In this document: piece after piece, positions 1 to 64,000 of the stretch
Position numbering within the stretch: the stretch's first letter is position 1
How the letters are laid out: every line of letters begins with the position of its first letter
Notes under the pieces: generated by a model
What the model saw: the letters and a program-made list of their open reading frames with translations, nothing else
Told to the model about the DNA's origin: nothing
The model's database searches: none
Position numbers and translations under genes: made by a program
NCBI RefSeq assembly: GCF_001499735.1
Contig: NZ_LN848257.1
Span: 4,350,929-4,414,928 of the forward strand
Origin: Thiocapsa sp. KS1
GTDB lineage: Bacteria; Pseudomonadota; Gammaproteobacteria; Chromatiales; Chromatiaceae
Length of the DNA: 64,000 bases
Direction of reading: 5' to 3'

Positions 1-2
1 TC

Positions 3-1220
3 CGCTCGGGTTATTCGGCGGCCGACACGGCGCCTGTGCCTCCTTCGGCGCTCGCCCCGCCCGTCGCGCGCTGGAACATCAGCGGCAACGAGGCCGCCGG
101 ACAAGGTGCGGTTCGCGGCGGGGTGCGGTTCGTCGCCGCCTATCCCATCACCCCGGCGAGCGAGGTGCTGGAGTGGCTCGCGCCCCGCTTGGAGCTGCTC
201 GGCGGCTCCTTGCTCCAAGCCGAGGACGAGCTGGCCTCGATCAACATGATCATCGGCAGCTCCTTCGGCGGTGTGCCCTCGCTGACGGCGACCTCCGGCC
301 CCGGCTTGAGCCTGATGGTCGAAGGCTTGGGTCTGGCCGTGGCGAGCGAGACCCCGGTCGTGGTCGTCAACGTCCAGCGCGGCGGTCCTTCGACCGGCAT
401 CCCGACCAAGTCGGAGCAGTCCGACCTCAACATTGCACTCTACGGCTTGCACGGGGACGCCCCGCATCTAGTCTTGGCCGCCTTGGGGATTCGCGATTGC
501 GTCGACACGGTCGAATGGGCGGTCGGTCTGGCCGAGCACCTGCAGACGGTCGCGATCGTGCTGTCGGATCAGATGCTGGGTCAGTCGCGCGCGATTATCG
601 ACCCGCCCGGCACCCGGGCGTTCGGGGCAGGGGAGAAGCCGCACCTGCAACGCCTGATCGCGCAGGATGCCGACCCCGATCATCGGCGCTATCGGCCGGC
701 ACCGGACGGGGTCTCGCCGATGGCCTTACCCGGCCTGCCGGGCGGCATGTATACGGCCGAGGGTCTGGAGCACGGCGCGGGCGGCACGCCCTCGAGCCGC
801 GCGATCGACCACGCCGAGCAGCTCGGCAAGCGCCTGCATAAGCTGACCGGCTTCGACTATGGGCCGAGTTGGGCCGAGATCCGGGGCGAAGGCGACCATC
901 TGCTCCTGACCTGGGGCTCTTCGGCGGGTCCGGTCTTCGAAGCCGCGGAGCGTCTGCGCGACTCGGGCACTCCGACACGCGCGATCGCCCTGCGCCTGCT
1001 CGCGCCATTGCAACGCGATGCGCTGCTCAAGGCGATCGGCTCGGCCGGGTCGATCCTGGTCGTCGAGCAAAACCAGACCGCACAGTGCTTCGCCTATCTT
1101 CATTCACAACGCGCGCTTCCGGCGCACGCCCGGTCCTATGCGCGCCCCGGCCCCTTGCCGTTGCGCCCCGCCGAGATCATGCGCGCGCTGATCGGAAGCC
1201 ACACGCGCGAGGAGACTTGA
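3..1220 (+). CDS. korA: 2-oxoglutarate:ferredoxin oxidoreductase, alpha subunit (5' partial)
   Basis: Oxidative decarboxylation of a 2-oxoacid to acyl-CoA with ferredoxin as electron carrier, reversible and used in the reductive or oxidative TCA cycle. The visible part begins with a short Pro/Ala linker and then the pyrimidine-binding alpha domain (ISGNEA, AAYPITPASE, the SGPGLSLM loop, GGPSTGIPTKSEQ), ending with the C-terminal transketolase-like domain. The frame stays open to the first base of the window, and the linker before the alpha domain is typical of proteins with the gamma domain fused in front, so the true start probably lies upstream. A GTG at 36 is possible but less likely. korB follows after one base. 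2-oxoglutarate as substrate is inferred from the overall family resemblance; another 2-oxoacid cannot be excluded. Confidence 0.85.
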   Translation, partial: RSGYSAADTAPVPPSALAPPVARWNISGNEAAGQGAVRGGVRFVAAYPITPASEVLEWLAPRLELLGGSLLQAEDELASINMIIGSSFGGVPSLTATSGPGLSLMVEGLGLAVASETPVVVVNVQRGGPSTGIPTKSEQSDLNIALYGLHGDAPHLVLAALGIRDCVDTVEWAVGLAEHLQTVAIVLSDQMLGQSRAIIDPPGTRAFGAGEKPHLQRLIAQDADPDHRRYRPAPDGVSPMALPGLPGGMYTAEGLEHGAGGTPSSRAIDHAEQLGKRLHKLTGFDYGPSWAEIRGEGDHLLLTWGSSAGPVFEAAERLRDSGTPTRAIALRLLAPLQRDALLKAIGSAGSILVVEQNQTAQCFAYLHSQRALPAHARSYARPGPLPLRPAEIMRALIGSHTREET

Positions 1221-1221
1221 G

Positions 1222-2058
1222 ATGGATACCGCCATCGTCACCCCGACCCTCCGAGCTAAGGACTACAAGTCCGAGGTCGCACCCGTCTGGTGTCCCGGCT
1301 GCGGAGACTTCGCCGTGCTCTCGGCGGTCACCAAGGCCCTGGCGCATCTCAAGCTCCCCAAGGAGCGCGTCGCCATGATCTCCGGTATCGGCTGCTCCTC
1401 CCGACTGCCGGCCTATGTCGATGCCTACGGCTTCCACGGCATTCACGGGCGTGCGCTGCCGATCGCCTCCGGGCTCAAGGCGGCCCGGCCGGATTTGACG
1501 GTGATCGTCGCCGGCGGGGACGGCGACGGCTTCTCGATCGGCGGCAACCACTTCCTGCACGCCTGCCGGCGCAACATGGATCTGACCTACATCGTCATGG
1601 ACAACGAGGTCTACGGCATGACCAAAGGCCAGGCCTCGCCGACCACCCAGCCGGATTGGGCCAAGAGCAAGCTCACGCCGCACGGCACCGGCATGCGGCC
1701 CTTTCTGCCCACGGCGATTGCACTCGCGGCCGGCGCGAGCTTCATCGCCCGCGGTTTCGCGGGTGACCCCAACGGTCTGACCAAGCTGCTGGTGGAGGCG
1801 ATCGAGCATCCGGGATTCGCCTTTCTTCAGGTCTTGAGTCCCTGCCAGACCTTCCGCCCGGAGCAGAAGGAGTGGAAGCATCTGGTCCATCCGAGCGACA
1901 TGGCTCCGACCGACGATCCGGTCGAGGCCGCCCGCTTTATCCAGGCCGACGACGGCATGGCGCTCGGCCTCTTCTATGTTCGGCGGCTCCCCGTCTGGCA
2001 GCCGCACAACCAGCCGACCGCGACCCCCGCGGATCTGGAACGGGAGTTCGCGCTATGA
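1222..2058 (+). CDS. korB: 2-oxoglutarate:ferredoxin oxidoreductase, beta subunit
   Basis: Thiamine-diphosphate-binding beta subunit, 278 aa, the usual length. It shows the cysteine pair of the CPGCGDF motif near residue 26, the GIGCSSR segment, and the ThDP/Mg motif GDGDGFSIGGNH followed by MDNEVYGMTKGQ. The C-terminal part carries the FLQVLSPCQTF segment expected in the family. It starts one base after the korA stop, so the two are translated together. The last codons overlap the start of the ferritin-like gene (ATGA), making a three-gene transcription unit. Function is well supported; the precise 2-oxoacid is inferred. Confidence 0.92.
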   Translation: MDTAIVTPTLRAKDYKSEVAPVWCPGCGDFAVLSAVTKALAHLKLPKERVAMISGIGCSSRLPAYVDAYGFHGIHGRALPIASGLKAARPDLTVIVAGGDGDGFSIGGNHFLHACRRNMDLTYIVMDNEVYGMTKGQASPTTQPDWAKSKLTPHGTGMRPFLPTAIALAAGASFIARGFAGDPNGLTKLLVEAIEHPGFAFLQVLSPCQTFRPEQKEWKHLVHPSDMAPTDDPVEAARFIQADDGMALGLFYVRRLPVWQPHNQPTATPADLEREFAL

Positions 2059-2585
2059 GCACCCTGGCGAGTCAGCGCATCGAGTCCGTCGCCGAATTTC
2101 TGGTGCACGCGCTCGAGCTCGAGCACGAATCGGCCGAGCGATATCGTCAGCTCGCCGAGACCATGACACTGCACCACAACCACACGGTTGCCGCCGTCTT
2201 CCGGCTCCTCGCCGACATGAGCGACGCCCATGCCTCCGAGGTGATCGCCCGCGCCGAGGGCATCCTGCTCCCCGAGATCGCCCCTTGGGACTTCAAATGG
2301 GCCTGTCCCGGGAGTCCCGAGGTCGATTGCGACGACTTCGACGTCAACTACTTGATGACGCCGCTCCAGGCCTTCGAGCTGGCGCTCTTCAACGAGACCC
2401 GCGGTCGGGACTTCTATGCCTTCGTGGCGACGGACTCACCGCAACCGCAGGTCCGGACGCTGGCCGCCGAGATGGCCGCCGAGGAGAGCGAGCACGTCGA
2501 GCTGGTCATGACCTGGGTCAGACGCGAGCGGCTGGTGACGATTCCGGTTCCCGAGGATCTGGATCCGCCGAATCTGCAGGGCTGA
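2055..2585 (+). CDS. Ferritin-like diiron protein, rubrerythrin-like fold
   Basis: 176 aa. It looks like a four-helix-bundle carboxylate-bridged diiron protein: helices carry ALELEHESAERY, DMSDAHASEV, ELALFNETRGRDFY and AEESEHVELV, giving the spaced Glu and ExxH ligands of the ferritin/rubrerythrin family. There is no rubredoxin domain at either end. The ATG overlaps the korB stop by four bases, which argues for translational coupling. The likely role is peroxide or oxygen scavenging, or iron handling, close to the oxygen-sensitive ferredoxin oxidoreductase; this role is inferred from context only. Confidence 0.75.
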   Translation: MSTLASQRIESVAEFLVHALELEHESAERYRQLAETMTLHHNHTVAAVFRLLADMSDAHASEVIARAEGILLPEIAPWDFKWACPGSPEVDCDDFDVNYLMTPLQAFELALFNETRGRDFYAFVATDSPQPQVRTLAAEMAAEESEHVELVMTWVRRERLVTIPVPEDLDPPNLQG

Positions 2586-2719
2586 AGCCCGATCTTCGGA
2601 ATTGCGACGACCGCGTCCTTCCGGGGTTTGAATCCCACTCGCGCTTGGGGCCGATGCGGATTGCCCGTGTGGAGACGCGAGATCGGACGGTGATCGGTAA
2701 ACAGACGAGGTAGAACGCG

Positions 2720-3223
2720 ATGACAGGACAACAAACAGAGCGGGTGCCGATCGCACTCCAGGGCCGGTACGACGCGATCACCGCGTTGACCGACCCATTT
2801 TGCGAGGCCCATTTGAATACCGAGTACCGGGATCTCTGTCGACGGATGGTCGCGAAACTCTGCCGAAAACGACCTTCGCCGCTCGCCACGGGCAAACCGA
2901 ACACCTGGGCCTGCGCGGTCGTTTACTCGGCTGGACGCGTCAACTTTCTGTTCGACAAAAGCCAGACCCCGACCATGACCGCCGACGAGCTATGCTCGCC
3001 CTTCGGTGTGAGTAAGAGCACAGGCTCGGCGAAGTCCACCGCGATCCTTAAATGGCTCAACTCCCACCAAGGCGATCCGAATTGGACGCTCCCCGGCCGG
3101 CTTGGCGACAACCCGCTGGCCTGGATGATCCGGGTGAACGGCTTTATCCTCGACGCCAGGACGGCCCCTCGCGAGATTCAAGAAGAGGCCTTTCGGCTTG
3201 GGTTGATCCCCGATCTGCCATGA
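2720..3223 (+). CDS. DUF6398-type protein of unknown function
   Basis: 167 aa. It resembles the conserved DUF6398 family: a central stretch with CRKRPSPLATGKPNTWACAV, VNFLFDKSQTP and LCSPFGVSKSTGSAK, the last being a probable helix-turn-helix-like segment. The C-terminal 45 residues continue in frame and are less conserved. No signal peptide or membrane segment is seen. It stands alone between the kor genes and the restriction locus, after 134 bases in which I see nothing. Family members are often found near mobile or defensive genes; no biochemical role is known to me. Confidence 0.7.
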   Translation: MTGQQTERVPIALQGRYDAITALTDPFCEAHLNTEYRDLCRRMVAKLCRKRPSPLATGKPNTWACAVVYSAGRVNFLFDKSQTPTMTADELCSPFGVSKSTGSAKSTAILKWLNSHQGDPNWTLPGRLGDNPLAWMIRVNGFILDARTAPREIQEEAFRLGLIPDLP

Positions 3224-3568
3224 GCCATCCGTGATCGAAGACCGCCCCGGCCAGGAGCGACGCAGGCGATCGTCGCGAAGCGACAGCACCCCGGGATCGA
3301 CGACTTGCAGTCGTCCTCTTCCGCTGCCCTGACGGCCTGCGGGGTCGAGTTTTTGACCGAGGTCAGGGATCGTCATGGGTGGAGTACGACCGACAATGCT
3401 ATGCTCGCGACAGGGTTTGTGATCCGTGGACGGCAGTCGTGCACCATTGGATCCGCGCATGGCGGTCGAGACGCCTTCGCCATGCCACAGACCGGATCGG
3501 ATCGGATCGGATCGGATCGGCATCTTTGGCCAGCAAGGGCTTCGGCGGCAACGAGGAGACGAAGAGGG
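3224..3568. other. Non-coding stretch between DUF6398 gene and exonuclease remnant
   Basis: 345 bases with overlapping open frames on both strands that resemble no family and have no good start context. The only structured element is a pentanucleotide tandem repeat near the right end (listed separately). Confidence 0.5.
3493..3520. repeat. CGGAT pentanucleotide tandem repeat
   Basis: Five perfect copies of CGGAT followed by CGG. It lies 49 bases before the exonuclease remnant and is outside any convincing coding region. Such a tract could expand or contract by slippage. Confidence 0.9.
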
Positions 3569-3930
3569 ATGGATCCGGTTGTAGTGATCGACTTCGAGAC
3601 GACCGGTCTCTCGCCGGACATGGGCGATCGCGCGACCGAGATCGCGGCCGTCTTGATCCGCGACGGGCGCATCGCTGATCAGTACCAGAGCCTGATGAAT
3701 GCCGGTCGGCGCATCCCGTCCTTTATCGAGCACCTCACCAGGCAAAGGCCGATGCCGAGATGGCGGCGCATCTGACGCTGTATCTGGAGCGGGCCCTGAT
3801 GGAGCGGTTCGGGCTCACAGAGGTTAAGCACGACCTGCTCGGGCGGATTCAGCGGACGGCGAAGACCCAGCTCGAAAGCTGCATCGCGCGTTACGGCGGA
3901 GCCGGCGCGTCGGCAGCGGGAAGCGGATGA
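3569..3930 (+). pseudogene. DEDDh 3'-5' exonuclease (DnaQ-like), internally deleted
   Basis: The first part reads as the N terminus of a DnaQ-type exonuclease: [13 protein letters not shown] (ExoI motif with catalytic Asp and Glu), then [12 protein letters not shown] and IPSFIEHLT. At about 3745 the frame changes. From there the +1 frame reads [28 protein letters not shown] to a TGA at 3930, which looks like the C-terminal end of the same kind of protein. The ExoII and ExoIII motifs with the remaining catalytic Asp and His are missing. I interpret this as one gene that lost an internal segment of perhaps 100 codons together with its frame. It cannot be an active exonuclease as it stands. Confidence 0.7.
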
Positions 3931-3952
3931 GCGTTGCGACAGGAGTGTGTTG

Positions 3953-6900
3953 ATGCCAACCGAGGCGGTATCACGGAACTTCGGATGTCTGCGGGCCTAT
4001 GAGCCGCAGCTTGATCGCCTCGGCGCCCTGGCGGAACGCTATTTCCCCGATGATCCCTCGACCTGCCTGATCAAGCTCCGCCAGCTCGGCGAGGAGCTGG
4101 CCCGCCAAGTAGCCGCGCGGAGCGGTCTTCTCGCCACCCCGGAGGAGCTGCAATCGGACCTGTTGCGTCGTCTCAAGCTCGAGCGTGCGGTCCCTCCCGA
4201 GGTTCTCGACCTGTTTCACCAGGTCCGGATTCTCGGCAACCGCGCGACGCACCATGGCTACGGTGACTACCGGGATGCCCTGACCACGCTCAAGATCGCC
4301 CGGCAACTGGCGATCTGGTTTCACAGGACCTTCGGAAAGGACACCGGCTTCAAGCCCGGCCCTTTCGTACCGCCGACCGCACCGCAGGCCGCTTCGGAAT
4401 CCCTGATGGAGGAGCTGGAACAGTTGCGCGCCGAACGGGCACAACTGCTCGGCAAGGCCGAGAAGGCGCGGGAAGCGGTCGATGCGGCGAGGGTCGCCCA
4501 TGAAACCGCCGAGGCCCGCGCCCGCCGGATCGACGAGGAGCGAGCGTTGTGGGCCGAGATTGCGCAGGAAGCGGAGGACCAGAAGAACGCGGCACTGGCC
4601 GACCTGCTTGTCCTTCAGACTGCCGCCGCCCAAGCCACGCCGCAGCAGAAGGCCCGTCAGCAGCAACAGGCCGAGCAAGCCGCCAAAGGGATCGATCTCG
4701 ACGAGGCCGCGACGCGTGCCATCATCGACGAGCAACTGCGCATCCGAGGCTGGGAAGCCGATACCAAGGTCCTGCGTTACAGCCAGGGCGCGCGCCCGGC
4801 CAAGGGCAGGGCGATGGCGATTGCCGAATGGCCGACCGCGAGCGGTCCGGCCGACTATGCGCTCTTCTATGGCTTACCCTGTCTCGGCACAGTGGAGGTA
4901 AAGCGCGAACGCAAGAACGTCTCCGCCGCCGTCGATCAGTCCGAGCGCTATGCGCGCGACATCATCCTCGAGGACGGCGAGGCGGAGGCGAGCGGGGGGC
5001 CATGGGACGCCTACCGGGTCCCCTTCGTCTTCGCGACCAATGGACGGCCCTATCTCAAGCAGATCGAGACCGAGAGCGGCATCTGGTTTCGCGATACCCG
5101 CAAGGCCACCCATCACCGCCGCGCCTTGAACGACTGGCCGACGCCCGACGGGCTCAAGGCCCGGCTGGAGATCGACATCGATGCCGCCCAAGCGGCCCTC
5201 AAGACCCAGCCGATGCTGTTCGGCTTCCCCTTGCGGCCCTATCAGCAGCAGGCCATCGAGGAGGTCGAGCGGAGCATTGCCGACGGCTTGAGGTCCCTGC
5301 TGGTCGCCATGGCGACCGGAACCGGCAAGACCAAGCTCGCCATCGCCCTGCTCTTTCGCCTGCTCAACGCCAAGCGTTTTCGCCGTGTCTGCTTCGTGGT
5401 GGACCGCAGCGCCCTGGGGCAGCAGACCGGCGGGGAGTTCTCGTCCACCAAGGTGGTCGGGACCAAGACCTTCGCCGACATCTTCGATCTCAAAGGTCTG
5501 GATGCCGTCGGTCCCGAGCCGGAAACCAAGGTCCACATCTGCACCATTCAGGGCCTCGTGCGCCGGGTGCTCTACAACGCCGATCCGGCCGATGTACCGC
5601 CCATCGATCAGTACGATCTGATCGTGATCGACGAGTGCCACCGGGGCTATCTCCTCGACCGCGAGCTCTCCGACGGCGAACTCAGCTTCCGCAGCGAGGC
5701 GGACTACATCTCCAAATACCGCCGGGTCCTGGAGCACTTCGACGCGGTCAAGATCGGCCTCACCGCGACGCCCGCACTGCATACGGTACAGATCTTCGGC
5801 GATCCGGTTTACACCTACTCCTACCGCGAGGCGGTCGTCGACGGCTACCTGATCGACCACGAGCCGCCGATCCAGATCACCACCGCCCTCTCGCAGGCCG
5901 GGATTCATTTCGGCAAGGGCGAGCAGATCGAGCTGCTCGATACCAAGACCGGCCAGATCGACCTTGCCCATGTTCCTGACCAGATCGACTTCGAGGTCGA
6001 AGCCTTCAACAAGCAGGTCGTAACGATCAACTTCAACAAGGTCGTAGCCGAGGAGCTGACCAAGCACATCGATCCGGACCTGCCGGGCAAGACCCTGGTC
6101 TTTGCCGCCACCGACGCCCATGCCGACATCGTCGTGGATCAGCTGAAAAAGGCGTTCAAGGTGCGCTACGGCGAGATCGAGGACGCCGCCATCCGCAAGA
6201 TCACCGGCAGCGTCGATCAGGTCAGCGGCTTGATCCGCTCCTATCGCAACGACGACCTGCCGAAGATCGCCGTTACCGTCGATCTGCTGACCACCGGGAT
6301 CGATGTCCCCAAGATCACGAACCTCGTCTTTCTGCGCCGCGTCAACAGCCGCATCCTCTACGAGCAGATGCTGGGCCGGGCGACCCGGCGCTGCGACGAG
6401 ATCGGCAAGGAGACCTTCCGTATCTTCGATGCCGTCGATCTCTATCCGCATCTCCAGAGCCTGACCGACATGCGCCCGGTTGTGGTCAATCCCTCGATCA
6501 GCCTGGAGCAGCTCTTCGAGGAGCTCGCCAAGGTCGAGACGGACGCGCACCGCGAAGAGATCCGCGACCAAATCCTGGTTAAGCTGCGCCGGCGTCTCGG
6601 CAAGCTCTCCGGCGAGGCCCGTGAGCAGTACGAAGCGAATGCAGGCGAAACGCCCGAGGCGACGCTGAAACGCTTGGCGGAGCAGCCGCTCGATACCAGT
6701 GCGGCCTGGCTCGCTTCAAGGCCCGGTCTTGGCCGTATCCTCGACCGGGAACCGGAGGCGTATGCGCCGCGCCGAATCCCGATCTCGTCTCACGATGATC
6801 GGATTGCCGAGGTCGTGCGCGGCTACGGGTCCGCCGACAAGCCCGAGGATTTTCTCGACGGTTTCACCAGCTACGTCCGCAACAACGTCAACAAGATCGC

Positions 6901-7345
6901 GGCCCTGACGGTTGTGGTGCAGCGCCCGCGCGAGCTGACCCGCGCCCAGCTTCGCGAGCTGCGCCTTGCGCTCGATAAGCTGGGTTATTCCGATGCCAAC
7001 CTGCGCCGGGCGTGGCAGGATGCCAGGAACGAAGAGATCGCCGCCTCGATCATCGGGTTCGTCCGTCAGGCCGCCCTCGGCGACGCGCTGATTCCCTTCG
7101 AGGAGCGGGTCCGCGCCGCCATGCAGCGGATCCTCGCCAAACACCCCTGGAGCGATCCGCAGCGCAAATGGCTCAAGCGCATCGCCGAGCAGATCGAGCG
7201 CGAGATCGTGGTCGACCGCTCGGCGCTCGACCGTGAGCCCTTCCAGGCGCATGGTGGCTTCAGTCGTTTGAACAAGGTGTTTGATGGTCAGCTCGAAGCC
7301 GTTCTCGGCGAGCTGAACGAGGCGCTCTGGAGCAGGGCAGGATGA
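3953..7345 (+). CDS. hsdR: Type I restriction enzyme, R (motor/nuclease) subunit
   Basis: 1130 aa. The restriction and translocation subunit of a type I system. Order of parts: an N-terminal DUF4145-like helical domain (about 1-125, with RILGNRATHHGYGDY), a coiled coil rich in Glu/Arg/Ala (about 140-230), the HsdR nuclease domain with the ADYALFYG...TVEVKRE core (catalytic ExK near residue 313), a superfamily 2 helicase with Walker A ATGTGKT (about 453), the DECH box (about 560) and GLTATP, helicase C with TTGIDVPK and GRATRR, and an EcoEI-type C-terminal domain. The ATG at 3953 is chosen over GTG 3947 because AGGAG sits seven bases before it. The next gene overlaps the stop by four bases; hsdM and hsdS lie 1.4 kb downstream. 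Confidence 0.95.
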   Translation: MPTEAVSRNFGCLRAYEPQLDRLGALAERYFPDDPSTCLIKLRQLGEELARQVAARSGLLATPEELQSDLLRRLKLERAVPPEVLDLFHQVRILGNRATHHGYGDYRDALTTLKIARQLAIWFHRTFGKDTGFKPGPFVPPTAPQAASESLMEELEQLRAERAQLLGKAEKAREAVDAARVAHETAEARARRIDEERALWAEIAQEAEDQKNAALADLLVLQTAAAQATPQQKARQQQQAEQAAKGIDLDEAATRAIIDEQLRIRGWEADTKVLRYSQGARPAKGRAMAIAEWPTASGPADYALFYGLPCLGTVEVKRERKNVSAAVDQSERYARDIILEDGEAEASGGPWDAYRVPFVFATNGRPYLKQIETESGIWFRDTRKATHHRRALNDWPTPDGLKARLEIDIDAAQAALKTQPMLFGFPLRPYQQQAIEEVERSIADGLRSLLVAMATGTGKTKLAIALLFRLLNAKRFRRVCFVVDRSALGQQTGGEFSSTKVVGTKTFADIFDLKGLDAVGPEPETKVHICTIQGLVRRVLYNADPADVPPIDQYDLIVIDECHRGYLLDRELSDGELSFRSEADYISKYRRVLEHFDAVKIGLTATPALHTVQIFGDPVYTYSYREAVVDGYLIDHEPPIQITTALSQAGIHFGKGEQIELLDTKTGQIDLAHVPDQIDFEVEAFNKQVVTINFNKVVAEELTKHIDPDLPGKTLVFAATDAHADIVVDQLKKAFKVRYGEIEDAAIRKITGSVDQVSGLIRSYRNDDLPKIAVTVDLLTTGIDVPKITNLVFLRRVNSRILYEQMLGRATRRCDEIGKETFRIFDAVDLYPHLQSLTDMRPVVVNPSISLEQLFEELAKVETDAHREEIRDQILVKLRRRLGKLSGEAREQYEANAGETPEATLKRLAEQPLDTSAAWLASRPGLGRILDREPEAYAPRRIPISSHDDRIAEVVRGYGSADKPEDFLDGFTSYVRNNVNKIAALTVVVQRPRELTRAQLRELRLALDKLGYSDANLRRAWQDARNEEIAASIIGFVRQAALGDALIPFEERVRAAMQRILAKHPWSDPQRKWLKRIAEQIEREIVVDRSALDREPFQAHGGFSRLNKVFDGQLEAVLGELNEALWSRAG

Positions 7346-7623
7346 ACAGGCTTAATTCCGAGGAAAAAGAAATTCTGGAGGCATTTGAGTCCGGAAATCT
7401 CAAAAGGGCAAAAAGTGCCGTTGACGAGATGAAGGCTCATCAAGCCATTGCGGACGCCACGTTCAGGAAGGACGCACGTATCAGCATTCGCCTTTCCTCC
7501 AAGGATCTTCGTGCCTTACAAGCACGTGCGTTGCAAGAAGGAATCCCATGCCAAACGCTGGTATCCAGCGTACTGCACAAGTTCGTCGATGGCCAATTGG
7601 TCGACAAATCGGCGAACAAGTAA
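7342..7623 (+). CDS. CopG-type (BrnA-like) antitoxin, apparently without partner
   Basis: 93 aa. The C-terminal half, KDARISIRLSSKDLRALQ followed by ALQEGIPCQTLVSSVLHKFVDG, matches the ribbon-helix-helix antitoxins of the CopG/PF12441 group. The N terminus is a short charged helix. It starts inside the last codon of hsdR (ATGA overlap), so it is coupled to the restriction subunit. No toxin of the usual BrnT/RelE kind lies next to it on either side. It may be an orphan antitoxin, or a regulator co-opted to the restriction operon; the latter is speculation. Confidence 0.7.
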   Translation: MNRLNSEEKEILEAFESGNLKRAKSAVDEMKAHQAIADATFRKDARISIRLSSKDLRALQARALQEGIPCQTLVSSVLHKFVDGQLVDKSANK

Positions 7624-7632
7624 AATGTAGCG

Positions 7633-7720
7633 AGTAGGTTGGGCAAAGCATCGCACGATGCGCTCGCAGAAGAACCGCGACGGAGCAAGGGCCTGCCCAT
7701 CCGACGTTCTGGGGCCACCG
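7633..7720. repeat. Dispersed palindromic repeat, copy left of the PIN cassette
   Basis: Begins with GTAGGTTGGGCAAAGC and ends with TGCCCATCCGAC plus CTGGGGCCACCG, so the ends are inverted repeats (TTGGGC / GCCCAT). The right end is nearly repeated at 8603-8630 on the other side of the toxin-antitoxin pair. Confidence 0.6.
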
Positions 7721-7790
7721 CGGCTTCGCCCGCAAACGTATCGGCCGCATTCTCAACAGCATTCGAGAGTTGAGCAGGACAGAACCGCGC

Positions 7791-8036
7791 ATGTCACTCG
7801 TAATCTCCGATGAAACACTGCACGCCGCGCACCTGACGGCGGCCGAGCTCAAGCAGGAATTGGCGATCCTGCTCTTTGCGCAAGACCGCCTCACCCTCGT
7901 TCAGGCCGCTGCCCTCGCCGGGATGCGCCCGCTGCCCTTCCAGCATCTTCTCGCCGGTCGGGGCATCGGACCGCATTACGACGTGCCGGAATTCGAGCAA
8001 GATTTGAAGACCTTGAGCAGCCACGGACCCGCCTGA
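7791..8036 (+). CDS. UPF0175 family antitoxin
   Basis: 81 aa from ATG 7791; a TTG 21 bases upstream is the only alternative. SDETLHAAHLTAAELKQELAILLFAQDRLTLVQAAALAGM is the UPF0175 pattern: helix-turn-helix-like N-terminal part and a C-terminal tail (HYDVPEFEQDLKTL) that usually wraps the toxin. One base separates it from a PIN-domain gene, the standard arrangement for this antitoxin family. Expected to neutralise the downstream nuclease and repress its own promoter. Confidence 0.8.
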   Translation: MSLVISDETLHAAHLTAAELKQELAILLFAQDRLTLVQAAALAGMRPLPFQHLLAGRGIGPHYDVPEFEQDLKTLSSHGPA

Positions 8037-8037
8037 C

Positions 8038-8523
8038 GTGGTTGTCTCGAATACTTCGCCCATCATCAACTTGGCCTGCATCGGTCGGTTGAATCTGCTG
8101 CCCGCGTTATATGGCCAGATCGCGATACCTGCCGCGGTCTTTCATGAAATCGCCGTCATCGATCCGGAAGCGCCAGGCGCTGCGGAGATTCGCCGCGCGC
8201 CCTGGGTCCAAACTTGGAGTGTCGCCAATCGACCGCTCGTCGCCGCCCTGAGTCTTGAGCTTGACCCTGGAGAGTCGGAGGCAATCGCCTGCGCACTTGA
8301 GCGCCAAGCCACCTTGCTCTTGATCGATGAGCGACGCGGGCGGAGCGTGGCACAGCGTTTAGGGGTGCCAGTCATGGGACTGCTAGGCGTTCTCCTGCTG
8401 GCCAAGCAACGGGGAATCATCGAGAACATTCGCCCTCTGCTGGATGCACTTCGGCACACTGCGGGATTCTGGATCACCGACGCGCTCTACGCACGGGTAA
8501 TGGAGGAAGCAAGCGAAACATGA
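8038..8523 (+). CDS. PIN-domain (DUF3368-type) toxin
   Basis: 161 aa from a GTG directly after the antitoxin stop. VVSNTSPIINLACIG gives the first catalytic Asp-like position replaced by SNTSP as is usual in DUF3368 proteins; ELDPGESEAIACALE gives the central Glu and LLIDERRGRSVAQRLGVPVMGLLGVLL the last acidic cluster and the conserved hydrophobic end. Family members are ribonucleases of VapC-like fold. It forms a toxin-antitoxin pair with the UPF0175 gene. The pair interrupts the restriction operon between R and M and is flanked by related palindromic repeats. Confidence 0.8.
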   Translation: MVVSNTSPIINLACIGRLNLLPALYGQIAIPAAVFHEIAVIDPEAPGAAEIRRAPWVQTWSVANRPLVAALSLELDPGESEAIACALERQATLLLIDERRGRSVAQRLGVPVMGLLGVLLLAKQRGIIENIRPLLDALRHTAGFWITDALYARVMEEASET

Positions 8524-8544
8524 CAGATTAAGCGCCGGGACTTG

Positions 8545-8630
8545 CAGGATGGGCGCGCCTGTCCCGCGTCGCTGGCGACCGTCGAACACATCGCGCGGGC
8601 TTTGCCCATCCGACACCCTGGGACCACCGT
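8545..8630. repeat. Dispersed palindromic repeat, copy right of the PIN cassette
   Basis: Ends are inverted: CAGGATGGGC at the left and GCCCATCCGAC at the right, followed by CCTGGGACCACCG, closely like the right end of the copy at 7633-7720. The internal sequence differs. Confidence 0.6.
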
Positions 8631-8721
8631 GGTAGGCGGCAGATCTGAAATTGCCAGGTAAGAGCGCGCCGCTTGACCGACACCCCACCCCTCTTTTCTC
8701 AGGATCGACCCGAACCCCACA

Positions 8722-10188
8722 ATGACCGAAAACGCGACCCGCGACATCGTCGCCAAGCTTTGGAACCTCTGCCACATCCTGCGCGACGACGGTGTGACCT
8801 ACAACGAATACGTCACGGAGCTAACCTTCCTGCTCTTCCTCAAGATGATGCAGGAGACCGGGCATGAGGACCGTATCCCGAACGGGTACGGCTGGGAGGC
8901 ATTGTCGAAGCGGGAGGGTCTCGACCAGCTCGAATACTACCGCCGTCTGCTGCTGGATCTGGGCGACACCAAGAAGACGCAGGACCCGACCATTCTCGCG
9001 ATCTTCGCCGACGCGGGCACCAAGCTGCGCAAGCCCGCGAACCTCAAGTCCCTGACCATGGCCATCGACAAGCTGGACTGGTTCTCGGCGCGCGAGGAGG
9101 GCCTCGGCAACCTCTACGAGGGCCTGCTCGAGAAGAACGCCGCCGAGAAGAAATCCGGTGCCGGGCAGTATTTCACGCCGCGCCCGCTGATCGACTGCAT
9201 CGTTCGCCTGACCAAGCCGCAGCCGGGCGAGGTGATCCAGGACCCGGCGGCAGGGACGGCGGGCTTCATCGTCGCCGCCGACCACGACATCAAGGTGCGC
9301 ACAGACGATCTGTTCGAGCTGACCGAGAACCAGGCCTTCTTTCAGCGCCATCTCGCCTACCGAGGTGCCGAGCTGGTTCCGGATGCACATCGGCTTTGCT
9401 TGATGAACCTGATGCTGCACGGCATCGAGAGCAGCATCGTCTGCGCCGACACCCTCTCGCCGGACGGCGAGGCCCTCGGCAAGGCCGATCTCATCCTGAC
9501 CAATCCGCCCTTCGGCACCAAGAAAGGCGGGGGCAGGCCGAACCGCTCCGACTTCTCGATTACGAACGACACCTCGAACAAGCAGCTCGCCTTTGTCGAG
9601 CACATCGTTCGCGCGCTGAAACCCGGCGGACGCGCCGCCGTCGTCGTGCCCGACAACGTGCTGTTCGAGGACAACACCGGGCGACGATTGAGGACCTGGC
9701 TCATGGAGTTATGCGACCTGCATACCGTCCTGCGCCTGCCGACCGGCATCTTCTACGCGCAGGGCGTGAAGACCAACGTGCTCTTCTTCACGCGGGGGAA
9801 GACCGACAGGGCCAACACCCAAGCCGTCTGGGTCTATGACCTACGGGCCAACATGCCCGCGTTCGGGAAGACACGACCGCTCACCGTGGCCGACTTCGCG
9901 GAGTTCGAGGCCGCGTTCGGCGTTGATCCTTACGGCAAGGCGGGGCGAACCGATCAGGGCGAGACCGGGCGGTTTCGCTGTTTCACGCGTGAGCAGATCA
10001 TGGAACGGAACGACAATCTCGATATCGCTTGGTTGCGCGACGAGAGCGAGGACATCGAGGAGCGGTTGAGCGATCCAGACGACATCGCTGCTGCCATCAT
10101 CGTGCATTTGCGCGCGGCGCTTGAGGAGATCGAGGGGTTGACGGAGGAGATTGAGGCGGAAACCTCTTCCCAAGAGGAACCTGCATGA
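8722..10188 (+). CDS. hsdM: Type I restriction-modification DNA methyltransferase, M subunit
   Basis: 488 aa. N6-adenine methyltransferase of the type I complex. The N-terminal helical HsdM_N domain (LWNLCHILRDDGVTYNEYVTELTFLLFLKM) is followed by the catalytic domain with the SAM motif DPAAGTAGF (about residue 173) and the catalytic NPPFGT motif (about 260), and a C-terminal helical tail rich in Glu. Preceding GAGQYFTPRPL is the standard entry to the methylase fold. hsdS starts inside its stop codon. All motifs are intact. Confidence 0.95.
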   Translation: MTENATRDIVAKLWNLCHILRDDGVTYNEYVTELTFLLFLKMMQETGHEDRIPNGYGWEALSKREGLDQLEYYRRLLLDLGDTKKTQDPTILAIFADAGTKLRKPANLKSLTMAIDKLDWFSAREEGLGNLYEGLLEKNAAEKKSGAGQYFTPRPLIDCIVRLTKPQPGEVIQDPAAGTAGFIVAADHDIKVRTDDLFELTENQAFFQRHLAYRGAELVPDAHRLCLMNLMLHGIESSIVCADTLSPDGEALGKADLILTNPPFGTKKGGGRPNRSDFSITNDTSNKQLAFVEHIVRALKPGGRAAVVVPDNVLFEDNTGRRLRTWLMELCDLHTVLRLPTGIFYAQGVKTNVLFFTRGKTDRANTQAVWVYDLRANMPAFGKTRPLTVADFAEFEAAFGVDPYGKAGRTDQGETGRFRCFTREQIMERNDNLDIAWLRDESEDIEERLSDPDDIAAAIIVHLRAALEEIEGLTEEIEAETSSQEEPA

Positions 10189-11567
10189 TTGAGCTTCCAG
10201 CGGGATGGGAGACGGCAACCCTGGGTAGCGTTTCTATCAAATTAGTTGACGGCTCTCATAACCCTCCTGCTAAGAGGGAGTCTGGTCGTCCTATGTTGAG
10301 CGCCCGCAATATTCAGAATGGAAGAATCGTGTTCTCTGACTATCGCTTAATCGATCCAGGGGCTTTCGTTTCGGAGGACTCACGGACGCGCATCAGTCAA
10401 GGCGATGTTCTGCTTACGATAGTAGGCGCACTAGGAAGGAGTGCTGTTGTCGGCTCCAATAACGAGCCATTTACGCTACAGCGTAGCGTTGCTGTGATCA
10501 CTCCATCGGCTATCTTGGACAGCTTTTATCTATCGTACTATTTTCGTTCCCCTGACTTTCAGGAGTGGATTCAAGAGAACGCTAAAGGGACTGCCCAAAA
10601 AGGTCTTTACTTAAGGAAATTGGCAACATCTGTGGTTCCCATCGCACCGCTCTCGGAGCAACGCCGCATCGTTGCCAAGCTGGATAGTCTTTTCGAGCGT
10701 ACCCGTCGTGCGCGTGAGGAGCTGTCCCATATCCCGCGCCTGATCGAGAATTACAAGAAGGCGATCTTGGAGGCGGCGTTTCGGGGGGATTTGACGAGGG
10801 ATTGGCGTGACGCTCACGATGTGCTTGTGGAATCCTGGAGTATCCGCACTTTGGACACCCTCCTCACCGGAACAAGAGCCGGAAAAAATCTACGCTGCGA
10901 AGAACGCCCACCACGTGAACACGAACGAGGCGTCGTAAAGGTCAGTGCTGTGACTTGGGGGACCTTCGATACGAGCCAGGCTAAGACATTGCCTGCTGGT
11001 TTTAATCCATCTCCAGACACGTTGATCCGCAGCGGAGACTTCCTGTTTTCCCGAGCCAACACTATTGATCTAGTTGGCGCATGCGTTATTGTCGAGAACG
11101 CTCCGGAAAACCTATATCTCAGTGACAAAGTCTTGCGCTTGGACATGCCGAATGCAGCAAAACCCTGGGTGCTGTGGTTTCTTCGGTGTCGGCAAGGACG
11201 AGAGCTGCTGGAGAATGCATCGACTGGAAACCAACTATCCATGAGAAACGTTTCTCAGTCGGCATTGCGCGCTATCGCATGTCCTTGGCCAACCGCACCA
11301 GAAAGGCATGAGATTCTTCGGCGCATCGAGTCGAGTATGCAAGCGATTGAGAGGATAAAGTCTGAGCAATCAGTAGCTGCAAAGCTTCTCGATCATTTCG
11401 ATCAAGCAAACCTCGTCAAAGCCTTCCGTGGCGAGCTTGTCCCCCAGGACCCGAACGACGAGCCGGCTTCCGTCCTCCTGGAGCGCATCTGCGCCGCGCG
11501 CGCCGAGCAGCCCAAGAACACCCGCAAAGGGCGCGGCAAGACTGCCAACGCGAGAGTCGCCGCCTAG
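10185..11567 (+). CDS. hsdS: Type I restriction-modification specificity subunit
   Basis: 460 aa. Two target-recognition domains, about 1-150 and 215-395, each followed by a conserved helix. The central one reads PLSEQRRIVAKLDSLFERTRRAREELSHIPRLIENYKKAILEAAFRGDLT, here given in pieces: SEQRRIVAKLDSLF and ENYKKAILEAAFRG; the C-terminal repeat reads NLVKAFRGELVPQDPNDEPA. It decides the bipartite DNA target for both methylation and cleavage. Overlaps hsdM by four bases. The recognition domains are clearly richer in A+T than hsdM, as expected for exchanged specificity modules. Confidence 0.95.
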   Translation: MIELPAGWETATLGSVSIKLVDGSHNPPAKRESGRPMLSARNIQNGRIVFSDYRLIDPGAFVSEDSRTRISQGDVLLTIVGALGRSAVVGSNNEPFTLQRSVAVITPSAILDSFYLSYYFRSPDFQEWIQENAKGTAQKGLYLRKLATSVVPIAPLSEQRRIVAKLDSLFERTRRAREELSHIPRLIENYKKAILEAAFRGDLTRDWRDAHDVLVESWSIRTLDTLLTGTRAGKNLRCEERPPREHERGVVKVSAVTWGTFDTSQAKTLPAGFNPSPDTLIRSGDFLFSRANTIDLVGACVIVENAPENLYLSDKVLRLDMPNAAKPWVLWFLRCRQGRELLENASTGNQLSMRNVSQSALRAIACPWPTAPERHEILRRIESSMQAIERIKSEQSVAAKLLDHFDQANLVKAFRGELVPQDPNDEPASVLLERICAARAEQPKNTRKGRGKTANARVAA

Positions 11568-11617
11568 CAGCTCCCCGTTGATGTCGACCAAACCCCAAAG
11601 CAGCCATAGGACCGAGC

Positions 11618-11758
11618 ATGAACAAAGGAAAGAAGATTGCAGGGGTGACCCGCCAACGGGTCGGTCAGCTGATGCGCACCCTGTTCGAGATCCTGCTGGA
11701 GCATCCAGACGGCATCCAGGCGCAGCTTGCACTCGGAGCGCTGGAGCGGCCCGAACGT
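11618..11758 (+). pseudogene. Mrr N-terminal (winged-helix) fragment
   Basis: MNKGKKIAGVTRQRVGQLMRTLFEILLEHPDGIQAQ resembles in pieces the Mrr_N winged-helix domain often encoded beside type I systems (VTRQRVGQLMRTLFEIL, HPDGIQA). After about 45 codons the resemblance stops and the frame continues with low-complexity Arg/Pro-rich sequence to 12037. I take it as a 5' fragment whose remainder was lost. No nuclease domain is left. Confidence 0.5.
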
Positions 11759-11949
11759 TCAGTGGCGCAGGGGGATGACCGGATGATCGCCTCATCCCAC
11801 AAACGACCGGGCGGGAGCCGCCATCTGGAGCAAGGGCCACGGCGTAAGATCTGTCTCCTCGCTCAACCCAGCCCTTGGGCACACCGCCACCGGGATCGAC
11901 CGACCGGGTCTGTGTTGTCGCCACGCCCATCATCTGCTAGCGTCTCGAT

Positions 11950-12095
11950 GCCGAACATTGTGTATGGTCATCGGGCAGGTGACGAGAAGACCGCCAAAAG
12001 GGCGAGACACCGGCTAGGCAGAATCTGTCCCGACTGAGATAGACAGATTCCGTCTATATCACCTGGCCGACACTCCGTCTAATTCACTGTTCGGT
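11950..12095 (+). repeat. Possible attC site upstream of the AbiTii gene
   Basis: Left core GCCGAAC (11950-11956), right core GTTCGGT (12089-12095). Inside, TCGGGCAGGTGA on the left pairs with TCACCTGGCCGA on the right, and a third hairpin GAATCTGTC / GACAGATTC sits at 12021-12050. At 146 bases it is long for attC and the arms are unequal, so it is the weakest of the set. Confidence 0.4.
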
Positions 12096-12113
12096 TTTGA
12101 AAAGGAGAGCAAT

Positions 12114-13010
12114 GTGGCTTCAATCGTGTTAGAGCTTCAACGTGATGCCTTAGACAGAAATGTTCCGATTACCGATCTTCTACGGAAGGCACTCGTTGTT
12201 TCGCGCAAGCTGCACCAAACAAGTTTTCAGGAATGGATCGAAAGCGAACTAAATGGCTATCAAGGTGATTTAGAAATTCCTGATTATCGAGAAATGGTTG
12301 GTCAGGTAAAAGGGTGGAATCCGTATCACGGTTGGATGCCAGTAATAATCAATGAACCAGAAATCATGGATATGCTTTCTAGACGTCATTCCAGCCAATC
12401 AATATCAGAGATTGAAAACCTGATTGAACGACAAGAGTCTAGCTCAACACTACATATGCCCTTCCCATCAGGCCAGCAACAAGTTCTTAGGCAAGCTGTA
12501 AACTTTAATACGGAATTTTCCTTATTCATTGGTCGAAGTGCCCTATCAAGGGTGGCAGACGCCGTACGTAATACTGTCTTAACTTGGGCATTGAAGCTAG
12601 AGGATGATGGAATATTAGGAGAAGGGCTGAGTTTTTCCAATTCGGAAAAAGAAACCGCCGCCCAGTCTAACTACAATATAAATAATTTCTTTGGCGAGGT
12701 TAAAGATACCCAAGTACAGCAAGCAACCGGTGCGTCGAATCAGCAGCACGCCAACAAAACCGCCGATGTTGAAGCGTTGTTGGCATTAATTGGCTTGTTG
12801 AGAGGTAAGATCGACGAAATCGATTTCAAGGGAGATCAAAAAGAAGAGATTCTTTCTGATTTGGCAACCATCGAATCCCAAGCGGGCTCGCCCAAGCCAA
12901 AACAAAGCATAATCCGTGAATCATTAAAGAGCATACGCTCAATTCTAGAGGGGGCTGGCGGAGGTGCAGTTGCTCAAGTTCTTATTGAAATTGGCAAGAT
13001 ATTGGTCTAA
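12114..13010 (+). CDS. AbiTii-domain abortive-infection-type protein
   Basis: 298 aa. The N-terminal 190 residues match the AbiTii domain (IVLELQRDALD...ITDLLRKALVVSRKLH, FQEWIESELNGY, GWNPYHGWMPVI, AVRNTVLTWALKLEDDGILGEGLSF in pieces). A short Asn/Gln-rich stretch, YNINNFFGEVKDTQVQQATG, follows and then a helical C-terminal part with PKPKQSIIRESLKSIRSILEGA, a tail seen in several predicted defence effectors. Start is GTG 12114 with AAGGAG six bases before it; the overlapping ATG at 12112 runs into a stop at once. Lower GC than its neighbours. It lies between two attC-like sites, so it probably moved as a cassette. AbiTii is annotated as a predicted toxin in abortive-infection loci; its chemistry is not known to me. 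Confidence 0.75.
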   Translation: MASIVLELQRDALDRNVPITDLLRKALVVSRKLHQTSFQEWIESELNGYQGDLEIPDYREMVGQVKGWNPYHGWMPVIINEPEIMDMLSRRHSSQSISEIENLIERQESSSTLHMPFPSGQQQVLRQAVNFNTEFSLFIGRSALSRVADAVRNTVLTWALKLEDDGILGEGLSFSNSEKETAAQSNYNINNFFGEVKDTQVQQATGASNQQHANKTADVEALLALIGLLRGKIDEIDFKGDQKEEILSDLATIESQAGSPKPKQSIIRESLKSIRSILEGAGGGAVAQVLIEIGKILV

Positions 13011-13016
13011 TGCGTC

Positions 13017-13095
13017 ACCGAACAATGCCATTCACAAGGACGCCAAACTCTCCGCTGCGCTCCAAGTTTGGCGCCTGTGATGGCTGGCGTTAGGC
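13017..13095 (+). repeat. attC site after the AbiTii gene
   Basis: Left core ACCGAAC (13017-13023), right core GTTAGGC (13089-13095). Outer arms pair through GCCAT-TCAC / GTGATGGC with one extra base. Inner arms CGCCAAACT / AAGTTTGGCG also carry one bulged base, with a GC-rich loop between. Length 79 and the bulges fit known attC structure. It begins seven bases after the AbiTii stop, and the next gene starts 22 bases after the right core. Confidence 0.75.
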
Positions 13096-13116
13096 ACATA
13101 CACGGATGATGTCCCA

Positions 13117-13305
13117 ATGTCTACCGATCTGTACAAACAATTTGATTCCGATCTCGCCTCTTGCAACAAATGCGCGGACATCCTCGCGAATTTCAGAATC
13201 GATCCCTGTGCGTCTGACGAGTCCCTAGTACCGAGACCAGTTGTCTCCGGTATACGGACCAAACCAGTGATGGTGATCGGACAAACACCCGGACTTACTG
13301 GGTCA
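13117..13305 (+). pseudogene. Uracil-DNA-glycosylase-like gene, 5' fragment
   Basis: About 62 codons: FDSDLASCNKCADILANF, RPVVSGIRTKPVMVIGQTPGLT. This resembles the start of the uracil-DNA glycosylase superfamily (CxxC and the GQxPG water-activating loop region). Right after PGLT the reading runs into GGGTCA-type repeat sequence and then through an attC site, so no complete enzyme is encoded. Placement 22 bases after an attC core fits a cassette gene later cut by repeat insertion or recombination. Confidence 0.6.
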
Positions 13306-13330
13306 AAAAGGGGTCAGGTTCGGAAGAGAG

Positions 13331-13380
13331 GGGGGCAGGTCTTGCTTTTTGCCTTTCCAAATAATGAAGATGCCCAACAA
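13331..13380 (+). repeat. CAGGTCTTGC repeat, copy A, with attC left half
   Basis: GGCAGGTCTTGCTTTT followed by AATGAAGATGCCCAACAA. The last part contains the left core GCCCAAC (13372-13378) but no matching right half follows; copy B begins instead 14 bases later. It looks like a truncated attC preceded by the repeat. Confidence 0.65.
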
Positions 13381-13391
13381 GTACAGGTTAT

Positions 13392-13437
13392 GGGGTCAGG
13401 TCTTGCCTTTTACCCCAAGAATGAAGAGCCTAACAAG
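13392..13437 (+). repeat. CAGGTCTTGC repeat, copy B, abutting an attC left core
   Basis: GGGGTCAGGTCTTGCCTTTT then AATGAAGAGCCTAACAAG. It runs directly into the left core of the attC at 13428. Confidence 0.7.
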
Positions 13438-13525
13438 CGGGCTCAAGAGCGAGCGCGCGCTACGGACGTCGATCCAGTTCGCCAGGTCATCAGTGGCGCG
13501 CGCCGCTTTACCCCGGACGTTCGGC
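13428..13525 (+). repeat. attC site before hicA
   Basis: Left core GCCTAAC (13428-13434), right core GTTCGGC (13519-13525). Inner arms GCGCGCGCTAC and GTGGCGCGCGC pair, outer arms pair across GCGGGCTCAAGAGC / GCTTTACCCCGG with bulges. Length 98. hicA starts 46 bases after it. Confidence 0.7.
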
Positions 13526-13571
13526 TCCAAACAAACAAGAGGCGTCGCGAAGCTGGGTTCGTCTTTGACTC

Positions 13572-13826
13572 ATGAAAAAGCGCAAGCTGCTCCTCAAACT
13601 TCTCTCCGGCTCCAAGAATGTGCGGTTTTTGGAAGCAGTAGCGATAGCTGAGGCTTTCGGCTTCCGATTGGACAGAGTGAACGGAAGCCATCATATTTTC
13701 GTTCATCCGAAGATTCCGGAATTGTTGAATCTGCAGGATTTGAAAGGCAAGGCGAAGCCCTATCAAGTCAAGCAATTGCTCCAATTGGCGGAGCTTCACA
13801 ACCTGCAACTGGAAGGCGAATCATGA
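13572..13826 (+). CDS. hicA: HicA-family mRNA interferase toxin
   Basis: 84 aa. The double-stranded-RNA-binding-like HicA fold with the catalytic His in GSHHIFVHP and the C-terminal PYQVKQLLQLAELHN helix. The N-terminal extension (MKKRKLLLKLLSGSKNVRFLEAVAIAEAFGF in pieces) is usual for this subgroup. The partner hicB overlaps its stop by four bases. Toxins of this family cut mRNA and stop growth when the antitoxin is lost. Lies 46 bases after an attC core. Confidence 0.88.
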   Translation: MKKRKLLLKLLSGSKNVRFLEAVAIAEAFGFRLDRVNGSHHIFVHPKIPELLNLQDLKGKAKPYQVKQLLQLAELHNLQLEGES

Positions 13827-14041
13827 AGGATTACCACGTTAACATCTTCTATAGCGATGAAGATGAAGGCTACATTGCTGACATTCCGGATTTGAAAGCG
13901 TGTTCTGCATTCGGCGAAACGCCTAACGAAGCTTTGGCCGAGGTTCTGAAAGCTAAAGAGAGCTGGTTGGCATCCGCAGCGGCGAACGGCAAGCCAGTTC
14001 CGCCACCAGAATACCGTCCGGTGATCTATCGCGTTGCATGA
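13823..14041 (+). CDS. hicB: HicB-family antitoxin (short form)
   Basis: 72 aa. YHVNIFYSDEDEGYIADIPDLKACSAFGETPNEALAEV is the partially degraded RNase H fold typical of HicB, given here as recognised pieces EGYIADIPDL and AFGETPNEALAEV. It has the short tail PPPEYRPVIYRVA and no C-terminal DNA-binding domain, so autoregulation, if any, must be indirect. Overlaps hicA by four bases. Expected to bind and block HicA. Confidence 0.88.
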   Translation: MKDYHVNIFYSDEDEGYIADIPDLKACSAFGETPNEALAEVLKAKESWLASAAANGKPVPPPEYRPVIYRVA

Positions 14042-14078
14042 GGAAGCCGAACAATTATAATTAAAGGGTGAGAGAGCG

Positions 14079-14120
14079 TGGTCAGGTCTTGCTTTTCCTA
14101 GCAATGAAGATGCCCAACAA
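14079..14120 (+). repeat. CAGGTCTTGC repeat, copy C, abutting an attC left core
   Basis: GGTCAGGTCTTGCTTTTCC then GCAATGAAGATGCCCAAC. Same layout as copies A and B: the repeat leads into the left core of an attC. Confidence 0.7.
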
Positions 14121-14216
14121 GTGAATAAACGGCGACCCAAAGTCCGCGGCCGGCTCTGTGCCAAAATTCGAGTTCGTCGGGCGCGGTTTTTGGGTGCGTT
14201 ATTCTGAACGTTGGGC
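14112..14216 (+). repeat. attC site after hicAB
   Basis: Left core GCCCAAC (14112-14118), right core GTTGGGC (14210-14216), perfectly complementary. Arms continue with GAATAA-CGC-ACCCAAA against TTTGGGTGCGTTATTC with two extra bases, then CCGCG / CGCGG. Length 105. It is the clearest attC of the window. The next ATG is nine bases downstream. Confidence 0.8.
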
Positions 14217-14224
14217 GAAAACCG

Positions 14225-14452
14225 ATGAACGCAATCAGCGGAATAATAAATGAAAACTACGGATGGGAAGTAACCGTATTTCATAAGCTGCGTGAAGCAT
14301 CCGATGGTGTGATATTCTTTGATGGAAAAATAAACTGGGATAGATACCTTGCAGATCATTCACCAAGGTTTGAAATACATCTTGTAATGGTCAACTATAC
14401 GATAATTGAAATAAGTGTTTACTACTTACATCATAGAGATGAAGGAGAGTAG
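14225..14452 (+). CDS. Cassette-borne small protein of unknown function
   Basis: 75 aa. I recognise no family. Acidic and aromatic-rich, with predicted mixed helix and strand (GWEVTVFHKLREASDGVIFF, FEIHLVMVNYTIIEISVYYL). No signal peptide or clear membrane helix. It starts nine bases after an attC right core, the position expected for a cassette gene, and is AT-rich relative to the chromosome. Followed by an IS630 scrap where its own attC would be expected. Confidence 0.5.
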   Translation: MNAISGIINENYGWEVTVFHKLREASDGVIFFDGKINWDRYLADHSPRFEIHLVMVNYTIIEISVYYLHHRDEGE

Positions 14453-14530
14453 GAGTTCCGGGGACAGTGCCGGGGTCACCGGAAATCATTTGTGGATACC
14501 GGTCTCATCTGAGGTTTCCTCTCAGGAGTC

Positions 14531-14645
14531 TAGCGCAAGACCCTACAGCAAGCTGGTGTTTCTTCCTCCCTATCCTCCGAATCTCAATCCGATCGAGCGA
14601 TTATGGAAGCTCTTAATGAAAACGACGCTCTATAATCACTATTAG
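14531..14645 (+). pseudogene. IS630-family transposase, C-terminal fragment
   Basis: The frame reads LVFLPPYPPNLNPIERLWKL and then LMKTTLYNHY with a stop. This is the last conserved block of the DDE domain of IS630 transposases, with the catalytic Glu of NPIERLW. About 37 codons remain; the rest of the element is absent and no inverted repeat is visible. It occupies the place of the attC that should end the preceding cassette; an ATTAGGC that could be a damaged right core lies at 14641-14647. Confidence 0.75.
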
Positions 14646-14666
14646 GCAACAAACATAGAACGCGGC

Positions 14667-14951
14667 ATGTTCAAGAAATACATTTACGGAGGAAGAGTTT
14701 CTGACGTTGCTTCAGCAGGAGGCGTGCAGGGATTTCTTATAAGAAGTGGTACAGAGCTTCTTTTCAGAGTATACAGAGATGACGGTTCCTTCACAGACTA
14801 CGATATTTATCACGATGATCTATCCATAACAATAGATTCAGATGCGCTCGCATCGTTTTATAGTGATGGCGAAAATCATATTCTTGACCATAGCCCAGAT
14901 GTATTTGGCTTAGAGAAAGCGAAAGAAAATGATGAAGAGAAAAAATTATGA
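14667..14951 (+). CDS. Cassette-borne small acidic protein of unknown function
   Basis: 94 aa, no family recognised. Predicted mostly beta (GGVQGFLIRSGTELLFRVYR, DDLSITIDSD) with an acidic C terminus. The opening MFKKYIYGGRVSDV is basic and aromatic. AT-rich. It begins 19 bases after a possible damaged attC core and is followed after 42 bases, filled by a hairpin, by another small gene on the same strand. Confidence 0.5.
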   Translation: MFKKYIYGGRVSDVASAGGVQGFLIRSGTELLFRVYRDDGSFTDYDIYHDDLSITIDSDALASFYSDGENHILDHSPDVFGLEKAKENDEEKKL

Positions 14952-14953
14952 GC

Positions 14954-14993
14954 TTGACATTTTCTAGCTACTTAATGGCTAGAGGTATGTCAA
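14954..14993. promoter_or_regulatory. Perfect inverted repeat directly before the next start codon
   Basis: TTGACAT (14954-14960) pairs with ATGTCAA (14987-14993), and inside it CTAGC pairs with GCTAG around a nine-base loop. The ATG of the following gene comes immediately after. The likely ribosome-binding AGAGG (14981-14985) lies in the right arm, so the hairpin could hide it; alternatively it is an operator. Confidence 0.6.
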
Positions 14994-15233
14994 ATGTCGG
15001 TAATAAACAAAGCAAAAGACAGAGATAGCAAAGGACGGATCAAGCGTAAGTATACCGGCCCATATTCAACCTATTGGCTTAGTCATACACCCCGATGGTG
15101 GGTGAAGATGTTTATGAACAAGCCAAAGCGGAGGCAAAATAAGAGGATATGTATGGCAGTAATTAGAGGAGAAGACCCTAATGGTCTTATATATCCATTG
15201 GGCAACAGAAAGCCGCATGAGTACTATTGGTGA
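14994..15233 (+). CDS. Small basic, aromatic-rich protein of unknown function
   Basis: 79 aa, strongly basic: KDRDSKGRIKRKYTGPYSTYW, then WWVKMFMNKPKRRQNKRIC. The end, PLGNRKPHEYYW, is compact and aromatic. I recognise no domain. The charge pattern would suit nucleic-acid binding, but this is not evidence of it. Start follows a perfect hairpin. A left attC core (GCCTAAC) lies five bases after the stop, which marks the gene as part of the cassette array. Confidence 0.5.
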   Translation: MSVINKAKDRDSKGRIKRKYTGPYSTYWLSHTPRWWVKMFMNKPKRRQNKRICMAVIRGEDPNGLIYPLGNRKPHEYYW

Positions 15234-15238
15234 TGCCT

Positions 15239-15245
15239 GCCTAAC
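15239..15245 (+). repeat. attC left core without right half
   Basis: GCCTAAC followed by GAGAGAGCCATCAAACCG. No complementary right arm or GTTRRRY core follows within 150 bases. Probably the broken right end of the array. Confidence 0.4.
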
Positions 15246-15316
15246 GAGAGAGCCATCAAACCGACCCCAAAAAGGGCGCGTCGAGTTCGGAGCGATTTAT
15301 CGACTAGATTGAAGCC

Positions 15317-15541
15317 ATGACCAATACCACAACTAAATCCGTCCGGTGTATCGATCCTGCCGGCGCTGAAGACCTTGAAAAGGGTAAAGTGTATCAAGTC
15401 CTCACGGACAGCAGCGCAGAGGCGGAAGGCTTGCTAAGGGTAATCGATGAGTCAGCAGAAGACTACCTATACCCCTCAGCGGGATTTGTTGTTCTGGATC
15501 TACCTCGGAAGGCGCGCGATGCTCTGAGTACACGCATATAG
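15317..15541 (+). CDS. Small conserved-looking protein of unknown function
   Basis: 74 aa. KSVRCIDPAGAEDLEKGKVYQVL and LLRVIDESAEDYLYPSAGFVVLDLP have the look of a compact SH3-like beta barrel seen in many short accessory proteins (a 'KGKxYxV...DE..DYLYP..F' pattern). Function not known. It follows the broken attC by 71 bases and may be the last cassette gene. Confidence 0.5.
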   Translation: MTNTTTKSVRCIDPAGAEDLEKGKVYQVLTDSSAEAEGLLRVIDESAEDYLYPSAGFVVLDLPRKARDALSTRI

Positions 15542-15624
15542 GTCAACATATCGCCCAAGGATTATTAGGGACATACCACGGTATTGCGGCTTGGCACTCG
15601 CGTACCACCCGAACAGTGTATATC

Positions 15625-15668
15625 GGGTCAAGGCTTGAAATCAGGAACATGGGGTCAAGGCTTGACCC
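15625..15668. repeat. Direct repeat with embedded 17-base palindrome
   Basis: GGGTCAAGGCTTGA occurs at 15625-15638 and 15652-15665; the second copy extends to the palindrome GGGTCAAGGCTTGACCC. It lies 70 bases before the methyltransferase start and resembles the GGTCAGGTCTTGC repeats of the cassette array. Confidence 0.6.
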
Positions 15669-15736
15669 TTATGCCCGAATGCCTGTGTGCCCTGTCGGAA
15701 TCTATTCACATCAGAAAAAAAATTCGTTTCTCTACA

Positions 15737-16483
15737 ATGGACATTCCGCGGATCTTCAACATCACTGAGAGTGCTCACCGCATTCATAACCCGATCACAC
15801 CCGAGAAGCTCGCCACGCTCGGCGCGGCGCTGCGTCTGGAATCGGGGGCCCGAGTGCTCGATCTCGGCAGCGGCTCGGGGGAGATGCTGTGCACCTGGGC
15901 ACGCGATCACGGCGTCATCGGCACAGGCGTTGACATGAGCCAGTTGTTCACGGAGAAAGCGAAGCTCCGCGCCGAAGAGCTCGGCGTCGCCGATCAAGTC
16001 AAGTTCATCCATGGCGATGCTGCCGGCTATGTCTCTGACGAGAAGGTCAGTGTGGCAGCCTGTGTCGGCGCCACTTGGATCGGCGGGGGAGTCGTCGGCA
16101 CGATCGAGCTTCTGGCGCGGAGCCTGCGCACCGGAGGGGTCATCCTCGTCGGCGAGCCCTTCTGGCGGCAGTTACCGCCGACGGAAGAGGCTGCCAAGGG
16201 GTGTCTTGCCAACTCAATCTCCGACTTTCTCATGCTTCCGGACCTTCTCGCGTCTTTCGGCCACCTCGGCTACGACGTCGTTGAAATGGTTCTGGCTGAC
16301 CAAGACGGCTGGGACAGATACGAGGCGGCCAAATGGCTCACCATGCGCCGGTGGCTGGAAGCCAATCCCGGCGACGAGCTCGCGAAAGAGGTTCGAGCCA
16401 AGCTGATCGCGGAACCCGAGCGCTATGCCGCTTACACGCGTGAATACCTGGGCTGGGGTGTGTTCGCGCTGATGCCGCGGTGA
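15737..16483 (+). CDS. Class I SAM-dependent methyltransferase
   Basis: 248 aa. The SAM-binding glycine motif is VLDLGSGSGEM near residue 43, followed by GTGVDMSQ, FIHGDAAGYV and VGATWIGGG, as in small-molecule methyltransferases of the Methyltransf_25/11 group. The N terminus MDIPRIFNITESAHRIHNP fits the family start, so the ATG at 15737 is preferred over an upstream in-frame start at 15584. Substrate unknown. GC is back to the chromosomal level, so it is probably outside the cassette array. Confidence 0.8.
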   Translation: MDIPRIFNITESAHRIHNPITPEKLATLGAALRLESGARVLDLGSGSGEMLCTWARDHGVIGTGVDMSQLFTEKAKLRAEELGVADQVKFIHGDAAGYVSDEKVSVAACVGATWIGGGVVGTIELLARSLRTGGVILVGEPFWRQLPPTEEAAKGCLANSISDFLMLPDLLASFGHLGYDVVEMVLADQDGWDRYEAAKWLTMRRWLEANPGDELAKEVRAKLIAEPERYAAYTREYLGWGVFALMPR

Positions 16484-16652
16484 TGCGGTGGCACATCCGG
16501 CGGATCGTCGACGGCTGTGCCGCGCAACAGCTGGTGGCTCGTCAAGACTTGTCCCCGATGCCTCTCGTTGAAGGATGCCGGGAGGATGCCGCACGTCTGC
16601 CTTCCGGAAGCGATGGGCGCGGTCTGGGTCGCCACGGCGCGCTGGACCCCGA
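16484..16652. other. Short gap without gene
   Basis: Between the methyltransferase and an antitoxin remnant; open frames present but none resembles a protein family. Confidence 0.4.
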
Positions 16653-16815
16653 TTAGGCCGCGTGTCGCAGATGCAGCTCGATGTGCAGGCCCGCCGAGGC
16701 GGCCATGTTGACCAGCGTATCCAGGCTAAACCGATGGATCTTGCCGCGCGGGAGGTCGGACACGCGCGGTCGGGTGACCCCCGGTTGCTTCACGGCTTGC
16801 CCGAGCCCAGGGGTG
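16653..16815 (-). pseudogene. XRE/HigA-like antitoxin, 3' fragment
   Basis: On the minus strand the frame ending at the TAA (16655-16653) reads LGQAVKQPGVTRPRVSDLPRG and then KIHRFSLDTLVNMAASAGLH. This is the recognition helix and tail of XRE-type antitoxins (usual form GVTQPRVSDLxRGKIxxFSLDxLV). Upstream the frame quickly meets a stop and no start or first helices are present. No toxin gene lies beside it. Confidence 0.6.
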
Positions 16816-16829
16816 CGATGACCCCGTCC

Positions 16830-17675
16830 TCACGGCGCTGCCGCCAAGGCGCGCGCGTGGTAGGCCAGATGCTCGCCGATGAAGGTGGCGATGAAGTGAT
16901 AGCTGTGGTCGTAGTCGGGTTGCATGCGCAGGGTCAGCGGGAAGCCGCGTTCCTCGCAGGCGAGCGCCAGCGCTTCGGGTCTGAGCTGCCCTTCACGCAG
17001 AAACTCGTCGTCGGTGCCCTGATCGACGAGTAAAGGCATCGGCTCGGCGCCCGCGCGGATCAGCTCGGTGGCGTCCCAGTCCTTCCAGCTTGCCGGATCG
17101 TCGCCCAGATAGGCGGCGAAGCAGCCGCGACCCCAGCCGGATTCGACCGGGTTGCAGATAGGCGCGAAGGCGGACACCGAGCGGTAGAGTCCGGGGTTCT
17201 TCAGTGCACTGATCAGGGCGCCATGCCCGCCCATCGAATGCCCGGTGATGGAGCGCCGTCCGGGGATGAGCGGCAGCTTGCGCTCCACCAAGGCCGGCAG
17301 CTCCAGATTCACGTAGTCGAACATCCGATAGTGCACGGACCAAGGCTCTCGCTCGGCGTTGATGTAGAAGCCGGCGCCCTGGCCTAGATCGTATCGGTCC
17401 GGCGCATCGGCTACCTGCTCGCCGCGCGGACTGGTGTCCGGCATCACGAGCGCCAGGCCCAGCTCGGCCGCATAGCGCTGGGCGCCGGCCTTGACCCGAA
17501 CGTTGTCGTCCGTGCAGGTTAATCCGGAGAGAAAATACACGGCCGGGACCGCGGCGATCTCGGCCTGCGGGGGTAGATAGACCGAGAAGGTCATGCGGCA
17601 GCTGCAGGCGGCGGAGTCGTGGGTATAGCGCTCCAGCCAGCCGCCGAATTCGCGAATGCGTTCGATGCGTTCCAT
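16830..17675 (-). CDS. fghA: S-formylglutathione hydrolase
   Basis: 281 aa, usual length. Hydrolyses S-formylglutathione to formate and glutathione, the second step of glutathione-dependent formaldehyde oxidation. FLSGLTCTDDN, MPDTSPRG, the nucleophile elbow GHSMGGHGAL, the Asp in DQGTDDEFL and the His in YDHSYHF form the esterase D catalytic set. It lies 28 bases after adhC on the same strand, so the two form the classical pair. Cytosolic. Confidence 0.95.
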   Translation of the reverse strand: MERIERIREFGGWLERYTHDSAACSCRMTFSVYLPPQAEIAAVPAVYFLSGLTCTDDNVRVKAGAQRYAAELGLALVMPDTSPRGEQVADAPDRYDLGQGAGFYINAEREPWSVHYRMFDYVNLELPALVERKLPLIPGRRSITGHSMGGHGALISALKNPGLYRSVSAFAPICNPVESGWGRGCFAAYLGDDPASWKDWDATELIRAGAEPMPLLVDQGTDDEFLREGQLRPEALALACEERGFPLTLRMQPDYDHSYHFIATFIGEHLAYHARALAAAP

Positions 17676-17703
17676 CGTCGGACCCTCAGAAATCGATCAA
17701 GGC

Positions 17704-18813
17704 TCAGAACACAATCACGGAGCGGATGCTCTCGCCGCTGTGCATGAGATCGAAGGCGCGGTTGATGTCCTCCAGCGGCATGGTATGGGTCACCATGCGG
17801 TCCACCTCGATCTCGCCGGCCAGGTATCGCTCGACATAGCCCGGCAGTTGGCTGCGACCCTTCACACCGCCGAAGGCGCTGCCCTTCCAGGTGCGGCCGG
17901 TCACCAGTTGAAACGGCCGAGTGCGGATCTCCTGTCCTGCCCCGGCCACCCCGATGATGGTCGAGACACCCCAGCCCATGCGGCAGCACTCGAGCGCTTG
18001 CCGCATCACGTCGACGTTGCCGATGCACTCGAAGGAATAGTCCACGCCGCCGCGGGTCATCTCGACGATGGCCTCCGTGACGCTGCCGGTCAGCTCACTC
18101 GGGTTGACGCAGTCGGTGGCGCCGAGCGCTCGCGCCATCTCGAACTTGGCCGAGTTGAGATCCACCGCGATGATGCGGGCCGCCTTCGCCATGACCGCGC
18201 CCTGAATCACGGACAGACCGATCCCGCCGAGTCCGAAGACAGCGACCGTCGAGCCGGCCTCCACCTTGGCCGTATTCAAGACTGCACCGATGCCGGTGGT
18301 GATCCCGCAGCCAAGCAGGCAGACCTTGTCCAGCGGTGCCGCGGGATTGATCTTCGCCAGGGCGATCTCGGGCACGACCGTATATTCGGAGAAGGTCGAG
18401 CAGCCCATGTAGTGGAAGATCGGCTTGCCCTTGTGCGAGAAGCGACGTGTCCCGTCCGGCATATAGCCGGTCCAGACCGTCGAGGCGATGGATTGGCAGA
18501 GGTTGGACTTGGTCGAGTTGCAGTATTCGCAGTTGCCGCACTCCGGGATATAGAGCGGGATGACATGATCGCCCGGTTTCAGGCCCTTCACGCCGGGTCC
18601 GCACTCCACCACCTCGCAGCCGCCCTCGTGGCCGAGCACGCAGGGAAAGGCACCCTCCGGATCCTGTCCGGACAGCGTGAAGGCATCGGTATGACAGACG
18701 CCGGACGCGACGACCTTGAGCAGGACCTCGCCCTCCTTCGGACCCTCGACATCGATCTCTTCGATGGACAGGGGCTTTGCGGGCTCCCAAGCGACGGCGG
18801 CTCTGGCTTTCAT
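17704..18813 (-). CDS. adhC: S-(hydroxymethyl)glutathione dehydrogenase (class III alcohol dehydrogenase)
   Basis: 369 aa. NAD-dependent oxidation of S-hydroxymethylglutathione (spontaneously formed from formaldehyde); may also reduce S-nitrosoglutathione. Catalytic zinc ligands lie in [12 protein letters not shown] and GHEGG; the structural zinc lobe is [15 protein letters not shown]; the cofactor motif is GLGGIG. The start at [11 protein letters not shown] matches the family; an in-frame extension to 19074 has no support. First gene of the adhC-fghA operon; divergent from the metallo-beta-lactamase gene 350 bases away. Confidence 0.95.
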
Positions 18814-19162
18814 CGGTGTCTCCGGTGGATGCGGGTTGGCGGGATCGCCGCAGGGCGAGGCGCGATCAAACTCTGGGGCAGGAGATCGGTCCGGCTGCGT
18901 CGGATCACAATGACCAGACCCCGGCGCCCTTGCAGCTCGGCGCCCGTCTATACTCAACGCGTCTTCGGAAGATTGGGCCGCCGAATGGCCGCGGGGCCGT
19001 CTTACGCGTGGAAAGGGTCGCTTAGCCTGTCGACGGGGCAGCGCGGGCGGCGCACCCGAGGTCTCCGAAGTCATGGAGCGCCCGGATCGACCGCCGCCGG
19101 GCCATCATTCTGCGTGGGCCGCTGTACGCCACGATCACTCGAGCGGTGCCGAGGAGAGTCCA

Positions 19163-19891
19163 ATGACCGTGACCGACATCCAGTCCGGGACGAACGTCCA
19201 TGAGGTTGCCGACGGGATCTATCGCATCAATACGCCGGTGGTCATCGAGGGTGCAGGCGGGTTTTCATTCAATCAGTACTTGATTGTCGATGATGAGCCA
19301 CTCCTCTTTCACACAGGTCCGAGAAGGATGTTTCCATTGGTGCGCGACGCGGTGGCGAGTGTTTTGCCGGTCGAGAGCCTTCGCTATATCGCCTTGTCCC
19401 ACGTGGAAGCAGACGAGTGCGGCTCGCTGAACGACTGGCTTGGCGCCGCCCCGCAGTCCTCGCCACTGTGCGGCACTGTCGCGGCCATGGTATCCATCGG
19501 CGACCTTGCCGATCGGGCACCCCGAGCGCTCGCCGATGGAGAGGCGATTTCGCTGGGCAGACACAGCGTGCGTTGGCTCGACACTCCCCATTTGCCGCAC
19601 GCCTGGGAGTGTGGCTTTCTGATGGAAGAACGAACCTCGACACTGCTCTGCGGCGATCTCTTCACGCAGGGCGGCAGTCATCTTCCGCCCGTCACCGAGT
19701 CGGACATTCTCGGGCCGAGCGAGGCCTTCCGCCACGAGATGGATTACTTCTCGCATACGAAGAACGCGCGTCTCCTGCTCGAGAAGCTTGCCTCGACGAA
19801 CCCGGCAACACTCGCGTGCATGCACGGCAGTGCATGGCGTGGCGACGGGGCCGCGTTGCTTCGCGCGCTTGCCGAGGCGCTTTCGGCATGA
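19163..19891 (+). CDS. Metallo-beta-lactamase-fold protein with flavodiiron-type diiron site
   Basis: 242 aa, only the lactamase domain. The metal motif reads SHVEADE near residue 78 (HxExD) instead of HxHxDH, later ligands in TPHLPHAWE, CGDLFT and CMHGSAWRG. This is the diiron ligand set of flavodiiron proteins and of the oxygen-binding ODP proteins, but no flavodoxin domain follows. GAGGAG six bases before ATG 19163 supports the start. Likely roles: oxygen or NO reduction with a separate partner, or sensing; inferred from the motif. Divergent from adhC, which in some bacteria responds to nitrosative stress as well as formaldehyde. Confidence 0.75.
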   Translation: MTVTDIQSGTNVHEVADGIYRINTPVVIEGAGGFSFNQYLIVDDEPLLFHTGPRRMFPLVRDAVASVLPVESLRYIALSHVEADECGSLNDWLGAAPQSSPLCGTVAAMVSIGDLADRAPRALADGEAISLGRHSVRWLDTPHLPHAWECGFLMEERTSTLLCGDLFTQGGSHLPPVTESDILGPSEAFRHEMDYFSHTKNARLLLEKLASTNPATLACMHGSAWRGDGAALLRALAEALSA

Positions 19892-20246
19892 TGCGTTCTC
19901 GGCTGAGTCCGGTCGGGCTGGATGCGACACTTGGTGTCTGATTCCGTGTCTTCGGCGGCTGCCGCAAGTGCGGCCAACATCGCAAGAGACAGGTGGAGTG
20001 CGGCCGGCAGGACCAGACCTTCGGGCGTTCGCAGGAGGGATTTCCAAGACGAGCGCATGGCGCACATCCGGGAGTTGATTTGACCGCTTGTCTGCACGCG
20101 GCGGGCTCGTCCGGTCGCAACGGATTCCGGGAACCGACAGGCGTCGAGGCGCGCCGGTCCCGCCGTCGATCGAGAGGGGGCGCGGTGGTATCGTTGGAGT
20201 GCCGTGTTGGCCAGGCGATCCGATAACGATATCAGGGAGAACATCC
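19892..20246. other. Intergenic stretch without convincing gene
   Basis: 355 bases. One frame contains GCRKCGQHRKRQVECGRQ around 19955, vaguely like a zinc ribbon of IS1595-type transposases, but it has no start, no second half and no inverted repeats. Otherwise I see only the leader of the following gene, with CAGGGAGA seven bases before its GTG. Confidence 0.4.
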
Positions 20247-21695
20247 GTGTCCGAAGTCAAGTTCTACTCCGGTGAATCCGTTCCGCTGGAGATGCACAAG
20301 GTCCGCATCGTCCAGAAGCTTCATCTCGTCCCGATCGAGCAGCGTCACGCGGCCATCACCGAGGCGGGCAACAATACCTTTCTGCTCAAGAACCGCGACA
20401 TCTTCCTGGATATGCTGACCGACAGCGGCGTCAATGCCATGAGCGATCGGCAGCAGGCGGCCATGATGGTCGCCGACGACAGCTACGCCGGGTCCGAGAC
20501 CTTCTATCGCTTGGAGGCGAAGATCCGGGAGATCTTCGGGATGCGCTATTTCCTGCCGGCCCACCAGGGGCGAGCTTGCGAGAATATCCTCTCCCAGGTG
20601 CTCGTGCGGCCGGGCACGATCGTGGCGACGAATTATCACTTCACGACGACCAAGGCACATATCACCCTCAACGGCGGCACGGTCGAGGAGATCTTCACCT
20701 CCGATGCTTTGGAGGTCACCAGCGAGAAGCCCTTCAAGGGCGACATGGAGCTCGAGAAGCTCCGGGCCTTGATCGCGGAGCAGGGTGCCGAGCGGATCGC
20801 CTTCGTGCGCTGCGAGGCCGGCACCAACCTGATCGGCGGACAGCCCGTGTCGTTGCAGAACATGCGCGATGTCGGCCGCATCTGCCGCGAGCACGGCATC
20901 CTCGCCGTGCTCGATGCGAGCCTTCTGGCCGACAACCTCTACTTCAACAAGATCCGCGAGCCCGAGTGTCGCGACATGAGCCTGCGCGAGATCACCCGCG
21001 CCGTGGCCGACCAATACGACCTCATCTATTTCTCGGCCCGCAAGCTCGGTTGCGCGCGCGGCGGCGGGATCTGCATGAACAGCGAGGATCTCTACAAGAC
21101 GATTCGCGAGAAGATCACCCTCTACGAAGGCTTCCTCACGTATGGCGGCATGTCGGTCCGCGAGATCGAGGCCATCACGGTCGGTCTCGAGGAGACGATG
21201 GACATGGACATGGTCAGCCAGGGTCCACAGTTCATTCGTTTCATGGTCGAGGAGTTGGCCCGCAAGGGCGTGCCGGTGATCACGCCGCCCGGCGGACTGG
21301 GCTGTCACATCGACGCGCGGGCCTTCCTTTCGCATGTCCCTCAAGCCGAGTATCCCGCCGGCGCACTGGGTTCCGCCCTGTACCTCGTCGGCGGCGTTCG
21401 CGGCATGGAGCGCGGTACGCTCTCCGAGCAGCGCAACCCGGACGGGAGCGAGAAGCTCGCCGACATGGAGTTGCTGCGGCTCGCCTTGCCGCGCCGGGTC
21501 TTCACCATGTCGCAGGTAAAGTACGCCGTCGACCGCATCGTCTGGCTCTACGAGAACCGTCATCTGGTCGGCGGTCTGCGCTTCGTCGAGGAGCCGAGCA
21601 TCCTGCGCTTCTTCTTCGGACGGCTCGTCCCGACCTCCGATTGGCAGGAGGCTCTGGTGGCCAAATTCCGCGCCGACCTGGGCGACAGCTTGTAG
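20247..21695 (+). CDS. PLP-dependent beta-eliminating lyase, tyrosine phenol-lyase/tryptophanase family
   Basis: 482 aa from GTG 20247. The fold-type I PLP enzyme of the TPL/TnaA family: NYHFTTTKAH, LDASLLADNLYF, the PLP lysine region FSARKLGCARGGGICMN (Lys in SARK), and GVRGMERG. The MERG segment carries the Arg that TPL uses to bind the phenol ring side where tryptophanase has VEIG, so it leans to TPL. On the other hand, the PLP region (SARKLG) differs from both SGKKD and SAKKD. Reaction expected: elimination of an aromatic leaving group from an amino acid, giving pyruvate and ammonia. Substrate not decided. Upstream of a DAHP synthase gene, 188 bases apart. Confidence 0.8.
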   Translation: MSEVKFYSGESVPLEMHKVRIVQKLHLVPIEQRHAAITEAGNNTFLLKNRDIFLDMLTDSGVNAMSDRQQAAMMVADDSYAGSETFYRLEAKIREIFGMRYFLPAHQGRACENILSQVLVRPGTIVATNYHFTTTKAHITLNGGTVEEIFTSDALEVTSEKPFKGDMELEKLRALIAEQGAERIAFVRCEAGTNLIGGQPVSLQNMRDVGRICREHGILAVLDASLLADNLYFNKIREPECRDMSLREITRAVADQYDLIYFSARKLGCARGGGICMNSEDLYKTIREKITLYEGFLTYGGMSVREIEAITVGLEETMDMDMVSQGPQFIRFMVEELARKGVPVITPPGGLGCHIDARAFLSHVPQAEYPAGALGSALYLVGGVRGMERGTLSEQRNPDGSEKLADMELLRLALPRRVFTMSQVKYAVDRIVWLYENRHLVGGLRFVEEPSILRFFFGRLVPTSDWQEALVAKFRADLGDSL

Positions 21696-21883
21696 GGGTC
21701 CGCGATGTCCTCGCAGAGTGCGACCTCGAATCCCGAGACGGCGGTGAGTTCCCTGCCGCCGACCTCCCGCGGGTCTGTCTCCCGGCGCCCAAGTGTCGGT
21801 GCGGCCGAGCGGCAGGGTAGGAGTGATGCGCTCCCGATGCCTGTTGACTCATCGCCGTCGCAAGGCCGGGGGCGCCGCCCGAG

Positions 21884-23215
21884 ATGAGCGACTGGTCTCC
21901 AAGCTCCTGGCAGTCGCGCAGGGCAATGCAACAGGCGACCTACCCGGATCCGGCGGCACTCGAAGCCGTGCTGTCGGAGCTGCGCGGCCTGCCTCCGCTG
22001 GTCACCTCCTGGGAGGTCCAGTCGCTCAAGAGACAGCTGGCCGAGGCGGCGAACGGTGATGGTTTTCTGCTTCAAGGCGGCGACTGTGCGGAGGGATTCG
22101 CCGACTGCCGATCCGACATCATCGCCAACAAGCTCAAGATCCTGCTCCAGATGAGCCTGGTGCTGGTGGAGGGGCTCAAGCAACGGGTGATCCGGGTCGG
22201 GCGCATTGCCGGGCAGTACACCAAGCCCCGCTCGGCGGACACCGAGACCCGCAACGGCATCACCTTGCCCAGCTATCGCGGCGATCTGATCAACGGTCCT
22301 GACTTCACCCCGGCGTCGAGAACCCCCGATCCCGGTCGCCTTTTGCTCGGTCATGGCCGAGCGGCCCTGACCCTCAACTTCATCCGTGCCCTGTCCGAAG
22401 GCGGGTTTGCCGACCTTCAGCATCCCGAGAACTGGGACCTGGCCTTCATGGCCAATTCACCGCGCGCCCGCGACTACCGCAAGGTGGTCGAGTCGCTCGG
22501 GGAATCGCTGCGGTTCATGAAGGCGGTGGGCGCCGGCTCGGGCGAGCTGGCGCGGGTGCAGTTCTTCACCAGCCACGAAGCCCTGCACCTGCATTACGAG
22601 CAGGCGTTGACGCGGCAGGTCAGGCAATTCCCGGGCTGGTTCGATCTGAGCGCCCACATGCCCTGGATCGGTCTGCGTACCGCCGATCCGGACGGTGCGC
22701 ACGTGGAGCTCATGCGCGGCATCGCCAATCCGGTTGGGGTCAAGCTCGGCGGCGAGCTCTCGCCGGACTGGCTCGAGGCCTTGGTGGAGCGGCTGAATCC
22801 GCAACGCGAGCCGGGGCGCTTGGTCCTGATCCACCGCTTCGGTGCCGATCGGATCGAGCATGAGCTGCCCCCGATGATCGAGACCGTCCGGCGCACCGGC
22901 AGTCCGGTCCTCTGGGTCTGCGACCCCATGCACGGCAACACCGAGACCACCGCGAACGGCTACAAGACCCGGCGCTTCGAGAAAATTCTGGCCGAGTTAT
23001 CCCTGGCTTTCGATATCCATCGCGAGTCGGGAGGCCGCCTCGGCGGCGTCCATTTCGAGTTGACCGGGGATGATGTCACGGAATGCTTGGGGGGCGCCCG
23101 CGGCCTGGACGAGGTCGGCCTGGAGCGCGCCTACGTGACCCAGGTCGATCCCCGCCTGAACTACGAGCAGGCGCTGGAAATGGCGATGGCCGTCGTGCGC
23201 AAGCTGCGCAGTTGA
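21884..23215 (+). CDS. 3-deoxy-7-phosphoheptulonate (DAHP) synthase, class II
   Basis: 443 aa. Condenses phosphoenolpyruvate with erythrose 4-phosphate, first step of the shikimate pathway. Class II (plant/mycobacterial type) markers: LLQGGDCAEGF, RVGRIAGQYTKPRS, GHGRAALTLNF, LHLHYEQALTR, GVKLGGELSP and CDPMHGNTE. Length is usual. It is independent of the class I enzymes. Sits after the beta-lyase gene on the same strand and convergent with folD; co-transcription with the lyase is possible but the 188-base gap leaves it open. Confidence 0.93.
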   Translation: MSDWSPSSWQSRRAMQQATYPDPAALEAVLSELRGLPPLVTSWEVQSLKRQLAEAANGDGFLLQGGDCAEGFADCRSDIIANKLKILLQMSLVLVEGLKQRVIRVGRIAGQYTKPRSADTETRNGITLPSYRGDLINGPDFTPASRTPDPGRLLLGHGRAALTLNFIRALSEGGFADLQHPENWDLAFMANSPRARDYRKVVESLGESLRFMKAVGAGSGELARVQFFTSHEALHLHYEQALTRQVRQFPGWFDLSAHMPWIGLRTADPDGAHVELMRGIANPVGVKLGGELSPDWLEALVERLNPQREPGRLVLIHRFGADRIEHELPPMIETVRRTGSPVLWVCDPMHGNTETTANGYKTRRFEKILAELSLAFDIHRESGGRLGGVHFELTGDDVTECLGGARGLDEVGLERAYVTQVDPRLNYEQALEMAMAVVRKLRS

Positions 23216-23275
23216 TCGTCGTTGTCGTCATCGACACCGATTGGATTCGGGGCTCAACGTGTTTCCGACACGTCA

Positions 23276-24139
23276 CTAACCCAGCGCGGCATGCAGCTGT
23301 GCGGCCTGGAGCGTGTTCTCGAGCAGACTGGCGATGGTCATGGGTCCGACCCCGCCGGGCACGGGCGTGATCCAGGAGGCCCGCTCGGCGCAGGGCGCGA
23401 AGTCCAGATCCCCGACGAGGGTGCCCTCTGCGGTGCGATTGATGCCGACGTCGATCAGGATTGCGCCGTCCTTGATCCAATCACCAGGGATGAAGCGCGG
23501 GCGTCCGAGTGCGGCGACCAGGATGTCGGCGCCGCGCGCCTTCTCGGCGAGATCTTTGGTTCGGCTGTGACAGACCGTGATGGTACAGCGGGCGGCGAGC
23601 AGCTCCAGTGCCATCGGGCGGCCGACGATGTTGGATTGGCCGATGATCACGGCATCCAGGCCCTCGATGGGTCGGCCGGTACGCTCGAGCAGCGTCATGA
23701 CGCCCTTCGGCGTGCAGGGGCGCAGCAGAGGCCGGCGCAGCACCAAGCGGCCGACATTGTCCGGGTGGAAGCCGTCGACATCCTTCGTCGGCAAAATGCA
23801 GTCGGTGACCGCGGCCTCGTCGATCTGCTCGGGCAGCGGAAGCTGGACCAGGATCCCGTCGATCTTCGGATCGGCGTTGAGTCGGTCGATCAGATCGATG
23901 AGGTCCGCTTGGTCGACCGTCGACGGCAGCTCATGCATCTCAGAGTAGAAACCGACCTCGGCGCAGGCCTTGCGCTTGTTGCGCACGTAGACCTGCGAGG
24001 CGGGGTTCTCGCCGACGAGGACCACGGCGAGACCGGGCGGGCGTCCGCCCGCGGCCAGGATGGTGTCGACGCGGTTACGAATCTCGACGCGGATCTCGGC
24101 GGCGACGGCCTTGCCGTCCAAAATTTGTGCGCTCATCAT
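23276..24139 (-). CDS. folD: Methylenetetrahydrofolate dehydrogenase / methenyltetrahydrofolate cyclohydrolase
   Basis: 287 aa (286 if the second Met is used). Converts 5,10-methylene-THF to 10-formyl-THF with NADP. Active-site lysine in [14 protein letters not shown], the PLPEQID segment, the conserved [13 protein letters not shown] nucleotide-binding loop, and the C-terminal [11 protein letters not shown]. Single gene; faces the tRNA cluster across 160 bases. Links to formaldehyde/C1 metabolism of the adhC-fghA pair only in a general way. Confidence 0.96.
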
Positions 24140-24300
24140 GGTCTCGTCATGCGATTGTTGGGCGGCATCATAGCGAGCACCGGTGCGTAAGAAAACGCGG
24201 GGGTTGCCGGCCGCGATTCGGCCGATGCCGGCGGATTGACTCTGCGTTTCGCCCGGCGTATAGTTCCGGCTCTTCGATTTCGGGACGCGTTTTCCGAAAC

Positions 24301-24377
24301 CGGGGTATAGCGCAGTCTGGTAGCGCGCCTGCTTTGGGAGCAGGATGTCGGGGGTTCGAATCCCTCTACCCCGACCA
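24301..24377 (+). tRNA. tRNA-Pro (anticodon TGG)
   Basis: Acceptor CGGGGTA pairs with TACCCCG, discriminator A, encoded CCA. Anticodon stem CCTGC/GCAGG with loop TTTGGGA, anticodon at 24335-24337. T arm GGGGGTTCGAATCCC. First of four tRNA genes. Confidence 0.95.
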
Positions 24378-24448
24378 ATTGCCCACCAGGTCGCTCACGA
24401 AGACGTCCCTCGGGGCGCCGGACGCAGGCTTCGATGCGCACTCGATCG

Positions 24449-24525
<77 letters not shown>

Positions 24526-24603
24526 AAATCAGGCTCGACAGGCAGCAGGAAAGGAGACAAAAGCGCGGAGATGTGCGCTGTCCAGGGATCGGCGTTTTGC
24601 TAT

Positions 24604-24680
24604 GGTGGACGTAGCTCAGTTGGTAGAGCGCAGGATTGTGATTCCTGTGGTCGTGGGTTCGAGCCCCATCGTCCACCCCA
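24604..24680 (+). tRNA. tRNA-His (anticodon GTG)
   Basis: Acceptor GTGGACG pairs with CGTCCAC; the extra G at 24604 opposite discriminator C is the tRNA-His identity element. Anticodon loop TTGTGAT gives GTG. Encoded CCA. Confidence 0.95.
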
Positions 24681-24731
24681 CTATTTCAGGCGCGGCGATC
24701 GGTCTGTGCCGATTGCATCGACAAATTTCTC

Positions 24732-24807
24732 GGGTCGTTAGCTCAGTTGGTAGAGCAGTGGACTCTTAATCCATCGGTCGTAGGTTCGAATCCTACACGA
24801 CCCACCA
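24732..24807 (+). tRNA. tRNA-Lys (anticodon CTT)
   Basis: Acceptor GGGTCGT pairs with ACGACCC, discriminator A, encoded CCA. Anticodon stem GTGGA/TCCAT with loop CTCTTAA gives CTT. Last of the tRNA cluster, ten bases before a terminator. Confidence 0.94.
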
Positions 24808-24816
24808 AATCGAAGA

Positions 24817-24846
24817 AGGGCTAGGCGAGTGCCTAGCCCTTTTTTT
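24817..24846 (+). terminator. Rho-independent terminator of the tRNA cluster
   Basis: AGGGCTAGGC, loop GAGT, GCCTAGCCCT, then six T. Ten perfect pairs and a T tract directly after tRNA-Lys. Confidence 0.95.
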
Positions 24847-25147
24847 GTGCCCGAACGACACCGAGCTCGGTGCGCGTCTCTCTTGCTCGGGGCTCCAGCG
24901 GACTATCGGGGTTCGCTTGACGCCCCCGGTCCGCCTGACTAACCTCGCGGGATTGACGGAAACCCTGCAGAATGCCGTGGTTGAGCACCGGGCAATCGGA
25001 CGGGCCTCGCATCGGCCTCCTGCGACAACCGTCGGTCGGTCACCGCCTTGCCCTCCGGCCCGAGCCCACGACCGACGGCGTATCCCTTGATCGGCCGGGT
25101 TGCCCGCGCAGCGCAGCCCGCCGCCATCACCTCAATCGAGAGCCAGC
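24847..25147. other. Gap between tRNA terminator and exeA-type gene
   Basis: About 300 bases, presumably holding the promoter of the following operon. I see no gene; the in-frame extension of the next gene into it lacks family resemblance. Confidence 0.4.
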
Positions 25148-27016
25148 GTGTATCCCAAGTATTTCGGGCTCAAGGAGCCCAGCTTCTCTATTGCGCCGGA
25201 TCCTCATTACCTGTTCTTGAGCGAGCAGCATAAGGAGGCCCTTGCACATCTCCTCTACGGGGCGGGCGAGAGCGGTGGGTTCGTTCTCTTGACCGGGGAG
25301 GTGGGGACGGGAAAGACCACGGTGTGTCGCGCTTTTCTCGAGCAGCTCCCCGAGGGCGTCGAGGTTGCGCTGATCCTCAACCCGGCGGTCACGGCCAACG
25401 AGCTGCTGCTCAATCTCTGCGACGAGTTTCGAATCCAGGTCCCCGAGGGCGAGCGCTCCGTGAAGGCCCTGGTCGACCGACTCAATGCCTATCTCCTGGA
25501 TGCGCACGGAAAGGGTCGTCGACCCGTGCTGATCATCGACGAGGCGCAGAATCTGCGGCCCAAGGTGCTCGAGCAGATCCGTCTGCTGACGAATTTGGAG
25601 ACCAGCAAGCACAAGCTCCTTCAGATCTTTCTGATCGGTCAGCCCGAGCTGCGTCGGCTGCTCGAGCGCGATGCCCTGCGCCAGATCAATCAGCGCATCA
25701 CGGCGCGCTTCCACCTGCGCCCCTTTTCTGCGCAGGAGACCGGCGACTATATCCGCCACCGGGTCGCGGTCGCCGGTGTCGATCGCCCTTTGTTCACCGC
25801 GGCGGCGATTCGCCGGATCTACCGCTGCTCGGGCGGGGTGCCGCGCGTGGTCAATATCCTCTGCGATCGCGCCTTGCTCGGTGCCTGCGTGACACGCAGC
25901 TCGCAGGTGACGCCGGCCATCGTCAAGCGGGCGGCGCGCGAGGTTCAGGGTGAAAGCCTCGATGCCCTGCCGCGACCGGCGGTGCGCCCCGGATTTGCTG
26001 CCGTTGCGGCTTTCGTGCTCGCGATGATCGCCGGCTGGCTCGGCTATGCCTGGGTGTCCGAGGATGCCGCGGCGCTCCTCGCCGATCTGCTCCCGGGCGA
26101 TCGAACCCTGCTGACCGGCGAGCCCCCTCCCGAGACGACGCCGAGCCCGGAGGTTGTCGGCGATGGTGCGGGGCATGCGGGCGCGCCGGGATCGCCGGAT
26201 TCCTTGCTCGCGGCGTCCGACGAGGCCGCGGAGACGACGCCGTCCGAGTCGGCGGGCGATGCGGCTTCCGGCGGGGTGGTTCCGGGCGAGAGTCCATCGG
26301 TCGACGCCGCACCCACGGATATGCTGCCGCAGATCGCCCCGGAGCGCTTTGCGCCGGATGCGCTAGCCGAGACGCTCGCGCGACTCGCCATGCCCGAGTC
26401 CGACGCGCTGCGCCTGCTGTTGCTGCGCTGGGGTGTCGAAGTCGAGGACCTGCCGGCCGACGATCCCTGCGCGCGCGTGGCCGCGTTCGGACTCAGGTGC
26501 GAGCGTGGTCAGGGTAATCTCGGTGATCTTCGCGTGTTCGATCGTCCGGCCTTGCTCCGGGTTCGGGACTCGGACGGCGCTCGACGCTTCCTGGTCTTGG
26601 TCGGGCTCGACGAGGCCTTCGGCACGCTTGCGCTGCCGAGTGGGAACGAGCTGGCGCCGCTCGAAGGCATCGCATCCGTCGCGAGCGGCGACTACATCCT
26701 GGTGTGGCAGCCGCCGCCGACCGGATCGACGCTGATCGGCCCCGGAGACGCCGGCGAGTCGGTGCGCTGGTTGCGGCAGCTTCTGGCAAAGGTCCCTGCC
26801 TCCGGCCTTCCGGCCAGCGACTCCGATTATTACGATAGCGGTCTGAAGCGCGCGGTCCGGGCGTTCCAGGTGTCCCGCGGTTTGGTGGCGGACGGAATCG
26901 CCGGTCCGCGTACGCTCGTTCAATTGCACAACGCCGTCGATCTTCCCGGAATCCCTCGGCTGGTCCGGACATCCGACGCATCCGAGCCTGCGAGTACGGA
27001 GCCCACGGAGCCATGA
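25148..27016 (+). CDS. ExeA/GspA-type ATPase with peptidoglycan-binding end
   Basis: 622 aa from GTG 25148, the point where family resemblance begins (YPKYFGLKEPSFSIAPDP). AAA ATPase with Walker A GEVGTGKT (about residue 52), Walker B LIIDEAQNL, and QINQRITARFHLRPF. A single membrane helix at about 281-301, then a long acidic, Pro-rich periplasmic stretch and a C-terminal peptidoglycan-binding-like domain (LKRAVRAFQVSRGLVADGIAGPRT). ExeA proteins with their GspB partner help place the type II secretion secretin across the cell wall. gspB overlaps its stop by four bases. No other type II secretion gene is in this window. Confidence 0.9.
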   Translation: MYPKYFGLKEPSFSIAPDPHYLFLSEQHKEALAHLLYGAGESGGFVLLTGEVGTGKTTVCRAFLEQLPEGVEVALILNPAVTANELLLNLCDEFRIQVPEGERSVKALVDRLNAYLLDAHGKGRRPVLIIDEAQNLRPKVLEQIRLLTNLETSKHKLLQIFLIGQPELRRLLERDALRQINQRITARFHLRPFSAQETGDYIRHRVAVAGVDRPLFTAAAIRRIYRCSGGVPRVVNILCDRALLGACVTRSSQVTPAIVKRAAREVQGESLDALPRPAVRPGFAAVAAFVLAMIAGWLGYAWVSEDAAALLADLLPGDRTLLTGEPPPETTPSPEVVGDGAGHAGAPGSPDSLLAASDEAAETTPSESAGDAASGGVVPGESPSVDAAPTDMLPQIAPERFAPDALAETLARLAMPESDALRLLLLRWGVEVEDLPADDPCARVAAFGLRCERGQGNLGDLRVFDRPALLRVRDSDGARRFLVLVGLDEAFGTLALPSGNELAPLEGIASVASGDYILVWQPPPTGSTLIGPGDAGESVRWLRQLLAKVPASGLPASDSDYYDSGLKRAVRAFQVSRGLVADGIAGPRTLVQLHNAVDLPGIPRLVRTSDASEPASTEPTEP

Positions 27017-27915
27017 GCTATATCCTGGAGGCGCTGAAGAAGTCTCAGCAGGAGCGCGAGCTCGGGCGCGTCCCGACCTTGGACACCAGCGGCATGTTCA
27101 GCGAGGACAAAGAGCCCGCTCCCAGCAGCCATTGGGGCTTGCTCGCCGTCGGCTTGGCGGCGGTGGCGGTCGTGATCGCGCTGTATGCCGTGCTGCGGAC
27201 CCCCGCACCCATGCCTGTCCCGGTGCAGGCAAGCGCCGAGCCTGCGGCGGCGGTGCCGGTGCCGACATCGGCCTCGACGCTCTCCGAGGCAGGCAGCGAG
27301 CAAGCGGCGACCGGTGCGGTGCAGGCGATTGCTTCGGGCGGACCGTCGTCGACCCTTCCTCCGACTGCCCAAACATCGCCGCGGTCACCGGCGTCGCGGG
27401 CCGGATCGGACCTTGTACCCGGCAAGGAGTCGGAGGCCATCGCGGAGGAGGAGCCGGCGTTCGAGGCGGAGCCCGACCCCTGGCTGGAGCAGGAGCTTCA
27501 GCGTCAGCTGGATGCGGAGCAGGCGGCCTACTCGGAGCCCCCGGAGCCTGTGGTTCCCCGGCGTCGGCCGCAGCGCGCGGCGGTGCCGGAGGACTTGGTG
27601 GAAGACATCGAGAGCTTCAAACAGCAGATGCGTCGGGAGCAAGGCATCCCGCCGCCCCCGGCCCAGCGTCGGCCGGCGGATATCGGCGGCGATCCGACCA
27701 AGCTGCGTCTGACGCCCTTGCAGCAGGCTCAGCTGCCCGCCTACTTCATGACCGTCCATGTCTACGACGAGGACGCGGCCAAACGCTTTGTCCTCATCAA
27801 CGCGCTGCGCTATGTCGAAGGCGAGGAGACCCGCGACGGGATCCGAATCGAGCGCATCATCCCTGAGGGTGCGGTCTTGAGCTATCTGGGGAATCCCTTC
27901 TTCGTGCGTCGTTGA
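27013..27915 (+). CDS. gspB: General secretion pathway protein B
   Basis: 300 aa. The start MSYILEALKKSQQERELGRVP is the hallmark of GspB/ExeB. A membrane helix at about 43-64, a long Ala/Pro/Glu-rich periplasmic region, and the C-terminal GspB domain (LPAYFMTVHVYDEDAAKRFVLIN, IERIIPEGAVLSYLG). Forms an inner-membrane complex with the upstream ATPase. Translationally coupled by a four-base overlap. Confidence 0.88.
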   Translation: MSYILEALKKSQQERELGRVPTLDTSGMFSEDKEPAPSSHWGLLAVGLAAVAVVIALYAVLRTPAPMPVPVQASAEPAAAVPVPTSASTLSEAGSEQAATGAVQAIASGGPSSTLPPTAQTSPRSPASRAGSDLVPGKESEAIAEEEPAFEAEPDPWLEQELQRQLDAEQAAYSEPPEPVVPRRRPQRAAVPEDLVEDIESFKQQMRREQGIPPPPAQRRPADIGGDPTKLRLTPLQQAQLPAYFMTVHVYDEDAAKRFVLINALRYVEGEETRDGIRIERIIPEGAVLSYLGNPFFVRR

Positions 27916-27956
27916 CACAGAGCGGTGACTGGTGAGGGCTCGTCCATAAGACAAGC

Positions 27957-28045
27957 CTGTAGGGTGGACGAGCGAGAGCGAAGTCCACCGAACCCCGCGC
28001 CGGCGCCGGCGCCGGTGGACTGCGCTGCGCTTGTCCACCCTACAG
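27957..28045. repeat. Dispersed GTAGGGTGGAC palindromic repeat, copy 1
   Basis: Ends CTGTAGGGTGGAC and GTCCACCCTACAG are perfect 13-base inverted repeats. Inside are GCGAGAGCGAAGTCCACCG and a GCCGGC tract. A second copy in the opposite orientation lies at 44872-44952 and is nearly identical along its length. Confidence 0.85.
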
Positions 28046-28186
28046 CGTCAAGTCATCGCAGTGGTCGGCGTGATACGTGTCGAGAAACGAATTCTTGAAG
28101 CAACAGGTCTGCAAATTCCGTAAAGTGCGCAGCTCCGCGTTTTACGCAATCCCGACCTCCTCAACCCCGACCCCGGCGCCGTTCAA

Positions 28187-29629
28187 ATGACCCAACCCAA
28201 GGCTCGCGACACCGACGCCATGCACCGCCATCTGCGCGATGTCGAGCGGCTGTTGGCGCGCCTGCGGCTGCTCGACACCCTGGTGCATCGCCAGAGGATG
28301 CCGCACCAGGAGCTGGTGGAGAACATCACCCACCGGCAAAACCTGGGTCGGCTGCGCCGCAAACTGGATCGTCTGCATCCGGCTGACATCGCCTGCATCC
28401 TCGAAGCCTTGCCCGTCGACGACCGACTGTTCGTGTGGGATCTGGTCAAGGTCGAGAAGGACGGCGACATCCTGCTCGAGGTCTCGGACGCGGTGCGGGC
28501 CACCTTGCTCGGGACCATGGACGCGGAGGAGATCAAGGCCGCCGCCGAGACCCTCGATGCCGACGAGCTGGCGGATCTGGCGCCCGATCTGCCGCCCGAG
28601 GTCATGCAGGACGTGCTGGCCTCGCTGGATCAGGAGGAGCAGGAGCAGGTCCGCGCGGCCATGTCCTATCCGGAGGGCACCGTCGGCGCCCTGATGGATT
28701 TCGACATGGTGACGGTGCGCGAGGACGTCACCCTGGAGGTCGTGCTGCGCTATCTGCGCCGCTTCGAGACACTTCCCGACCATACGGACAAGATCTTCGT
28801 GATCGACCGGGAGGAGCGTCTGCGCGGCGTGCTGACCATCGAGTCGCTGCTGATCAACGACCCCGAGACCGAGGTCGCGACGGTCATGCAGTCCAAATCG
28901 ATCGTCAGCTTCTCGCCGGACGACAGCGCCGACTCGGCCGCCAACGCCTTCGAGCGTTACGACCTGGTGTCTGCCCCCGTGCTGGACAGCGAGAAGGGCG
29001 TGATCGGTCGTCTGACCGTGGCCGACATGGTTGACCACATCCGCGAGGAATCCGAGGCCGAGATCCTGAGCAATGCCGGTCTGCGCGAGGAGGAGGACAT
29101 CTTCGCGCCCGTGATCCGCTCGGTGAAGAACCGCTGGGCCTGGCTTGCCGTCAACCTGGTGACCGCTTTCATCGCCTCGCGCGTCATCGACCTCTTCGAG
29201 GGCTCGATCGAGAAACTGGTCGCGCTCGCCGCACTCATGCCGATCGTTGCGGGCATCGGCGGCAACGCGGGCAACCAGACCATCACCATGATCGTGCGCG
29301 CCATCGCGATGGGGCAGGTACAGCCGTCCGCGCTCTGGCGGCTGTTGCGCAAGGAGCTTGCCGTCGCCTTGATCAACGGCATCGTCTGGGGCGGGGTCGT
29401 CGGCGTGGCGGCATGGCTGCTCTACGGCAATTACGAGCTGGGGCTGGTCATGACCGCGGCCATGATGCTCAATCTGCTCCTTGCGGCCACCGCCGGGGTG
29501 GTGATTCCCTTGATCCGCCAGCGGCTGGGCCGTGATCCGGCGCTCGGCAGCTCCGTGTTGATCACCGCCTTGACCGACTCGGGCGGCTTCTTCATCTTCC
29601 TCGGCCTGGCGACGCTGTTCTTGCTCTAA
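28187..29629 (+). CDS. mgtE: Magnesium transporter MgtE
   Basis: 480 aa. N-terminal superhelical domain (LHPADIACILEALP, LAPDLPPEVMQDVLASL), two CBS domains (VIDREERLRGVLTIESLL, APVLDSEKGVIGRLTVADM) that sense Mg, a connecting helix, and five membrane helices with the pore motif PIVAGIGGNAGNQT. Complete. Monocistronic in appearance; followed by a weak stem-loop. Confidence 0.95.
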   Translation: MTQPKARDTDAMHRHLRDVERLLARLRLLDTLVHRQRMPHQELVENITHRQNLGRLRRKLDRLHPADIACILEALPVDDRLFVWDLVKVEKDGDILLEVSDAVRATLLGTMDAEEIKAAAETLDADELADLAPDLPPEVMQDVLASLDQEEQEQVRAAMSYPEGTVGALMDFDMVTVREDVTLEVVLRYLRRFETLPDHTDKIFVIDREERLRGVLTIESLLINDPETEVATVMQSKSIVSFSPDDSADSAANAFERYDLVSAPVLDSEKGVIGRLTVADMVDHIREESEAEILSNAGLREEEDIFAPVIRSVKNRWAWLAVNLVTAFIASRVIDLFEGSIEKLVALAALMPIVAGIGGNAGNQTITMIVRAIAMGQVQPSALWRLLRKELAVALINGIVWGGVVGVAAWLLYGNYELGLVMTAAMMLNLLLAATAGVVIPLIRQRLGRDPALGSSVLITALTDSGGFFIFLGLATLFLL

Positions 29630-29660
29630 ACCGCGCCCAGCGCGGTATGTGGTGTTTTTG
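29630..29660 (+). terminator. Possible terminator after mgtE
   Basis: ACCGCGC, loop CCA, GCGCGGT directly after the stop; a run of five T begins eight bases later. Stem is good but the spacing to the T run is unusual. Confidence 0.45.
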
Positions 29661-29733
29661 GATGGGATCGGCCCCGGCGGACTCGACGGTTGCTGGAGCT
29701 GGCGCGGTTTAAAGGTTTAAAAATATAAAATAT

Positions 29734-29819
29734 TAAACCGCGTCTCCACACAAAGGCGGTGAAGGCCCCAAGGCCGAATACAACATGACAATGACGCATG
29801 TCGCTCTGGACGCGGTTTA
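29734..29819. repeat. MITE-like element, copy 1
   Basis: 86 bases bounded by perfect 11-base inverted repeats TAAACCGCGTC and GACGCGGTTTA. Preceded at 29703-29712 by CGCGGTTTAA, which with TTAAACCGCG at 29733-29742 makes a second palindrome around an AT-rich loop. Related elements at 32852-32936 and 56833-56917. Confidence 0.7.
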
Positions 29820-29873
29820 GCGCCCAAGTCCGATCGATGTCCGTCGTCTTTGTGTCCGACCGGAGCGGTCGGA

Positions 29874-30203
29874 TCAGTCGTCGTCATAGGCATACTGGTC
29901 GCGGCAACGGCCCTTCTTCCACTGGCCGGGAGGGCAGGGGTAGGAGGCCCCGCGGCGGTCGGAGTAGACCGGCCTGTCGTAGCCGTCGGTGGCGATCGCC
30001 GTGCCGGCGGCGCCTGCGAGCCCGCTGCCGATAATGGCGGCGTTACGACCGCCGAGCTCGCCGCCGATGAAGGCCCCGAGGGCGGCGCCGAGGCCGCCGC
30101 CGACGGCGGCGCGCGTGCTCAGTTGGTCGGCCATCGCCGGGCCTGCCGTCATGGGCAGTGCGACGACCAGTGCAATAAACACCGCAGGCATGCGATTGGA
30201 CAT
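29874..30203 (-). CDS. Exported glycine-zipper protein
   Basis: 109 aa. Signal peptide MSNRMPAVFIALVVALPMTA with cleavage near AMA-D. Then a glycine-zipper region, AAVGGGLGAALGAFIGGELGG and AAIIGSGLAGAAGTAIA in pieces, and a Tyr/Asp-rich tail containing two Cys. Similar small proteins insert in the outer membrane or periplasm; exact role unknown. Confidence 0.7.
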   Translation of the reverse strand: MSNRMPAVFIALVVALPMTAGPAMADQLSTRAAVGGGLGAALGAFIGGELGGRNAAIIGSGLAGAAGTAIATDGYDRPVYSDRRGASYPCPPGQWKKGRCRDQYAYDDD

Positions 30204-30356
30204 ACTCGATTCTCCTCTTCGATCGGTTCAGTCGCGCTTATGGTCGCAGATCGAAGCTGAACCGATGCTGAACGCATTGCGGTCTTTCGCCGTCCTCGGG
30301 TGTCTGCCGATTAGGTTCGAGGGCAGTGCCTTTCGCCGAATCAACGGGAGCTTGTG

Positions 30357-31421
30357 ATGACCTTACGCCGAATCGCGGTGGGCTTGCCGATGTCGATCGG
30401 GCTCGCCCTGATCGCGTTGGGATTCCTGCTGCCGGGCGGCGAGCGCCTGATCCGCGAGAATCTGCCCTTGGAGACGCATGTGACGGTCCTCGCGCCGGGC
30501 GATGACGGGACCATCCTTGCCGCCACCCAAGCCGGCGAGCTCTGGCGGTTCGACGGCGCCGGCTGGGAGCAGGCGGACGCCGGGCTTGAGGGTCTCCTGG
30601 TGCTGGCGCTTCGCGGGGAGCCCGGCGGCCATGCAATCGGGACGGCGACCGGGCTCGTGTCCGCGTCCGGCCTTGCGCCGCCGCCAGGCAACCCGCGGAT
30701 CAGCGACGTCATGGAGACCGAGGTGGGACTCCTGGCGGCGACCCCCGATGGTCTGTGGGTACTGGCCGACGGCACCTGGCACCGGCCGCTCGCGGACAAG
30801 CCACTCTATCGGCTGGTCGAGCAGTGGCGCGACGGGCGTATCCATCTGCATGCCGCAACGATCGGTGAGGGGGTCTACTCGGCCTCGATCGAGGCACTCG
30901 TGTCGCCTTGGGCAGCGAACAGCCGCGGGCTTCCCGATGGCGTGAAGGCGCTCTGTTTCGCCGTCACCGAGGGCGGTCTACTCCTCGTCGGGACGGATCA
31001 GGGCCTCTATTGGCAGGCTGCGCCGGGCGAGACCTGGAACGCGTTGGCAGAGATCCCGCGCGATCGCCGCATCCTCGCGCTCCATCGCGCGCCGCCGGAC
31101 GCGCGCGGCCTACAACGGCTTTGGATCGGCACGGATGTCGGCTTGTCCGCGCTCGATCTTGCGGAGACACGCGACGGTCTCTCGGCGGTCGGTCCGCTCC
31201 GATCCTTCGACGCACTCTGGGAGCCGCCCGAGTCGGGCGTGAGCTGGATCCTCCCGGTGGCCGGTGAGGGCCTGATGGTCAGTGCCGGCGCCGTATATCG
31301 TCTGAGGGCCGTGCGTTATCCGGGTTGGTACCGGTTCGTGCTGGCCGGTATCCTGTTGCTTCTCGTCGGTGGCTGGCTGTGGCTCGGATCCGACCCGGAG
31401 CCCGCCCATGAAGACGACTAA
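30357..31421 (+). CDS. Membrane-anchored beta-propeller-like protein, unknown function
   Basis: 354 aa from ATG 30357 with CGGGAG seven bases before. N-terminal helix about 8-26 (a signal anchor), then repeated short beta units of the kind GTILAATQAGELWRFDGAGW, GLLAATPDGLWVLADGTW, GLLLVGTDQGLYWQ and RLWIGTDVGLSAL, as in two-component-regulator or BNR-like propellers, and a second membrane helix near the C terminus (FVLAGILLLLVGGWLWLG). Domain faces the periplasm. No enzyme motif seen. Stands upstream of two other unknown membrane-anchored genes. Confidence 0.6.
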   Translation: MTLRRIAVGLPMSIGLALIALGFLLPGGERLIRENLPLETHVTVLAPGDDGTILAATQAGELWRFDGAGWEQADAGLEGLLVLALRGEPGGHAIGTATGLVSASGLAPPPGNPRISDVMETEVGLLAATPDGLWVLADGTWHRPLADKPLYRLVEQWRDGRIHLHAATIGEGVYSASIEALVSPWAANSRGLPDGVKALCFAVTEGGLLLVGTDQGLYWQAAPGETWNALAEIPRDRRILALHRAPPDARGLQRLWIGTDVGLSALDLAETRDGLSAVGPLRSFDALWEPPESGVSWILPVAGEGLMVSAGAVYRLRAVRYPGWYRFVLAGILLLLVGGWLWLGSDPEPAHEDD

Positions 31422-31475
31422 GTAACTGCTCAGAAGCAACTTAGCCATTCCGGTTCATTCTCCCCCTCTCCCCAA

Positions 31476-31500
31476 CCCCTCTCCCGCGAGGGGAGAGGGG
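31476..31500. repeat. CCCCTCTCCC hairpin
   Basis: CCCCTCTCCC, loop GCGA, GGGGAGAGGGG. A perfect stem without T run; a common bacterial dispersed hairpin more than a clear terminator. Confidence 0.6.
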
Positions 31501-31561
31501 CTAAGATGGATCACTTGTTATTGAACGGTTGCTAACCTTTGTTCCGGATCGAGGTTCTTCT

Positions 31562-32020
31562 ATGGATCGCTTTACGCGAAACGCCGTCATCGGCTCGGGT
31601 GTGCTGGTTGTATTGTTGATCCTGTCGCTGCTGCCGTGGGGCGGGATGGCGTTCGGCCCACGCATTTGGCAGCTCAACGCGATCCTGGAGCGGGATCCCA
31701 CCCTCGCGGAGTATCCCTACGACTTCAAGGCGCTGCTGTTCTTGGACGGCATCGTGACCCTGACCCGCCCCTACGACAACGCTGTTCCGGTCAACGAGGT
31801 CCTGGTGGCGATCGATCCGACACTGGCCGGCAAGCCGGCGGATGATCCGGCCGTCGCCGCTGCTCTGGAGCGTCTTCAGCGCTACGAGATGCACGCGATC
31901 GGCGTGATGCTGGCCGAGCCCGACGTGCGCTCGATCGTCTGGTCGTTGGATCGGGCTTGGCTCAACGGCCGGGGGATTGCAGCTCCGAATCCGGATCCCG
32001 CACTGCGCGGGTCGATGTAG
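31562..32020 (+). CDS. Membrane-anchored protein of unknown function
   Basis: 152 aa from ATG 31562. One N-terminal membrane helix (VIGSGVLVVLLILSLLPWGG), then a soluble part with FKALLFLDGIVTLTRPYDNAVP and a helical C-terminal region. No family recognised. Eleven bases before the DUF2726-type gene, so the two are likely co-transcribed. Confidence 0.55.
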   Translation: MDRFTRNAVIGSGVLVVLLILSLLPWGGMAFGPRIWQLNAILERDPTLAEYPYDFKALLFLDGIVTLTRPYDNAVPVNEVLVAIDPTLAGKPADDPAVAAALERLQRYEMHAIGVMLAEPDVRSIVWSLDRAWLNGRGIAAPNPDPALRGSM

Positions 32021-32031
32021 GGCGGACACGC

Positions 32032-32832
32032 ATGCAACACTTCTATTTCTTGCTCGGGCTCGGCGCCCTCGTCGCGGTCGCCTTCATCGTCAGCCTGCTG
32101 CGTCGATTCAGACAGCGCAACCGCTTGCCTTATCGCGTCGATACCTGTCTCCTCTCGCCGCCGCAGCGTGCCTTCGTTGCGGTGCTGGAGCGAGCCGTCG
32201 GTCAAGAGTATCGGGTCTACGCCAAGGTCCGGGCGGCGGACATCATCGAGGTCGAGCGCCGAGGCGATCGGCGTGCCCGCGAGCGCGCCGCCGAGCGCCT
32301 GGCCAAGCAGGTCTTCGATTTCCTGATCTGCACCCGAGAGTCGAGCGCCATCGCCTGCGCGGTCAATTTGGCGCCGCGCTCGCGGTTGTCCAGGCGCCCG
32401 CCGAGGAATGGCCTCGACCGCATCTGTGCCGCGGCCAAGCTCCCCTTCGTGCGCTTTCGCGAGAGCGACGTCTATTCGGTCGTGGAGATCGAAGAGCAGG
32501 TGTTCTCGGCCATGCAGGCGCTCCGCATCCGACCCCGCGCCGACGAGCCCTCGGCGCAGGACACCCGCGAGGCGCTGCGCGACCTTTCGGACGTGATCGG
32601 CGAGAAGATCCCCGAGCCGCGCCGCATCAAGCCCCCGGCACCGGCAGCGACCCCGACGTCCTCCACGGACCGCGCAGCGCCGAGCACGCCCATCCCCATC
32701 AAACCACGCACCCGCACCGAGCCCAGGCTGCACCTCGACGAAGACCTCGACATCGGTCCCGATGTCCGTATGGCCGAGCCCCGGATCGAGGTCGAATTCG
32801 ACGAAGATCGCCCCAGACGCGCCAGGATGTAG
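32032..32832 (+). CDS. DUF2726-type membrane-anchored nuclease-fold protein
   Basis: 266 aa. N-terminal membrane helix (YFLLGLGALVAVAFIVSLL), then the DUF2726 domain: YRVDTCLLSPPQRAFVAVLE, VYAKVRAADIIEV, KQVFDFLICTRESSAIACAVN, ICAAAKLPFVRF. DUF2726 is related to the PD-(D/E)XK fold with DFL...C.. and A.E core positions; here the usual final acidic-x-Lys is not obvious (ACAVNL), so catalysis is doubtful. The last 80 residues are low-complexity and acidic. Function unknown. Confidence 0.65.
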   Translation: MQHFYFLLGLGALVAVAFIVSLLRRFRQRNRLPYRVDTCLLSPPQRAFVAVLERAVGQEYRVYAKVRAADIIEVERRGDRRARERAAERLAKQVFDFLICTRESSAIACAVNLAPRSRLSRRPPRNGLDRICAAAKLPFVRFRESDVYSVVEIEEQVFSAMQALRIRPRADEPSAQDTREALRDLSDVIGEKIPEPRRIKPPAPAATPTSSTDRAAPSTPIPIKPRTRTEPRLHLDEDLDIGPDVRMAEPRIEVEFDEDRPRRARM

Positions 32833-32851
32833 CCTCTGCTCCCGAAGTCTC

Positions 32852-32936
32852 CTGAACCGCGTCCCCCGAGTTTTCAAAGGAGCGCCGAGGGCGAAAGCGC
32901 CTCGCACTCACCCGAATTACTCCTGACGCGGCTCAG
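32852..32936. repeat. MITE-like element, copy 2
   Basis: 85 bases bounded by CTGAACCGCGTC and GACGCGGCTCAG (11 of 12 positions complementary). The right end overlaps the stop codon of the Rieske gene on the minus strand, so the element forms that gene's 3' end. Confidence 0.6.
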
Positions 32937-33247
32937 CTCGGATCGATCCAGATCTGCCCCTCCGCCACCACGAGCCGATAGGTCCGAATCGGCGTGTCCG
33001 CGGGCTCGTCCATCGGCTCGCCGGTTTTCAGGCTGAAGCGGCTCCCGTGCAGCGAGCACTTGATCCGATCCCCGTCGAGGCAGCCGTAGGAGAGTGGATA
33101 GTCCTCGTGGCTGCAGTTGTCCTCCACGGCATAAAAGCGCCCGTCGACGTTCGCGACGATGTACGCCTGGTTGTCCACGACGACCTTCAGAAACTTGCCG
33201 GGCGCGATCGCATCCGTGCCGGCAACGGCGACATAGGGTTTGTCCAT
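32933..33247 (-). CDS. Rieske [2Fe-2S] ferredoxin
   Basis: 104 aa. Both Rieske boxes are intact: CSHEDYPLSYG and CSLHGSRF give two Cys and two His ligands. Small soluble Rieske ferredoxin of the BphA3/NirD-like kind, an electron carrier for an oxygenase or reductase. Ten bases after the TrpD2-like gene on the same strand, so in the same transcript. No oxygenase gene is nearby. Its stop codon lies in the end of a MITE-like repeat. Confidence 0.88.
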   Translation of the reverse strand: MDKPYVAVAGTDAIAPGKFLKVVVDNQAYIVANVDGRFYAVEDNCSHEDYPLSYGCLDGDRIKCSLHGSRFSLKTGEPMDEPADTPIRTYRLVVAEGQIWIDPS

Positions 33248-33257
33248 CGGTCTCTCC

Positions 33258-34379
33258 TCAACGCATCCGTTTCGCCGCCTTGCCCGAATCCAGCACGTCG
33301 CGGATGCGGTCCGCGGCGACCTCCAGCGAGCCTTCGCGGCCGAGATGCCAGAGGATCAGCGCGCCCGCGAACACCAGGCTGTCGTAGGTCGGACCTTGCG
33401 CGCCTTCCAGGGCGGCGATGCCCGCATGCGCCGCGGCCTGCGCGGTCGCAAGCACATCGACCGCCACGGCGATCTCATCCCCCGGACGCGTGGTCTGGGG
33501 CAGATCCTCGGGCAAGGGGACGGCGCGCACGGACTGGGCGATCCCCAAAGCGGTCGGATCGACCTCGAAGGACTGCTCCTCGGACATCTGCTGATAGTTG
33601 AAGCAGGTGCCTTTTTGGCGCAGCGAGGGGATGACGCCGCCCTCGACCCCGCGGATCAGGAGTGCGGAATGAAAACCGGCATGGCGCGCCAACATGGCGT
33701 AGATGCGCGGATAGGGCTTGTGGACGTACCCGGTCACCAGATGGGTGTGCTTGCGCCCGTGGATCGGCCGGGCCAAGACCTCGACCGTGGTGATGGCCTG
33801 GCGCTTGACGATGGTGGAGCGCAGATCCACCAGGTTGTGCAGCGGGGCGCAGAAGGCGCGTTGGTCGACATAGCTCCAGCCGAGCGCCGGATCGGCCAGT
33901 CGCTCCGCCGCCTCGACCGGCGAGAGGTCGACCGGCACCCCGGCGGCGTCGAGGATATGCCGATGGGTCACGCCGAACTTGGGTCCGACCGCATGGGCGC
34001 CATGACTGATCGCCGGGACACCGCATTCGGCGAGCACGGGCATCAGGAAGGGCGATGCCGGCAGGCAGCGGTTGTAGCCGTCGTAGGGATCGGCGATGTC
34101 GACCACGTCGTCCACGTCCGCCACGACATGGCCGGTGGCCTCGCGCACCGCATCCAGGATGCCCTTGAGCTCCTCGTCGGTCTCGCGCTTCATCCGCAGG
34201 GCGATCAAAAAGATACCGGCCTGCACCGGGTCGACCGCGTTGTCCAGGATGGCGCCCATGCCGATATGGGCCTCCTCCGTGGAGATGTCCTTGGAGAGCT
34301 CCGGACCGGTCGCGATGCGCTGGATGATCGAGCGCATCTGGGTCTTGGCGTCGCTCGGTGCGCTGGCCTGACTACTCAT
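33258..34379 (-). CDS. Anthranilate-phosphoribosyltransferase-like protein (TrpD2/YbiB type)
   Basis: 373 aa from the Met with GGAGG before it. Glycosyltransferase family 3 fold: N-terminal helical domain (EEAHIGMGAILDNAVDPVQAGIFLIALRMK), then the phosphoribosyl domain, CGVPAISHGAHAVGPKFGVTHRH, SYVDQRAFCAPLHNLVDLRSTI and LIRGVEGGVIPSLRQKG in pieces. The canonical PRPP motif of true TrpD (GTGGD) is not present, pointing to the TrpD2 group that binds nucleic acid instead. No tryptophan genes nearby. Pairing with a Rieske ferredoxin is unusual and may point to a redox-linked role. Confidence 0.75.
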   Translation of the reverse strand: MSSQASAPSDAKTQMRSIIQRIATGPELSKDISTEEAHIGMGAILDNAVDPVQAGIFLIALRMKRETDEELKGILDAVREATGHVVADVDDVVDIADPYDGYNRCLPASPFLMPVLAECGVPAISHGAHAVGPKFGVTHRHILDAAGVPVDLSPVEAAERLADPALGWSYVDQRAFCAPLHNLVDLRSTIVKRQAITTVEVLARPIHGRKHTHLVTGYVHKPYPRIYAMLARHAGFHSALLIRGVEGGVIPSLRQKGTCFNYQQMSEEQSFEVDPTALGIAQSVRAVPLPEDLPQTTRPGDEIAVAVDVLATAQAAAHAGIAALEGAQGPTYDSLVFAGALILWHLGREGSLEVAADRIRDVLDSGKAAKRMR

Positions 34380-34551
34380 GATTGTCCTCCGGGACCTGGC
34401 TGTATTTCGGTCTCGGCCGGCGGATGCCGCGCTCGAGCCGAGTCTTTTCCGCGTGCCGGCCATTTTGGTGGCTCGGGCGCCTGATCTCAACGCGCGTGGA
34501 CGCGACGCCTTGGTGCAAGATACGGCCGTTCACCATTCGGAGTCGACACAC

Positions 34552-35058
34552 ATGGCCTACTGCGTTCGTCTGTCCCGGCGTGCCCTGTGCGGCATCCCGG
34601 CCCTGCTCGTCCTGTTTCTCGCCGCCGGTTGTACCGGTCTGACGGCGCCTTGGACGGCGCCCGAGGTCGCGCTGCTCGGAGCGCAGCCGAAGCTCCTCGG
34701 GCTCGATCGTCAGTCCTTTCTCGTCAATCTGGGCGTGACGAACCCCAATGATCGCACGCTTCCGATCAAGGGCTTGAGCTACCGGGTCCAGGTGGAAGGG
34801 CAAGACCTCGCCGAGGGCACAAGCGAGCTTGCACGCCTGATCCCGGCGGGCGGGACCGAGCAGGTCGACGTGGAGGTCAACAGCAACCTGCTGGGCTTGA
34901 TGCCGAGCTTGCCCGGATTGCTGCTCACCAAGGACAAGCTCGCCTGGACGGTCAGCGGAATCGCCTACCTGGATGCCGGCGGTGTGCGTCTGCCCGTGCC
35001 CTATCGGCACAGCGGCACGATCGCGCCCGCGGCATTGGTCTCGGGCGCGCGGTTGTAG
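34552..35058 (+). CDS. LEA type 2 lipoprotein
   Basis: 168 aa from ATG 34552. Lipoprotein signal with lipobox LFLAAGC. The mature part is a LEA_2 (water stress and hypersensitive response) beta sandwich: LLGLDRQSFLVNLGVTNPND, LPIKGLSYRVQVEGQDLAEG, IPAGGTEQVDVEVNSN. Bacterial members are outer- or inner-membrane lipoproteins of unclear role, perhaps in stress tolerance. Divergent from the TrpD2-like gene. Confidence 0.8.
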   Translation: MAYCVRLSRRALCGIPALLVLFLAAGCTGLTAPWTAPEVALLGAQPKLLGLDRQSFLVNLGVTNPNDRTLPIKGLSYRVQVEGQDLAEGTSELARLIPAGGTEQVDVEVNSNLLGLMPSLPGLLLTKDKLAWTVSGIAYLDAGGVRLPVPYRHSGTIAPAALVSGARL

Positions 35059-35478
35059 GCGATTCCCGGGACAACGAACGATCACGGTGTCGGGGCGACT
35101 TCAGTCGCCCTGACTGACTCGGACAGGTTCGCTCGCACGCAGTGCCGCGGCGAGCGCGCGCGGGTCTTCGGGGATCGGGTGTGCTCCGCCTCCGGATTCG
35201 AGCGTGTGGTGGTGTTCATAAGCTCGTCCACCCGACCGCTGCGATCAGCGACGTGGCCGGGTTTATGAGCGAGGCCGAGCGTGTCGCCTGTAGGTCCGGC
35301 GAGGCCGGATCGAGGGGACCGTCGATCAGGTGTCATCGCCGTGACGGAGTACCGATCCGTCGGCCTCCGCGGTATACCGTCGATTCGAGGGCGACGTTAC
35401 AATCGGGCCTGCGGGCTGTCCCGGGCACGAGCGCCGAGGCGTGAAGAATTCCGCTGCCCGCGCCCCCATGTCGATGAA
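35059..35478. other. Intergenic region before the B12-binding gene
   Basis: 420 bases. A perfect hairpin GGGCGACT / AGTCGCCC (35093-35110) follows the lipoprotein gene without a T run. The rest presumably carries the promoter of the B12-binding gene; open frames here have no family resemblance. Confidence 0.4.
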
Positions 35479-36225
35479 ATGCAACCACCGACGATGTTGC
35501 CTACCCCCGACGATCTGTCCGACGGTAAAGACGCCGGCCTCGAGCCCGTCGGCGAGGTCGCGGGCGACGACCTCGAGCGCTACCTCCAGGCGCTGATCGC
35601 GGGAGACGGCACCACCTGTGTGCACGTGGTCGACAAGGCACTCGCCGCCGGCATCCCGGTGCCTCGGGTCTACGAGGGCTTGATGAAGCCGGCCTTGTAT
35701 CGGATCGGGGAGCTGTGGGCTCGCAATCAGGTCTCCGTCGCCTGCGAGCACTTGGCGACGACGATCACGGAGGGTCTGCTCAACCGCGTCTATCCGCGCA
35801 TCGTCCATGCACGGCGCTGCGGCCGTCTGGCCGTCCTGGCCACCGTGGAGGACGAGCTGCATCAGGTCGGGCTCAAGATGGTCGGGGATCTGTTCGAGAT
35901 GCACGGCTGGGACGCACGGCTCTTGAGTGCCGGCGTCCCGCTCGATCGTCTCTTGGACGCCATCGAGCGCGAGCGGCCCGACGCGGTCGGTTTGTCCTTC
36001 AGTGTCGATCTTCATGTCGACGGACTCGAACGCATGTTGCGGGGCGTCCGCGCGGCGTATCCCGAGCTGCCGATCCTGATCGGAGGTCAGAGCTTGACGC
36101 ATGGCGGGCATGAACGGCTCGATGCCTACCCGGGGGTGACCTGCATCGCGTCGCTCGATGACTTGAGTCGTCTCCTGCAGAGCGAGCCACGCTGGATATG
36201 CGGACCCGCCGACCAGGCGTTGTGA
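35479..36225 (+). CDS. Cobalamin-binding domain protein
   Basis: 248 aa from ATG 35479. N-terminal four-helix B12-binding module (ERYLQALIAGDGTTCVHVVDKAL, RVYEGLMKPALYRIGELWARNQVSVACEHLAT in pieces) followed by the Rossmann-like B12 domain. The lower-ligand motif reads ELHQVG (about 127) where DxHxxG is usual, His retained; later LLSAGVP and GGQSL. This is the arrangement of corrinoid sensors such as CarH-like and methionine-synthase-like modules, without a DNA-binding domain. The next gene starts in its stop codon (GTGA) and encodes PAS-GGDEF-EAL, so the protein probably feeds light, B12 or redox status into c-di-GMP signalling. Confidence 0.8.
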   Translation: MQPPTMLPTPDDLSDGKDAGLEPVGEVAGDDLERYLQALIAGDGTTCVHVVDKALAAGIPVPRVYEGLMKPALYRIGELWARNQVSVACEHLATTITEGLLNRVYPRIVHARRCGRLAVLATVEDELHQVGLKMVGDLFEMHGWDARLLSAGVPLDRLLDAIERERPDAVGLSFSVDLHVDGLERMLRGVRAAYPELPILIGGQSLTHGGHERLDAYPGVTCIASLDDLSRLLQSEPRWICGPADQAL

Positions 36226-38146
36226 GCAATCGACCGCCCTGCGGCGCGGTCGAGGATGCCTTCAAAGAGCTGTTCGGCGAGCTCTGCGACGGCAGTATCG
36301 CCTTGGCCGCAGGGGTCTTCGACGAGGCCGGCAACGGCATCTATTTCAATCGCGGCATGCGTCTGATGCTCGACGGCATCAATGCCGGCACCGTCGGTGG
36401 CGACGCCTTCGTCAACCCGACCTTCGCGGCACTGCGCGAGCTTACGCACGCGGGCGCGGTGTTCTCCGGCGTCTTGACGCTCGGCGACGGCCTGCGTATC
36501 CATCGCAGTCTCGCGGCACGCGTGTGGCAGCGCGACGAACGCCTGTTGGTCGCCGGGGAGATGGATGTCCTCGAGCTCGACCGGCTCAATCAGGTCCTGA
36601 TCTCGGCCAACCGCGAGATCAACGCCCTGCAGCGCGAGCTGTTCAAGCAGAACCGATTGCTTCAGGAGAGCGAGGCCCGGTTGAGCGCGAGCGAAGAGCG
36701 TCTCAAGCTCGCCGTGGATGCCGCGGGTATCGGCGTTTGGGATTTCGCGGCGACGAGGAGGCATCGACCCGCGTGATCGGTATCTGCTACGACGTGACCG
36801 ATCAGATGCGTGCCGATGAGTGGATCCATGCGCTTGCTTTCCATGATCCGCTGACCCGTCTTGCCAATCGCCGGCTGCTCATGGAGCGCATCGGCCAAGC
36901 CCAGGCGCGCAGCCACCGGCGCGGCGATCACGGCGCGCTTATCTTGTTGGATATCGACCATTTCAAGAAACTGAACGATACCCTGGGGCACGATCTCGGC
37001 GATGCCCTGCTGATCCAAATCGCGGAACGGCTCGCCGTTGCGCTGCGCGAGACCGATACAGCCGCACGTCTCGGGGGGGATGAGCTGGTTGTCCTGTGCG
37101 AGGCGCTGGACGTGCAGCCGGAGAACGCCGCACACGAAGCGGCGATGATCGGCGAGAAGATCGACGCCCTGATTCGCGAGCCCTATCGCCTGGAGCCGGG
37201 CGATCATGCTTACAGCTGCACGGCCAGCATCGGCATCACCCTCTTTCACGGGCACGACACCACCGGGTCCGAGCTGCTCAAACAGGCCGACATCGCCATG
37301 TATCAGGCCAAGCGAGCCGGTCGCGCGACCCTGCGCCTGTTTCAGCCCGCGATGCAGCAGGCCATCGAGGAATCGGCGCGGCGTGAAGGCGCGCTGCGTC
37401 GGGCCTTGGAGCAGGGCGATCTGCAGTTGGTCTATCAACCTCAGGTCGACCGCGACGGCGTTTGGGTCGGGTGCGAGGCGCTGCTGCGCTGGTCGCTGCT
37501 CGACGGTACCGTCCTAAAACCGGCCCAATTCCTCACGGAGGCTGAAACCACCGACCTCATGCTCTCGATCGGGGACTGGGTGGTCAGCACGGCCTGTCGC
37601 GAGATCGCGAGCCTGCCCGCATCCACGCAAGCCGGAAAGGATCTGGTTCTCGGGATCAACATCAGTGCCCGGCAACTCGCCGACCCCCGTTTGATCGAGC
37701 GGATCCTCGCGATTATCCAGCCGATGCGGTTTCCGCCCGCGCGCCTGAGATTCGAGATCTCCGAGGCGTTGCTGTTCGGCGATTTCGAGCGCAACGCGGT
37801 GATTCTCGAACGACTCGGTGCAGCAGGTATCCGGATCGAGCTCGATGATTTCGGCAGCGGCTACTCCTCCCTGGTTCATCTGAAACGGTTGCCCTTGTCC
37901 GGAGTGAAGATCGACCAGCGGCTCATTGCAGCACTGGATACCGATCCCAATGCAGCGATGATCGTGCGTGCCGCGATCGGGGTCGCCGATGCCTTGACAC
38001 TGCCGATCATCGCCGAAGGTGTCGAGCGCGAGAGCCAGCGCAACCTGCTGCTCGACATGGGTTGCGTCCGTTTTCAGGGTTTCTTGTTCGGTCGACCCAT
38101 GCCGCTCGATGCGTTTCGCAGGGCATACGAGAGCAGATGTGCGTGA
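36222..38146 (+). pseudogene. PAS-GGDEF-EAL c-di-GMP protein, PAS domain deleted and frame shifted
   Basis: Starts at GTG overlapping the B12 gene stop. The first frame covers an N-terminal sensor-like part, a coiled coil (NREINALQRELFKQNRLLQESEARL) and the opening of a PAS domain (LAVDAAGIGVWDF). At about 36745 the sequence jumps to the end of a PAS domain in another frame (STRVIGICYDVTDQ), followed by GGDEF (signature GGDEL) and a complete EAL domain (EALLRW, DDFGSGYSS, KIDQRLI, EGVE) to 38146. Roughly 90 codons of PAS are missing. The downstream part could still be made from an internal start such as ATG 36808, giving an EAL phosphodiesterase without its sensor. Either a real deletion or an assembly error. 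Confidence 0.75.
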
Positions 38147-38373
38147 TGGGCGCGATTCCGCGGGTTGCTTGCGAGCATCGGGAAAGCCGGTGCCGCGCGC
38201 GTACCGGACCCCTCGGTCACCCAACCCCTTGAACCCGGCGGCAGCGCGATCGGGTGTTGCGGACATGAGTCGCCGCGACGGGAACCCGTTGTACCTCGCC
38301 GGAATCGGTGTGTGCGCCGCGGGTGAGTCATACTGACCGTGTCGAAATCAGACTGGGTTCGAGGGCCTGCACC

Positions 38374-38707
38374 ATGTCCGCCGTGCTGGAACATCGCGTC
38401 GATCGTTTGGAAGAGGCGCTGGAAGCCTTCACGCGAAGTGTCGGCGTCCTTCTGTCCGCAGTTCGTCTTGATCAACCAGACGAAGAGTCGTTTGATCAGC
38501 GCAAGCGTCGACGATCTTTTGCGGGTCTTGGCGGAGTTTCCGCAGGTCTTTCCCGAATACGCGGATCGGCGCCTTGTCGGTGTGCTGGCCAGCCTCTATC
38601 CGGACCCGAGCATCACCACCTATGCCACCTCGAAAGGGGTCCTCGTGATGGGGATGGGCGATGAAACCATGGATGTCCTCAACCCGTCGGCGCTTGATGC
38701 CGGTTGA
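38374..38707 (+). pseudogene. DUF3782-like predicted nuclease, internally deleted
   Basis: The first frame gives MSAVLEHRVDRLEEALEAFTRS, the usual coiled-coil start of this family. The C-terminal block is in a different frame: VLINQTKSRL, then VDDLLRVLAEFPQVFPEYADRR and VLVMGMGDETMDVLNP. The middle, about 120 codons, is absent. The nuclease motif that normally reads INETK reads INQTK, so the catalytic Glu is lost as well. Confidence 0.6.
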
Positions 38708-38854
38708 GGAGTCGTCGGGGACCAGTCGAGCGGACGTGGATTCGTTGCCGCAGTGCATGCCCGGTGCGCGCCGGAACGGCAAGCAGCGCGATGGCAAGCG
38801 ATTGCGGAACGATCCGACTGTACCGGGAGCCGAAGAGCGGGGCCGGCATGAACC

Positions 38855-39511
38855 TCATCCCGGCTCAGTCGTTCGCCAACCGTCGTGGTGAATCAGGGTG
38901 TCGAGATCCAGGCGAGGCAGCCAGCCGGCCTCTTCGAGCTCCGGGCGCTCGTGGAAAGTGCTCACGTAGCCGATGCAGAGATAGGCAACGGGGACGATTG
39001 CCGGGGGGATTCCGAGCGCATCGTGCAGGACCTGGCGGTGGACGATGCTGACCCAGCCGGTCCCTAAATTCTCGGCCCGCGCGGCGAGCCACAGGTTCTG
39101 CACGGCGCAGACCGCGCTGTAGAGGTCCATCTCCGGATTGGCGGTGCGTCCGATGACGACCGGACCCGAGCGCGATCGGTCGCAGGTGACGCAGATGCCG
39201 ATGGGCGCCTCCAGAATGCCCTCGAGCTTGAGTCGACGATAGCGCTCGCGGCGCTCGCCCTCGAAGAGTGCGGCCGCCTGCGCGTGCGCGGTTTCGAATC
39301 CCGCCTTGATCCGACGTTTGACCGTCGGGTCACGCACCAGGATGAAGTCCCAGGGTTGCATGAAGCCGACGCTCGGGGCGTGATGAGCGGCGGTCAGGAT
39401 GCGGTGCAGGACCTCTTCGGGGACCGGATCGGGTAGAAATTCGCCGCGGACGTCGCGGCGGGCGAAAATCGTCTTGTAGACCGCATCGCGCTCGGTTTGG
39501 TTGATCTGCAC
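38855..39511 (-). CDS. bluB: 5,6-dimethylbenzimidazole synthase
   Basis: 218 aa. Oxygen-dependent cleavage of reduced FMN to dimethylbenzimidazole, the lower ligand of B12. Nitroreductase-like fold with FARRDVRGEF, HHAPSVGFMQPWDF (BluB-specific, including the Asp-containing loop), NPEMDLYSAVCAVQNLWLAAR and ENLGTGWVSI. Divergent from the cobalt-transport operon; 150 bases separate its start from the riboswitch of that operon. No B12 riboswitch is visible on its own strand. Confidence 0.93.
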   Translation of the reverse strand: MQINQTERDAVYKTIFARRDVRGEFLPDPVPEEVLHRILTAAHHAPSVGFMQPWDFILVRDPTVKRRIKAGFETAHAQAAALFEGERRERYRRLKLEGILEAPIGICVTCDRSRSGPVVIGRTANPEMDLYSAVCAVQNLWLAARAENLGTGWVSIVHRQVLHDALGIPPAIVPVAYLCIGYVSTFHERPELEEAGWLPRLDLDTLIHHDGWRTTEPG

Positions 39512-39669
39512 GCTCTGGGTCCTCGTTGATGTGCGCCTGGTGCCATTGTATGGAGCCTGTGCGCCAGCGGCTACGCCCGCATCGCGGCGCCGGGTGCATC
39601 ATCGACAAAGCGCCGGTGCGACAACGCCCCGGTTTGACCCCGAGATCGCTCGGGTCTATTCTGCGCCGC

Positions 39670-39855
39670 GAAACGGTGCCGGTTCCCTCGCGCAGCGATG
39701 CCCGACGGGATTAAAAGGGAACATGGTGTGAAGCCATGGCTGCCCCCGCAACTGTCAGCAGCGAGTCCTCCCCGCAAACCATGCCACTGGCCGCAACGCG
39801 CGTCTGGGAAGGCGGGGGAGGGCGATGACCTGCGAGCCAGGAGACCTGCCGCGAC
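39670..39855 (+). promoter_or_regulatory. Cobalamin riboswitch controlling cbiMNQO
   Basis: Shows the conserved parts in order: GGTGCCGGTTCCC, AAAAGGGAA, the junction AAGCCATGGCTGCCCCCGC followed by AACTGT, GCCACTGG, CTGGGAAGG, GATGACCTGCG and the B12 box AGCCAGGAGACCTGCC at 39835-39850. About 155 bases of expression platform remain before cbiM. Binding of adenosylcobalamin should lower expression of the transporter. Confidence 0.95.
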
Positions 39856-40010
39856 CGTGAGTCCGATCGTTCAACCGGGCGGGGTGTCCCGGTGGCGAGA
39901 CCGCATCCCCTCGGCGTCTTGCGCGGCCCCGGTACACCACGGGTTTCGCCTGGCTCTTGCACCGAAGCGCCTCTCTCCGCCGCGACCCTTCGCCTCAGCG
40001 AGAGTCACGT

Positions 40011-40700
40011 ATGCACATCATGGAAGGCTTTCTACCTCCGCTTCATGCCGCCGCCTGGACCGTCGTCTCGGTGCCCTTCCTGGTGATCGGTGCTCGGCGC
40101 ATCGCCCGGATCAGCCGGGAGCAGCCGCGAGCCAAGTTGCTGCTCGCCAGCGCCGGTGCCTTCGCCTTCGTCCTCTCGGCGCTGAAGATCCCCTCGGTCA
40201 CCGGCAGCTGCTCGCATCCCACGGGCACCGGGCTCGGGGCCGTCCTGTTCGGACCTTCGGTGATGGCGGTGCTCGGGGCGATCGTGCTCCTGTTTCAGGC
40301 CCTGCTGCTTGCCCACGGAGGGCTGACTACTTTGGGTGCCAACATCTTTTCGATGGCCATCGTCGGACCCTGGGTCGCCTACGGGTGCTTTCGGTTGGTG
40401 CGACCGTTGGGGGTCGGCGTCGCGGTCTTCTTTGCGGCCATGCTGGGGAATCTGGCGACCTACCTTGTCACCACCGGCCAGCTCGCCTTGGCCTTCCCGG
40501 ATCCGGTCAGCGGTTTTGCTGGGGCCTTGACCAAGTTCGGCGGGATCTTCGCGCTCACACAGATCCCGCTCGCCGTCATCGAGGGGCTGCTCACCGTGGT
40601 TGTGGTCAACCTGCTGGTTCAATACAGCCGCGATGATCTGGACGAGGTCGGTTTTGACCGTCGGGCAGGTCTGGGCCTGGCTCGGGAGGCCGTGAGATGA
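40011..40700 (+). CDS. cbiM: Cobalt ECF transporter substrate-binding membrane protein
   Basis: 229 aa from ATG 40011. [10 protein letters not shown] is the CbiM signature: the N-terminal Met and His-2 take part in metal binding. Several membrane helices, [21 protein letters not shown] and [14 protein letters not shown] are family motifs. The periplasm-facing metal site and the position after a B12 riboswitch point to cobalt, not nickel. First gene of cbiMNQO. Confidence 0.95.
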
Positions 40701-41047
40701 CGCGCAACAACCTCATTCTGCTCGGTCTGGTCCTGGTCCTGGTCGTCATGCCGCTGCTCTTGCCCGTGACGGGCGGGCTGGCGGAGCCCTTCAGCGGGGC
40801 CGACGGACAGGCGCAGGCGGCGATCTCCGATGCGCATCCGGATTATCGGCCCTGGTTCGAGCCGCTCTGGGAGCCGCCGAGCGGCGAGATCGAGTCGCTG
40901 TTGTTTACCCTGCAGGCGGCCTTGGGTGCCGGGTTGCTCGGCTTCTATCTGGGGCTGCGCCGTGGACAATCGCGCCCGTCGAAACGGGTGAACGCTCGGG
41001 ATCCTGCGGTCCGGCCTGTCCGCACCTCGGCCGATGCTCCCGATTGA
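40697..41047 (+). CDS. cbiN: Cobalt ECF transporter auxiliary protein
   Basis: 116 aa. Two membrane helices ([18 protein letters not shown] and [19 protein letters not shown]) flanking a periplasmic loop with FSGADGQAQ and [19 protein letters not shown], typical of CbiN. Overlaps cbiM by four bases and cbiQ by 14. Slightly extended basic C terminus. Confidence 0.92.
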
Positions 41048-41786
41048 TCGCTACGCCTGGACCAACCGCTGGAGCGGCCATCATCCCGGCGAACGAATCC
41101 TGCTCGCCGGCGGGCTTCTGCTCCTCGCGGTGATCCTGCCGCCTCTGTCGACCGCGCCCTTGGTCCTGATCGTCATGACCGCGGCCACGGTGATCGGGGC
41201 GGGTGTTCCCTTGGCGGCCTTCCTGCGCACGCTGGCGATCCCCGCCGGATTCCTGCTGGCGGGGCTGCCCTTTCTGGCCTTGTCCCTGGATCTCTCCGCC
41301 AGTCCTCACCTGGCCTTCTCGCCGGATGGGGCCCGTGTGGCGCTGGATGTCGGTCTGCGCTCGCTCGCGGCCATGTCCTGTCTCGCCGGTCTCGCACTCA
41401 CCACGCCGGTGTCCGAGCTGATCCCTGGCCTGCGTCGCGTCGGGGTGCCTCAGCCAGTTGTGGAGATCGCGCTGCTCATGTATCGGCTGCTGTTCGTGGT
41501 GACGGGGCAGGCGATTGCCGGGCGTCGTGCCCAAGAGGCCCGGCTCGGCTACGGCACCTTGCGCCGCAGCATTCGCTCGCTCGGCGTGCTGGCGGCGACC
41601 TTGTTCGGGCGCTCGCTGGCGCGGGCACGGCGGCTCGAGATCGGCCTCGCCGCCCGCGGCTTCGAGGGTGAGCTGAAGGTCTTGACCCCGCCGCGTGTCC
41701 TGTCGACAACGCGGATGGCGGCGGCCGGCACGACTCTGTTCCTGGTGGGTGCAACCGGTCTTACCCTCGGGCGGTTTCTGCCGTGA
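41034..41786 (+). CDS. cbiQ: Cobalt ECF transporter transmembrane (coupling) protein
   Basis: 250 aa. [10 protein letters not shown] at the start and the coupling helix RRAQEARLGYG and ARRLEIGLAARGFEGEL are CbiQ/EcfT motifs; five or so membrane helices. Connects CbiM to the ATPase. Starts inside cbiN and ends inside the start of cbiO. Confidence 0.93.
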   Translation: MLPIDRYAWTNRWSGHHPGERILLAGGLLLLAVILPPLSTAPLVLIVMTAATVIGAGVPLAAFLRTLAIPAGFLLAGLPFLALSLDLSASPHLAFSPDGARVALDVGLRSLAAMSCLAGLALTTPVSELIPGLRRVGVPQPVVEIALLMYRLLFVVTGQAIAGRRAQEARLGYGTLRRSIRSLGVLAATLFGRSLARARRLEIGLAARGFEGELKVLTPPRVLSTTRMAAAGTTLFLVGATGLTLGRFLP

Positions 41787-42640
41787 GCGCGCCGATCCTC
41801 GAGGCCGAAGATCTCCGTTACGACTACCCCGGCGGCGCCGCGGCATTGCAGGGCCTGGACCTGCGGGTCGAGCGCGGGCGTCGGCTGGCACTCCTGGGCG
41901 CGAACGGCTGCGGCAAGACCACGCTGCTCCTGCATCTGAACGGCACCCTGAGGCCCCGGGCCGGCGCCTTGCGTCTGGACGGTCGGCCCGCCGCATACGA
42001 CCGCCGGGCGCTGGCCGACTGGCGAGGTCGGGTCGGGCTGGTCCTCCAGGAGCCGGACGATCAGCTTTTCTCCGCGACCGTCTATCAGGATGTCTCCTTC
42101 GGTCCGCTCAATCAGGGGCTGTCCGAGTCCCGGGCCCACGTTCGTGTGATGGAGGCCTTGTCCGCCATGGACATCAGCCACTTGGCCGAGCGCCCGACCC
42201 ATCTCCTGAGCTTCGGGCAGAAGAAGCGCGCCGCCATCGCCGGGGTGCTGGCGATGGGTCCCGAGCTTCTGATCCTGGACGAGCCCGACGCCGGCTTGGA
42301 CGGACAAGGCGTCGTGCAGCTGCGTCTCGCCCTGGATGCCCTCCAAGCGCAAGGCGCCACCCTGGTCTTCGCTACCCACGACGTCGATCTGGCCTACGCG
42401 TGGGCGGACGAGGTGGCGATCCTGATCGAAGGTCGGCTGCTGCGTCAGGGCGAGCCGGCCGAGATCTTGGGTGACCCCGAGTTGCTTGCCGCCGCCGGGC
42501 TTGCGATGCCGATGCTGCTGCAGTTGGCTAAGGCGCTGTGCCGGAGCGAATTCTTGTCCGAGGGGCGGGCGCCGCGGACCGCCGAGAGGTTGATTGCCAT
42601 CTTGAGCGACGCGGCGGCCACCGAACGGCCGCGGGCGTAA
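41783..42640 (+). CDS. cbiO: Cobalt ECF transporter ATP-binding protein
   Basis: 285 aa. ABC ATPase: Walker A GANGCGKTT, Q-loop LVLQEPDDQLF (ECF type), signature LSFGQKKRAAIAG, Walker B LLILDEPDAGLDG and the switch His in ATHDVDLAY. The last gene of the riboswitch-controlled operon. Confidence 0.95.
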   Translation: MSAPILEAEDLRYDYPGGAAALQGLDLRVERGRRLALLGANGCGKTTLLLHLNGTLRPRAGALRLDGRPAAYDRRALADWRGRVGLVLQEPDDQLFSATVYQDVSFGPLNQGLSESRAHVRVMEALSAMDISHLAERPTHLLSFGQKKRAAIAGVLAMGPELLILDEPDAGLDGQGVVQLRLALDALQAQGATLVFATHDVDLAYAWADEVAILIEGRLLRQGEPAEILGDPELLAAAGLAMPMLLQLAKALCRSEFLSEGRAPRTAERLIAILSDAAATERPRA

Positions 42641-42737
42641 TCGATCAAGACGGCCCGATGCGTCGGAATCCTCCTTTCGGCCGAGCGTTCCGCAACCGTC
42701 ATCAAACCTTCATTTTGCTCAATATTCGTTCTGGGGT
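42641..42737. promoter_or_regulatory. Probable ars promoter/operator region
   Basis: Between cbiO and arsR. AT-rich CATTTTGCTCAATATTCG (42711-42728) just before the arsR start resembles the ATTC-centred operators of ArsR repressors, but the palindrome is imperfect. Confidence 0.35.
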
Positions 42738-43103
42738 ATGTTTTCAGCCGTGACGATTCAACCGACCGATTTTTTTGCAGCGCTGGCTCACGAGACGCGC
42801 TTGCGTTGCCTGATCCTGCTGATGCGTCACCCCGAGCTCTGTGTCTGCGAGCTGACGCACGCCATCGGGGCCGTTCAGCCGCATGTGTCCAGACACCTCG
42901 CGCAGCTGCGTGAGCTGGGTCTGGTGACGGATCGACGCGAGGGTTTGTGGATCTTCTACCGCGTGAGTCCGGTGCTTCCGGATTGGGTTGCCGCCGTGCT
43001 GCGCGAGACGTTCGACGCGGTGTGTGGAGAGCGGCCGTTCGTGGAGGACGATCGGGTGTTGGCGCAGATGCCGAACCGGCCGGGCGTGCCCCGCTGCGCC
43101 TGA
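42738..43103 (+). CDS. arsR: ArsR-family arsenite-responsive repressor
   Basis: 121 aa. Winged-helix ArsR protein; ALAHETRLRCLILLM, the metal-binding ELCVCEL (two Cys in the first helix of the HTH), GAVQPHVSRHLAQLRELGLV recognition helix and the REGLWIFYRV wing. Release of the operator on arsenite binding should induce the downstream arsC-gapdh-arsJ genes, 133 bases further. Confidence 0.92.
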   Translation: MFSAVTIQPTDFFAALAHETRLRCLILLMRHPELCVCELTHAIGAVQPHVSRHLAQLRELGLVTDRREGLWIFYRVSPVLPDWVAAVLRETFDAVCGERPFVEDDRVLAQMPNRPGVPRCA

Positions 43104-43236
43104 CCGGGAGTCTCGCCGTCCGGGGCACGTCGAGGGCGTGACTTCCGGTCAGGCGCACCGAAAGGGCTCGACCATCCGTCGCGGGCAATCACCGGGCGCT
43201 CGTCCGGCGAGATTTCATCCTACCGAGGAACGACCC

Positions 43237-43785
43237 ATGGTCGAGAGACCCTACAACGTGCTGTTTTTGTGCACCGGCAACTCGGCACGCAGCATCTTCG
43301 GCGAATGCATCGTCAACCGCTTCGGCCGTGGTCAGTTCAGCGGCTACAGCGCCGGGAGTCATCCGAAGGGCGAGGTGCATCCGCTGGCCCTCGCGGTACT
43401 CGGGCGTAACAACTACCTGACCGAGGGCCTGCGCAGCAAGGACTGGGCCGAGTTTGCCGAGCCGGGCGCGCCGGAGATGGACTTCGTGTTCACGGTCTGC
43501 GACCGCGCCGCGGCGGAGATATGCCCGGTCTGGCCGGGGCAGCCGATGACGGCCCATTGGGGCGTGCCGGATCCGGCGGAGGTCGAGGGCAACGAGGTCG
43601 CGCGCATGATGGCGTTTCGCCACGCCTTTGCTGCGCTTCAGAATCGGATCCAGATCTTTCTCAGCCTGCCGCTCGCGTCTTTGGATCGGCTCAAGCTGCA
43701 ACGCGAGCTCGACGCGATCGGGCGTACGCCGCTGCCGACGTTGGAGCAGGTCGAAGCGATGCAATCTGAATCGGAGGGACGATGA
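43237..43785 (+). CDS. arsC: Arsenate reductase, low-molecular-weight phosphatase type
   Basis: 182 aa from ATG 43237. P-loop [11 protein letters not shown] with the catalytic Cys, [26 protein letters not shown] and [19 protein letters not shown] (the general acid Asp region). This is the thioredoxin/glutaredoxin-linked LMW-PTPase family. Reduces arsenate to arsenite. Overlaps the following gapdh by four bases. No arsenite efflux gene (arsB/acr3) in this operon. Confidence 0.92.
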
Positions 43786-44783
43786 GCGTGCGTATCGGGA
43801 TCAACGGCTTCGGCCGCATGGGGCGACTGGGGCTGCGCGCGGCCCGAGGGCGGGACGGGCTCGAGCTCGTCCGGATCAACGAGATCGCCACGGATGCCGC
43901 CGGATCGGCACATCTGCTGAAGTTCGACTCGGTCCACGGGATTTGGGGCCCTGATTGCGCGGGCGAGGGCGATGCGATCCGGATCGACGGCAGGGCGATC
44001 CCCTACAGCCGCAACCCGGCGCTGGCGGACACCGATTGGTCGGATTGCGACATCGTGATCGAGGCGACCGGCAAGCACCACAAGAAGCCCGAGACGCTTC
44101 GGGGCTACTTCGATCAAGGGGTCAAGAAGGTCCTGGTCGCGGCGCCCACCGACGGCGCCCTGAACATCGTCTATGGGGTCAACCACCAACTCTACGACCC
44201 GGCCGAGCACCATCTGGTCACGGCGGCCTCCTGCACGACCAACTGTCTGGCCCCTGTGGTGAAGGTCATGCACGAGCGGATCGGGATCCGCCACGGCAGC
44301 ATGACGACCATCCACGACATCACCAACACCCAGCGGATCGTCGATCTCGGGCACAAGGATCTGCGCCGTGCGCGCGCCTGCGGTCAGTCGTTGATCCCGA
44401 CCAGCACCGGCTCGGCCAAGGCGATCACCAAGATCTTCCCGGAGCTGACCGGTAAGTTGAACGGGTTGGCGGTGCGCGTGCCTTTGCTCAACGCCTCGCT
44501 GACCGATTTCGTCTTCGAGGCGGCGCGGGCGGTGACGGTCGAGGAGGTCAACGGCTACTTCAAGACCGCGGCGGAGGGCGAGCTGGCGGGCATCCTCGGT
44601 TACGAGGAGCGGCCGCTGGTCTCGGTCGACTATAAGGACGATCCGCGCTCGTCGATCGTCGACGCCCTCTCCACCATGGTTATCGACGAGACGCAGGTGA
44701 AGGTGTTGGCCTGGTACGACAACGAATGGGGTTATGTGAATCGGATGATGGATATCGCGCAGATGTTGGGCGAGGGGCTTTAG
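43782..44783 (+). CDS. Arsenical glyceraldehyde-3-phosphate dehydrogenase
   Basis: 333 aa. NAD motif [14 protein letters not shown], catalytic [19 protein letters not shown] and the WYDNEWGY end. In arsJ operons this GAPDH makes 1-arseno-3-phosphoglycerate from glyceraldehyde 3-phosphate and arsenate; ArsJ then exports it. Placement between arsC and arsJ supports this over a glycolytic role. Followed by a 234-base gap containing a dispersed repeat. Confidence 0.9.
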
Positions 44784-44803
44784 CGCGCGTTCTCGGAGCG
44801 GGG

Positions 44804-44839
44804 AGGATGGGTTTCGCTGCGCTCTACCCATCCTACGGC
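44804..44839. repeat. GGATGGGT hairpin repeat
   Basis: GGATGGGTTTCGCTGCGCTC then TACCCATCCTACGG: inverted ends GGATGGGT / ACCCATCC. Lies beside the larger palindromic repeat in the gapdh-arsJ gap. Confidence 0.6.
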
Positions 44840-44871
44840 CTTGATCGAAGCGGTCGGGTGGACAAACGCGC

Positions 44872-44952
44872 CGTAGGGTGGACAAACGCAGCGCAGTCCA
44901 CCAGCGCCGGCACGGGGTTCGGTGGACTTCGCTCTCGCTCGTCCACCCTACG
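44872..44952. repeat. Dispersed GTAGGGTGGAC palindromic repeat, copy 2
   Basis: CGTAGGGTGGAC at the left and GTCCACCCTACGG at the right. The interior (GCAGCGCAGTCCACC, CGGGGTTCGGTGGACTTCGC) matches the reverse complement of the copy at 27957-28045 almost throughout, the other copy having a few more GCC units. It separates gapdh and arsJ. Confidence 0.85.
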
Positions 44953-45017
44953 GGCCCGGGCCGCCGGTTGGATGAACAGGTTCGGCATGTTTGCCGTGAG
45001 CGAGCCCCGGGAGGGCC

Positions 45018-46253
45018 ATGGACACCAATACGCGCAACTACCTGACCGTGACCGCCGGCTATTGGGCCTTCACCGTCACCGACGGGGCGATCCGGATGCT
45101 GGTGGTGCTCTATTTCCACCTACTCGGCTATTCGCCGTTCGAGGTGGCGATGCTGTTCCTCTTCTACGAGGTCTTCGGCATCGTCACCAATCTGGTCGGG
45201 GGCTGGCTGGGTGCGCGGATCGGGCTGAATCTCACCATGCACATCGGCATGGGGTTGCAGGTGGTGGCGCTTGCCATGCTGACGGTGCCGGATGCCTGGT
45301 TGACGGTTGCCTATGTCATGCTGGCGCAGGCGTTGTCCGGGATCGCCAAGGACCTGAACAAGATGTCGGCCAAGGCGACGGTCAAGACCTTGGTCGGGGC
45401 GGGCGGGGAGTCGCGGCTGTTCAAATATGTCGCCATCCTCACGGGCTCGAAGAATGCGCTCAAAGGCGCCGGCTTCTTTATCGGTGCGGCGCTGCTCGAG
45501 CTCATCGGGTTTCGCGGGGCCTTGGCGGTGCTCGCGGGGATGCTGTTGATCGTGCTGATCGTGACCGCGATCCTGCTGCCCTCGGGTGTCGGTCGCATGG
45601 CCTCCAAGCCCAAATTCACGCAGGTCTTCTCCAACACGCCGGCCATCAACTGGCTCTCGGCGGCGCGCTTCTTTCTCTTCGGCGCGCGCGACGTCTGGTT
45701 CGTGGTCGGTCTGCCGGTGTTTCTCTACTCGGTCCTGGGTTGGAGTTTTGCCCAGGTCGGTACCTTTATGGCGTCTTGGGTGATCGGTTATGGGATGGTG
45801 CAGGCTGCGGCCCCGCGACTGTTGCACATCGGTCGCTCGAATAAGGCAGCTCGGCGTCATCCGGGCGGGCGCACGGCGCGACGTTGGGCCTTGTTGCTGG
45901 CGATCGTTCCGGCGGGCATCGCCTTCGCGCTTCACCAAGGTTGGCCGCCTGGCGAGGTGCTGATCGTCGGTTTGATCCTGTTCGGCGTGCTCTTCGCCAT
46001 CAACTCGGCAGTGCATTCCTATCTGATCCTGGCCTACTCGGACGTCGAGAAGGTCGCGATGAGCGTGGGCTTCTATTACATGGCCAATGCCGGCGGGCGG
46101 CTCGCGGGGACGGTGCTCTCGGGTCTGGTCTACCAGACGCAGGGGATTGAAGGGTGTCTGTGGTGGTCGGCCGGATTCGTGCTCGCCGCCTTCCTGCTCT
46201 CGCTGCGTCTGCCCGAGGTCTCCGAGCCCAACTCGGCAGCGGCTGCCGCCTGA
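45018..46253 (+). CDS. arsJ: Organoarsenical efflux MFS transporter
   Basis: 411 aa. Twelve-helix major facilitator of the ArsJ group: NYLTVTAGYWAFTVTDGAIRM at the start, LFLFYEVFGIVTNLVGGWLG, LSGIAKDLNKMSAKATVK and the YFYMANAGGRLAGTVLSG-like end (YYMANAGGRLAGTVLSGLVYQ). Exports 1-arseno-3-phosphoglycerate, giving resistance to arsenate. Same strand as gapdh; whether the repeat in the gap affects co-transcription is open. Confidence 0.93.
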   Translation: MDTNTRNYLTVTAGYWAFTVTDGAIRMLVVLYFHLLGYSPFEVAMLFLFYEVFGIVTNLVGGWLGARIGLNLTMHIGMGLQVVALAMLTVPDAWLTVAYVMLAQALSGIAKDLNKMSAKATVKTLVGAGGESRLFKYVAILTGSKNALKGAGFFIGAALLELIGFRGALAVLAGMLLIVLIVTAILLPSGVGRMASKPKFTQVFSNTPAINWLSAARFFLFGARDVWFVVGLPVFLYSVLGWSFAQVGTFMASWVIGYGMVQAAAPRLLHIGRSNKAARRHPGGRTARRWALLLAIVPAGIAFALHQGWPPGEVLIVGLILFGVLFAINSAVHSYLILAYSDVEKVAMSVGFYYMANAGGRLAGTVLSGLVYQTQGIEGCLWWSAGFVLAAFLLSLRLPEVSEPNSAAAAA

Positions 46254-46275
46254 TGTCTCCAATGAGGCGAGTTGC

Positions 46276-46764
46276 ATGACATCCGCATCGGGAGTCGGCC
46301 GGCTGTTGATCCTGGCCTGCGGGAATCCTTCGCGCGGTGACGACGCCTTGGGGCCGCTCCTGATCGACCGACTGAGCCTGGATCCCGATCTCGGGCGGCG
46401 CGGCATCGAGACCCTGACCGATTTCCAGCTTCAGATCGAGCATGTCCTCGACCTGCAGGGACGCGAGCGCGTCATCTTCGTCGACGCGGCCGTCAGCGGA
46501 CCCGAGCCTTTCACCTTCCTTCCCCTGCGCCAGAGCCCGGATGCGTCGTTCAGCACCCACGCACTCGCTCCGAGCGCCTTGCTGGCCCTGTTTCGACAGG
46601 TCACCGCACAGGCGCCCCCGCCGGCGCGACTGCTCGCGATTCGCGGCTACGGGTTCGAGCTCGGTGCACCCCTGAGCGAACGCGCGTCGGCCAATCTCGA
46701 CCGGGCCCAGCACCTGCTGACCCGGATCCTGCGTCTTGATCGGCTCCCCGTCGGTCCGGGTTAG
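46276..46764 (+). CDS. [NiFe]-hydrogenase maturation protease
   Basis: 162 aa from ATG 46276. LILACGNPSRGDDALGPLLI (first metal-sensing Asp), LTDFQLQIEHVLDLQ and VIFVDAA, and a late His in FSTHALAPSALL. These endopeptidases clip the C-terminal tail of the hydrogenase large subunit after nickel insertion. The sequence leans to the HoxW-like group but no hydrogenase genes are in the window, so the partner is unknown. Its stop overlaps that of the convergent patatin gene by three to four bases. Confidence 0.85.
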   Translation: MTSASGVGRLLILACGNPSRGDDALGPLLIDRLSLDPDLGRRGIETLTDFQLQIEHVLDLQGRERVIFVDAAVSGPEPFTFLPLRQSPDASFSTHALAPSALLALFRQVTAQAPPPARLLAIRGYGFELGAPLSERASANLDRAQHLLTRILRLDRLPVGPG

Positions 46765-49013
46765 TCGGACGAGCGGGTGCTCCAAGGCCGACCGAGCATC
46801 AGGTAAAGCGCCCCGAAGCCGCCGTCGGCATAGCCGTATCCGAGGTAGATCGGCCCGATGAAGGTGTCGGCGCCCAGGAAGAGGCTGCTGCCGAAGCGCA
46901 GATTGTCGCCGTTGATCTCCGAGCGCTGTTCCCACACGTTGCCGGCCTCCAGCGAGCCCCCGGCATAGGTGTTGACGAGTCCGGTGGTGAGATTGCGCAT
47001 GTAGATGATGCGGGCGAGTCCCACGTTGCCCCCCGAGAGCTCGTCCTGATTAAAGCCGGAGAGGTTCAGGAAACCGCCCAGTCGGTAGAACGCCTGATCC
47101 GGCTCCTGCCCGCCGAAGCTGCCGGCCATTCTGATGCCTGTCAGGAGCGTGTTCTTCCCCCAGCTTTGCGCCTTCAGCAGGTTGAACCCGGCTTGATCGT
47201 AGTTCTCGGATGCGCCGATCTCGGTGCGCGAGGTCAGCGCGAAGGCGCTGCCGATCCAGCCTCGGCGCGGGAAATTGGCGCTGTCCAGGGTGTCGAGATA
47301 GAAGGAGAGACCGAGCGAGCCTTCATCGAAACCGTAGCCGCGCATGCCGGGGTCGCCGTAACGCAGATCGGCATCGCCGGCATAGCGTGCGTACTTGAGT
47401 CCGAGCCGTCCCCAGTTGCCGAAATTGCGCCCGCCTTCGAGCGATCCGCCGAGACGCGAGATCAGATACTTGGCCGACGGGTTATCCGATTTCTCCGGCT
47501 CGAACAGGGTTAGGCTCTCGGTAAAGTAACCGGCCGTGGCCTCGACATACCAACGCTCCAGAGGGTCGAGCGGCTGATAGAGCTCGGTGACGAGGCCGGG
47601 CTCCTCGCCGGCCTGCAGAAAGGTGCGCCACTCGGCGTTCAGCGCATTGACTGGCGCCATGGTGTAGGCCGCTCCGACGTTGAATCGGGAGTCGCCGCCG
47701 GAGGCCGAGGACAGCTCGATGCCGGCCTGCAGGGAGCTGGTACCCCAGGACTTCTCGTTGGCGCTGATGACCAGCTCGGTCTTGTCGTCGGGTGTTTCTT
47801 CCAAACGATAATGAACCGACTCGAAATTGTCCTGATCGAAGATGCGGTCGATCTGCGCCTCCAAGGCATCCGGATCCAGCGGCTCGCCGAGCGGCACATC
47901 CAGGCGGTCGGTGATGACCGCGTCGGCCAGTCGCGAGCGATTCTCTACGCGCACGCGATCGACGATCGGCATCGGCTTGCCCGTGAGACGCTGCCCATCG
48001 AGATAGGCGGCATAGCGGGCGGCGGGGATCTCCAGCCCAGCCAGCGCGACCTCCTGCTCCTGCGCACCGCGCTCGCCGATGGCGATCGCCTCCAGCATCT
48101 TGTTGAAGTCCGCCGCCGTCACCTCGCGTCCCAGCGGCGGGGTAATGAGGACGTCGCGTCCGTGCAGCTCGGCGATCTGCTCTTGCGTGTTGCGCCAGGT
48201 GACCAAGCTCATCACCTGGTCGAGCATCTGGAGGACGTTGTTGATCTCTTCGCGATCGCGGCGGGGTCCGCCGACGTCGACGGCGATGATGATGTCTGCA
48301 CCCATGTCGCGCACCACGCTGACCGGCAGATTCATGGCCAAGCCGCCGTCGATGAGGAGTTGATCGCCGATCTCGACCGGGGCGAAGGCCGCGGGCACGG
48401 CCATGCTGGCGCGGATCGAGGTCGCGAGATCGCCGCTGCCGAGGATCACCGCCTCCCCGGTCACCGCATCCGTGGCGACGGCGCGGAAGGGGATCTTCAG
48501 GTCGTCGAAATCCTGGATCGAGCGTGCCGGAAGCGTGTAGCGCCGCAGGGCGAGGTCGAGTCGATGGCCTTGGATCAGGGCCGGGACGAGATTCACCTCG
48601 CGCTTTTCCTCGTTCACCCCGGGCCTGGCGCTCATGAGATAGTCGTTGTCGTCGAGCTTGCGGTGGATGCGTCGGTCCTGGCGCTGGGGCTCGTCCTGAA
48701 AGATCGCCGTCCAATCGATCTCCTCGATGGTCGCCTCGATCTGCGCCGGGGACATGCCCGTCGCATAGAGTCCGCCGATGACGGCGCCCATCGAGGTGCC
48801 GGCGACATAGTCCACCGGGATACCCATCTTCTCGAGTACCTTCAGAACGCCCACGTGGGCCGCACCGCGTGCTCCGCCGCCCGAGAGCGCGAGCCCGATC
48901 TTGGGTCGCTCCGCCGCGTCGACCGGGGCCGTCGAAATCAGAAGGCCGAGCACAAGTACGGGAGCCAGCAGGAGCAGGACCCGAGGCCGATGCTTGATTG
49001 AGCGCAGCTGCAC
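46761..49013 (-). CDS. Patatin-like phospholipase with POTRA and Omp85-type barrel
   Basis: 750 aa. Signal peptide ending near VDAA. Patatin domain with oxyanion loop SGGGARGAAHVGVL, nucleophile GTSMGA and the catalytic dyad Asp in IDGGLAMNLP. After a linker, a POTRA-like module (RSRLADAVITDRL, LEAQIDRIFDQDNFESVHY) and a C-terminal bacterial surface antigen barrel. This is the architecture of PlpD-like type Vd autotransporters and of RssA/NTE-like outer-membrane phospholipases. Secreted or surface-exposed lipase predicted. Confidence 0.88.
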   Translation of the reverse strand: MQLRSIKHRPRVLLLLAPVLVLGLLISTAPVDAAERPKIGLALSGGGARGAAHVGVLKVLEKMGIPVDYVAGTSMGAVIGGLYATGMSPAQIEATIEEIDWTAIFQDEPQRQDRRIHRKLDDNDYLMSARPGVNEEKREVNLVPALIQGHRLDLALRRYTLPARSIQDFDDLKIPFRAVATDAVTGEAVILGSGDLATSIRASMAVPAAFAPVEIGDQLLIDGGLAMNLPVSVVRDMGADIIIAVDVGGPRRDREEINNVLQMLDQVMSLVTWRNTQEQIAELHGRDVLITPPLGREVTAADFNKMLEAIAIGERGAQEQEVALAGLEIPAARYAAYLDGQRLTGKPMPIVDRVRVENRSRLADAVITDRLDVPLGEPLDPDALEAQIDRIFDQDNFESVHYRLEETPDDKTELVISANEKSWGTSSLQAGIELSSASGGDSRFNVGAAYTMAPVNALNAEWRTFLQAGEEPGLVTELYQPLDPLERWYVEATAGYFTESLTLFEPEKSDNPSAKYLISRLGGSLEGGRNFGNWGRLGLKYARYAGDADLRYGDPGMRGYGFDEGSLGLSFYLDTLDSANFPRRGWIGSAFALTSRTEIGASENYDQAGFNLLKAQSWGKNTLLTGIRMAGSFGGQEPDQAFYRLGGFLNLSGFNQDELSGGNVGLARIIYMRNLTTGLVNTYAGGSLEAGNVWEQRSEINGDNLRFGSSLFLGADTFIGPIYLGYGYADGGFGALYLMLGRPWSTRSSD

Positions 49014-49152
49014 GATGTGATTCCTCTGAAAAAAGCGACTACGTTAGCATGCTCGTCGTGGATTTCCGCGCACGGCGGGGTTACGCAGGATCGGCCGTCG
49101 AGACGGGTTTTCAGCTAGACTTCGGCTTTCAGCCGAATGGACAGGAGCAATC

Positions 49153-49437
49153 ATGATCGAGGCCCGCAGCAAACCCCGGCAGTGCGCTTTCGCGTATCCG
49201 GCGATTGTCCTCCTGACCCTGCTCATCGCCGGCTGCGGCGACCAGGTCGTGGTCGAAGGGGTCAACACCGACGACGATACGCTCGTGGGCGACAGCGTGA
49301 TCGACAATCCGGCGGAGGGCGCGGAGATGGCGGCCGGCGAGCCGTATGCCGAAGGGAATCCCTACGAGGAAGCCGAAGAGGGAGAAAAAAACATGGGACC
49401 GAACGCGCCGGGCTATATCCCCGAGACCATCGACTAG
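49153..49437 (+). CDS. Small acidic lipoprotein
   Basis: 94 aa. N-terminal basic region and lipobox LLIAGC, then an acidic, Gly/Glu-rich tail with GEPYAEGNPYEEAEEGEKN. No family recognised. Probably an outer- or inner-membrane lipoprotein. Forty-eight bases before the mechanosensitive channel gene. Confidence 0.6.
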   Translation: MIEARSKPRQCAFAYPAIVLLTLLIAGCGDQVVVEGVNTDDDTLVGDSVIDNPAEGAEMAAGEPYAEGNPYEEAEEGEKNMGPNAPGYIPETID

Positions 49438-49485
49438 ACGCGACACCTCGGCCAAGGCGTGCCTCGGGGCGCGGGAGACTCGATC

Positions 49486-52400
49486 ATGCGACAGCCCGGG
49501 ATCGGCTTGACGCTGGGTTTCGGCCTTTGGGTCGTCGCCGTCTTGCCGGCACCCTGTGCGCAGAACGTCGGGGTCGAATCCCTGAATCCCTCCCTGAATC
49601 CCTCCCTGAATCCCTCCCTGAATCCGTCCCTGATGTCGGTGGAAGGGCTCGAGGCCAGGATCGCCCAGACCGATCTCGATCCCGATCTGGACGCCGATGC
49701 CAAGACCAAGGTGGTCGCTCGCTACCGCGAGGCGGTGAGCAACCTCAAAGAGGCCGAGGTCAACCGGTCGCGTGCCGCTGCGTTCGAAGAGGTCACCCGG
49801 GCGGCACCGGAGGAGACGCGGCGCATCCTCGAGCGCATGTCGGCGGCCGGCGCTGCGGATGCCTCGCAAGTGCCTGATGTCGGTTTGGAGACGGCGCGCG
49901 GTGAGATCGAGCTGCGACTGCGCAAGGCGCAGGCCGACCTGGCTGCGGCGCAGGCTCGGCAGGCCGACTTCGAGCGCCAGCGGTCTTTCCACGAGAACCG
50001 GCCGGCCATGATCCGCCAGCGTCTCACTGCCGCGCAGGAGCAGCAGGACGCGATCGCCTCGGCACTGATGGTCGACCCGGGTGTCGCCCAGCGCTCGCCG
50101 CTGACCGCGGCCGGGACGCCGGCACTCATGCAGTCGCTCATGCAGGCGCGGTGGTGGGCGATGGAGACCCGCTACGTTGCCTTGAGCACCGAGATCCGGG
50201 CGCTCGAGCAGGAGCTGCTCAGTCTGCCGATGCGGCTGGACCTGCTCGCCGCCAGGCGCGACCAGGAGACCGCAACCGTCGAGCGGCTCGGGGTCCAGGT
50301 CGATGCGCTCAAGGATCTGCTGAACGACAAGCACGCCATCGAGGCCGCGCAGGCCAAGGCCGAGGCCACGGATCTACTGGACGCGACGGCGGGTTTGGAT
50401 CCCTTGCTGGTTCATCTTGCTCGACAGAATGCCGATCTCACCGATCAGCTTTCCGAGGCCGTGGGCACACTCGACGATCAAGACGACGAGGAAGCGGAGG
50501 CGATCCGATCGACCGAGCGGATCAAGGCCGATTTCGAGCGGGTACAGGCGGCGCGGGAGATCAGCGGACTGACCGAAGGGATCGGCACGCTTCTGCTCGA
50601 GCATCGCGCGGCCTTGCCGGATTTCGAGGTGCTCGATCGCAAATTGCAGGCGCTCTCGGAGCAGATTGCCGCGGTCAACGTCAGTCGCGTGCGACACCTC
50701 GACGAGGCGACGCGCATTGCCGATTCGAACCTGACCTTGACGGAGCTTCGGGACAAGCTCGCGCCCGGCTACGGGCAGGAAACCCTCGACATGCTCCGTA
50801 CCCTGCTCGCGGCGCGTCAGGCGTTGCTCGCCAAGCAGGTGGAGGCAGAGGGCGAGCAGCTGAACGGGCTGCGCAGGCTCAAGGCGGCCGAAGTTCGGAG
50901 GCTGGAGGCGGCGCGTGCGTACGATTACTTCCTCGAAGAGCACCTGTTCTGGCTCGGCACCGGCCACAAGACGCGCCCCGGGGACTTCGCGAAGCTGGAT
51001 CAGGATGTGCGGTTGCTGGCTGCGCCCGCCTTATGGTCGGAGCTGAGCCGCAGTTTCGGCGTTCGGGTCGCGACCTCGCCCCTGTACTGGCTGATCCTCC
51101 TGACGGGCGCCGTCCTCCTTTGGAAGCGCCGCGCGCTGATCGAGGCGATCGGGCTGACCTCTGCCCGGATCGCGCATCCGAGCGCCGCCGACTCCGGGCA
51201 GATGCTGCGTGTCCTGATGCTCACGCTGATCGTCGCGGCGCCTTTGCCCTTGATGCTCGGCGCCACCGGCTGGCTGCTCCAGGACGCACCGAACGGGACC
51301 GCCGTGTCCGACGATGTCGGATCGCGCCTGGTCCGCATCGCGCTGGTTCTTTATGCCCTTTCGACGCTGCGTGCCATCTGTCTGCCCTCGGGATTGGCCA
51401 TCGGACATTTCCGTTGGCCGACCCCCGAGGTGCGGCGGCTGCGGTTCGAGCTCGGCTGGCTGATGTGGGTCTTGGCTCCGGCTCTCTTCCTCGGTGCGGT
51501 CGCCTTGAGCGCCAACCCGGAAGCCCTGGGCGGATTGGTCCAGCGCCTTGTCGCACTGGCTGCGGTGACGGCGACGGCTCTGTTCTTCTTCCGTTTGTTT
51601 CATCCGAAGACCGGTCTCGTGGCGCGTCAGCGGCGACGCGGCGACCCGCGGCTGCTTTACCGCGCCTACCCGCTTTGGTACCCGCTGCTGGTCGCTTTCC
51701 CGCCGGTGGTGATGGTTCTCTCCTGGGACGGCTACGTCTATTCGGCCCACGTGTTGTGGGGCGGTTATGTCCTGACGCTCGGATTGATCGCCGCCTTGGC
51801 GGTTGCGCATGCGCTGGCATGGAGCTGGTTGGCGCTCGCGCGTCGTCGCTTGGCTCAGCGGGTCGCGCGCGAGCGCCGAGAGAGTGCCATCGCGGAGCGC
51901 GCGGCAGCGGCCGACGGTGAGCTTTCCGGCTCACCGTCCGAGTATGCGCACGTCGATCTGGATGCGGCGAGTGCGGCCGGACGAGAGCTTTTAGGGATGG
52001 CGGTCGTCGTTCTTGCCCTGGTCGGGCTTTATGCCATCTGGTCTCCGGTCTTTCCGGCATTGAGCGTTCTCGACGAGGTGACACTCTGGCATACCGCGGG
52101 GATCCTGGACGGGGAGGAGGCGACACTGCCCGTGACCCTGGCCGATCTCGGACTCGCCCTCGTCTATCTGGTCGGCATCGTTGTGCTCGCCAAGCGATTG
52201 CCCGCCATGCTGGAGATCATCCTGGCGGAGCGTCTGCGCATGACCTCGAGCGGCCGTTACACGGTCACCACCCTGACGACCTACGTCATCGTGGCCATCG
52301 GTCTGGTGCTCGCACTCGATCGGGTCGGCGCCCAGTGGTCCCAGCTCCAGTGGCTTGTGGCTGCATTGGGTGTGGGCATCGGGTTCGGCCTCCAGGAGAT

Positions 52401-52989
52401 CGTAGCCAACTTCGTCAGCGGCTTGATCATTCTCTTCGAGCGCCCCGTCAGGGTCGGGGATGTCATCACCGTCGACGGGACGGACGGCGTGGTGACCAAG
52501 ATCCGTATCCGCGCCACCACGATTCGCGGTTACGACCGCAAGGAGCTGCTGGTTCCGAACAAGGAGCTCATCACCGGTCGGTTGCTCAACTGGTCCCTGT
52601 CCGACTCGGTCACGCGGATCATGATCCTCGTCGGCGTGGACTACGACACCGACGTGGAGCTGGCCCACGCATTGATGCGGGAGGCGGCGCAGGAGAACCC
52701 GCGTGTTCTTGCCGTCCCCAAGCCCGCGATGAACCTCGAGGGCTTCGGCGACAATGCGCTGACCCTGTCGCTGCGTGCCTATATCGAAGACATCGAGCAT
52801 CGGGTCGCCATAACCTCCGAGCTCAACATGGCAATCAACCGCAAGTTCCGAGAGGCCGGCATCGTCATCGCCTATCCGCAGCGCGATCTGCACCTGGAGA
52901 CGCGCGGACCCTTGCGGGTCATACTCGTAGATCCTGGTCGAGCGGAGGAATCCCCCGACTCGGACGGGGACGGTTCGGCCGGACGATGA
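49486..52989 (+). CDS. Large mechanosensitive channel (MscK/KefA-like)
   Basis: 1167 aa from ATG 49486; a GTG 27 bases upstream is possible. Signal peptide to about residue 25, then four NPSL repeats, a long periplasmic coiled-coil region (Glu/Ala/Arg-rich, about 45-500), some ten membrane helices (about 535-960) and the MscS pore and beta domains: GVGIGFGLQEIVANFVSGLIIL, ERPVRVGDVITVDGTDGVV, RKELLVPNKELITGRLLNWS. Opens on membrane tension to release solutes. Size and domain order match MscK rather than small MscS. Confidence 0.92.
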   Translation: MRQPGIGLTLGFGLWVVAVLPAPCAQNVGVESLNPSLNPSLNPSLNPSLMSVEGLEARIAQTDLDPDLDADAKTKVVARYREAVSNLKEAEVNRSRAAAFEEVTRAAPEETRRILERMSAAGAADASQVPDVGLETARGEIELRLRKAQADLAAAQARQADFERQRSFHENRPAMIRQRLTAAQEQQDAIASALMVDPGVAQRSPLTAAGTPALMQSLMQARWWAMETRYVALSTEIRALEQELLSLPMRLDLLAARRDQETATVERLGVQVDALKDLLNDKHAIEAAQAKAEATDLLDATAGLDPLLVHLARQNADLTDQLSEAVGTLDDQDDEEAEAIRSTERIKADFERVQAAREISGLTEGIGTLLLEHRAALPDFEVLDRKLQALSEQIAAVNVSRVRHLDEATRIADSNLTLTELRDKLAPGYGQETLDMLRTLLAARQALLAKQVEAEGEQLNGLRRLKAAEVRRLEAARAYDYFLEEHLFWLGTGHKTRPGDFAKLDQDVRLLAAPALWSELSRSFGVRVATSPLYWLILLTGAVLLWKRRALIEAIGLTSARIAHPSAADSGQMLRVLMLTLIVAAPLPLMLGATGWLLQDAPNGTAVSDDVGSRLVRIALVLYALSTLRAICLPSGLAIGHFRWPTPEVRRLRFELGWLMWVLAPALFLGAVALSANPEALGGLVQRLVALAAVTATALFFFRLFHPKTGLVARQRRRGDPRLLYRAYPLWYPLLVAFPPVVMVLSWDGYVYSAHVLWGGYVLTLGLIAALAVAHALAWSWLALARRRLAQRVARERRESAIAERAAAADGELSGSPSEYAHVDLDAASAAGRELLGMAVVVLALVGLYAIWSPVFPALSVLDEVTLWHTAGILDGEEATLPVTLADLGLALVYLVGIVVLAKRLPAMLEIILAERLRMTSSGRYTVTTLTTYVIVAIGLVLALDRVGAQWSQLQWLVAALGVGIGFGLQEIVANFVSGLIILFERPVRVGDVITVDGTDGVVTKIRIRATTIRGYDRKELLVPNKELITGRLLNWSLSDSVTRIMILVGVDYDTDVELAHALMREAAQENPRVLAVPKPAMNLEGFGDNALTLSLRAYIEDIEHRVAITSELNMAINRKFREAGIVIAYPQRDLHLETRGPLRVILVDPGRAEESPDSDGDGSAGR
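49582..49629 (+). repeat. Twelve-base tandem repeat coding NPSL
   Basis: Four copies of CTGAATCCCTCC (last with one change) just after the predicted signal peptide of the channel. In-frame, so copy number could vary without frameshift. Confidence 0.9.
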
Positions 52990-53051
52990 TCGGGTCGTGT
53001 CGCGGTACGAACGGAAAGCGGATCAAGGTTGCCGACGCAGGCGAGGCCGTC

Positions 53052-53603
53052 TCAATGCGACTCCAGCTTGCCCAGCTCGCCGAGGATATCCAGCACCAGC
53101 TGTCGGGTCCGGGTCTCCATCCCGCGGCAGAGTCGATCCGGATCGCGTTCCCCGTTGATGAGCGGGCGGATGACGCCCGCCAGCCGCGCCATGGTGCCGC
53201 CGACCTTGCTCATCTGATCGGCCATGTTGCCGATCAGCACCAGCGCCTGCGGATTGCCGCGCGCGGCATGGATCATGTGGGCGAGACCGGGTGCGGCCAG
53301 GGTCGGATCCTGAGCCCGACGTGGATCCGGCAGACCGGCGGGGTCTTGGAGCCCGTGCAGGATGGACTCTGCGATGATTCTGTCTTCCTCGTCGAGACCC
53401 GTCAGGAGCGCGGCCGAGCGATCCCCCCCGGCGATGCGTCGCAAGGCGGCAACCAGCGCGGTCCAACCCTGGTGCTCGGCGGCTGTCAGGAGGGTTTCGA
53501 GGTCGGCTCGTCCCCCCGGACGTTGGGTCAGCTCGACCACTTGACGGATGAAGGTCGCATGGACGAGACGGATCTGCTCGCGGCGTTCCGGGAGGCTGGC
53601 CAA
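53052..53603 (-). CDS. Conserved-looking helical protein of unknown function
   Basis: 183 aa, predicted all-helical: REQIRLVHATFIRQVVELTQ, LETLLTAAEHQGWTALVAALRRI, HMIHAARGNPQALVLIGNMADQM. No signal peptide or membrane segment, and no family I can name. Convergent with the mechanosensitive channel gene. Codon usage is typical of the surrounding genes, which supports it being real. Confidence 0.6.
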   Translation of the reverse strand: MASLPERREQIRLVHATFIRQVVELTQRPGGRADLETLLTAAEHQGWTALVAALRRIAGGDRSAALLTGLDEEDRIIAESILHGLQDPAGLPDPRRAQDPTLAAPGLAHMIHAARGNPQALVLIGNMADQMSKVGGTMARLAGVIRPLINGERDPDRLCRGMETRTRQLVLDILGELGKLESH

Positions 53604-53712
53604 TGGACGATCTCCTCTCTACGAATGCTGATCTGAAATAGACGCGTGCGCCCGGTATATCATCACGACGGACTCGGCGGATCGAGCCCGCACCCTCCAG
53701 GAGAGATCATCG

Positions 53713-53889
53713 ATGCAGGTCGAAGTTACGGGCATTCTGGGTTTGATTCACCTGATCCTGACGATCTATGCCATCGTCAAGATCGTCGGCAGCTCCGCCG
53801 GCACCGGCTCGAAGGTGTTGTGGATCGTCATCGTCCTCTTGCTGCCGGTCCTGGGTTTGATCCTCTGGTTCCTTTTCGGTCCGAGCTGA
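53713..53889 (+). CDS. PLDc_N-type two-helix membrane peptide
   Basis: 58 aa: MQVEVTGILGLIHLILTIYA then IVKIVGSS, and WIVIVLLLPVLGLILWFLFG. Two membrane helices and the LLPVLGLILWFLFGP end match the PLDc_N (phospholipase D N-terminal) module that starts cardiolipin synthases, here as a stand-alone protein. It ends two bases before the stop of the convergent cardiolipin synthase gene. GAGAGA seven bases before the ATG supports translation. Confidence 0.8.
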   Translation: MQVEVTGILGLIHLILTIYAIVKIVGSSAGTGSKVLWIVIVLLLPVLGLILWFLFGPS

Positions 53890-53891
53890 GC

Positions 53892-55316
53892 TCAGAGGAT
53901 CGGCCCCAGCATCGCAACGCTGTTGTTCAGCAGACGCCGGCCCGGTCCCCAGGCCGCGACCGCCTCGGCGGTGACGGGGCGGGATCGGGCGATATAGCTG
54001 TCCTGGCGCTCGCGCATGGTTGCCGTGAGTGCCGGGTCGTAGAGGAGGATGTTGTTTTCGAAGTTGAGCTCGAAGCTGCGCCGGTCCATGTTCGCCGAGC
54101 CGATCAGGGTGACCGCCCCGTCCAGGGTCAATGACTTGGTGTGCAGAAGCCCGCCTTCGTACTCGAAGATCCGCACCCCGGCGGCGAGGAGGTCGGCGTA
54201 ATAGCTGCGGCTCGCCGCACCCACGACGAACGAATCGTTGCGCGCGGGAAAGAGGATGCTGGTCTTCACGCCCCGATAGGCCGCGCCGCAGAGCGCGTCC
54301 TGCATGGCTTCGTCGGGGACATAGTAAGGTGTCGAGATCACCAGCTCCTCGCGCGCACTGTAGATCAAGGACGCGAACAGCTCGGGCATCGCCGAGGCGC
54401 GCACCGTCGGCCCTGTCCCGATCACCTGGGCCGGGAACCCGCCGGTCGCTGCCGGCGGGGGACGGCGCAGCAGGGCGTCGATGCCGTCGTCGACATGGGC
54501 CAGCCAGTCGCTCGCGAACAGGATCTGATTCTGGCGTGCGATCGGTCCCTCGAAACGCATCATGGCGTCGACCCAGGGTGCGTATTTGGGCTTGATGCGG
54601 AACTCGGGATCGGCGCAGTTCTGGCTGCCGCAATAGGTGATGCCGTCGTCGATCACCAGGATCTTGCGGTGGTTGCGCAGGTCGATGCGTCCACCCAACG
54701 GGCGCAGCAGCGGGTTGCCGATCGGTAGGGCACGGGCGAGCCGCACCCCTGCATCGGCCATCCGCGTCCAATGGATCGAATGGATCATCCGCCGCGAGCC
54801 CAGATCGTCCGCCATGGCACGACAGGTCACGCCGCGCCTGGCCGCGCGCTCCAGCGCCGCGACCATCGACAGGCCATTGTTGTCGGGCAGCCAGATGTAG
54901 AAATTCAGATGGACATGGTCGGTCGCGGCGTCGATGTCTGCGACCATGGCGTCGATCGCTGCATTCGAGTCCGCCATCAGGGTCGCCCGGTTGCCGCCGA
55001 CCGGGGCAAAACCGCTGATGGATTCCCCGAGTCGAAAGAGGTGGCGATAGGTGTCCGGGATCTCGGGCGGCGCGAGCCTGCGGTCGAAATCACCGGCGGC
55101 CTCGGGGACTTGAGCAACGATGCGTCGCATCCGTTCGCTGCGGTGTCGCCCGAGATTCACCTCCCCGACCAGCACGTAGGCAACCGCCCCGACCACCGGC
55201 ACCGCCAGGATGACCACCACCCAGGCGATGCGGGATGCCGGCTGCCGATTCGGCCGCAGCAGCACCCGTACGACCAGTCCGGCTTGGATGAGAAGATGCA
55301 GGAAGAGGATGATCAT
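53892..55316 (-). CDS. cls: Cardiolipin synthase
   Basis: 474 aa from ATG 55316. Two N-terminal membrane helices (IILFLHLLIQAGLVVRVLL, WVVVILAVPVVGAVAYVLVG) and two phospholipase D domains. First HKD motif in NHRKILVIDD, second in HTKSLTLDG, followed by GSANMD. Joins two phosphatidylglycerol molecules (or PE and PG) into cardiolipin at the inner membrane. The upstream in-frame extension is not supported. Confidence 0.92.
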   Translation of the reverse strand: MIILFLHLLIQAGLVVRVLLRPNRQPASRIAWVVVILAVPVVGAVAYVLVGEVNLGRHRSERMRRIVAQVPEAAGDFDRRLAPPEIPDTYRHLFRLGESISGFAPVGGNRATLMADSNAAIDAMVADIDAATDHVHLNFYIWLPDNNGLSMVAALERAARRGVTCRAMADDLGSRRMIHSIHWTRMADAGVRLARALPIGNPLLRPLGGRIDLRNHRKILVIDDGITYCGSQNCADPEFRIKPKYAPWVDAMMRFEGPIARQNQILFASDWLAHVDDGIDALLRRPPPAATGGFPAQVIGTGPTVRASAMPELFASLIYSAREELVISTPYYVPDEAMQDALCGAAYRGVKTSILFPARNDSFVVGAASRSYYADLLAAGVRIFEYEGGLLHTKSLTLDGAVTLIGSANMDRRSFELNFENNILLYDPALTATMRERQDSYIARSRPVTAEAVAAWGPGRRLLNNSVAMLGPIL

Positions 55317-55350
55317 GGGTTCGGCCTTGTCGTCGGACGAGGATCTCGCG

Positions 55351-56595
55351 TCAGCCCGGCGGCTCGCGAAACAAGGGCCGGGCATCGATGCGACCGTCGA
55401 TAAGACCGACCATACGTTGATAGTCCGTGCTCTGCGGATCGCCGAAGCCGGCTTTGAAATCCTGCGGAGCCAACCCCTCGGGCAGACCTTCGATCGGGGG
55501 CATGAAGTCGTTTTCGCTCAGGCCGCGTTGCGCGAACGCCCGCAAGGCGCGGGCATCCGCCGGGCTTCCCGTCGCCAGTCGGGAGAAACGGATTCCCGCG
55601 CGATTGGCGGCGACGTCCGCGAAGCTGTAGCCGCTGCCGCGTTCGGCGTCGCTGGCCTCTTTGAACAGACCCACCAGATTGGACAGCATCCCGCCGCCCT
55701 TCGCCGCGAGGGCGGCCGAGGTCATGAAATGCTGTGCGAGATCGCGGCGACCCCGCAGCAGGACCGTGTGCCGGCGCGGACGGTCTGCCGACGTGCCCGT
55801 TACGCTAGGGTCGCGGACGCCCTGGCCGTTCACATAAGCGGCCAGCACGAGAATGGCGGCACGATTCTCCGCAACGGGGTCGGAGCCCGATTCCGCGTCC
55901 GGAACGACGCTCAACAGATGCGAGAGCAGATCGCCCAGCTCGACCGGCCGACGGGCGGGGCGAGCCCTCAGGTACTCGGCCAAGGCGGTCTGATAGCCGA
56001 GCATGCGATCGAGCTCGACCTCGGGCACCAGACTGCTGCCGATATTCTCCAGGATGTCGTTGCGCCAGGCATAGCGGATGTGGACGCGGTCGGCTTCCAA
56101 GCGGACGTGCTCGACGACCCCCGTTTGATCGAGGGCCGTGACGAAGCGCCCGAGGAGCGACTGAAACACGCCGCCCGGGAGCGGCAGACCGGCGAGGCGT
56201 GCCTTTTCCACCCGCGGCAACGGCGCGTCTTCGACCAAGGTCAGCTCGAGGTTGAGGAAGCTGTGCAGCGGATCCCAGGGCAGTCCGACCGATGCCGAGA
56301 GTCGCGCCCGTCCGGCCTCCAGCCAGACGCGCGCGCGCCCTTCGCCGACGCGGTCGACCACGTAGTTGGCAAGGAGATTGGCCTCGGCCTCGGAGAGCAC
56401 CAGCGTGGCTTGCTCGCCCTCGCGCATGCCCCGCGGCCGATTGGCGACGAGCCAATCTCGTGCCCAGGTCCGCTGCACGTCGGTCAAAGCGATATCTTGG
56501 GGGACGCGTGGATCGCGGTCGAAGACCAAGAGTGCACCGAGGCCGAGTGCCGCAATCAGGATCAGGCCGAGGGCCCAGCGGAACAGCGTGATCAT
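55351..56595 (-). CDS. Membrane-anchored protein of unknown function
   Basis: 414 aa from ATG 56595. N-terminal membrane helix (WALGLILIAALGLGALLVF), then a large soluble region, probably periplasmic, with LVLSEAEANLLANYVVDRVG, LPWDPLHSFLNLELTLVEDAPLP and AAILVLAAYVNGQGV. Repeated beta strands in the first half suggest a barrel-like lipid or peptide binding fold, but I recognise no family. Same strand as cls, 34 bases upstream, so probably co-transcribed and perhaps linked to envelope lipids. Confidence 0.6.
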   Translation of the reverse strand: MITLFRWALGLILIAALGLGALLVFDRDPRVPQDIALTDVQRTWARDWLVANRPRGMREGEQATLVLSEAEANLLANYVVDRVGEGRARVWLEAGRARLSASVGLPWDPLHSFLNLELTLVEDAPLPRVEKARLAGLPLPGGVFQSLLGRFVTALDQTGVVEHVRLEADRVHIRYAWRNDILENIGSSLVPEVELDRMLGYQTALAEYLRARPARRPVELGDLLSHLLSVVPDAESGSDPVAENRAAILVLAAYVNGQGVRDPSVTGTSADRPRRHTVLLRGRRDLAQHFMTSAALAAKGGGMLSNLVGLFKEASDAERGSGYSFADVAANRAGIRFSRLATGSPADARALRAFAQRGLSENDFMPPIEGLPEGLAPQDFKAGFGDPQSTDYQRMVGLIDGRIDARPLFREPPG

Positions 56596-57050
56596 CCGAC
56601 GAACGTCCGGGTCGAATCCGGATGGTCGGCGGCCGATGCGCTGCCCATGGTGTCGGTCCAGGTGAAAGAGTGCCTTTTGGTCATGCGCGTCCTCGCCTCT
56701 GCCTCCAAGGCCCCCTATTGTGCGGTAAAACGCGTCCGGGAGGGGATGCGATGTCGCCATCTCCGTGCGGCTTTACACGAGCCCGTCGGCGCTACGGCCG
56801 GCGTGATTCAACGCGTTGAGATTAATTTATTTTAAACCGCGTCAGGGATAAAGCCTTTGGTGCCCTCGTCGGTGCCTCCCTGTTCCGGCGTGATTTGTCG
56901 AGCGCGGACGGGGTTTACATTGAACCAATTCGGCTCGGCGTCATCTTATGTTGCAGTGCACAATAATCGGTTCGGAGGCCTGGTGCCGGTCTCGAAGGCC
57001 GGCCGAAGCAAGTGCCGGGTCCGTGCGAATAGAGTTTGGAGAATGCAGCC
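56596..57050. other. Intergenic region with MITE-like repeat
   Basis: 455 bases without gene. Contains the element listed at 56833-56917 and, near 56950-56966, GTTGCAGTGCACAATAA, a short semi-palindrome that could be an operator for the following gene. No terminator recognised. Confidence 0.4.
56833..56917. repeat. MITE-like element, copy 3
   Basis: 85 bases bounded by TAAACCGCGTC and GACGGGGTTTA (10 of 11 complementary). Inside, AAAGCCTTTGGTGCCCTCG is similar to the reverse complement of part of copy 1 at 29734-29819. AT-rich flank TTAATTTATTT on the left. Confidence 0.6.
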
Positions 57051-57815
57051 ATGAATGCCGTGATCGATCATGCCCGAAGCCGGGGCTCGCCTCGGGGCGA
57101 GCCCGTTCGTCTGAAGGACGGGTCCTTCTGTCACATTCGTCCGATCGGGCGCGATGATTCCGAGACCGTGATGGCCTGTTTCGACGGTCTGTCGGATGCG
57201 TCGCGCCGATTGCGGTTCTTCGGAGCCAAGCGCGCTTTGACCGAAGCGGAGCTGGCCTACCTGTCGGGCGCGGACGGTCGCGAGCATCTTGCCTTCGCCG
57301 CGGTTCGGCGGGATGCGCTCGGACGGGATACGGAGGTTCTGGGTGCGGCGCGTTGTATCCGCTCCACGCCCGGATCCGAGACCGCCGAGCTGGCGATGGC
57401 CGTCGTCGACCGGGCCCAGGGCAACGGGGTGGGGACCGCCTTGCTGGACCACCTGATGGAGGCGGCGCGGGAGCAGGGGATTCGCAGGTTTCGCTGCGAG
57501 GTGCTCGCCGACAACGAGGGGATGCGTGCCCTGGCCAAACGGCTCGGCGGCCACCCGGGTTGGTTGGACGACGGCACGCTGGAGTATGACTGCCCGTTGC
57601 CCGATGCACCTGCGGCGCCGAAGCCGAATCCGAATCCGAAACGGGCGTCGAGGCGTCGGCCGGTTCCGAGGTCCGTCTCGTGGCGGACTGACCGTCCGGT
57701 GCCGGCGCCATGGACCGACTCGTGGGAGCGTGCGGCCAAGGTGTCCGTCGCCTTCTTCGAAACCGCCGCGCTGACTTGGTACGATAACGTCTTGCCCGGT
57801 CAATTCGGACGCTGA
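57051..57815 (+). CDS. GNAT-family N-acetyltransferase
   Basis: 254 aa from ATG 57051. HIRPIGRDDSETVMACFDGLS and SRRLRFFGAKRALTEAEL open the domain; the acetyl-CoA loop is VVDRAQGNGVGTALLDHL (Q/RxxGxG/A), followed by FRCEVLADNEGMRALAKRLG. This subgroup resembles the C-terminal acetyltransferase of protein lysine acetylases and acyl-CoA synthetase regulators (Pat-like) without the CoA-ligase part. A Pro/Arg-rich linker and a 35-residue C-terminal helix follow. Its stop overlaps the start of the gamma-carbonic anhydrase gene. Confidence 0.82.
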   Translation: MNAVIDHARSRGSPRGEPVRLKDGSFCHIRPIGRDDSETVMACFDGLSDASRRLRFFGAKRALTEAELAYLSGADGREHLAFAAVRRDALGRDTEVLGAARCIRSTPGSETAELAMAVVDRAQGNGVGTALLDHLMEAAREQGIRRFRCEVLADNEGMRALAKRLGGHPGWLDDGTLEYDCPLPDAPAAPKPNPNPKRASRRRPVPRSVSWRTDRPVPAPWTDSWERAAKVSVAFFETAALTWYDNVLPGQFGR

Positions 57816-58360
57816 TGGCCATGTCGCAGATCCGCTCGTTCGAAGGCAAGCATCCGCGGATCGATACGTCCGCGTGGGTCGACGAGACCGCGGTCGTCGT
57901 CGGCGAGGTCACGCTGGGTCCGGGCGCCTCCGTCTGGCCCGGGTGCGTGATCCGCGGGGACATCCATCGCATCGAGATCGGCGCGCGCACCAACATCCAG
58001 GACGGGAGCATTCTGCACGTCTCCCACGACAGTCGCTTCATGCCCGGCGGTGCACCGCTGATCGTCCACGAGGATGTCACCGTCGGTCATCAGGTGGTCC
58101 TGCACGGGTGCGAGATCCGTCATCGTTGTCTGATCGGAATCGGTGCGCGGGTGCTCGATCGCGCGGTGATCGAGCCGTTTACACTGCTTGGTGCGGGGTC
58201 CTTGGTCACGCCTGGTCAGGTTCTGGAGGGCGGTTATCTCTGGCTCGGTACACCCGCGCGGCGGGTGCGGACGCTGACCGATCGGGAGCTGGAGTATCTG
58301 GAGTACGCGGCGGATAACTATGTCCGGCTGGCCGCCCGGTATCGCGCAGCCTCGCCATAG
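57815..58360 (+). CDS. Gamma-class carbonic anhydrase family protein
   Basis: 181 aa. Left-handed beta-helix hexapeptide protein: VDETAVVVGEVTLGPGASVWPG, VIRGDIHRIEIGARTNIQDGS, LHVSHDS, VGHQVVLHGCEI. The three zinc/iron His ligands are seen in HVSHD, VGHQ and LHGC. The conserved Arg and Asp of RGD and the Gln of NIQD are present. Whether it is an active anhydrase or a YrdA-like binding protein is not decided. Translationally coupled to the GNAT gene. Confidence 0.85.
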   Translation: MAMSQIRSFEGKHPRIDTSAWVDETAVVVGEVTLGPGASVWPGCVIRGDIHRIEIGARTNIQDGSILHVSHDSRFMPGGAPLIVHEDVTVGHQVVLHGCEIRHRCLIGIGARVLDRAVIEPFTLLGAGSLVTPGQVLEGGYLWLGTPARRVRTLTDRELEYLEYAADNYVRLAARYRAASP

Positions 58361-58391
58361 GGTCGGCAGCATTCGCTGCGTCCGACCCGGT

Positions 58392-59348
58392 CTAGGCCGG
58401 CGACGACGGGGCCGGATCGGGCGGCTGGGGGACGGGTGTCGGTGGCTCGGCATCGGAGGCATCGCTCCCGGGAGGGGGCACGCGGTTGACATCCACCGCA
58501 ACCCGTAGCTCGTGGGTTCCGCCGCCGTAGAAGATGCCGCGCAGCGGCGTGACGTCCTGGAAATCTCGGCCGACGGCGGTGGTGATGTGCTGCTCCCCGG
58601 GGACCCGGTCGTTGGTGGGGTCGAAATCGACCCAGCCGAGGTTGGGGATCAGCACCGAGAACCAGGCGTGCGATGCGTCGGCGCCTTGGAGCTTGACCTG
58701 ACCCGGCGGCGGGAGGGTTTCCAGATAGCCGCTGACATAGCGGGTCGCCAGCCCGAGGCCGCGCAGACCGGCGATGGCGACGTGGGCGAAATCCTGACAG
58801 ACGCCTTTGCGCTGCTCCATGACCTCGGCAAGCGGGGTGGCGATGGTCGTCGAGGTCGGATCATAGACGAAATCGTGGAAGATGCGTCCCATCAGCTCGA
58901 TCGTCGCCTCCAGGATGGGCCGCCCGGGCCCGAAGGACTCCGCCGCATAGGCGCGCGCCCCGGTATCCTGCGGAACCAGCGGCGAGGGGAGCGTGAAGAT
59001 CCGCAGGTTGGTCATGGGCTCGTCGTTGCGATCGTGCAGACGATCGACGATGCGCTCCCAAGGCTGGGTTGACTCGGGTTTGGGCAGGGTCGGAGCCGCC
59101 ACCTCGACCTCGCTCTGCGCACGGACCTCGAGCGCGTCGTGGGCCTGTTGGATCGAGAAATAGCTCACCCGGTTGCCGAAAAAATCCTCGTGCTCGCGAT
59201 GCACGGCCGGCCAGGGATCGACCCGGATCTGGCTGGACAGGCAGCGTTGGCGCGCCGTCTGGGGCGGTTTGAGATGGGCGATGCTGTGGCACAGCGATAC
59301 CGGCTCGGCATACTCGTAGCGCGTCACGTGATTGATGCGGAATCTCAT
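58392..59348 (-). CDS. Transglutaminase-like cysteine peptidase
   Basis: 318 aa from the Met at MRFRINHVTRYEYAEPV, the usual Bact_transglu_N start. Catalytic triad: Cys in RKGVCQDFAHV, His in DASHAWFSV, Asp in VDFDPTND. The last 40 residues are Pro-rich. Second gene of an operon with the ATP-grasp/alpha-E protein, four-base overlap. In this conserved gene pair the transglutaminase is thought to be a peptidase or amide-bond remodelling enzyme; the substrate is unknown. Confidence 0.9.
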   Translation of the reverse strand: MRFRINHVTRYEYAEPVSLCHSIAHLKPPQTARQRCLSSQIRVDPWPAVHREHEDFFGNRVSYFSIQQAHDALEVRAQSEVEVAAPTLPKPESTQPWERIVDRLHDRNDEPMTNLRIFTLPSPLVPQDTGARAYAAESFGPGRPILEATIELMGRIFHDFVYDPTSTTIATPLAEVMEQRKGVCQDFAHVAIAGLRGLGLATRYVSGYLETLPPPGQVKLQGADASHAWFSVLIPNLGWVDFDPTNDRVPGEQHITTAVGRDFQDVTPLRGIFYGGGTHELRVAVDVNRVPPPGSDASDAEPPTPVPQPPDPAPSSPA

Positions 59349-61933
59349 GAGGCGCCCCGCGCTGCGGCTCGGCGCAGGAGGCTGTGCGGCTGCTCTTCGT
59401 GCCTGAAATACTGGGCGGTGATGGCGTCCGAGATCGCGGCGCTTTGGCGATCCGACTCGGCCAGCATGGCGGCCAGCGCGGCGCGCCGTACGCCCGCCTT
59501 GTCGGGCTGGACCAGGGTGTCGATCTCGGCCAGGCGGATGCCGGTGAGACCCTTGAGAACGTGCTTTTCGACCGCCGTGCGCCCGACGGCGAGGTCGCCG
59601 CGCGGCAGCTCCGAGACCAGACGTTCGAGCTGCATGAGCTGATAGGCGAGTGCGCGGGGGTTGCCCTCGTCCTGAAAGACCAGGTCCAGAAGCGCGCCGA
59701 TGCGGGTGCCGGCGCGATAGCGACGGCGATAGGTAATGAGGCTGTCGGTCACGCCCAGGACCGCCTCGATGACCATGTTTTCGTCCTGCTCGCCGGCGAT
59801 CGGAACCAGCATCGACCGCAAGAGGCTTGCAGTCGAGGCGGCACGCTCGAGACGACGCCCGATCTCCAGAAAATGCCAGCCCTCGTTGTGCGTCATGTTC
59901 TCCTGGGTCAGGGCGGAGAAGGCCACCAACGAGGTGATCAAAGGGTCGAGCTCGTCGAGTGCGAGGGAGAGCTGGCCGGGCGGCTCTTGGGTGAGATTGG
60001 CGAGATGGACCTCGATGTCGCTCACGATCCGCCAGGTATCGGCCGAGAGACGATCGCGAACCGAATAGGCGGCTTGCCCGAGGGCTTGGAGTGTCTGCGG
60101 CAGACCGCCCAGGCGGGCCGGATCCGAGATGAGCGAGAGCATCTCGGGCACCGGGTTGCGCAGACGCTCGGCCGCGCCGGCGCCGATGAATCCCGGGAAC
60201 GACTGGGTCTGATTGGTCAGGGCCTCCAGAAGCGAGCGCAGACAGCAAGAGCCCTCCGTGGAGGCGGCAAAATCGCTGCGCTCGGCGAGCTTGAAGATGG
60301 TGATCCGCAGCAGGCGCACCAGTCCCTCGGCGCGCTCGGCGTAACGCCCGATCCAGAAGAGATTGTCGGCGACCCGGCTGGAGACCTCGCTCTCCTGCGT
60401 GACGGCGGGGGCGTGCTTCTCGGTCGTGACCAGAAGGCTTTCCTGGCGCTCCGGCTCCGAGGCCACCACCCAGACATCCTTGGCCAGCCCGCCGAGCTGG
60501 TTGGAGTTGAGTGCGGCGTCGGTGGTTGGCGTGACCCGCCCGAGCCCGCCGGGCATGACTGCGTAGCCGTCCTCCTCGGCGGTCAGGAAGGTTCGCAGGA
60601 CGCTGGGCCTGGGTTGCAGGTGCCGACCGATGAGCGCCGGGGCGGTCGATGGGCTCACGCGCTCCTGTGCGATATAGCTGCCGGGACGCTCCTTGATGGC
60701 CTGGACCAGCGCCGCGCGGGCGGGGGCATCCATGGTGCCGGGGAAGAGGCAGCGTTGGCCGAGGCGTTTGTTCAGAGGCTTGATGACGAGCTCGTCGAGC
60801 CGATCCAGCACCTGCACGCGCGACTCGGGATCGCCGCACCACCAGGTCGGGATGTCCGGGATCTGGAGCTCCTCGCCCAGCAGCTCTCGACACAGGCTCG
60901 GCATGAAGGCCGGCAGCGCGGGGTGCTCGAGGATGCCGCTGCCCAGTGCGTTGGCAATCACCAGATTGCCGGCCCGCACCGCCTGGACCAAGCCGGGAAC
61001 GCCCAGGAAGGAGTCCTCGCGCAGCTCCAAGGGGTCGCACCAACCGTCGTCGAGGCGCCGCAGGACGGCGTCGATGCGTTCGAGCCGGCCCAATGTCCGC
61101 AGCCACAAGGCGCCGTCGCGCACCGAGAGGTCGCCGCCCTGCACCAGCGTAAAGCCGAGATAATTGGCGAGATAGGCGTGCTCGAAATAGGCCTCGTTTT
61201 GGGGCCCCGGCGTGAGGACGACCACGCGCGCGTGCTCGGCCCGTCGGGGTGCAAGGCGCGTGAGGGTGCGACGGATCGAGCGGAAGAACCCGGCGAGTCG
61301 ATGCACGTGCGAGTCGCGGAACATGCTCGGCAGCACGCGCGACAAGACCACCCGATTCTCCAGCGCGTAGCCGAATCCGAGCGGACTCTGGGTGCGGTCG
61401 CCGATGACCCGCCAGTGCCCGTCCGGCGTTCGGGTCAGATCGGCCGCGTACTGGATCAGGGGGCGATGACCCGAGACCTCGATCCCGTGGCAGGGGAGCA
61501 GATACTTGCCGCTTCCGTCGATCAGCTCGGCCGGCAAAAGGCCGTTGCGGATGAGCTTGCGCGGGCCGTAGAGGTCGAGCAGGATCTGATTGAAGAGGTC
61601 GGCCCGCTGAATCAGGCCGCGCTCCAGCTCCGCCCACTCCTCGCTGCGGATGAGCAGCGGCAGCAGATCCAACTCCCAGGGGCGGGATATCCCCTGCGGC
61701 TCGGCATTGAGATTGTAGGTGACGCCGTTGTCGCGGACCATGCGGGATGCCTCGCGCCAACGCGCCTCGATCCCGCTCGGACCGAGCGTGCGCAAGGCAT
61801 CGAGAACGTACTGCCAGTGCGGGCGTACCTCGCCCTCGGCCGTCCGCATCTCGTCGTAGCAGCCGGGCAAGGGGTCATAGGCATCGACCAAACCCGACTG
61901 CTCGAGTAAGGGTGCCAGGTCGGGGACAGACAT
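59345..61933 (-). CDS. Circularly permuted ATP-grasp ligase fused to alpha-E domain
   Basis: 862 aa if started at MSVPDLAPLLEQ; in-frame ATG 61957 and GTG 61975 would add 8 or 14 residues. N-terminal part: circularly permuted type 2 ATP-grasp (DNGVTYNLNAEPQGISRPWELD, VIGDRTQSPLGFGYALENR, VVVLTPGPQNEAYFEHAYLA, VIANALGSGILEHPAL in pieces). C-terminal 320 residues: the all-helical alpha-E domain (VADNLFWIGRYAERAEGLVRLLR). Usually these are two neighbouring genes; here they are one polypeptide. Predicted to form amide bonds on a peptide or small molecule with ATP; the product is not known. Confidence 0.9.
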   Translation of the reverse strand: MSVPDLAPLLEQSGLVDAYDPLPGCYDEMRTAEGEVRPHWQYVLDALRTLGPSGIEARWREASRMVRDNGVTYNLNAEPQGISRPWELDLLPLLIRSEEWAELERGLIQRADLFNQILLDLYGPRKLIRNGLLPAELIDGSGKYLLPCHGIEVSGHRPLIQYAADLTRTPDGHWRVIGDRTQSPLGFGYALENRVVLSRVLPSMFRDSHVHRLAGFFRSIRRTLTRLAPRRAEHARVVVLTPGPQNEAYFEHAYLANYLGFTLVQGGDLSVRDGALWLRTLGRLERIDAVLRRLDDGWCDPLELREDSFLGVPGLVQAVRAGNLVIANALGSGILEHPALPAFMPSLCRELLGEELQIPDIPTWWCGDPESRVQVLDRLDELVIKPLNKRLGQRCLFPGTMDAPARAALVQAIKERPGSYIAQERVSPSTAPALIGRHLQPRPSVLRTFLTAEEDGYAVMPGGLGRVTPTTDAALNSNQLGGLAKDVWVVASEPERQESLLVTTEKHAPAVTQESEVSSRVADNLFWIGRYAERAEGLVRLLRITIFKLAERSDFAASTEGSCCLRSLLEALTNQTQSFPGFIGAGAAERLRNPVPEMLSLISDPARLGGLPQTLQALGQAAYSVRDRLSADTWRIVSDIEVHLANLTQEPPGQLSLALDELDPLITSLVAFSALTQENMTHNEGWHFLEIGRRLERAASTASLLRSMLVPIAGEQDENMVIEAVLGVTDSLITYRRRYRAGTRIGALLDLVFQDEGNPRALAYQLMQLERLVSELPRGDLAVGRTAVEKHVLKGLTGIRLAEIDTLVQPDKAGVRRAALAAMLAESDRQSAAISDAITAQYFRHEEQPHSLLRRAAARGAS

Positions 61934-62010
61934 GGGCCTGGGCTCTTTCCGGGACATTGACCCTGGATTAGACACGTCATGCCCGGGTGTCGCAAGGTTC
62001 GTTTAGCCCC

Positions 62011-64000
62011 TCACGCGGGTGGAGGGCGAGGCTCGAGGGCTGTGTCCGGCGGGGGGTCCGAGGCTTGGAGCAGATACCGCTCCAAGTGCGATGCCGTCAG
62101 CGGCAGCGCGAAAAGGTCGCCCTGCGCTTGCAGGCAGCCGATGTTGAGCAGGAGGAGTCGCTGGCGGTCGTCGCGCACCCCGTCGGCCGAGACGTCGATG
62201 TCCAATGCTTGCGCCATCGCGATCAGGGCCTGAACGACCGCCAGATCGTCCGGGGAGTCGGGCATGGCATCCACGAAGCTGCGATGGATCTCGAGCCGAC
62301 CGATCGGCAGCCGACGCAGAACCGGCGGCGCAAGCCAGCTCGTACCGACCTCGCCTAAGATCAGGCCGACGCCGAGCCGGTGCAATCCGTCGAGGACCTC
62401 GCGCGCCTGCTCGGGATGCTTGAAGAGGAGCGACTCGGCGAAGCTCAGCTCGAGACCCGCAGCGTCGATCCCGTCGGCGCGCAGCAGGCGCTCCAGTGCC
62501 GGCACCAGATCGAAGCGCGTCATCTGGGCTTCCGAGACCCGTACGACGAGCGTTCCGATCGGCACGCCCCTGAGGTGCCAATCGTGCAATCGGCGGCACG
62601 TCTCGGCGAGCATCCATTGCCCCAGCTCGACGTTCATGCCGCCGGATTCGATCAGCGGGAGGAGCCGCTCGTGCGGGACCAGTCCCAGCTCCGGATGCCG
62701 CCAGCGGACCTGCACCTCGGCGCCGGTCCAGCGACCCGTCTCCAGATCCGCGCGCGGCTGGAAAAGCAGCTCGTACTCGCCTTTTTCGAGTCCGGCTCGC
62801 AGCAGCTCGGTCAAGCGTTGGCGCGCCGTCGTTGCGTCGCCCGGCTGCTCGGCATAGATCCGAAAACCGTCTCGTCCGCTCTGTTTGACGTTGCCCAGCG
62901 CCGTGGCGGCATGCGCGACCATGATCTCGGCATCGTTGCTCGCGCAGGCTTCCAAGGCGATCCCCATGCTCATGGTGACGAAGACCTGATGCCCGCGCAC
63001 CGACATCGGCGCCCGCAGGGCCGAGCGCAGGCGTCGTGCGATCTCCTGCGCCTCGGTCGGGGTCTGGATCCCCTCCAAGAGCAGCCCGAACTGGTTGCCG
63101 CTCAACCGCGCCAGGGTGTCGGCGGGACGAATGGTCTCGCGCAGACGCAGCCCGACTGCGCGCAGCAGCTCGTCGCCGATCTGGTGACCGAGGCTCGCGT
63201 TGATGTTTGCGAAACGATCCAGGTCGAGCAAGAAGAGCGCAACCGGGGTGCGATTGCGCCGCGCCGGGTCCATCGCATAGGCCAGGCGCGATTCGAACAA
63301 GACGCGGTTCGGCAGCTTGGTCAAAGGGTCGTAGTGGGCAAGATATTCGACGTGCTTCGGACCGTTCGCGGCGGCAAGCCGCTCGGCGAAGACGCCGACA
63401 AAATTGGTGACCTTGCCGCGGCTGTCGACGATGCGTCGAATATGCAGCCTCTGCAGATAGATCTCGCCATCCTTGCGGCGGTTCCAGATCTCGCCCTCCC
63501 AAACGCCCTGCTTGATCAGCCGACGCCACATGTGGGTAAAGAAGCTCTTGGTGTGCCACTGGGAGTTGAGCAGGCTGGGCTTGCGTCCGAGGACCTCGGC
63601 CTCCGCATAGCCGGTAATCCGGCTGAACGCCGCGTTGACCGCGACGATCCGCCCGGCGGCGTCCGTCATCAAGACACCGTCCGAGGTCGCGGCATAGACG
63701 ACCGCGGATTGCAGCAAGCGCCTCTCGGAGTCGCGCACGCTGGTCACGTCGCGAATATTGACGACGATGCCCGTCACCTTGTCCTGGTCGTCGCGATGCG
63801 GGAAGAGTCTGACCTCGGACTCGCGAATCTGGCCGTCCGGGCCCATCTCGTGGATGTCGTCGACCGCCGGGTGACCCCCGTCGAGACAGCGCCCGAGGTT
63901 GCGATGTACGAGCTCGCTGAGCGGGCCCTGACCCTCGATCTCCGACAAGGGGCGTCCGACCGCATTCTCCTGCGTCTGCCGGAGCGCGGCGAGAAAGGCC
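62011..64000 (-). CDS. PAS-GGDEF-EAL protein with degenerate catalytic motifs (5' partial)
   Basis: At least 663 codons; the frame stays open to the window end, so the start is outside. Two PAS domains (VTGIVVNIRDVTSVRDSERRL, and SAVVYAATSDGVLMTDAAGRIVAVNAAFSRITGY), a GGDEF-like domain where the signature reads RLSGNQFGLL instead of GGDEF, and an EAL-like domain where EAL reads EVQ, DDFG reads GEVG, KID reads EIH and EGVE reads DGVR. Neither cyclase nor phosphodiesterase activity is expected. It may bind c-di-GMP or act as a scaffold. Downstream of nothing else on this strand; the ATP-grasp operon follows after 77 bases. Confidence 0.85.
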   Translation of the reverse strand, partial: AFLAALRQTQENAVGRPLSEIEGQGPLSELVHRNLGRCLDGGHPAVDDIHEMGPDGQIRESEVRLFPHRDDQDKVTGIVVNIRDVTSVRDSERRLLQSAVVYAATSDGVLMTDAAGRIVAVNAAFSRITGYAEAEVLGRKPSLLNSQWHTKSFFTHMWRRLIKQGVWEGEIWNRRKDGEIYLQRLHIRRIVDSRGKVTNFVGVFAERLAAANGPKHVEYLAHYDPLTKLPNRVLFESRLAYAMDPARRNRTPVALFLLDLDRFANINASLGHQIGDELLRAVGLRLRETIRPADTLARLSGNQFGLLLEGIQTPTEAQEIARRLRSALRAPMSVRGHQVFVTMSMGIALEACASNDAEIMVAHAATALGNVKQSGRDGFRIYAEQPGDATTARQRLTELLRAGLEKGEYELLFQPRADLETGRWTGAEVQVRWRHPELGLVPHERLLPLIESGGMNVELGQWMLAETCRRLHDWHLRGVPIGTLVVRVSEAQMTRFDLVPALERLLRADGIDAAGLELSFAESLLFKHPEQAREVLDGLHRLGVGLILGEVGTSWLAPPVLRRLPIGRLEIHRSFVDAMPDSPDDLAVVQALIAMAQALDIDVSADGVRDDRQRLLLLNIGCLQAQGDLFALPLTASHLERYLLQASDPPPDTALEPRPPPA

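Follow-up and report, generated by a model that had tools for sequence, protein, structure and literature searches.

The 64,000-nucleotide stretch of DNA analyzed here (hereafter, the window) covers positions 4,350,929 to 4,414,928 of the forward strand of NZ_LN848257.1 from Thiocapsa sp. KS1. It includes a type I restriction locus, in which HsdR, HsdM, and HsdS were identified, and, adjoining it, what is apparently a beheaded integron that has lost its own integrase gene (intI) but kept a predicted attI site and a row of cassettes. The features of this locus are listed below, where R1 denotes our covariance model for attC, G146 is a sister species, and G123 is a further genome.

11895..11933, minus strand: apparent intI stump, start codon plus about 13 codons (tblastn and DNA match)
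11934..12089, plus strand: predicted attI region; conserved core 12005-12089, crossover between G12089 and T12090; nine further copies in the genus
12090..13089, plus strand: cassette 1; starts TTCGGT; R" ACCGAAC at 13017, the exact complement of GTTCGGT
12114..13010, plus strand: AbiTii-family gene, 298 aa (Pfam PF18864, 1.9e-49; PADLOC AbiTii, 3.8e-56)
13017..13095, plus strand: attC of cassette 1 (R1 53.1 bits, E 1.2e-10)
13090..13519, plus strand: cassette 2; starts TTAGGC; R" GCCTAAC at 13428, the exact complement
13117-13575, plus strand: cassette 2 ORF, reading through its own attC
13428..13525, plus strand: attC of cassette 2 (R1 25.4 bits, E 5.3e-4)
13520..14052, plus strand: cassette 3; starts TTCGGC; R" GCCGAAC at 14046-14052, the exact complement; rest of attC missing
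13572..13826, plus strand: hicA-like toxin gene (PF07927, 3.5e-9)
13823..14041, plus strand: hicB-like antitoxin gene (PF21748 UPF0150, 28.8 bits, cut-off 27.3)
14112..14216, plus strand: attC (site 3), its own cassette body missing (R1 38.9 bits, E 2.9e-7)
14211..14452, plus strand: start of cassette 4 with a 75-aa ORF (14225-14452); 78% DNA match to G123, starting at 14216
14415..14645, plus strand: IS630-type transposase fragment, interrupting the array (DDE_3, 3e-7)
14642..15268, plus strand: cassette 5; starts TTAGGC (G lost); ORFs 14667-14951 and 14994-15233; R" GCCTAAC at 15239
15291..15558, plus strand: distal piece with a 74-aa ORF (15317-15541), common with the G146 array at 92% DNA identity
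15688..16483, plus strand: right flank, methyltransferase gene; homology with G146 restarts here, within R' of the last G146 attC

R1 was built from 42 hand-picked attC sites at intI-bearing loci of other genera, retained from 56 candidates after removal of those that were long or were likely insertion-sequence or coding stretches. In the first alignment, MAFFT misplaced the palindromes, so that RNAalifold gave no pairs, and the structure was therefore defined manually. Across the 64-kb window, R1 detected exactly three sites, all on the plus strand, and nothing else up to an E value of 10 (E values from this model are rough); the next-best score between 11400 and 16000 was 9.1 bits with filters off. 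The three sites coincide with the strong attC-like sites of the original prediction (13017-13095, 13428-13525, and 14112-14216), which had named such a covariance search as its check. When folded as the bottom strand, the attC of cassette 1 has three one-base bulges, all on one arm. A DNA search of the genome with this site returned no second copy, only chance matches of 15 to 17 bases. Site 3 has decayed copies in G146 and in another genome, G149 (85% and 80% similar, respectively), which were too weak to attain E 0.5 in the R1 search. The broken sites that had been predicted were also found: at 13372, 14046, and 15239 an R" core stands alone, its second half missing. At the weak site proposed at 11950 (11950-12095), the inverted repeat is present, but the stretch is part of the attI region and not an attC. 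An Rfam gathering search of the window returned no integron-related family.

In each of cassettes 1 to 3, R" exactly complements the R' that starts the same cassette (3/3). Such cognate ends were seen in 34 of 64 cases in control arrays, against a mean of 9.4/64 for shuffled pairs. The core of cassette 2 is the commonest in the control pool (26/64), and those of cassettes 1 and 3 do not occur in it (0/64 each). The first G146 cassette likewise has cognate ends (AGCTAAC/GTTAGCT), and the R" of cassette 5 is followed by an apparent half attC, read by eye. The genes and ORFs of the cassettes have 36 to 52% GC versus 64% for the window, in line with the AT richness noted from the sequence earlier. 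The hicAB assignment held for HicA; the HicB partner lies above the UPF0150 cut-off but below that of HicB_lk_antitox (24.9 bits, cut-off 27). No family match was found for the cassette 2 ORF in Pfam, NCBIfam, PADLOC, or PHROGs, and the "glycosylase fragment" of the original prediction went unconfirmed in the same four collections. The IS630-type fragment scored 32.5 bits against NF033545, below its cut-off of 100.

The AbiTii gene of cassette 1 was correctly recognized from its sequence: its domain scores 168.9 bits against a curated cut-off of 27.6. As in AbiT abortive infection, a full AbiTii domain is present. PADLOC, however, models AbiTi and AbiTii apart, whereas here a single ORF encodes one 298-aa protein whose C-terminal part is AbiTi-like (residues 187 to 292 match PADLOC AbiTi, 9.3e-7). 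This single-protein form is not special, since many relatives are also about 300 aa long. Among named genomes, relatives were found at one locus (43% identical), with no attC-model match there. A search among 146 genomes of the family returned three other genes. One, in G093, is 30% identical over residues 3 to 237, with GTTAGGG just 5' of its start and an attC-model site (29.3 bits) directly 3' of its stop; the other two loci have no attC-model site.

No intI gene was found in the window, as had been predicted: 0 of the 11 TIGR02249 matches in the genome fall there, and all that is seen in cis is the apparent stump of about 13 codons on the minus strand. In a tblastn comparison with the first 90 residues of an intact IntI (genome G102), 8/13 residues were identical (E 0.15, weak alone); at the DNA level, the window matches genome G023 continuously from attI to 11894, into the region where intI starts in that genome (72%, E about 1e-22). 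A tblastn search for the stump in G146 found none. The predicted attI adjoins the array; its homologue in G102 lies upstream of the intact intI of that genome. Window positions 11894 to 12089 have nine relatives in the genus (10 copies in total), one of which adjoins an intact 477-aa IntI. In 7 of the 9 relatives, homology with a long query ends at 12090 to 12097, at the G/TT crossover point or no more than 8 bases past it; in the remaining two it ends earlier, at 12064 and 12083. The nine attI copies with the core kept are followed by nine different sequences.

To these observations we added a comparison with sister species. Window positions 10656 to 12091 align unbroken to G146 (92%), as do positions 11394 to 12091 to G139 (85%), so that the deletion junction is common to both species. 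The attI-proximal gene nevertheless differs in all three: AbiTii in the window, PD-T7-3 in G146 (2.7e-65 and 2.6e-71 for two parts), and HEPN/RES in G139 (HEPN_RES_NTD1, 6.6e-39). Genes of three families, each with a predicted defence function, hold this position in the three species. The pieces common with G146 are distal (14071-14218 and 15291-15558), whereas the attI-proximal pieces differ. The G123 match starts at the R' of site 3 (14216). Positions 10156 to 10655, the hsdS target region, have no alignment to G146 or G139. Identical gene order in distant relatives, which would have spoken against the original prediction, did not occur; gene content differs.

Taken as a whole, these results support the prediction of an integrase-less cassette array with defence-type genes adjoining a type I restriction locus, which was incomplete as worded. 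Because the attI region and the apparent 13-codon intI stump are kept, we consider the locus a beheaded integron and not a bare attC cluster. The reading that we think probable from sequence comparison is that a deletion spared only about 13 codons of intI, that a predicted attI and a partly decayed array stayed behind, and that the proximal defence-type cassettes were inserted in trans. Much of the array appears to be decaying, since insertions interrupt several of its attC sites. The deletion would have been inherited vertically and would therefore predate the present first cassettes; a helper integrase located elsewhere in the cell would insert attI-proximal cassettes in trans, and the attI and attC sites would still be recombined. 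The same loss with different genes next to attI makes it likely that an integrase elsewhere in the cell kept swapping genes, and the polarity of the array (proximal part different, distal part common) suggests insertion in trans after intI loss. We further infer that AbiTii and its counterparts in the sister species may act against phages. Separately, the deletion and the array could have been united by homologous recombination.

The search for intI beyond the window that had been proposed revealed two intI-like loci elsewhere in the genome, adjoined by 5 and 6 attC-model sites. G146 has an intact 474-aa IntI, to which the ends of the two IntI proteins show 93% and 96% identity; since only the ends have been read, both genes may be broken. 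This resident type, a candidate helper, shares only 52% identity with the IntI type that adjoins this attI in G102. In the whole genome, R1 found at least 10 sites among the 150 of 5049 candidates scored, and window sites 2 and 3 are absent from these.

Alternatively, the locus could be a dead relic, with cassettes that entered when an integrase was still supplied in cis. The deleted hsd-side flank would then have spread among the sister species by homologous recombination with an endpoint in attI, or would have arisen independently on more than one occasion, and the array would have been static since. Several broken attC sites and an IS630 fragment within the array fit this account, and the swapped hsdS target region indicates that recombination next door occurs. 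In Xanthomonas, identical arrays are usual among strains that share an intI lesion, which is read there as inactivity (PMC12444791). We nonetheless regard a relic as unlikely: two or more species would need breakpoints within attI, and the DNA from 10656 across the deletion junction to attI aligns unbroken to G146. Ordinary homologous or IS-mediated recombination, with no integrase at all, could draw on the repeats and the IS630-like pieces in the window and G146 arrays (the latter seen by eye). It would leave unexplained why the window and G146 junctions fall at G/TT, why R" and R' are cognate in the first cassette of each, and why G123 homology starts at the R' of site 3, and we consider it very improbable. 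As for the palindromes themselves, a loose fold filter returned 11 hits on one strand of five block-shuffled copies, a background of about 2 for each strand of 64 kb. The real window gave 3 hits on the plus strand and 4 on the minus strand, one of the latter being site 3 backwards. Given this background, we rejected palindrome counting alone as evidence for attC. The same background is what favors chance or terminator-like hairpins, an explanation whose probability is close to nil: a model trained on other genera matches these three sites only, with E values down to 1.2e-10, and site 1 closely resembles an attC (L105:1216-1294) adjoining the intI of another genus.

Phage-defence cassettes have been reported in both sedentary and mobile integrons in recent work. 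Here, too, defence-type genes occur as cassettes; the difference is that these attI copies lack an integrase of their own. The locus also resembles a CALIN, with at least two attC-model sites and no integrase match in the 64-kb window, but differs in that the attI region and an apparent intI stump are still present. It would be filed as a plain CALIN because IntegronFinder leaves attI outside class 1 undetected (PMC9024848). The Xanthomonas study describes sedentary chromosomal integrons with inactivated intI (PMC12444791), which are similar in their fixed chromosomal position, deleted intI, and kept array. There, species without full-length intI also have many single-isolate cassettes, and the same lesion usually goes with identical arrays, whereas here a shared lesion is accompanied by different attI-proximal genes (PMC12444791). 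Integrase-less arrays and defence cassettes were thus already known; the interesting part is the continued turnover that the comparison suggests at an orphan attI. Here an intI loss is dated by its presence in three species, and cassettes beside a retained attI apparently came to differ afterwards, which makes it possible to examine whether arrays of this type are dead or served in trans; the locus also illustrates a route by which a CALIN may originate, by intI deletion up to the start codon.

More tentatively, and with some doubt on our part, the orphan attI sites of the genus may form a network served in trans, in which at least 8 of the 10 copies keep, or kept, acquiring and exchanging defence cassettes after loss of intI in cis, by means of integrases encoded at other loci of the same cell. 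If so, one integrase would feed several defence-gene slots, one of them beside the restriction locus. The idea that the first slot always holds a defence gene was not borne out among the nine genes or ORFs 3' of attI cores: AbiTii and PD-T7-3 match PADLOC families, HEPN/RES matches Pfam only, one has a weak DrmA match (1.8e-6), four have no PADLOC match, and one, cut by a contig end (L077), was left out of the scan. Among the four without a PADLOC match, L089 has a second ORF that matches PDC-S15.

The covariance model for attC (R1) was built from intI-bearing loci of other genera of the same family, with the genus of the window left out. The integron integrase profile TIGR02249 matched above cut-off in 80 of 146 genomes sampled from the family, and a fold-based scan of 20 regions adjoining intI genes yielded 56 candidate attC sites; the model was trained on a hand-picked set of 42. 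Applied to the 64-kb window (C1:4350929-4414928 of genome G000), R1 recovered all three strong attC-like sites of the original prediction (E = 1.2e-10 to 5.3e-4; calibration was short and E-values are rough) and gave no further match up to E = 10. The attI region and the three sites lie as follows:

11934-12089, attI region, the predicted docking site (crossover G12089|T12090)
13017-13095, strand +, attC site 1, E 1.2e-10
13428-13525, strand +, attC site 2, E 5.3e-4
14112-14216, strand +, attC site 3, E 2.9e-7

attC sites carry single-base bulges on one arm, and when the bottom strand of site 1 is folded, such bulges are confined to one arm. The site 1 sequence closely resembles an attC beside intI of another genus (L105:1216-1294). 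Among the R1 matches listed for the whole genome, four lone sites lie away from the three arrays (C1:3405779, 4761072, 903350, and 4909249; E = 8e-4 to 0.05). Repeats of GGGGTCA(G/A)G(T/G)CTTG occur at 13392 and 15651, with 13- to 14-base variants at 14080 and 15625; the 14-base pattern has three exact copies in the 10.4-Mb genome, two within the array. By eye, these repeats adjoin R″ cores that have no second half, and the repeat is possibly an element that breaks attC sites.

An inserted cassette is expected to carry near its 3′ end an R″ core half that matches the R′ with which the same cassette begins. Cognate halves were exactly complementary in 3/3 window cassettes: cassette 1, with the AbiTii gene (start GTTCGGT, R″ ACCGAAC), cassette 2 (GTTAGGC, GCCTAAC), and cassette 3, with the hicAB-like pair (GTTCGGC, GCCGAAC at 14046). 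In cassettes 1 and 2, R″ mismatches the R′ of its own attC. Control arrays gave exact cognate matches in 34 of 64 pairs and exact local matches in 16 of 64; shuffled pairs averaged 9.4 of 64 and reached at most 19 in 5,000 shuffles. The control pairs, taken from the fold scanner, contain some false sites, and two of the arrays belong to the genome of the window itself. Because GCCTAAC is the commonest core in this pool (26/64), the cassette 2 match adds little; the cores of cassettes 1 and 3 occur in 0/64. The first cassette of the sister species G146 is likewise cognate (GTTAGCT/AGCTAAC). The integron cut falls at G|TTRRRY (PMC9892861).

Upstream of the array, window positions 11894 to 12091 match the stretch that separates intI from its array in G023 (72%); positions 12005 to 12091 match the equivalent place in G102 (85%), whose IntI is a 477-aa open frame. 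A dedicated search of the genus (11 genomes in the collection) returned 11 rows at E ≤ 4.6e-5, corresponding to 10 attI copies, since two G146 rows are halves of one. With a long query, homology of 7 of the 9 other copies ended at 12090 to 12097, adjoining the crossover, and that of the remaining two at 12064 and 12083. Nine copies with the core kept lead into nine different downstream sequences; crossover changes among them affect the second T in L089 and the G in L073 and L083.

State of intI in cis at attI copies
G102: intact
G023: two overlapping frames
Window, G139 (two loci), G146 (second locus), G148: stretches of 10-79 codons
Two G071 loci: none found

At the G146 orthologue of the window, tblastn shows no intI stump, though the DNA aligns with the window there. 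By this tally, 8 of 10 attI copies have no usable adjoining intI within the stretches covered. The apparent stump of the window, MMGVATTQTRSVD against MGDVQTTRTTSVD, is a weak protein match (8/13 identical, E = 0.15) continuous with the attI DNA match.

Comparison with sister species showed that attI-proximal genes differ among the window, G146, and G139. G146 aligns with 10656 to 12091 through the deletion junction (92%) and G139 with 11394 to 12091 (85%). After attI, G146 carries PD-T7-3, split into an N part (2.7e-65) and a C part (2.6e-71) by two ORFs that are IS630-like by eye, and then a HATPase gene, a family that is again the first gene at one G071 attI; G139 carries a HEPN_RES_NTD1 gene (6.6e-39). 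Distally, the window and G146 share 14071 to 14218, which includes site 3 (85%), and 15291 to 15558 (92%). They also share the right flank from 15688; its G146 counterpart starts inside R′ of an attC-model site. The site 3 copies of G146 and G149 are mutated in their cores, and R1 gave neither an E-value as good as 0.5. Homology of cassette 4 with G123 starts at 14216, and the hicAB-like pair matches G148 over 13571 to 14042. In G071, the left flank runs up to 11699 and the right flank resumes at 15644; attI and array are both missing from the interval, which holds a 550-aa ORF (L074:5779-7431) that looks protease-like by eye. In the left flank, the HsdS segment at 10156 to 10655 aligns to neither G146 nor G139, both sides being 89 to 96% identical, and reads as a swapped target-recognition region. 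A UPF0175 and DUF3368 gene pair between hsdR and hsdM (7770 to 8523) is likely a toxin-antitoxin module.

The C-terminal part of the AbiTii protein matches AbiTi within the same polypeptide. Related proteins are often about 300 aa long (best 120 of 635 matches listed). In the genomes sampled from the bacterial family AbiTii is rare (4 of 146); among the three other AbiTii genes, that of G093 is also flanked by cassette ends.

The locus has an array, an attI region, a junction common to the sister species, and differing proximal genes, with no intI match within the 64 kb. The integron is genuine, has partly decayed, and has no integrase of its own. Most likely, the loss of intI predates the divergence of the three species, and cassettes would since have entered or left at attI via an integrase in trans; the sequences make an unusually clear case for such putative activity. 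Candidate helpers are two loci on G000 contig C1, at about 1.70 and 2.53 Mb, with near-identical IntI ends that resemble the intact 474-aa IntI of G146 (N-terminal, 93% over 109 to 110 residues; C-terminal, 96% over 72); the middle of both reads as N, and 5 and 6 attC-model sites lie beside them. This resident type is 52% identical to the G102-type IntI, which was not found elsewhere in the G000 genome, and its use of the window attI is putative.

attC clusters without an integrase (CALIN) are described as mobilizable in trans (PMC12444791). The same source states, for Xanthomonas, that groups sharing one intI lesion usually have identical arrays, and gives 28.7% and 38% single-isolate cassette genes for species without full-length intI, so variable arrays without intI have precedent (PMC12444791). 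attI outside class 1 is reportedly undetected by IntegronFinder (PMC9024848). A search to which most subscription journals were closed returned no account of an orphan attI with continued turnover.

The G000 genome comprises 10.38 Mb in 43 contigs, two of them of about 5.1 Mb; the genus is represented by ten further genomes, of 3.3 to 6.1 Mb, and listed contamination of G000 is only 1.13%.
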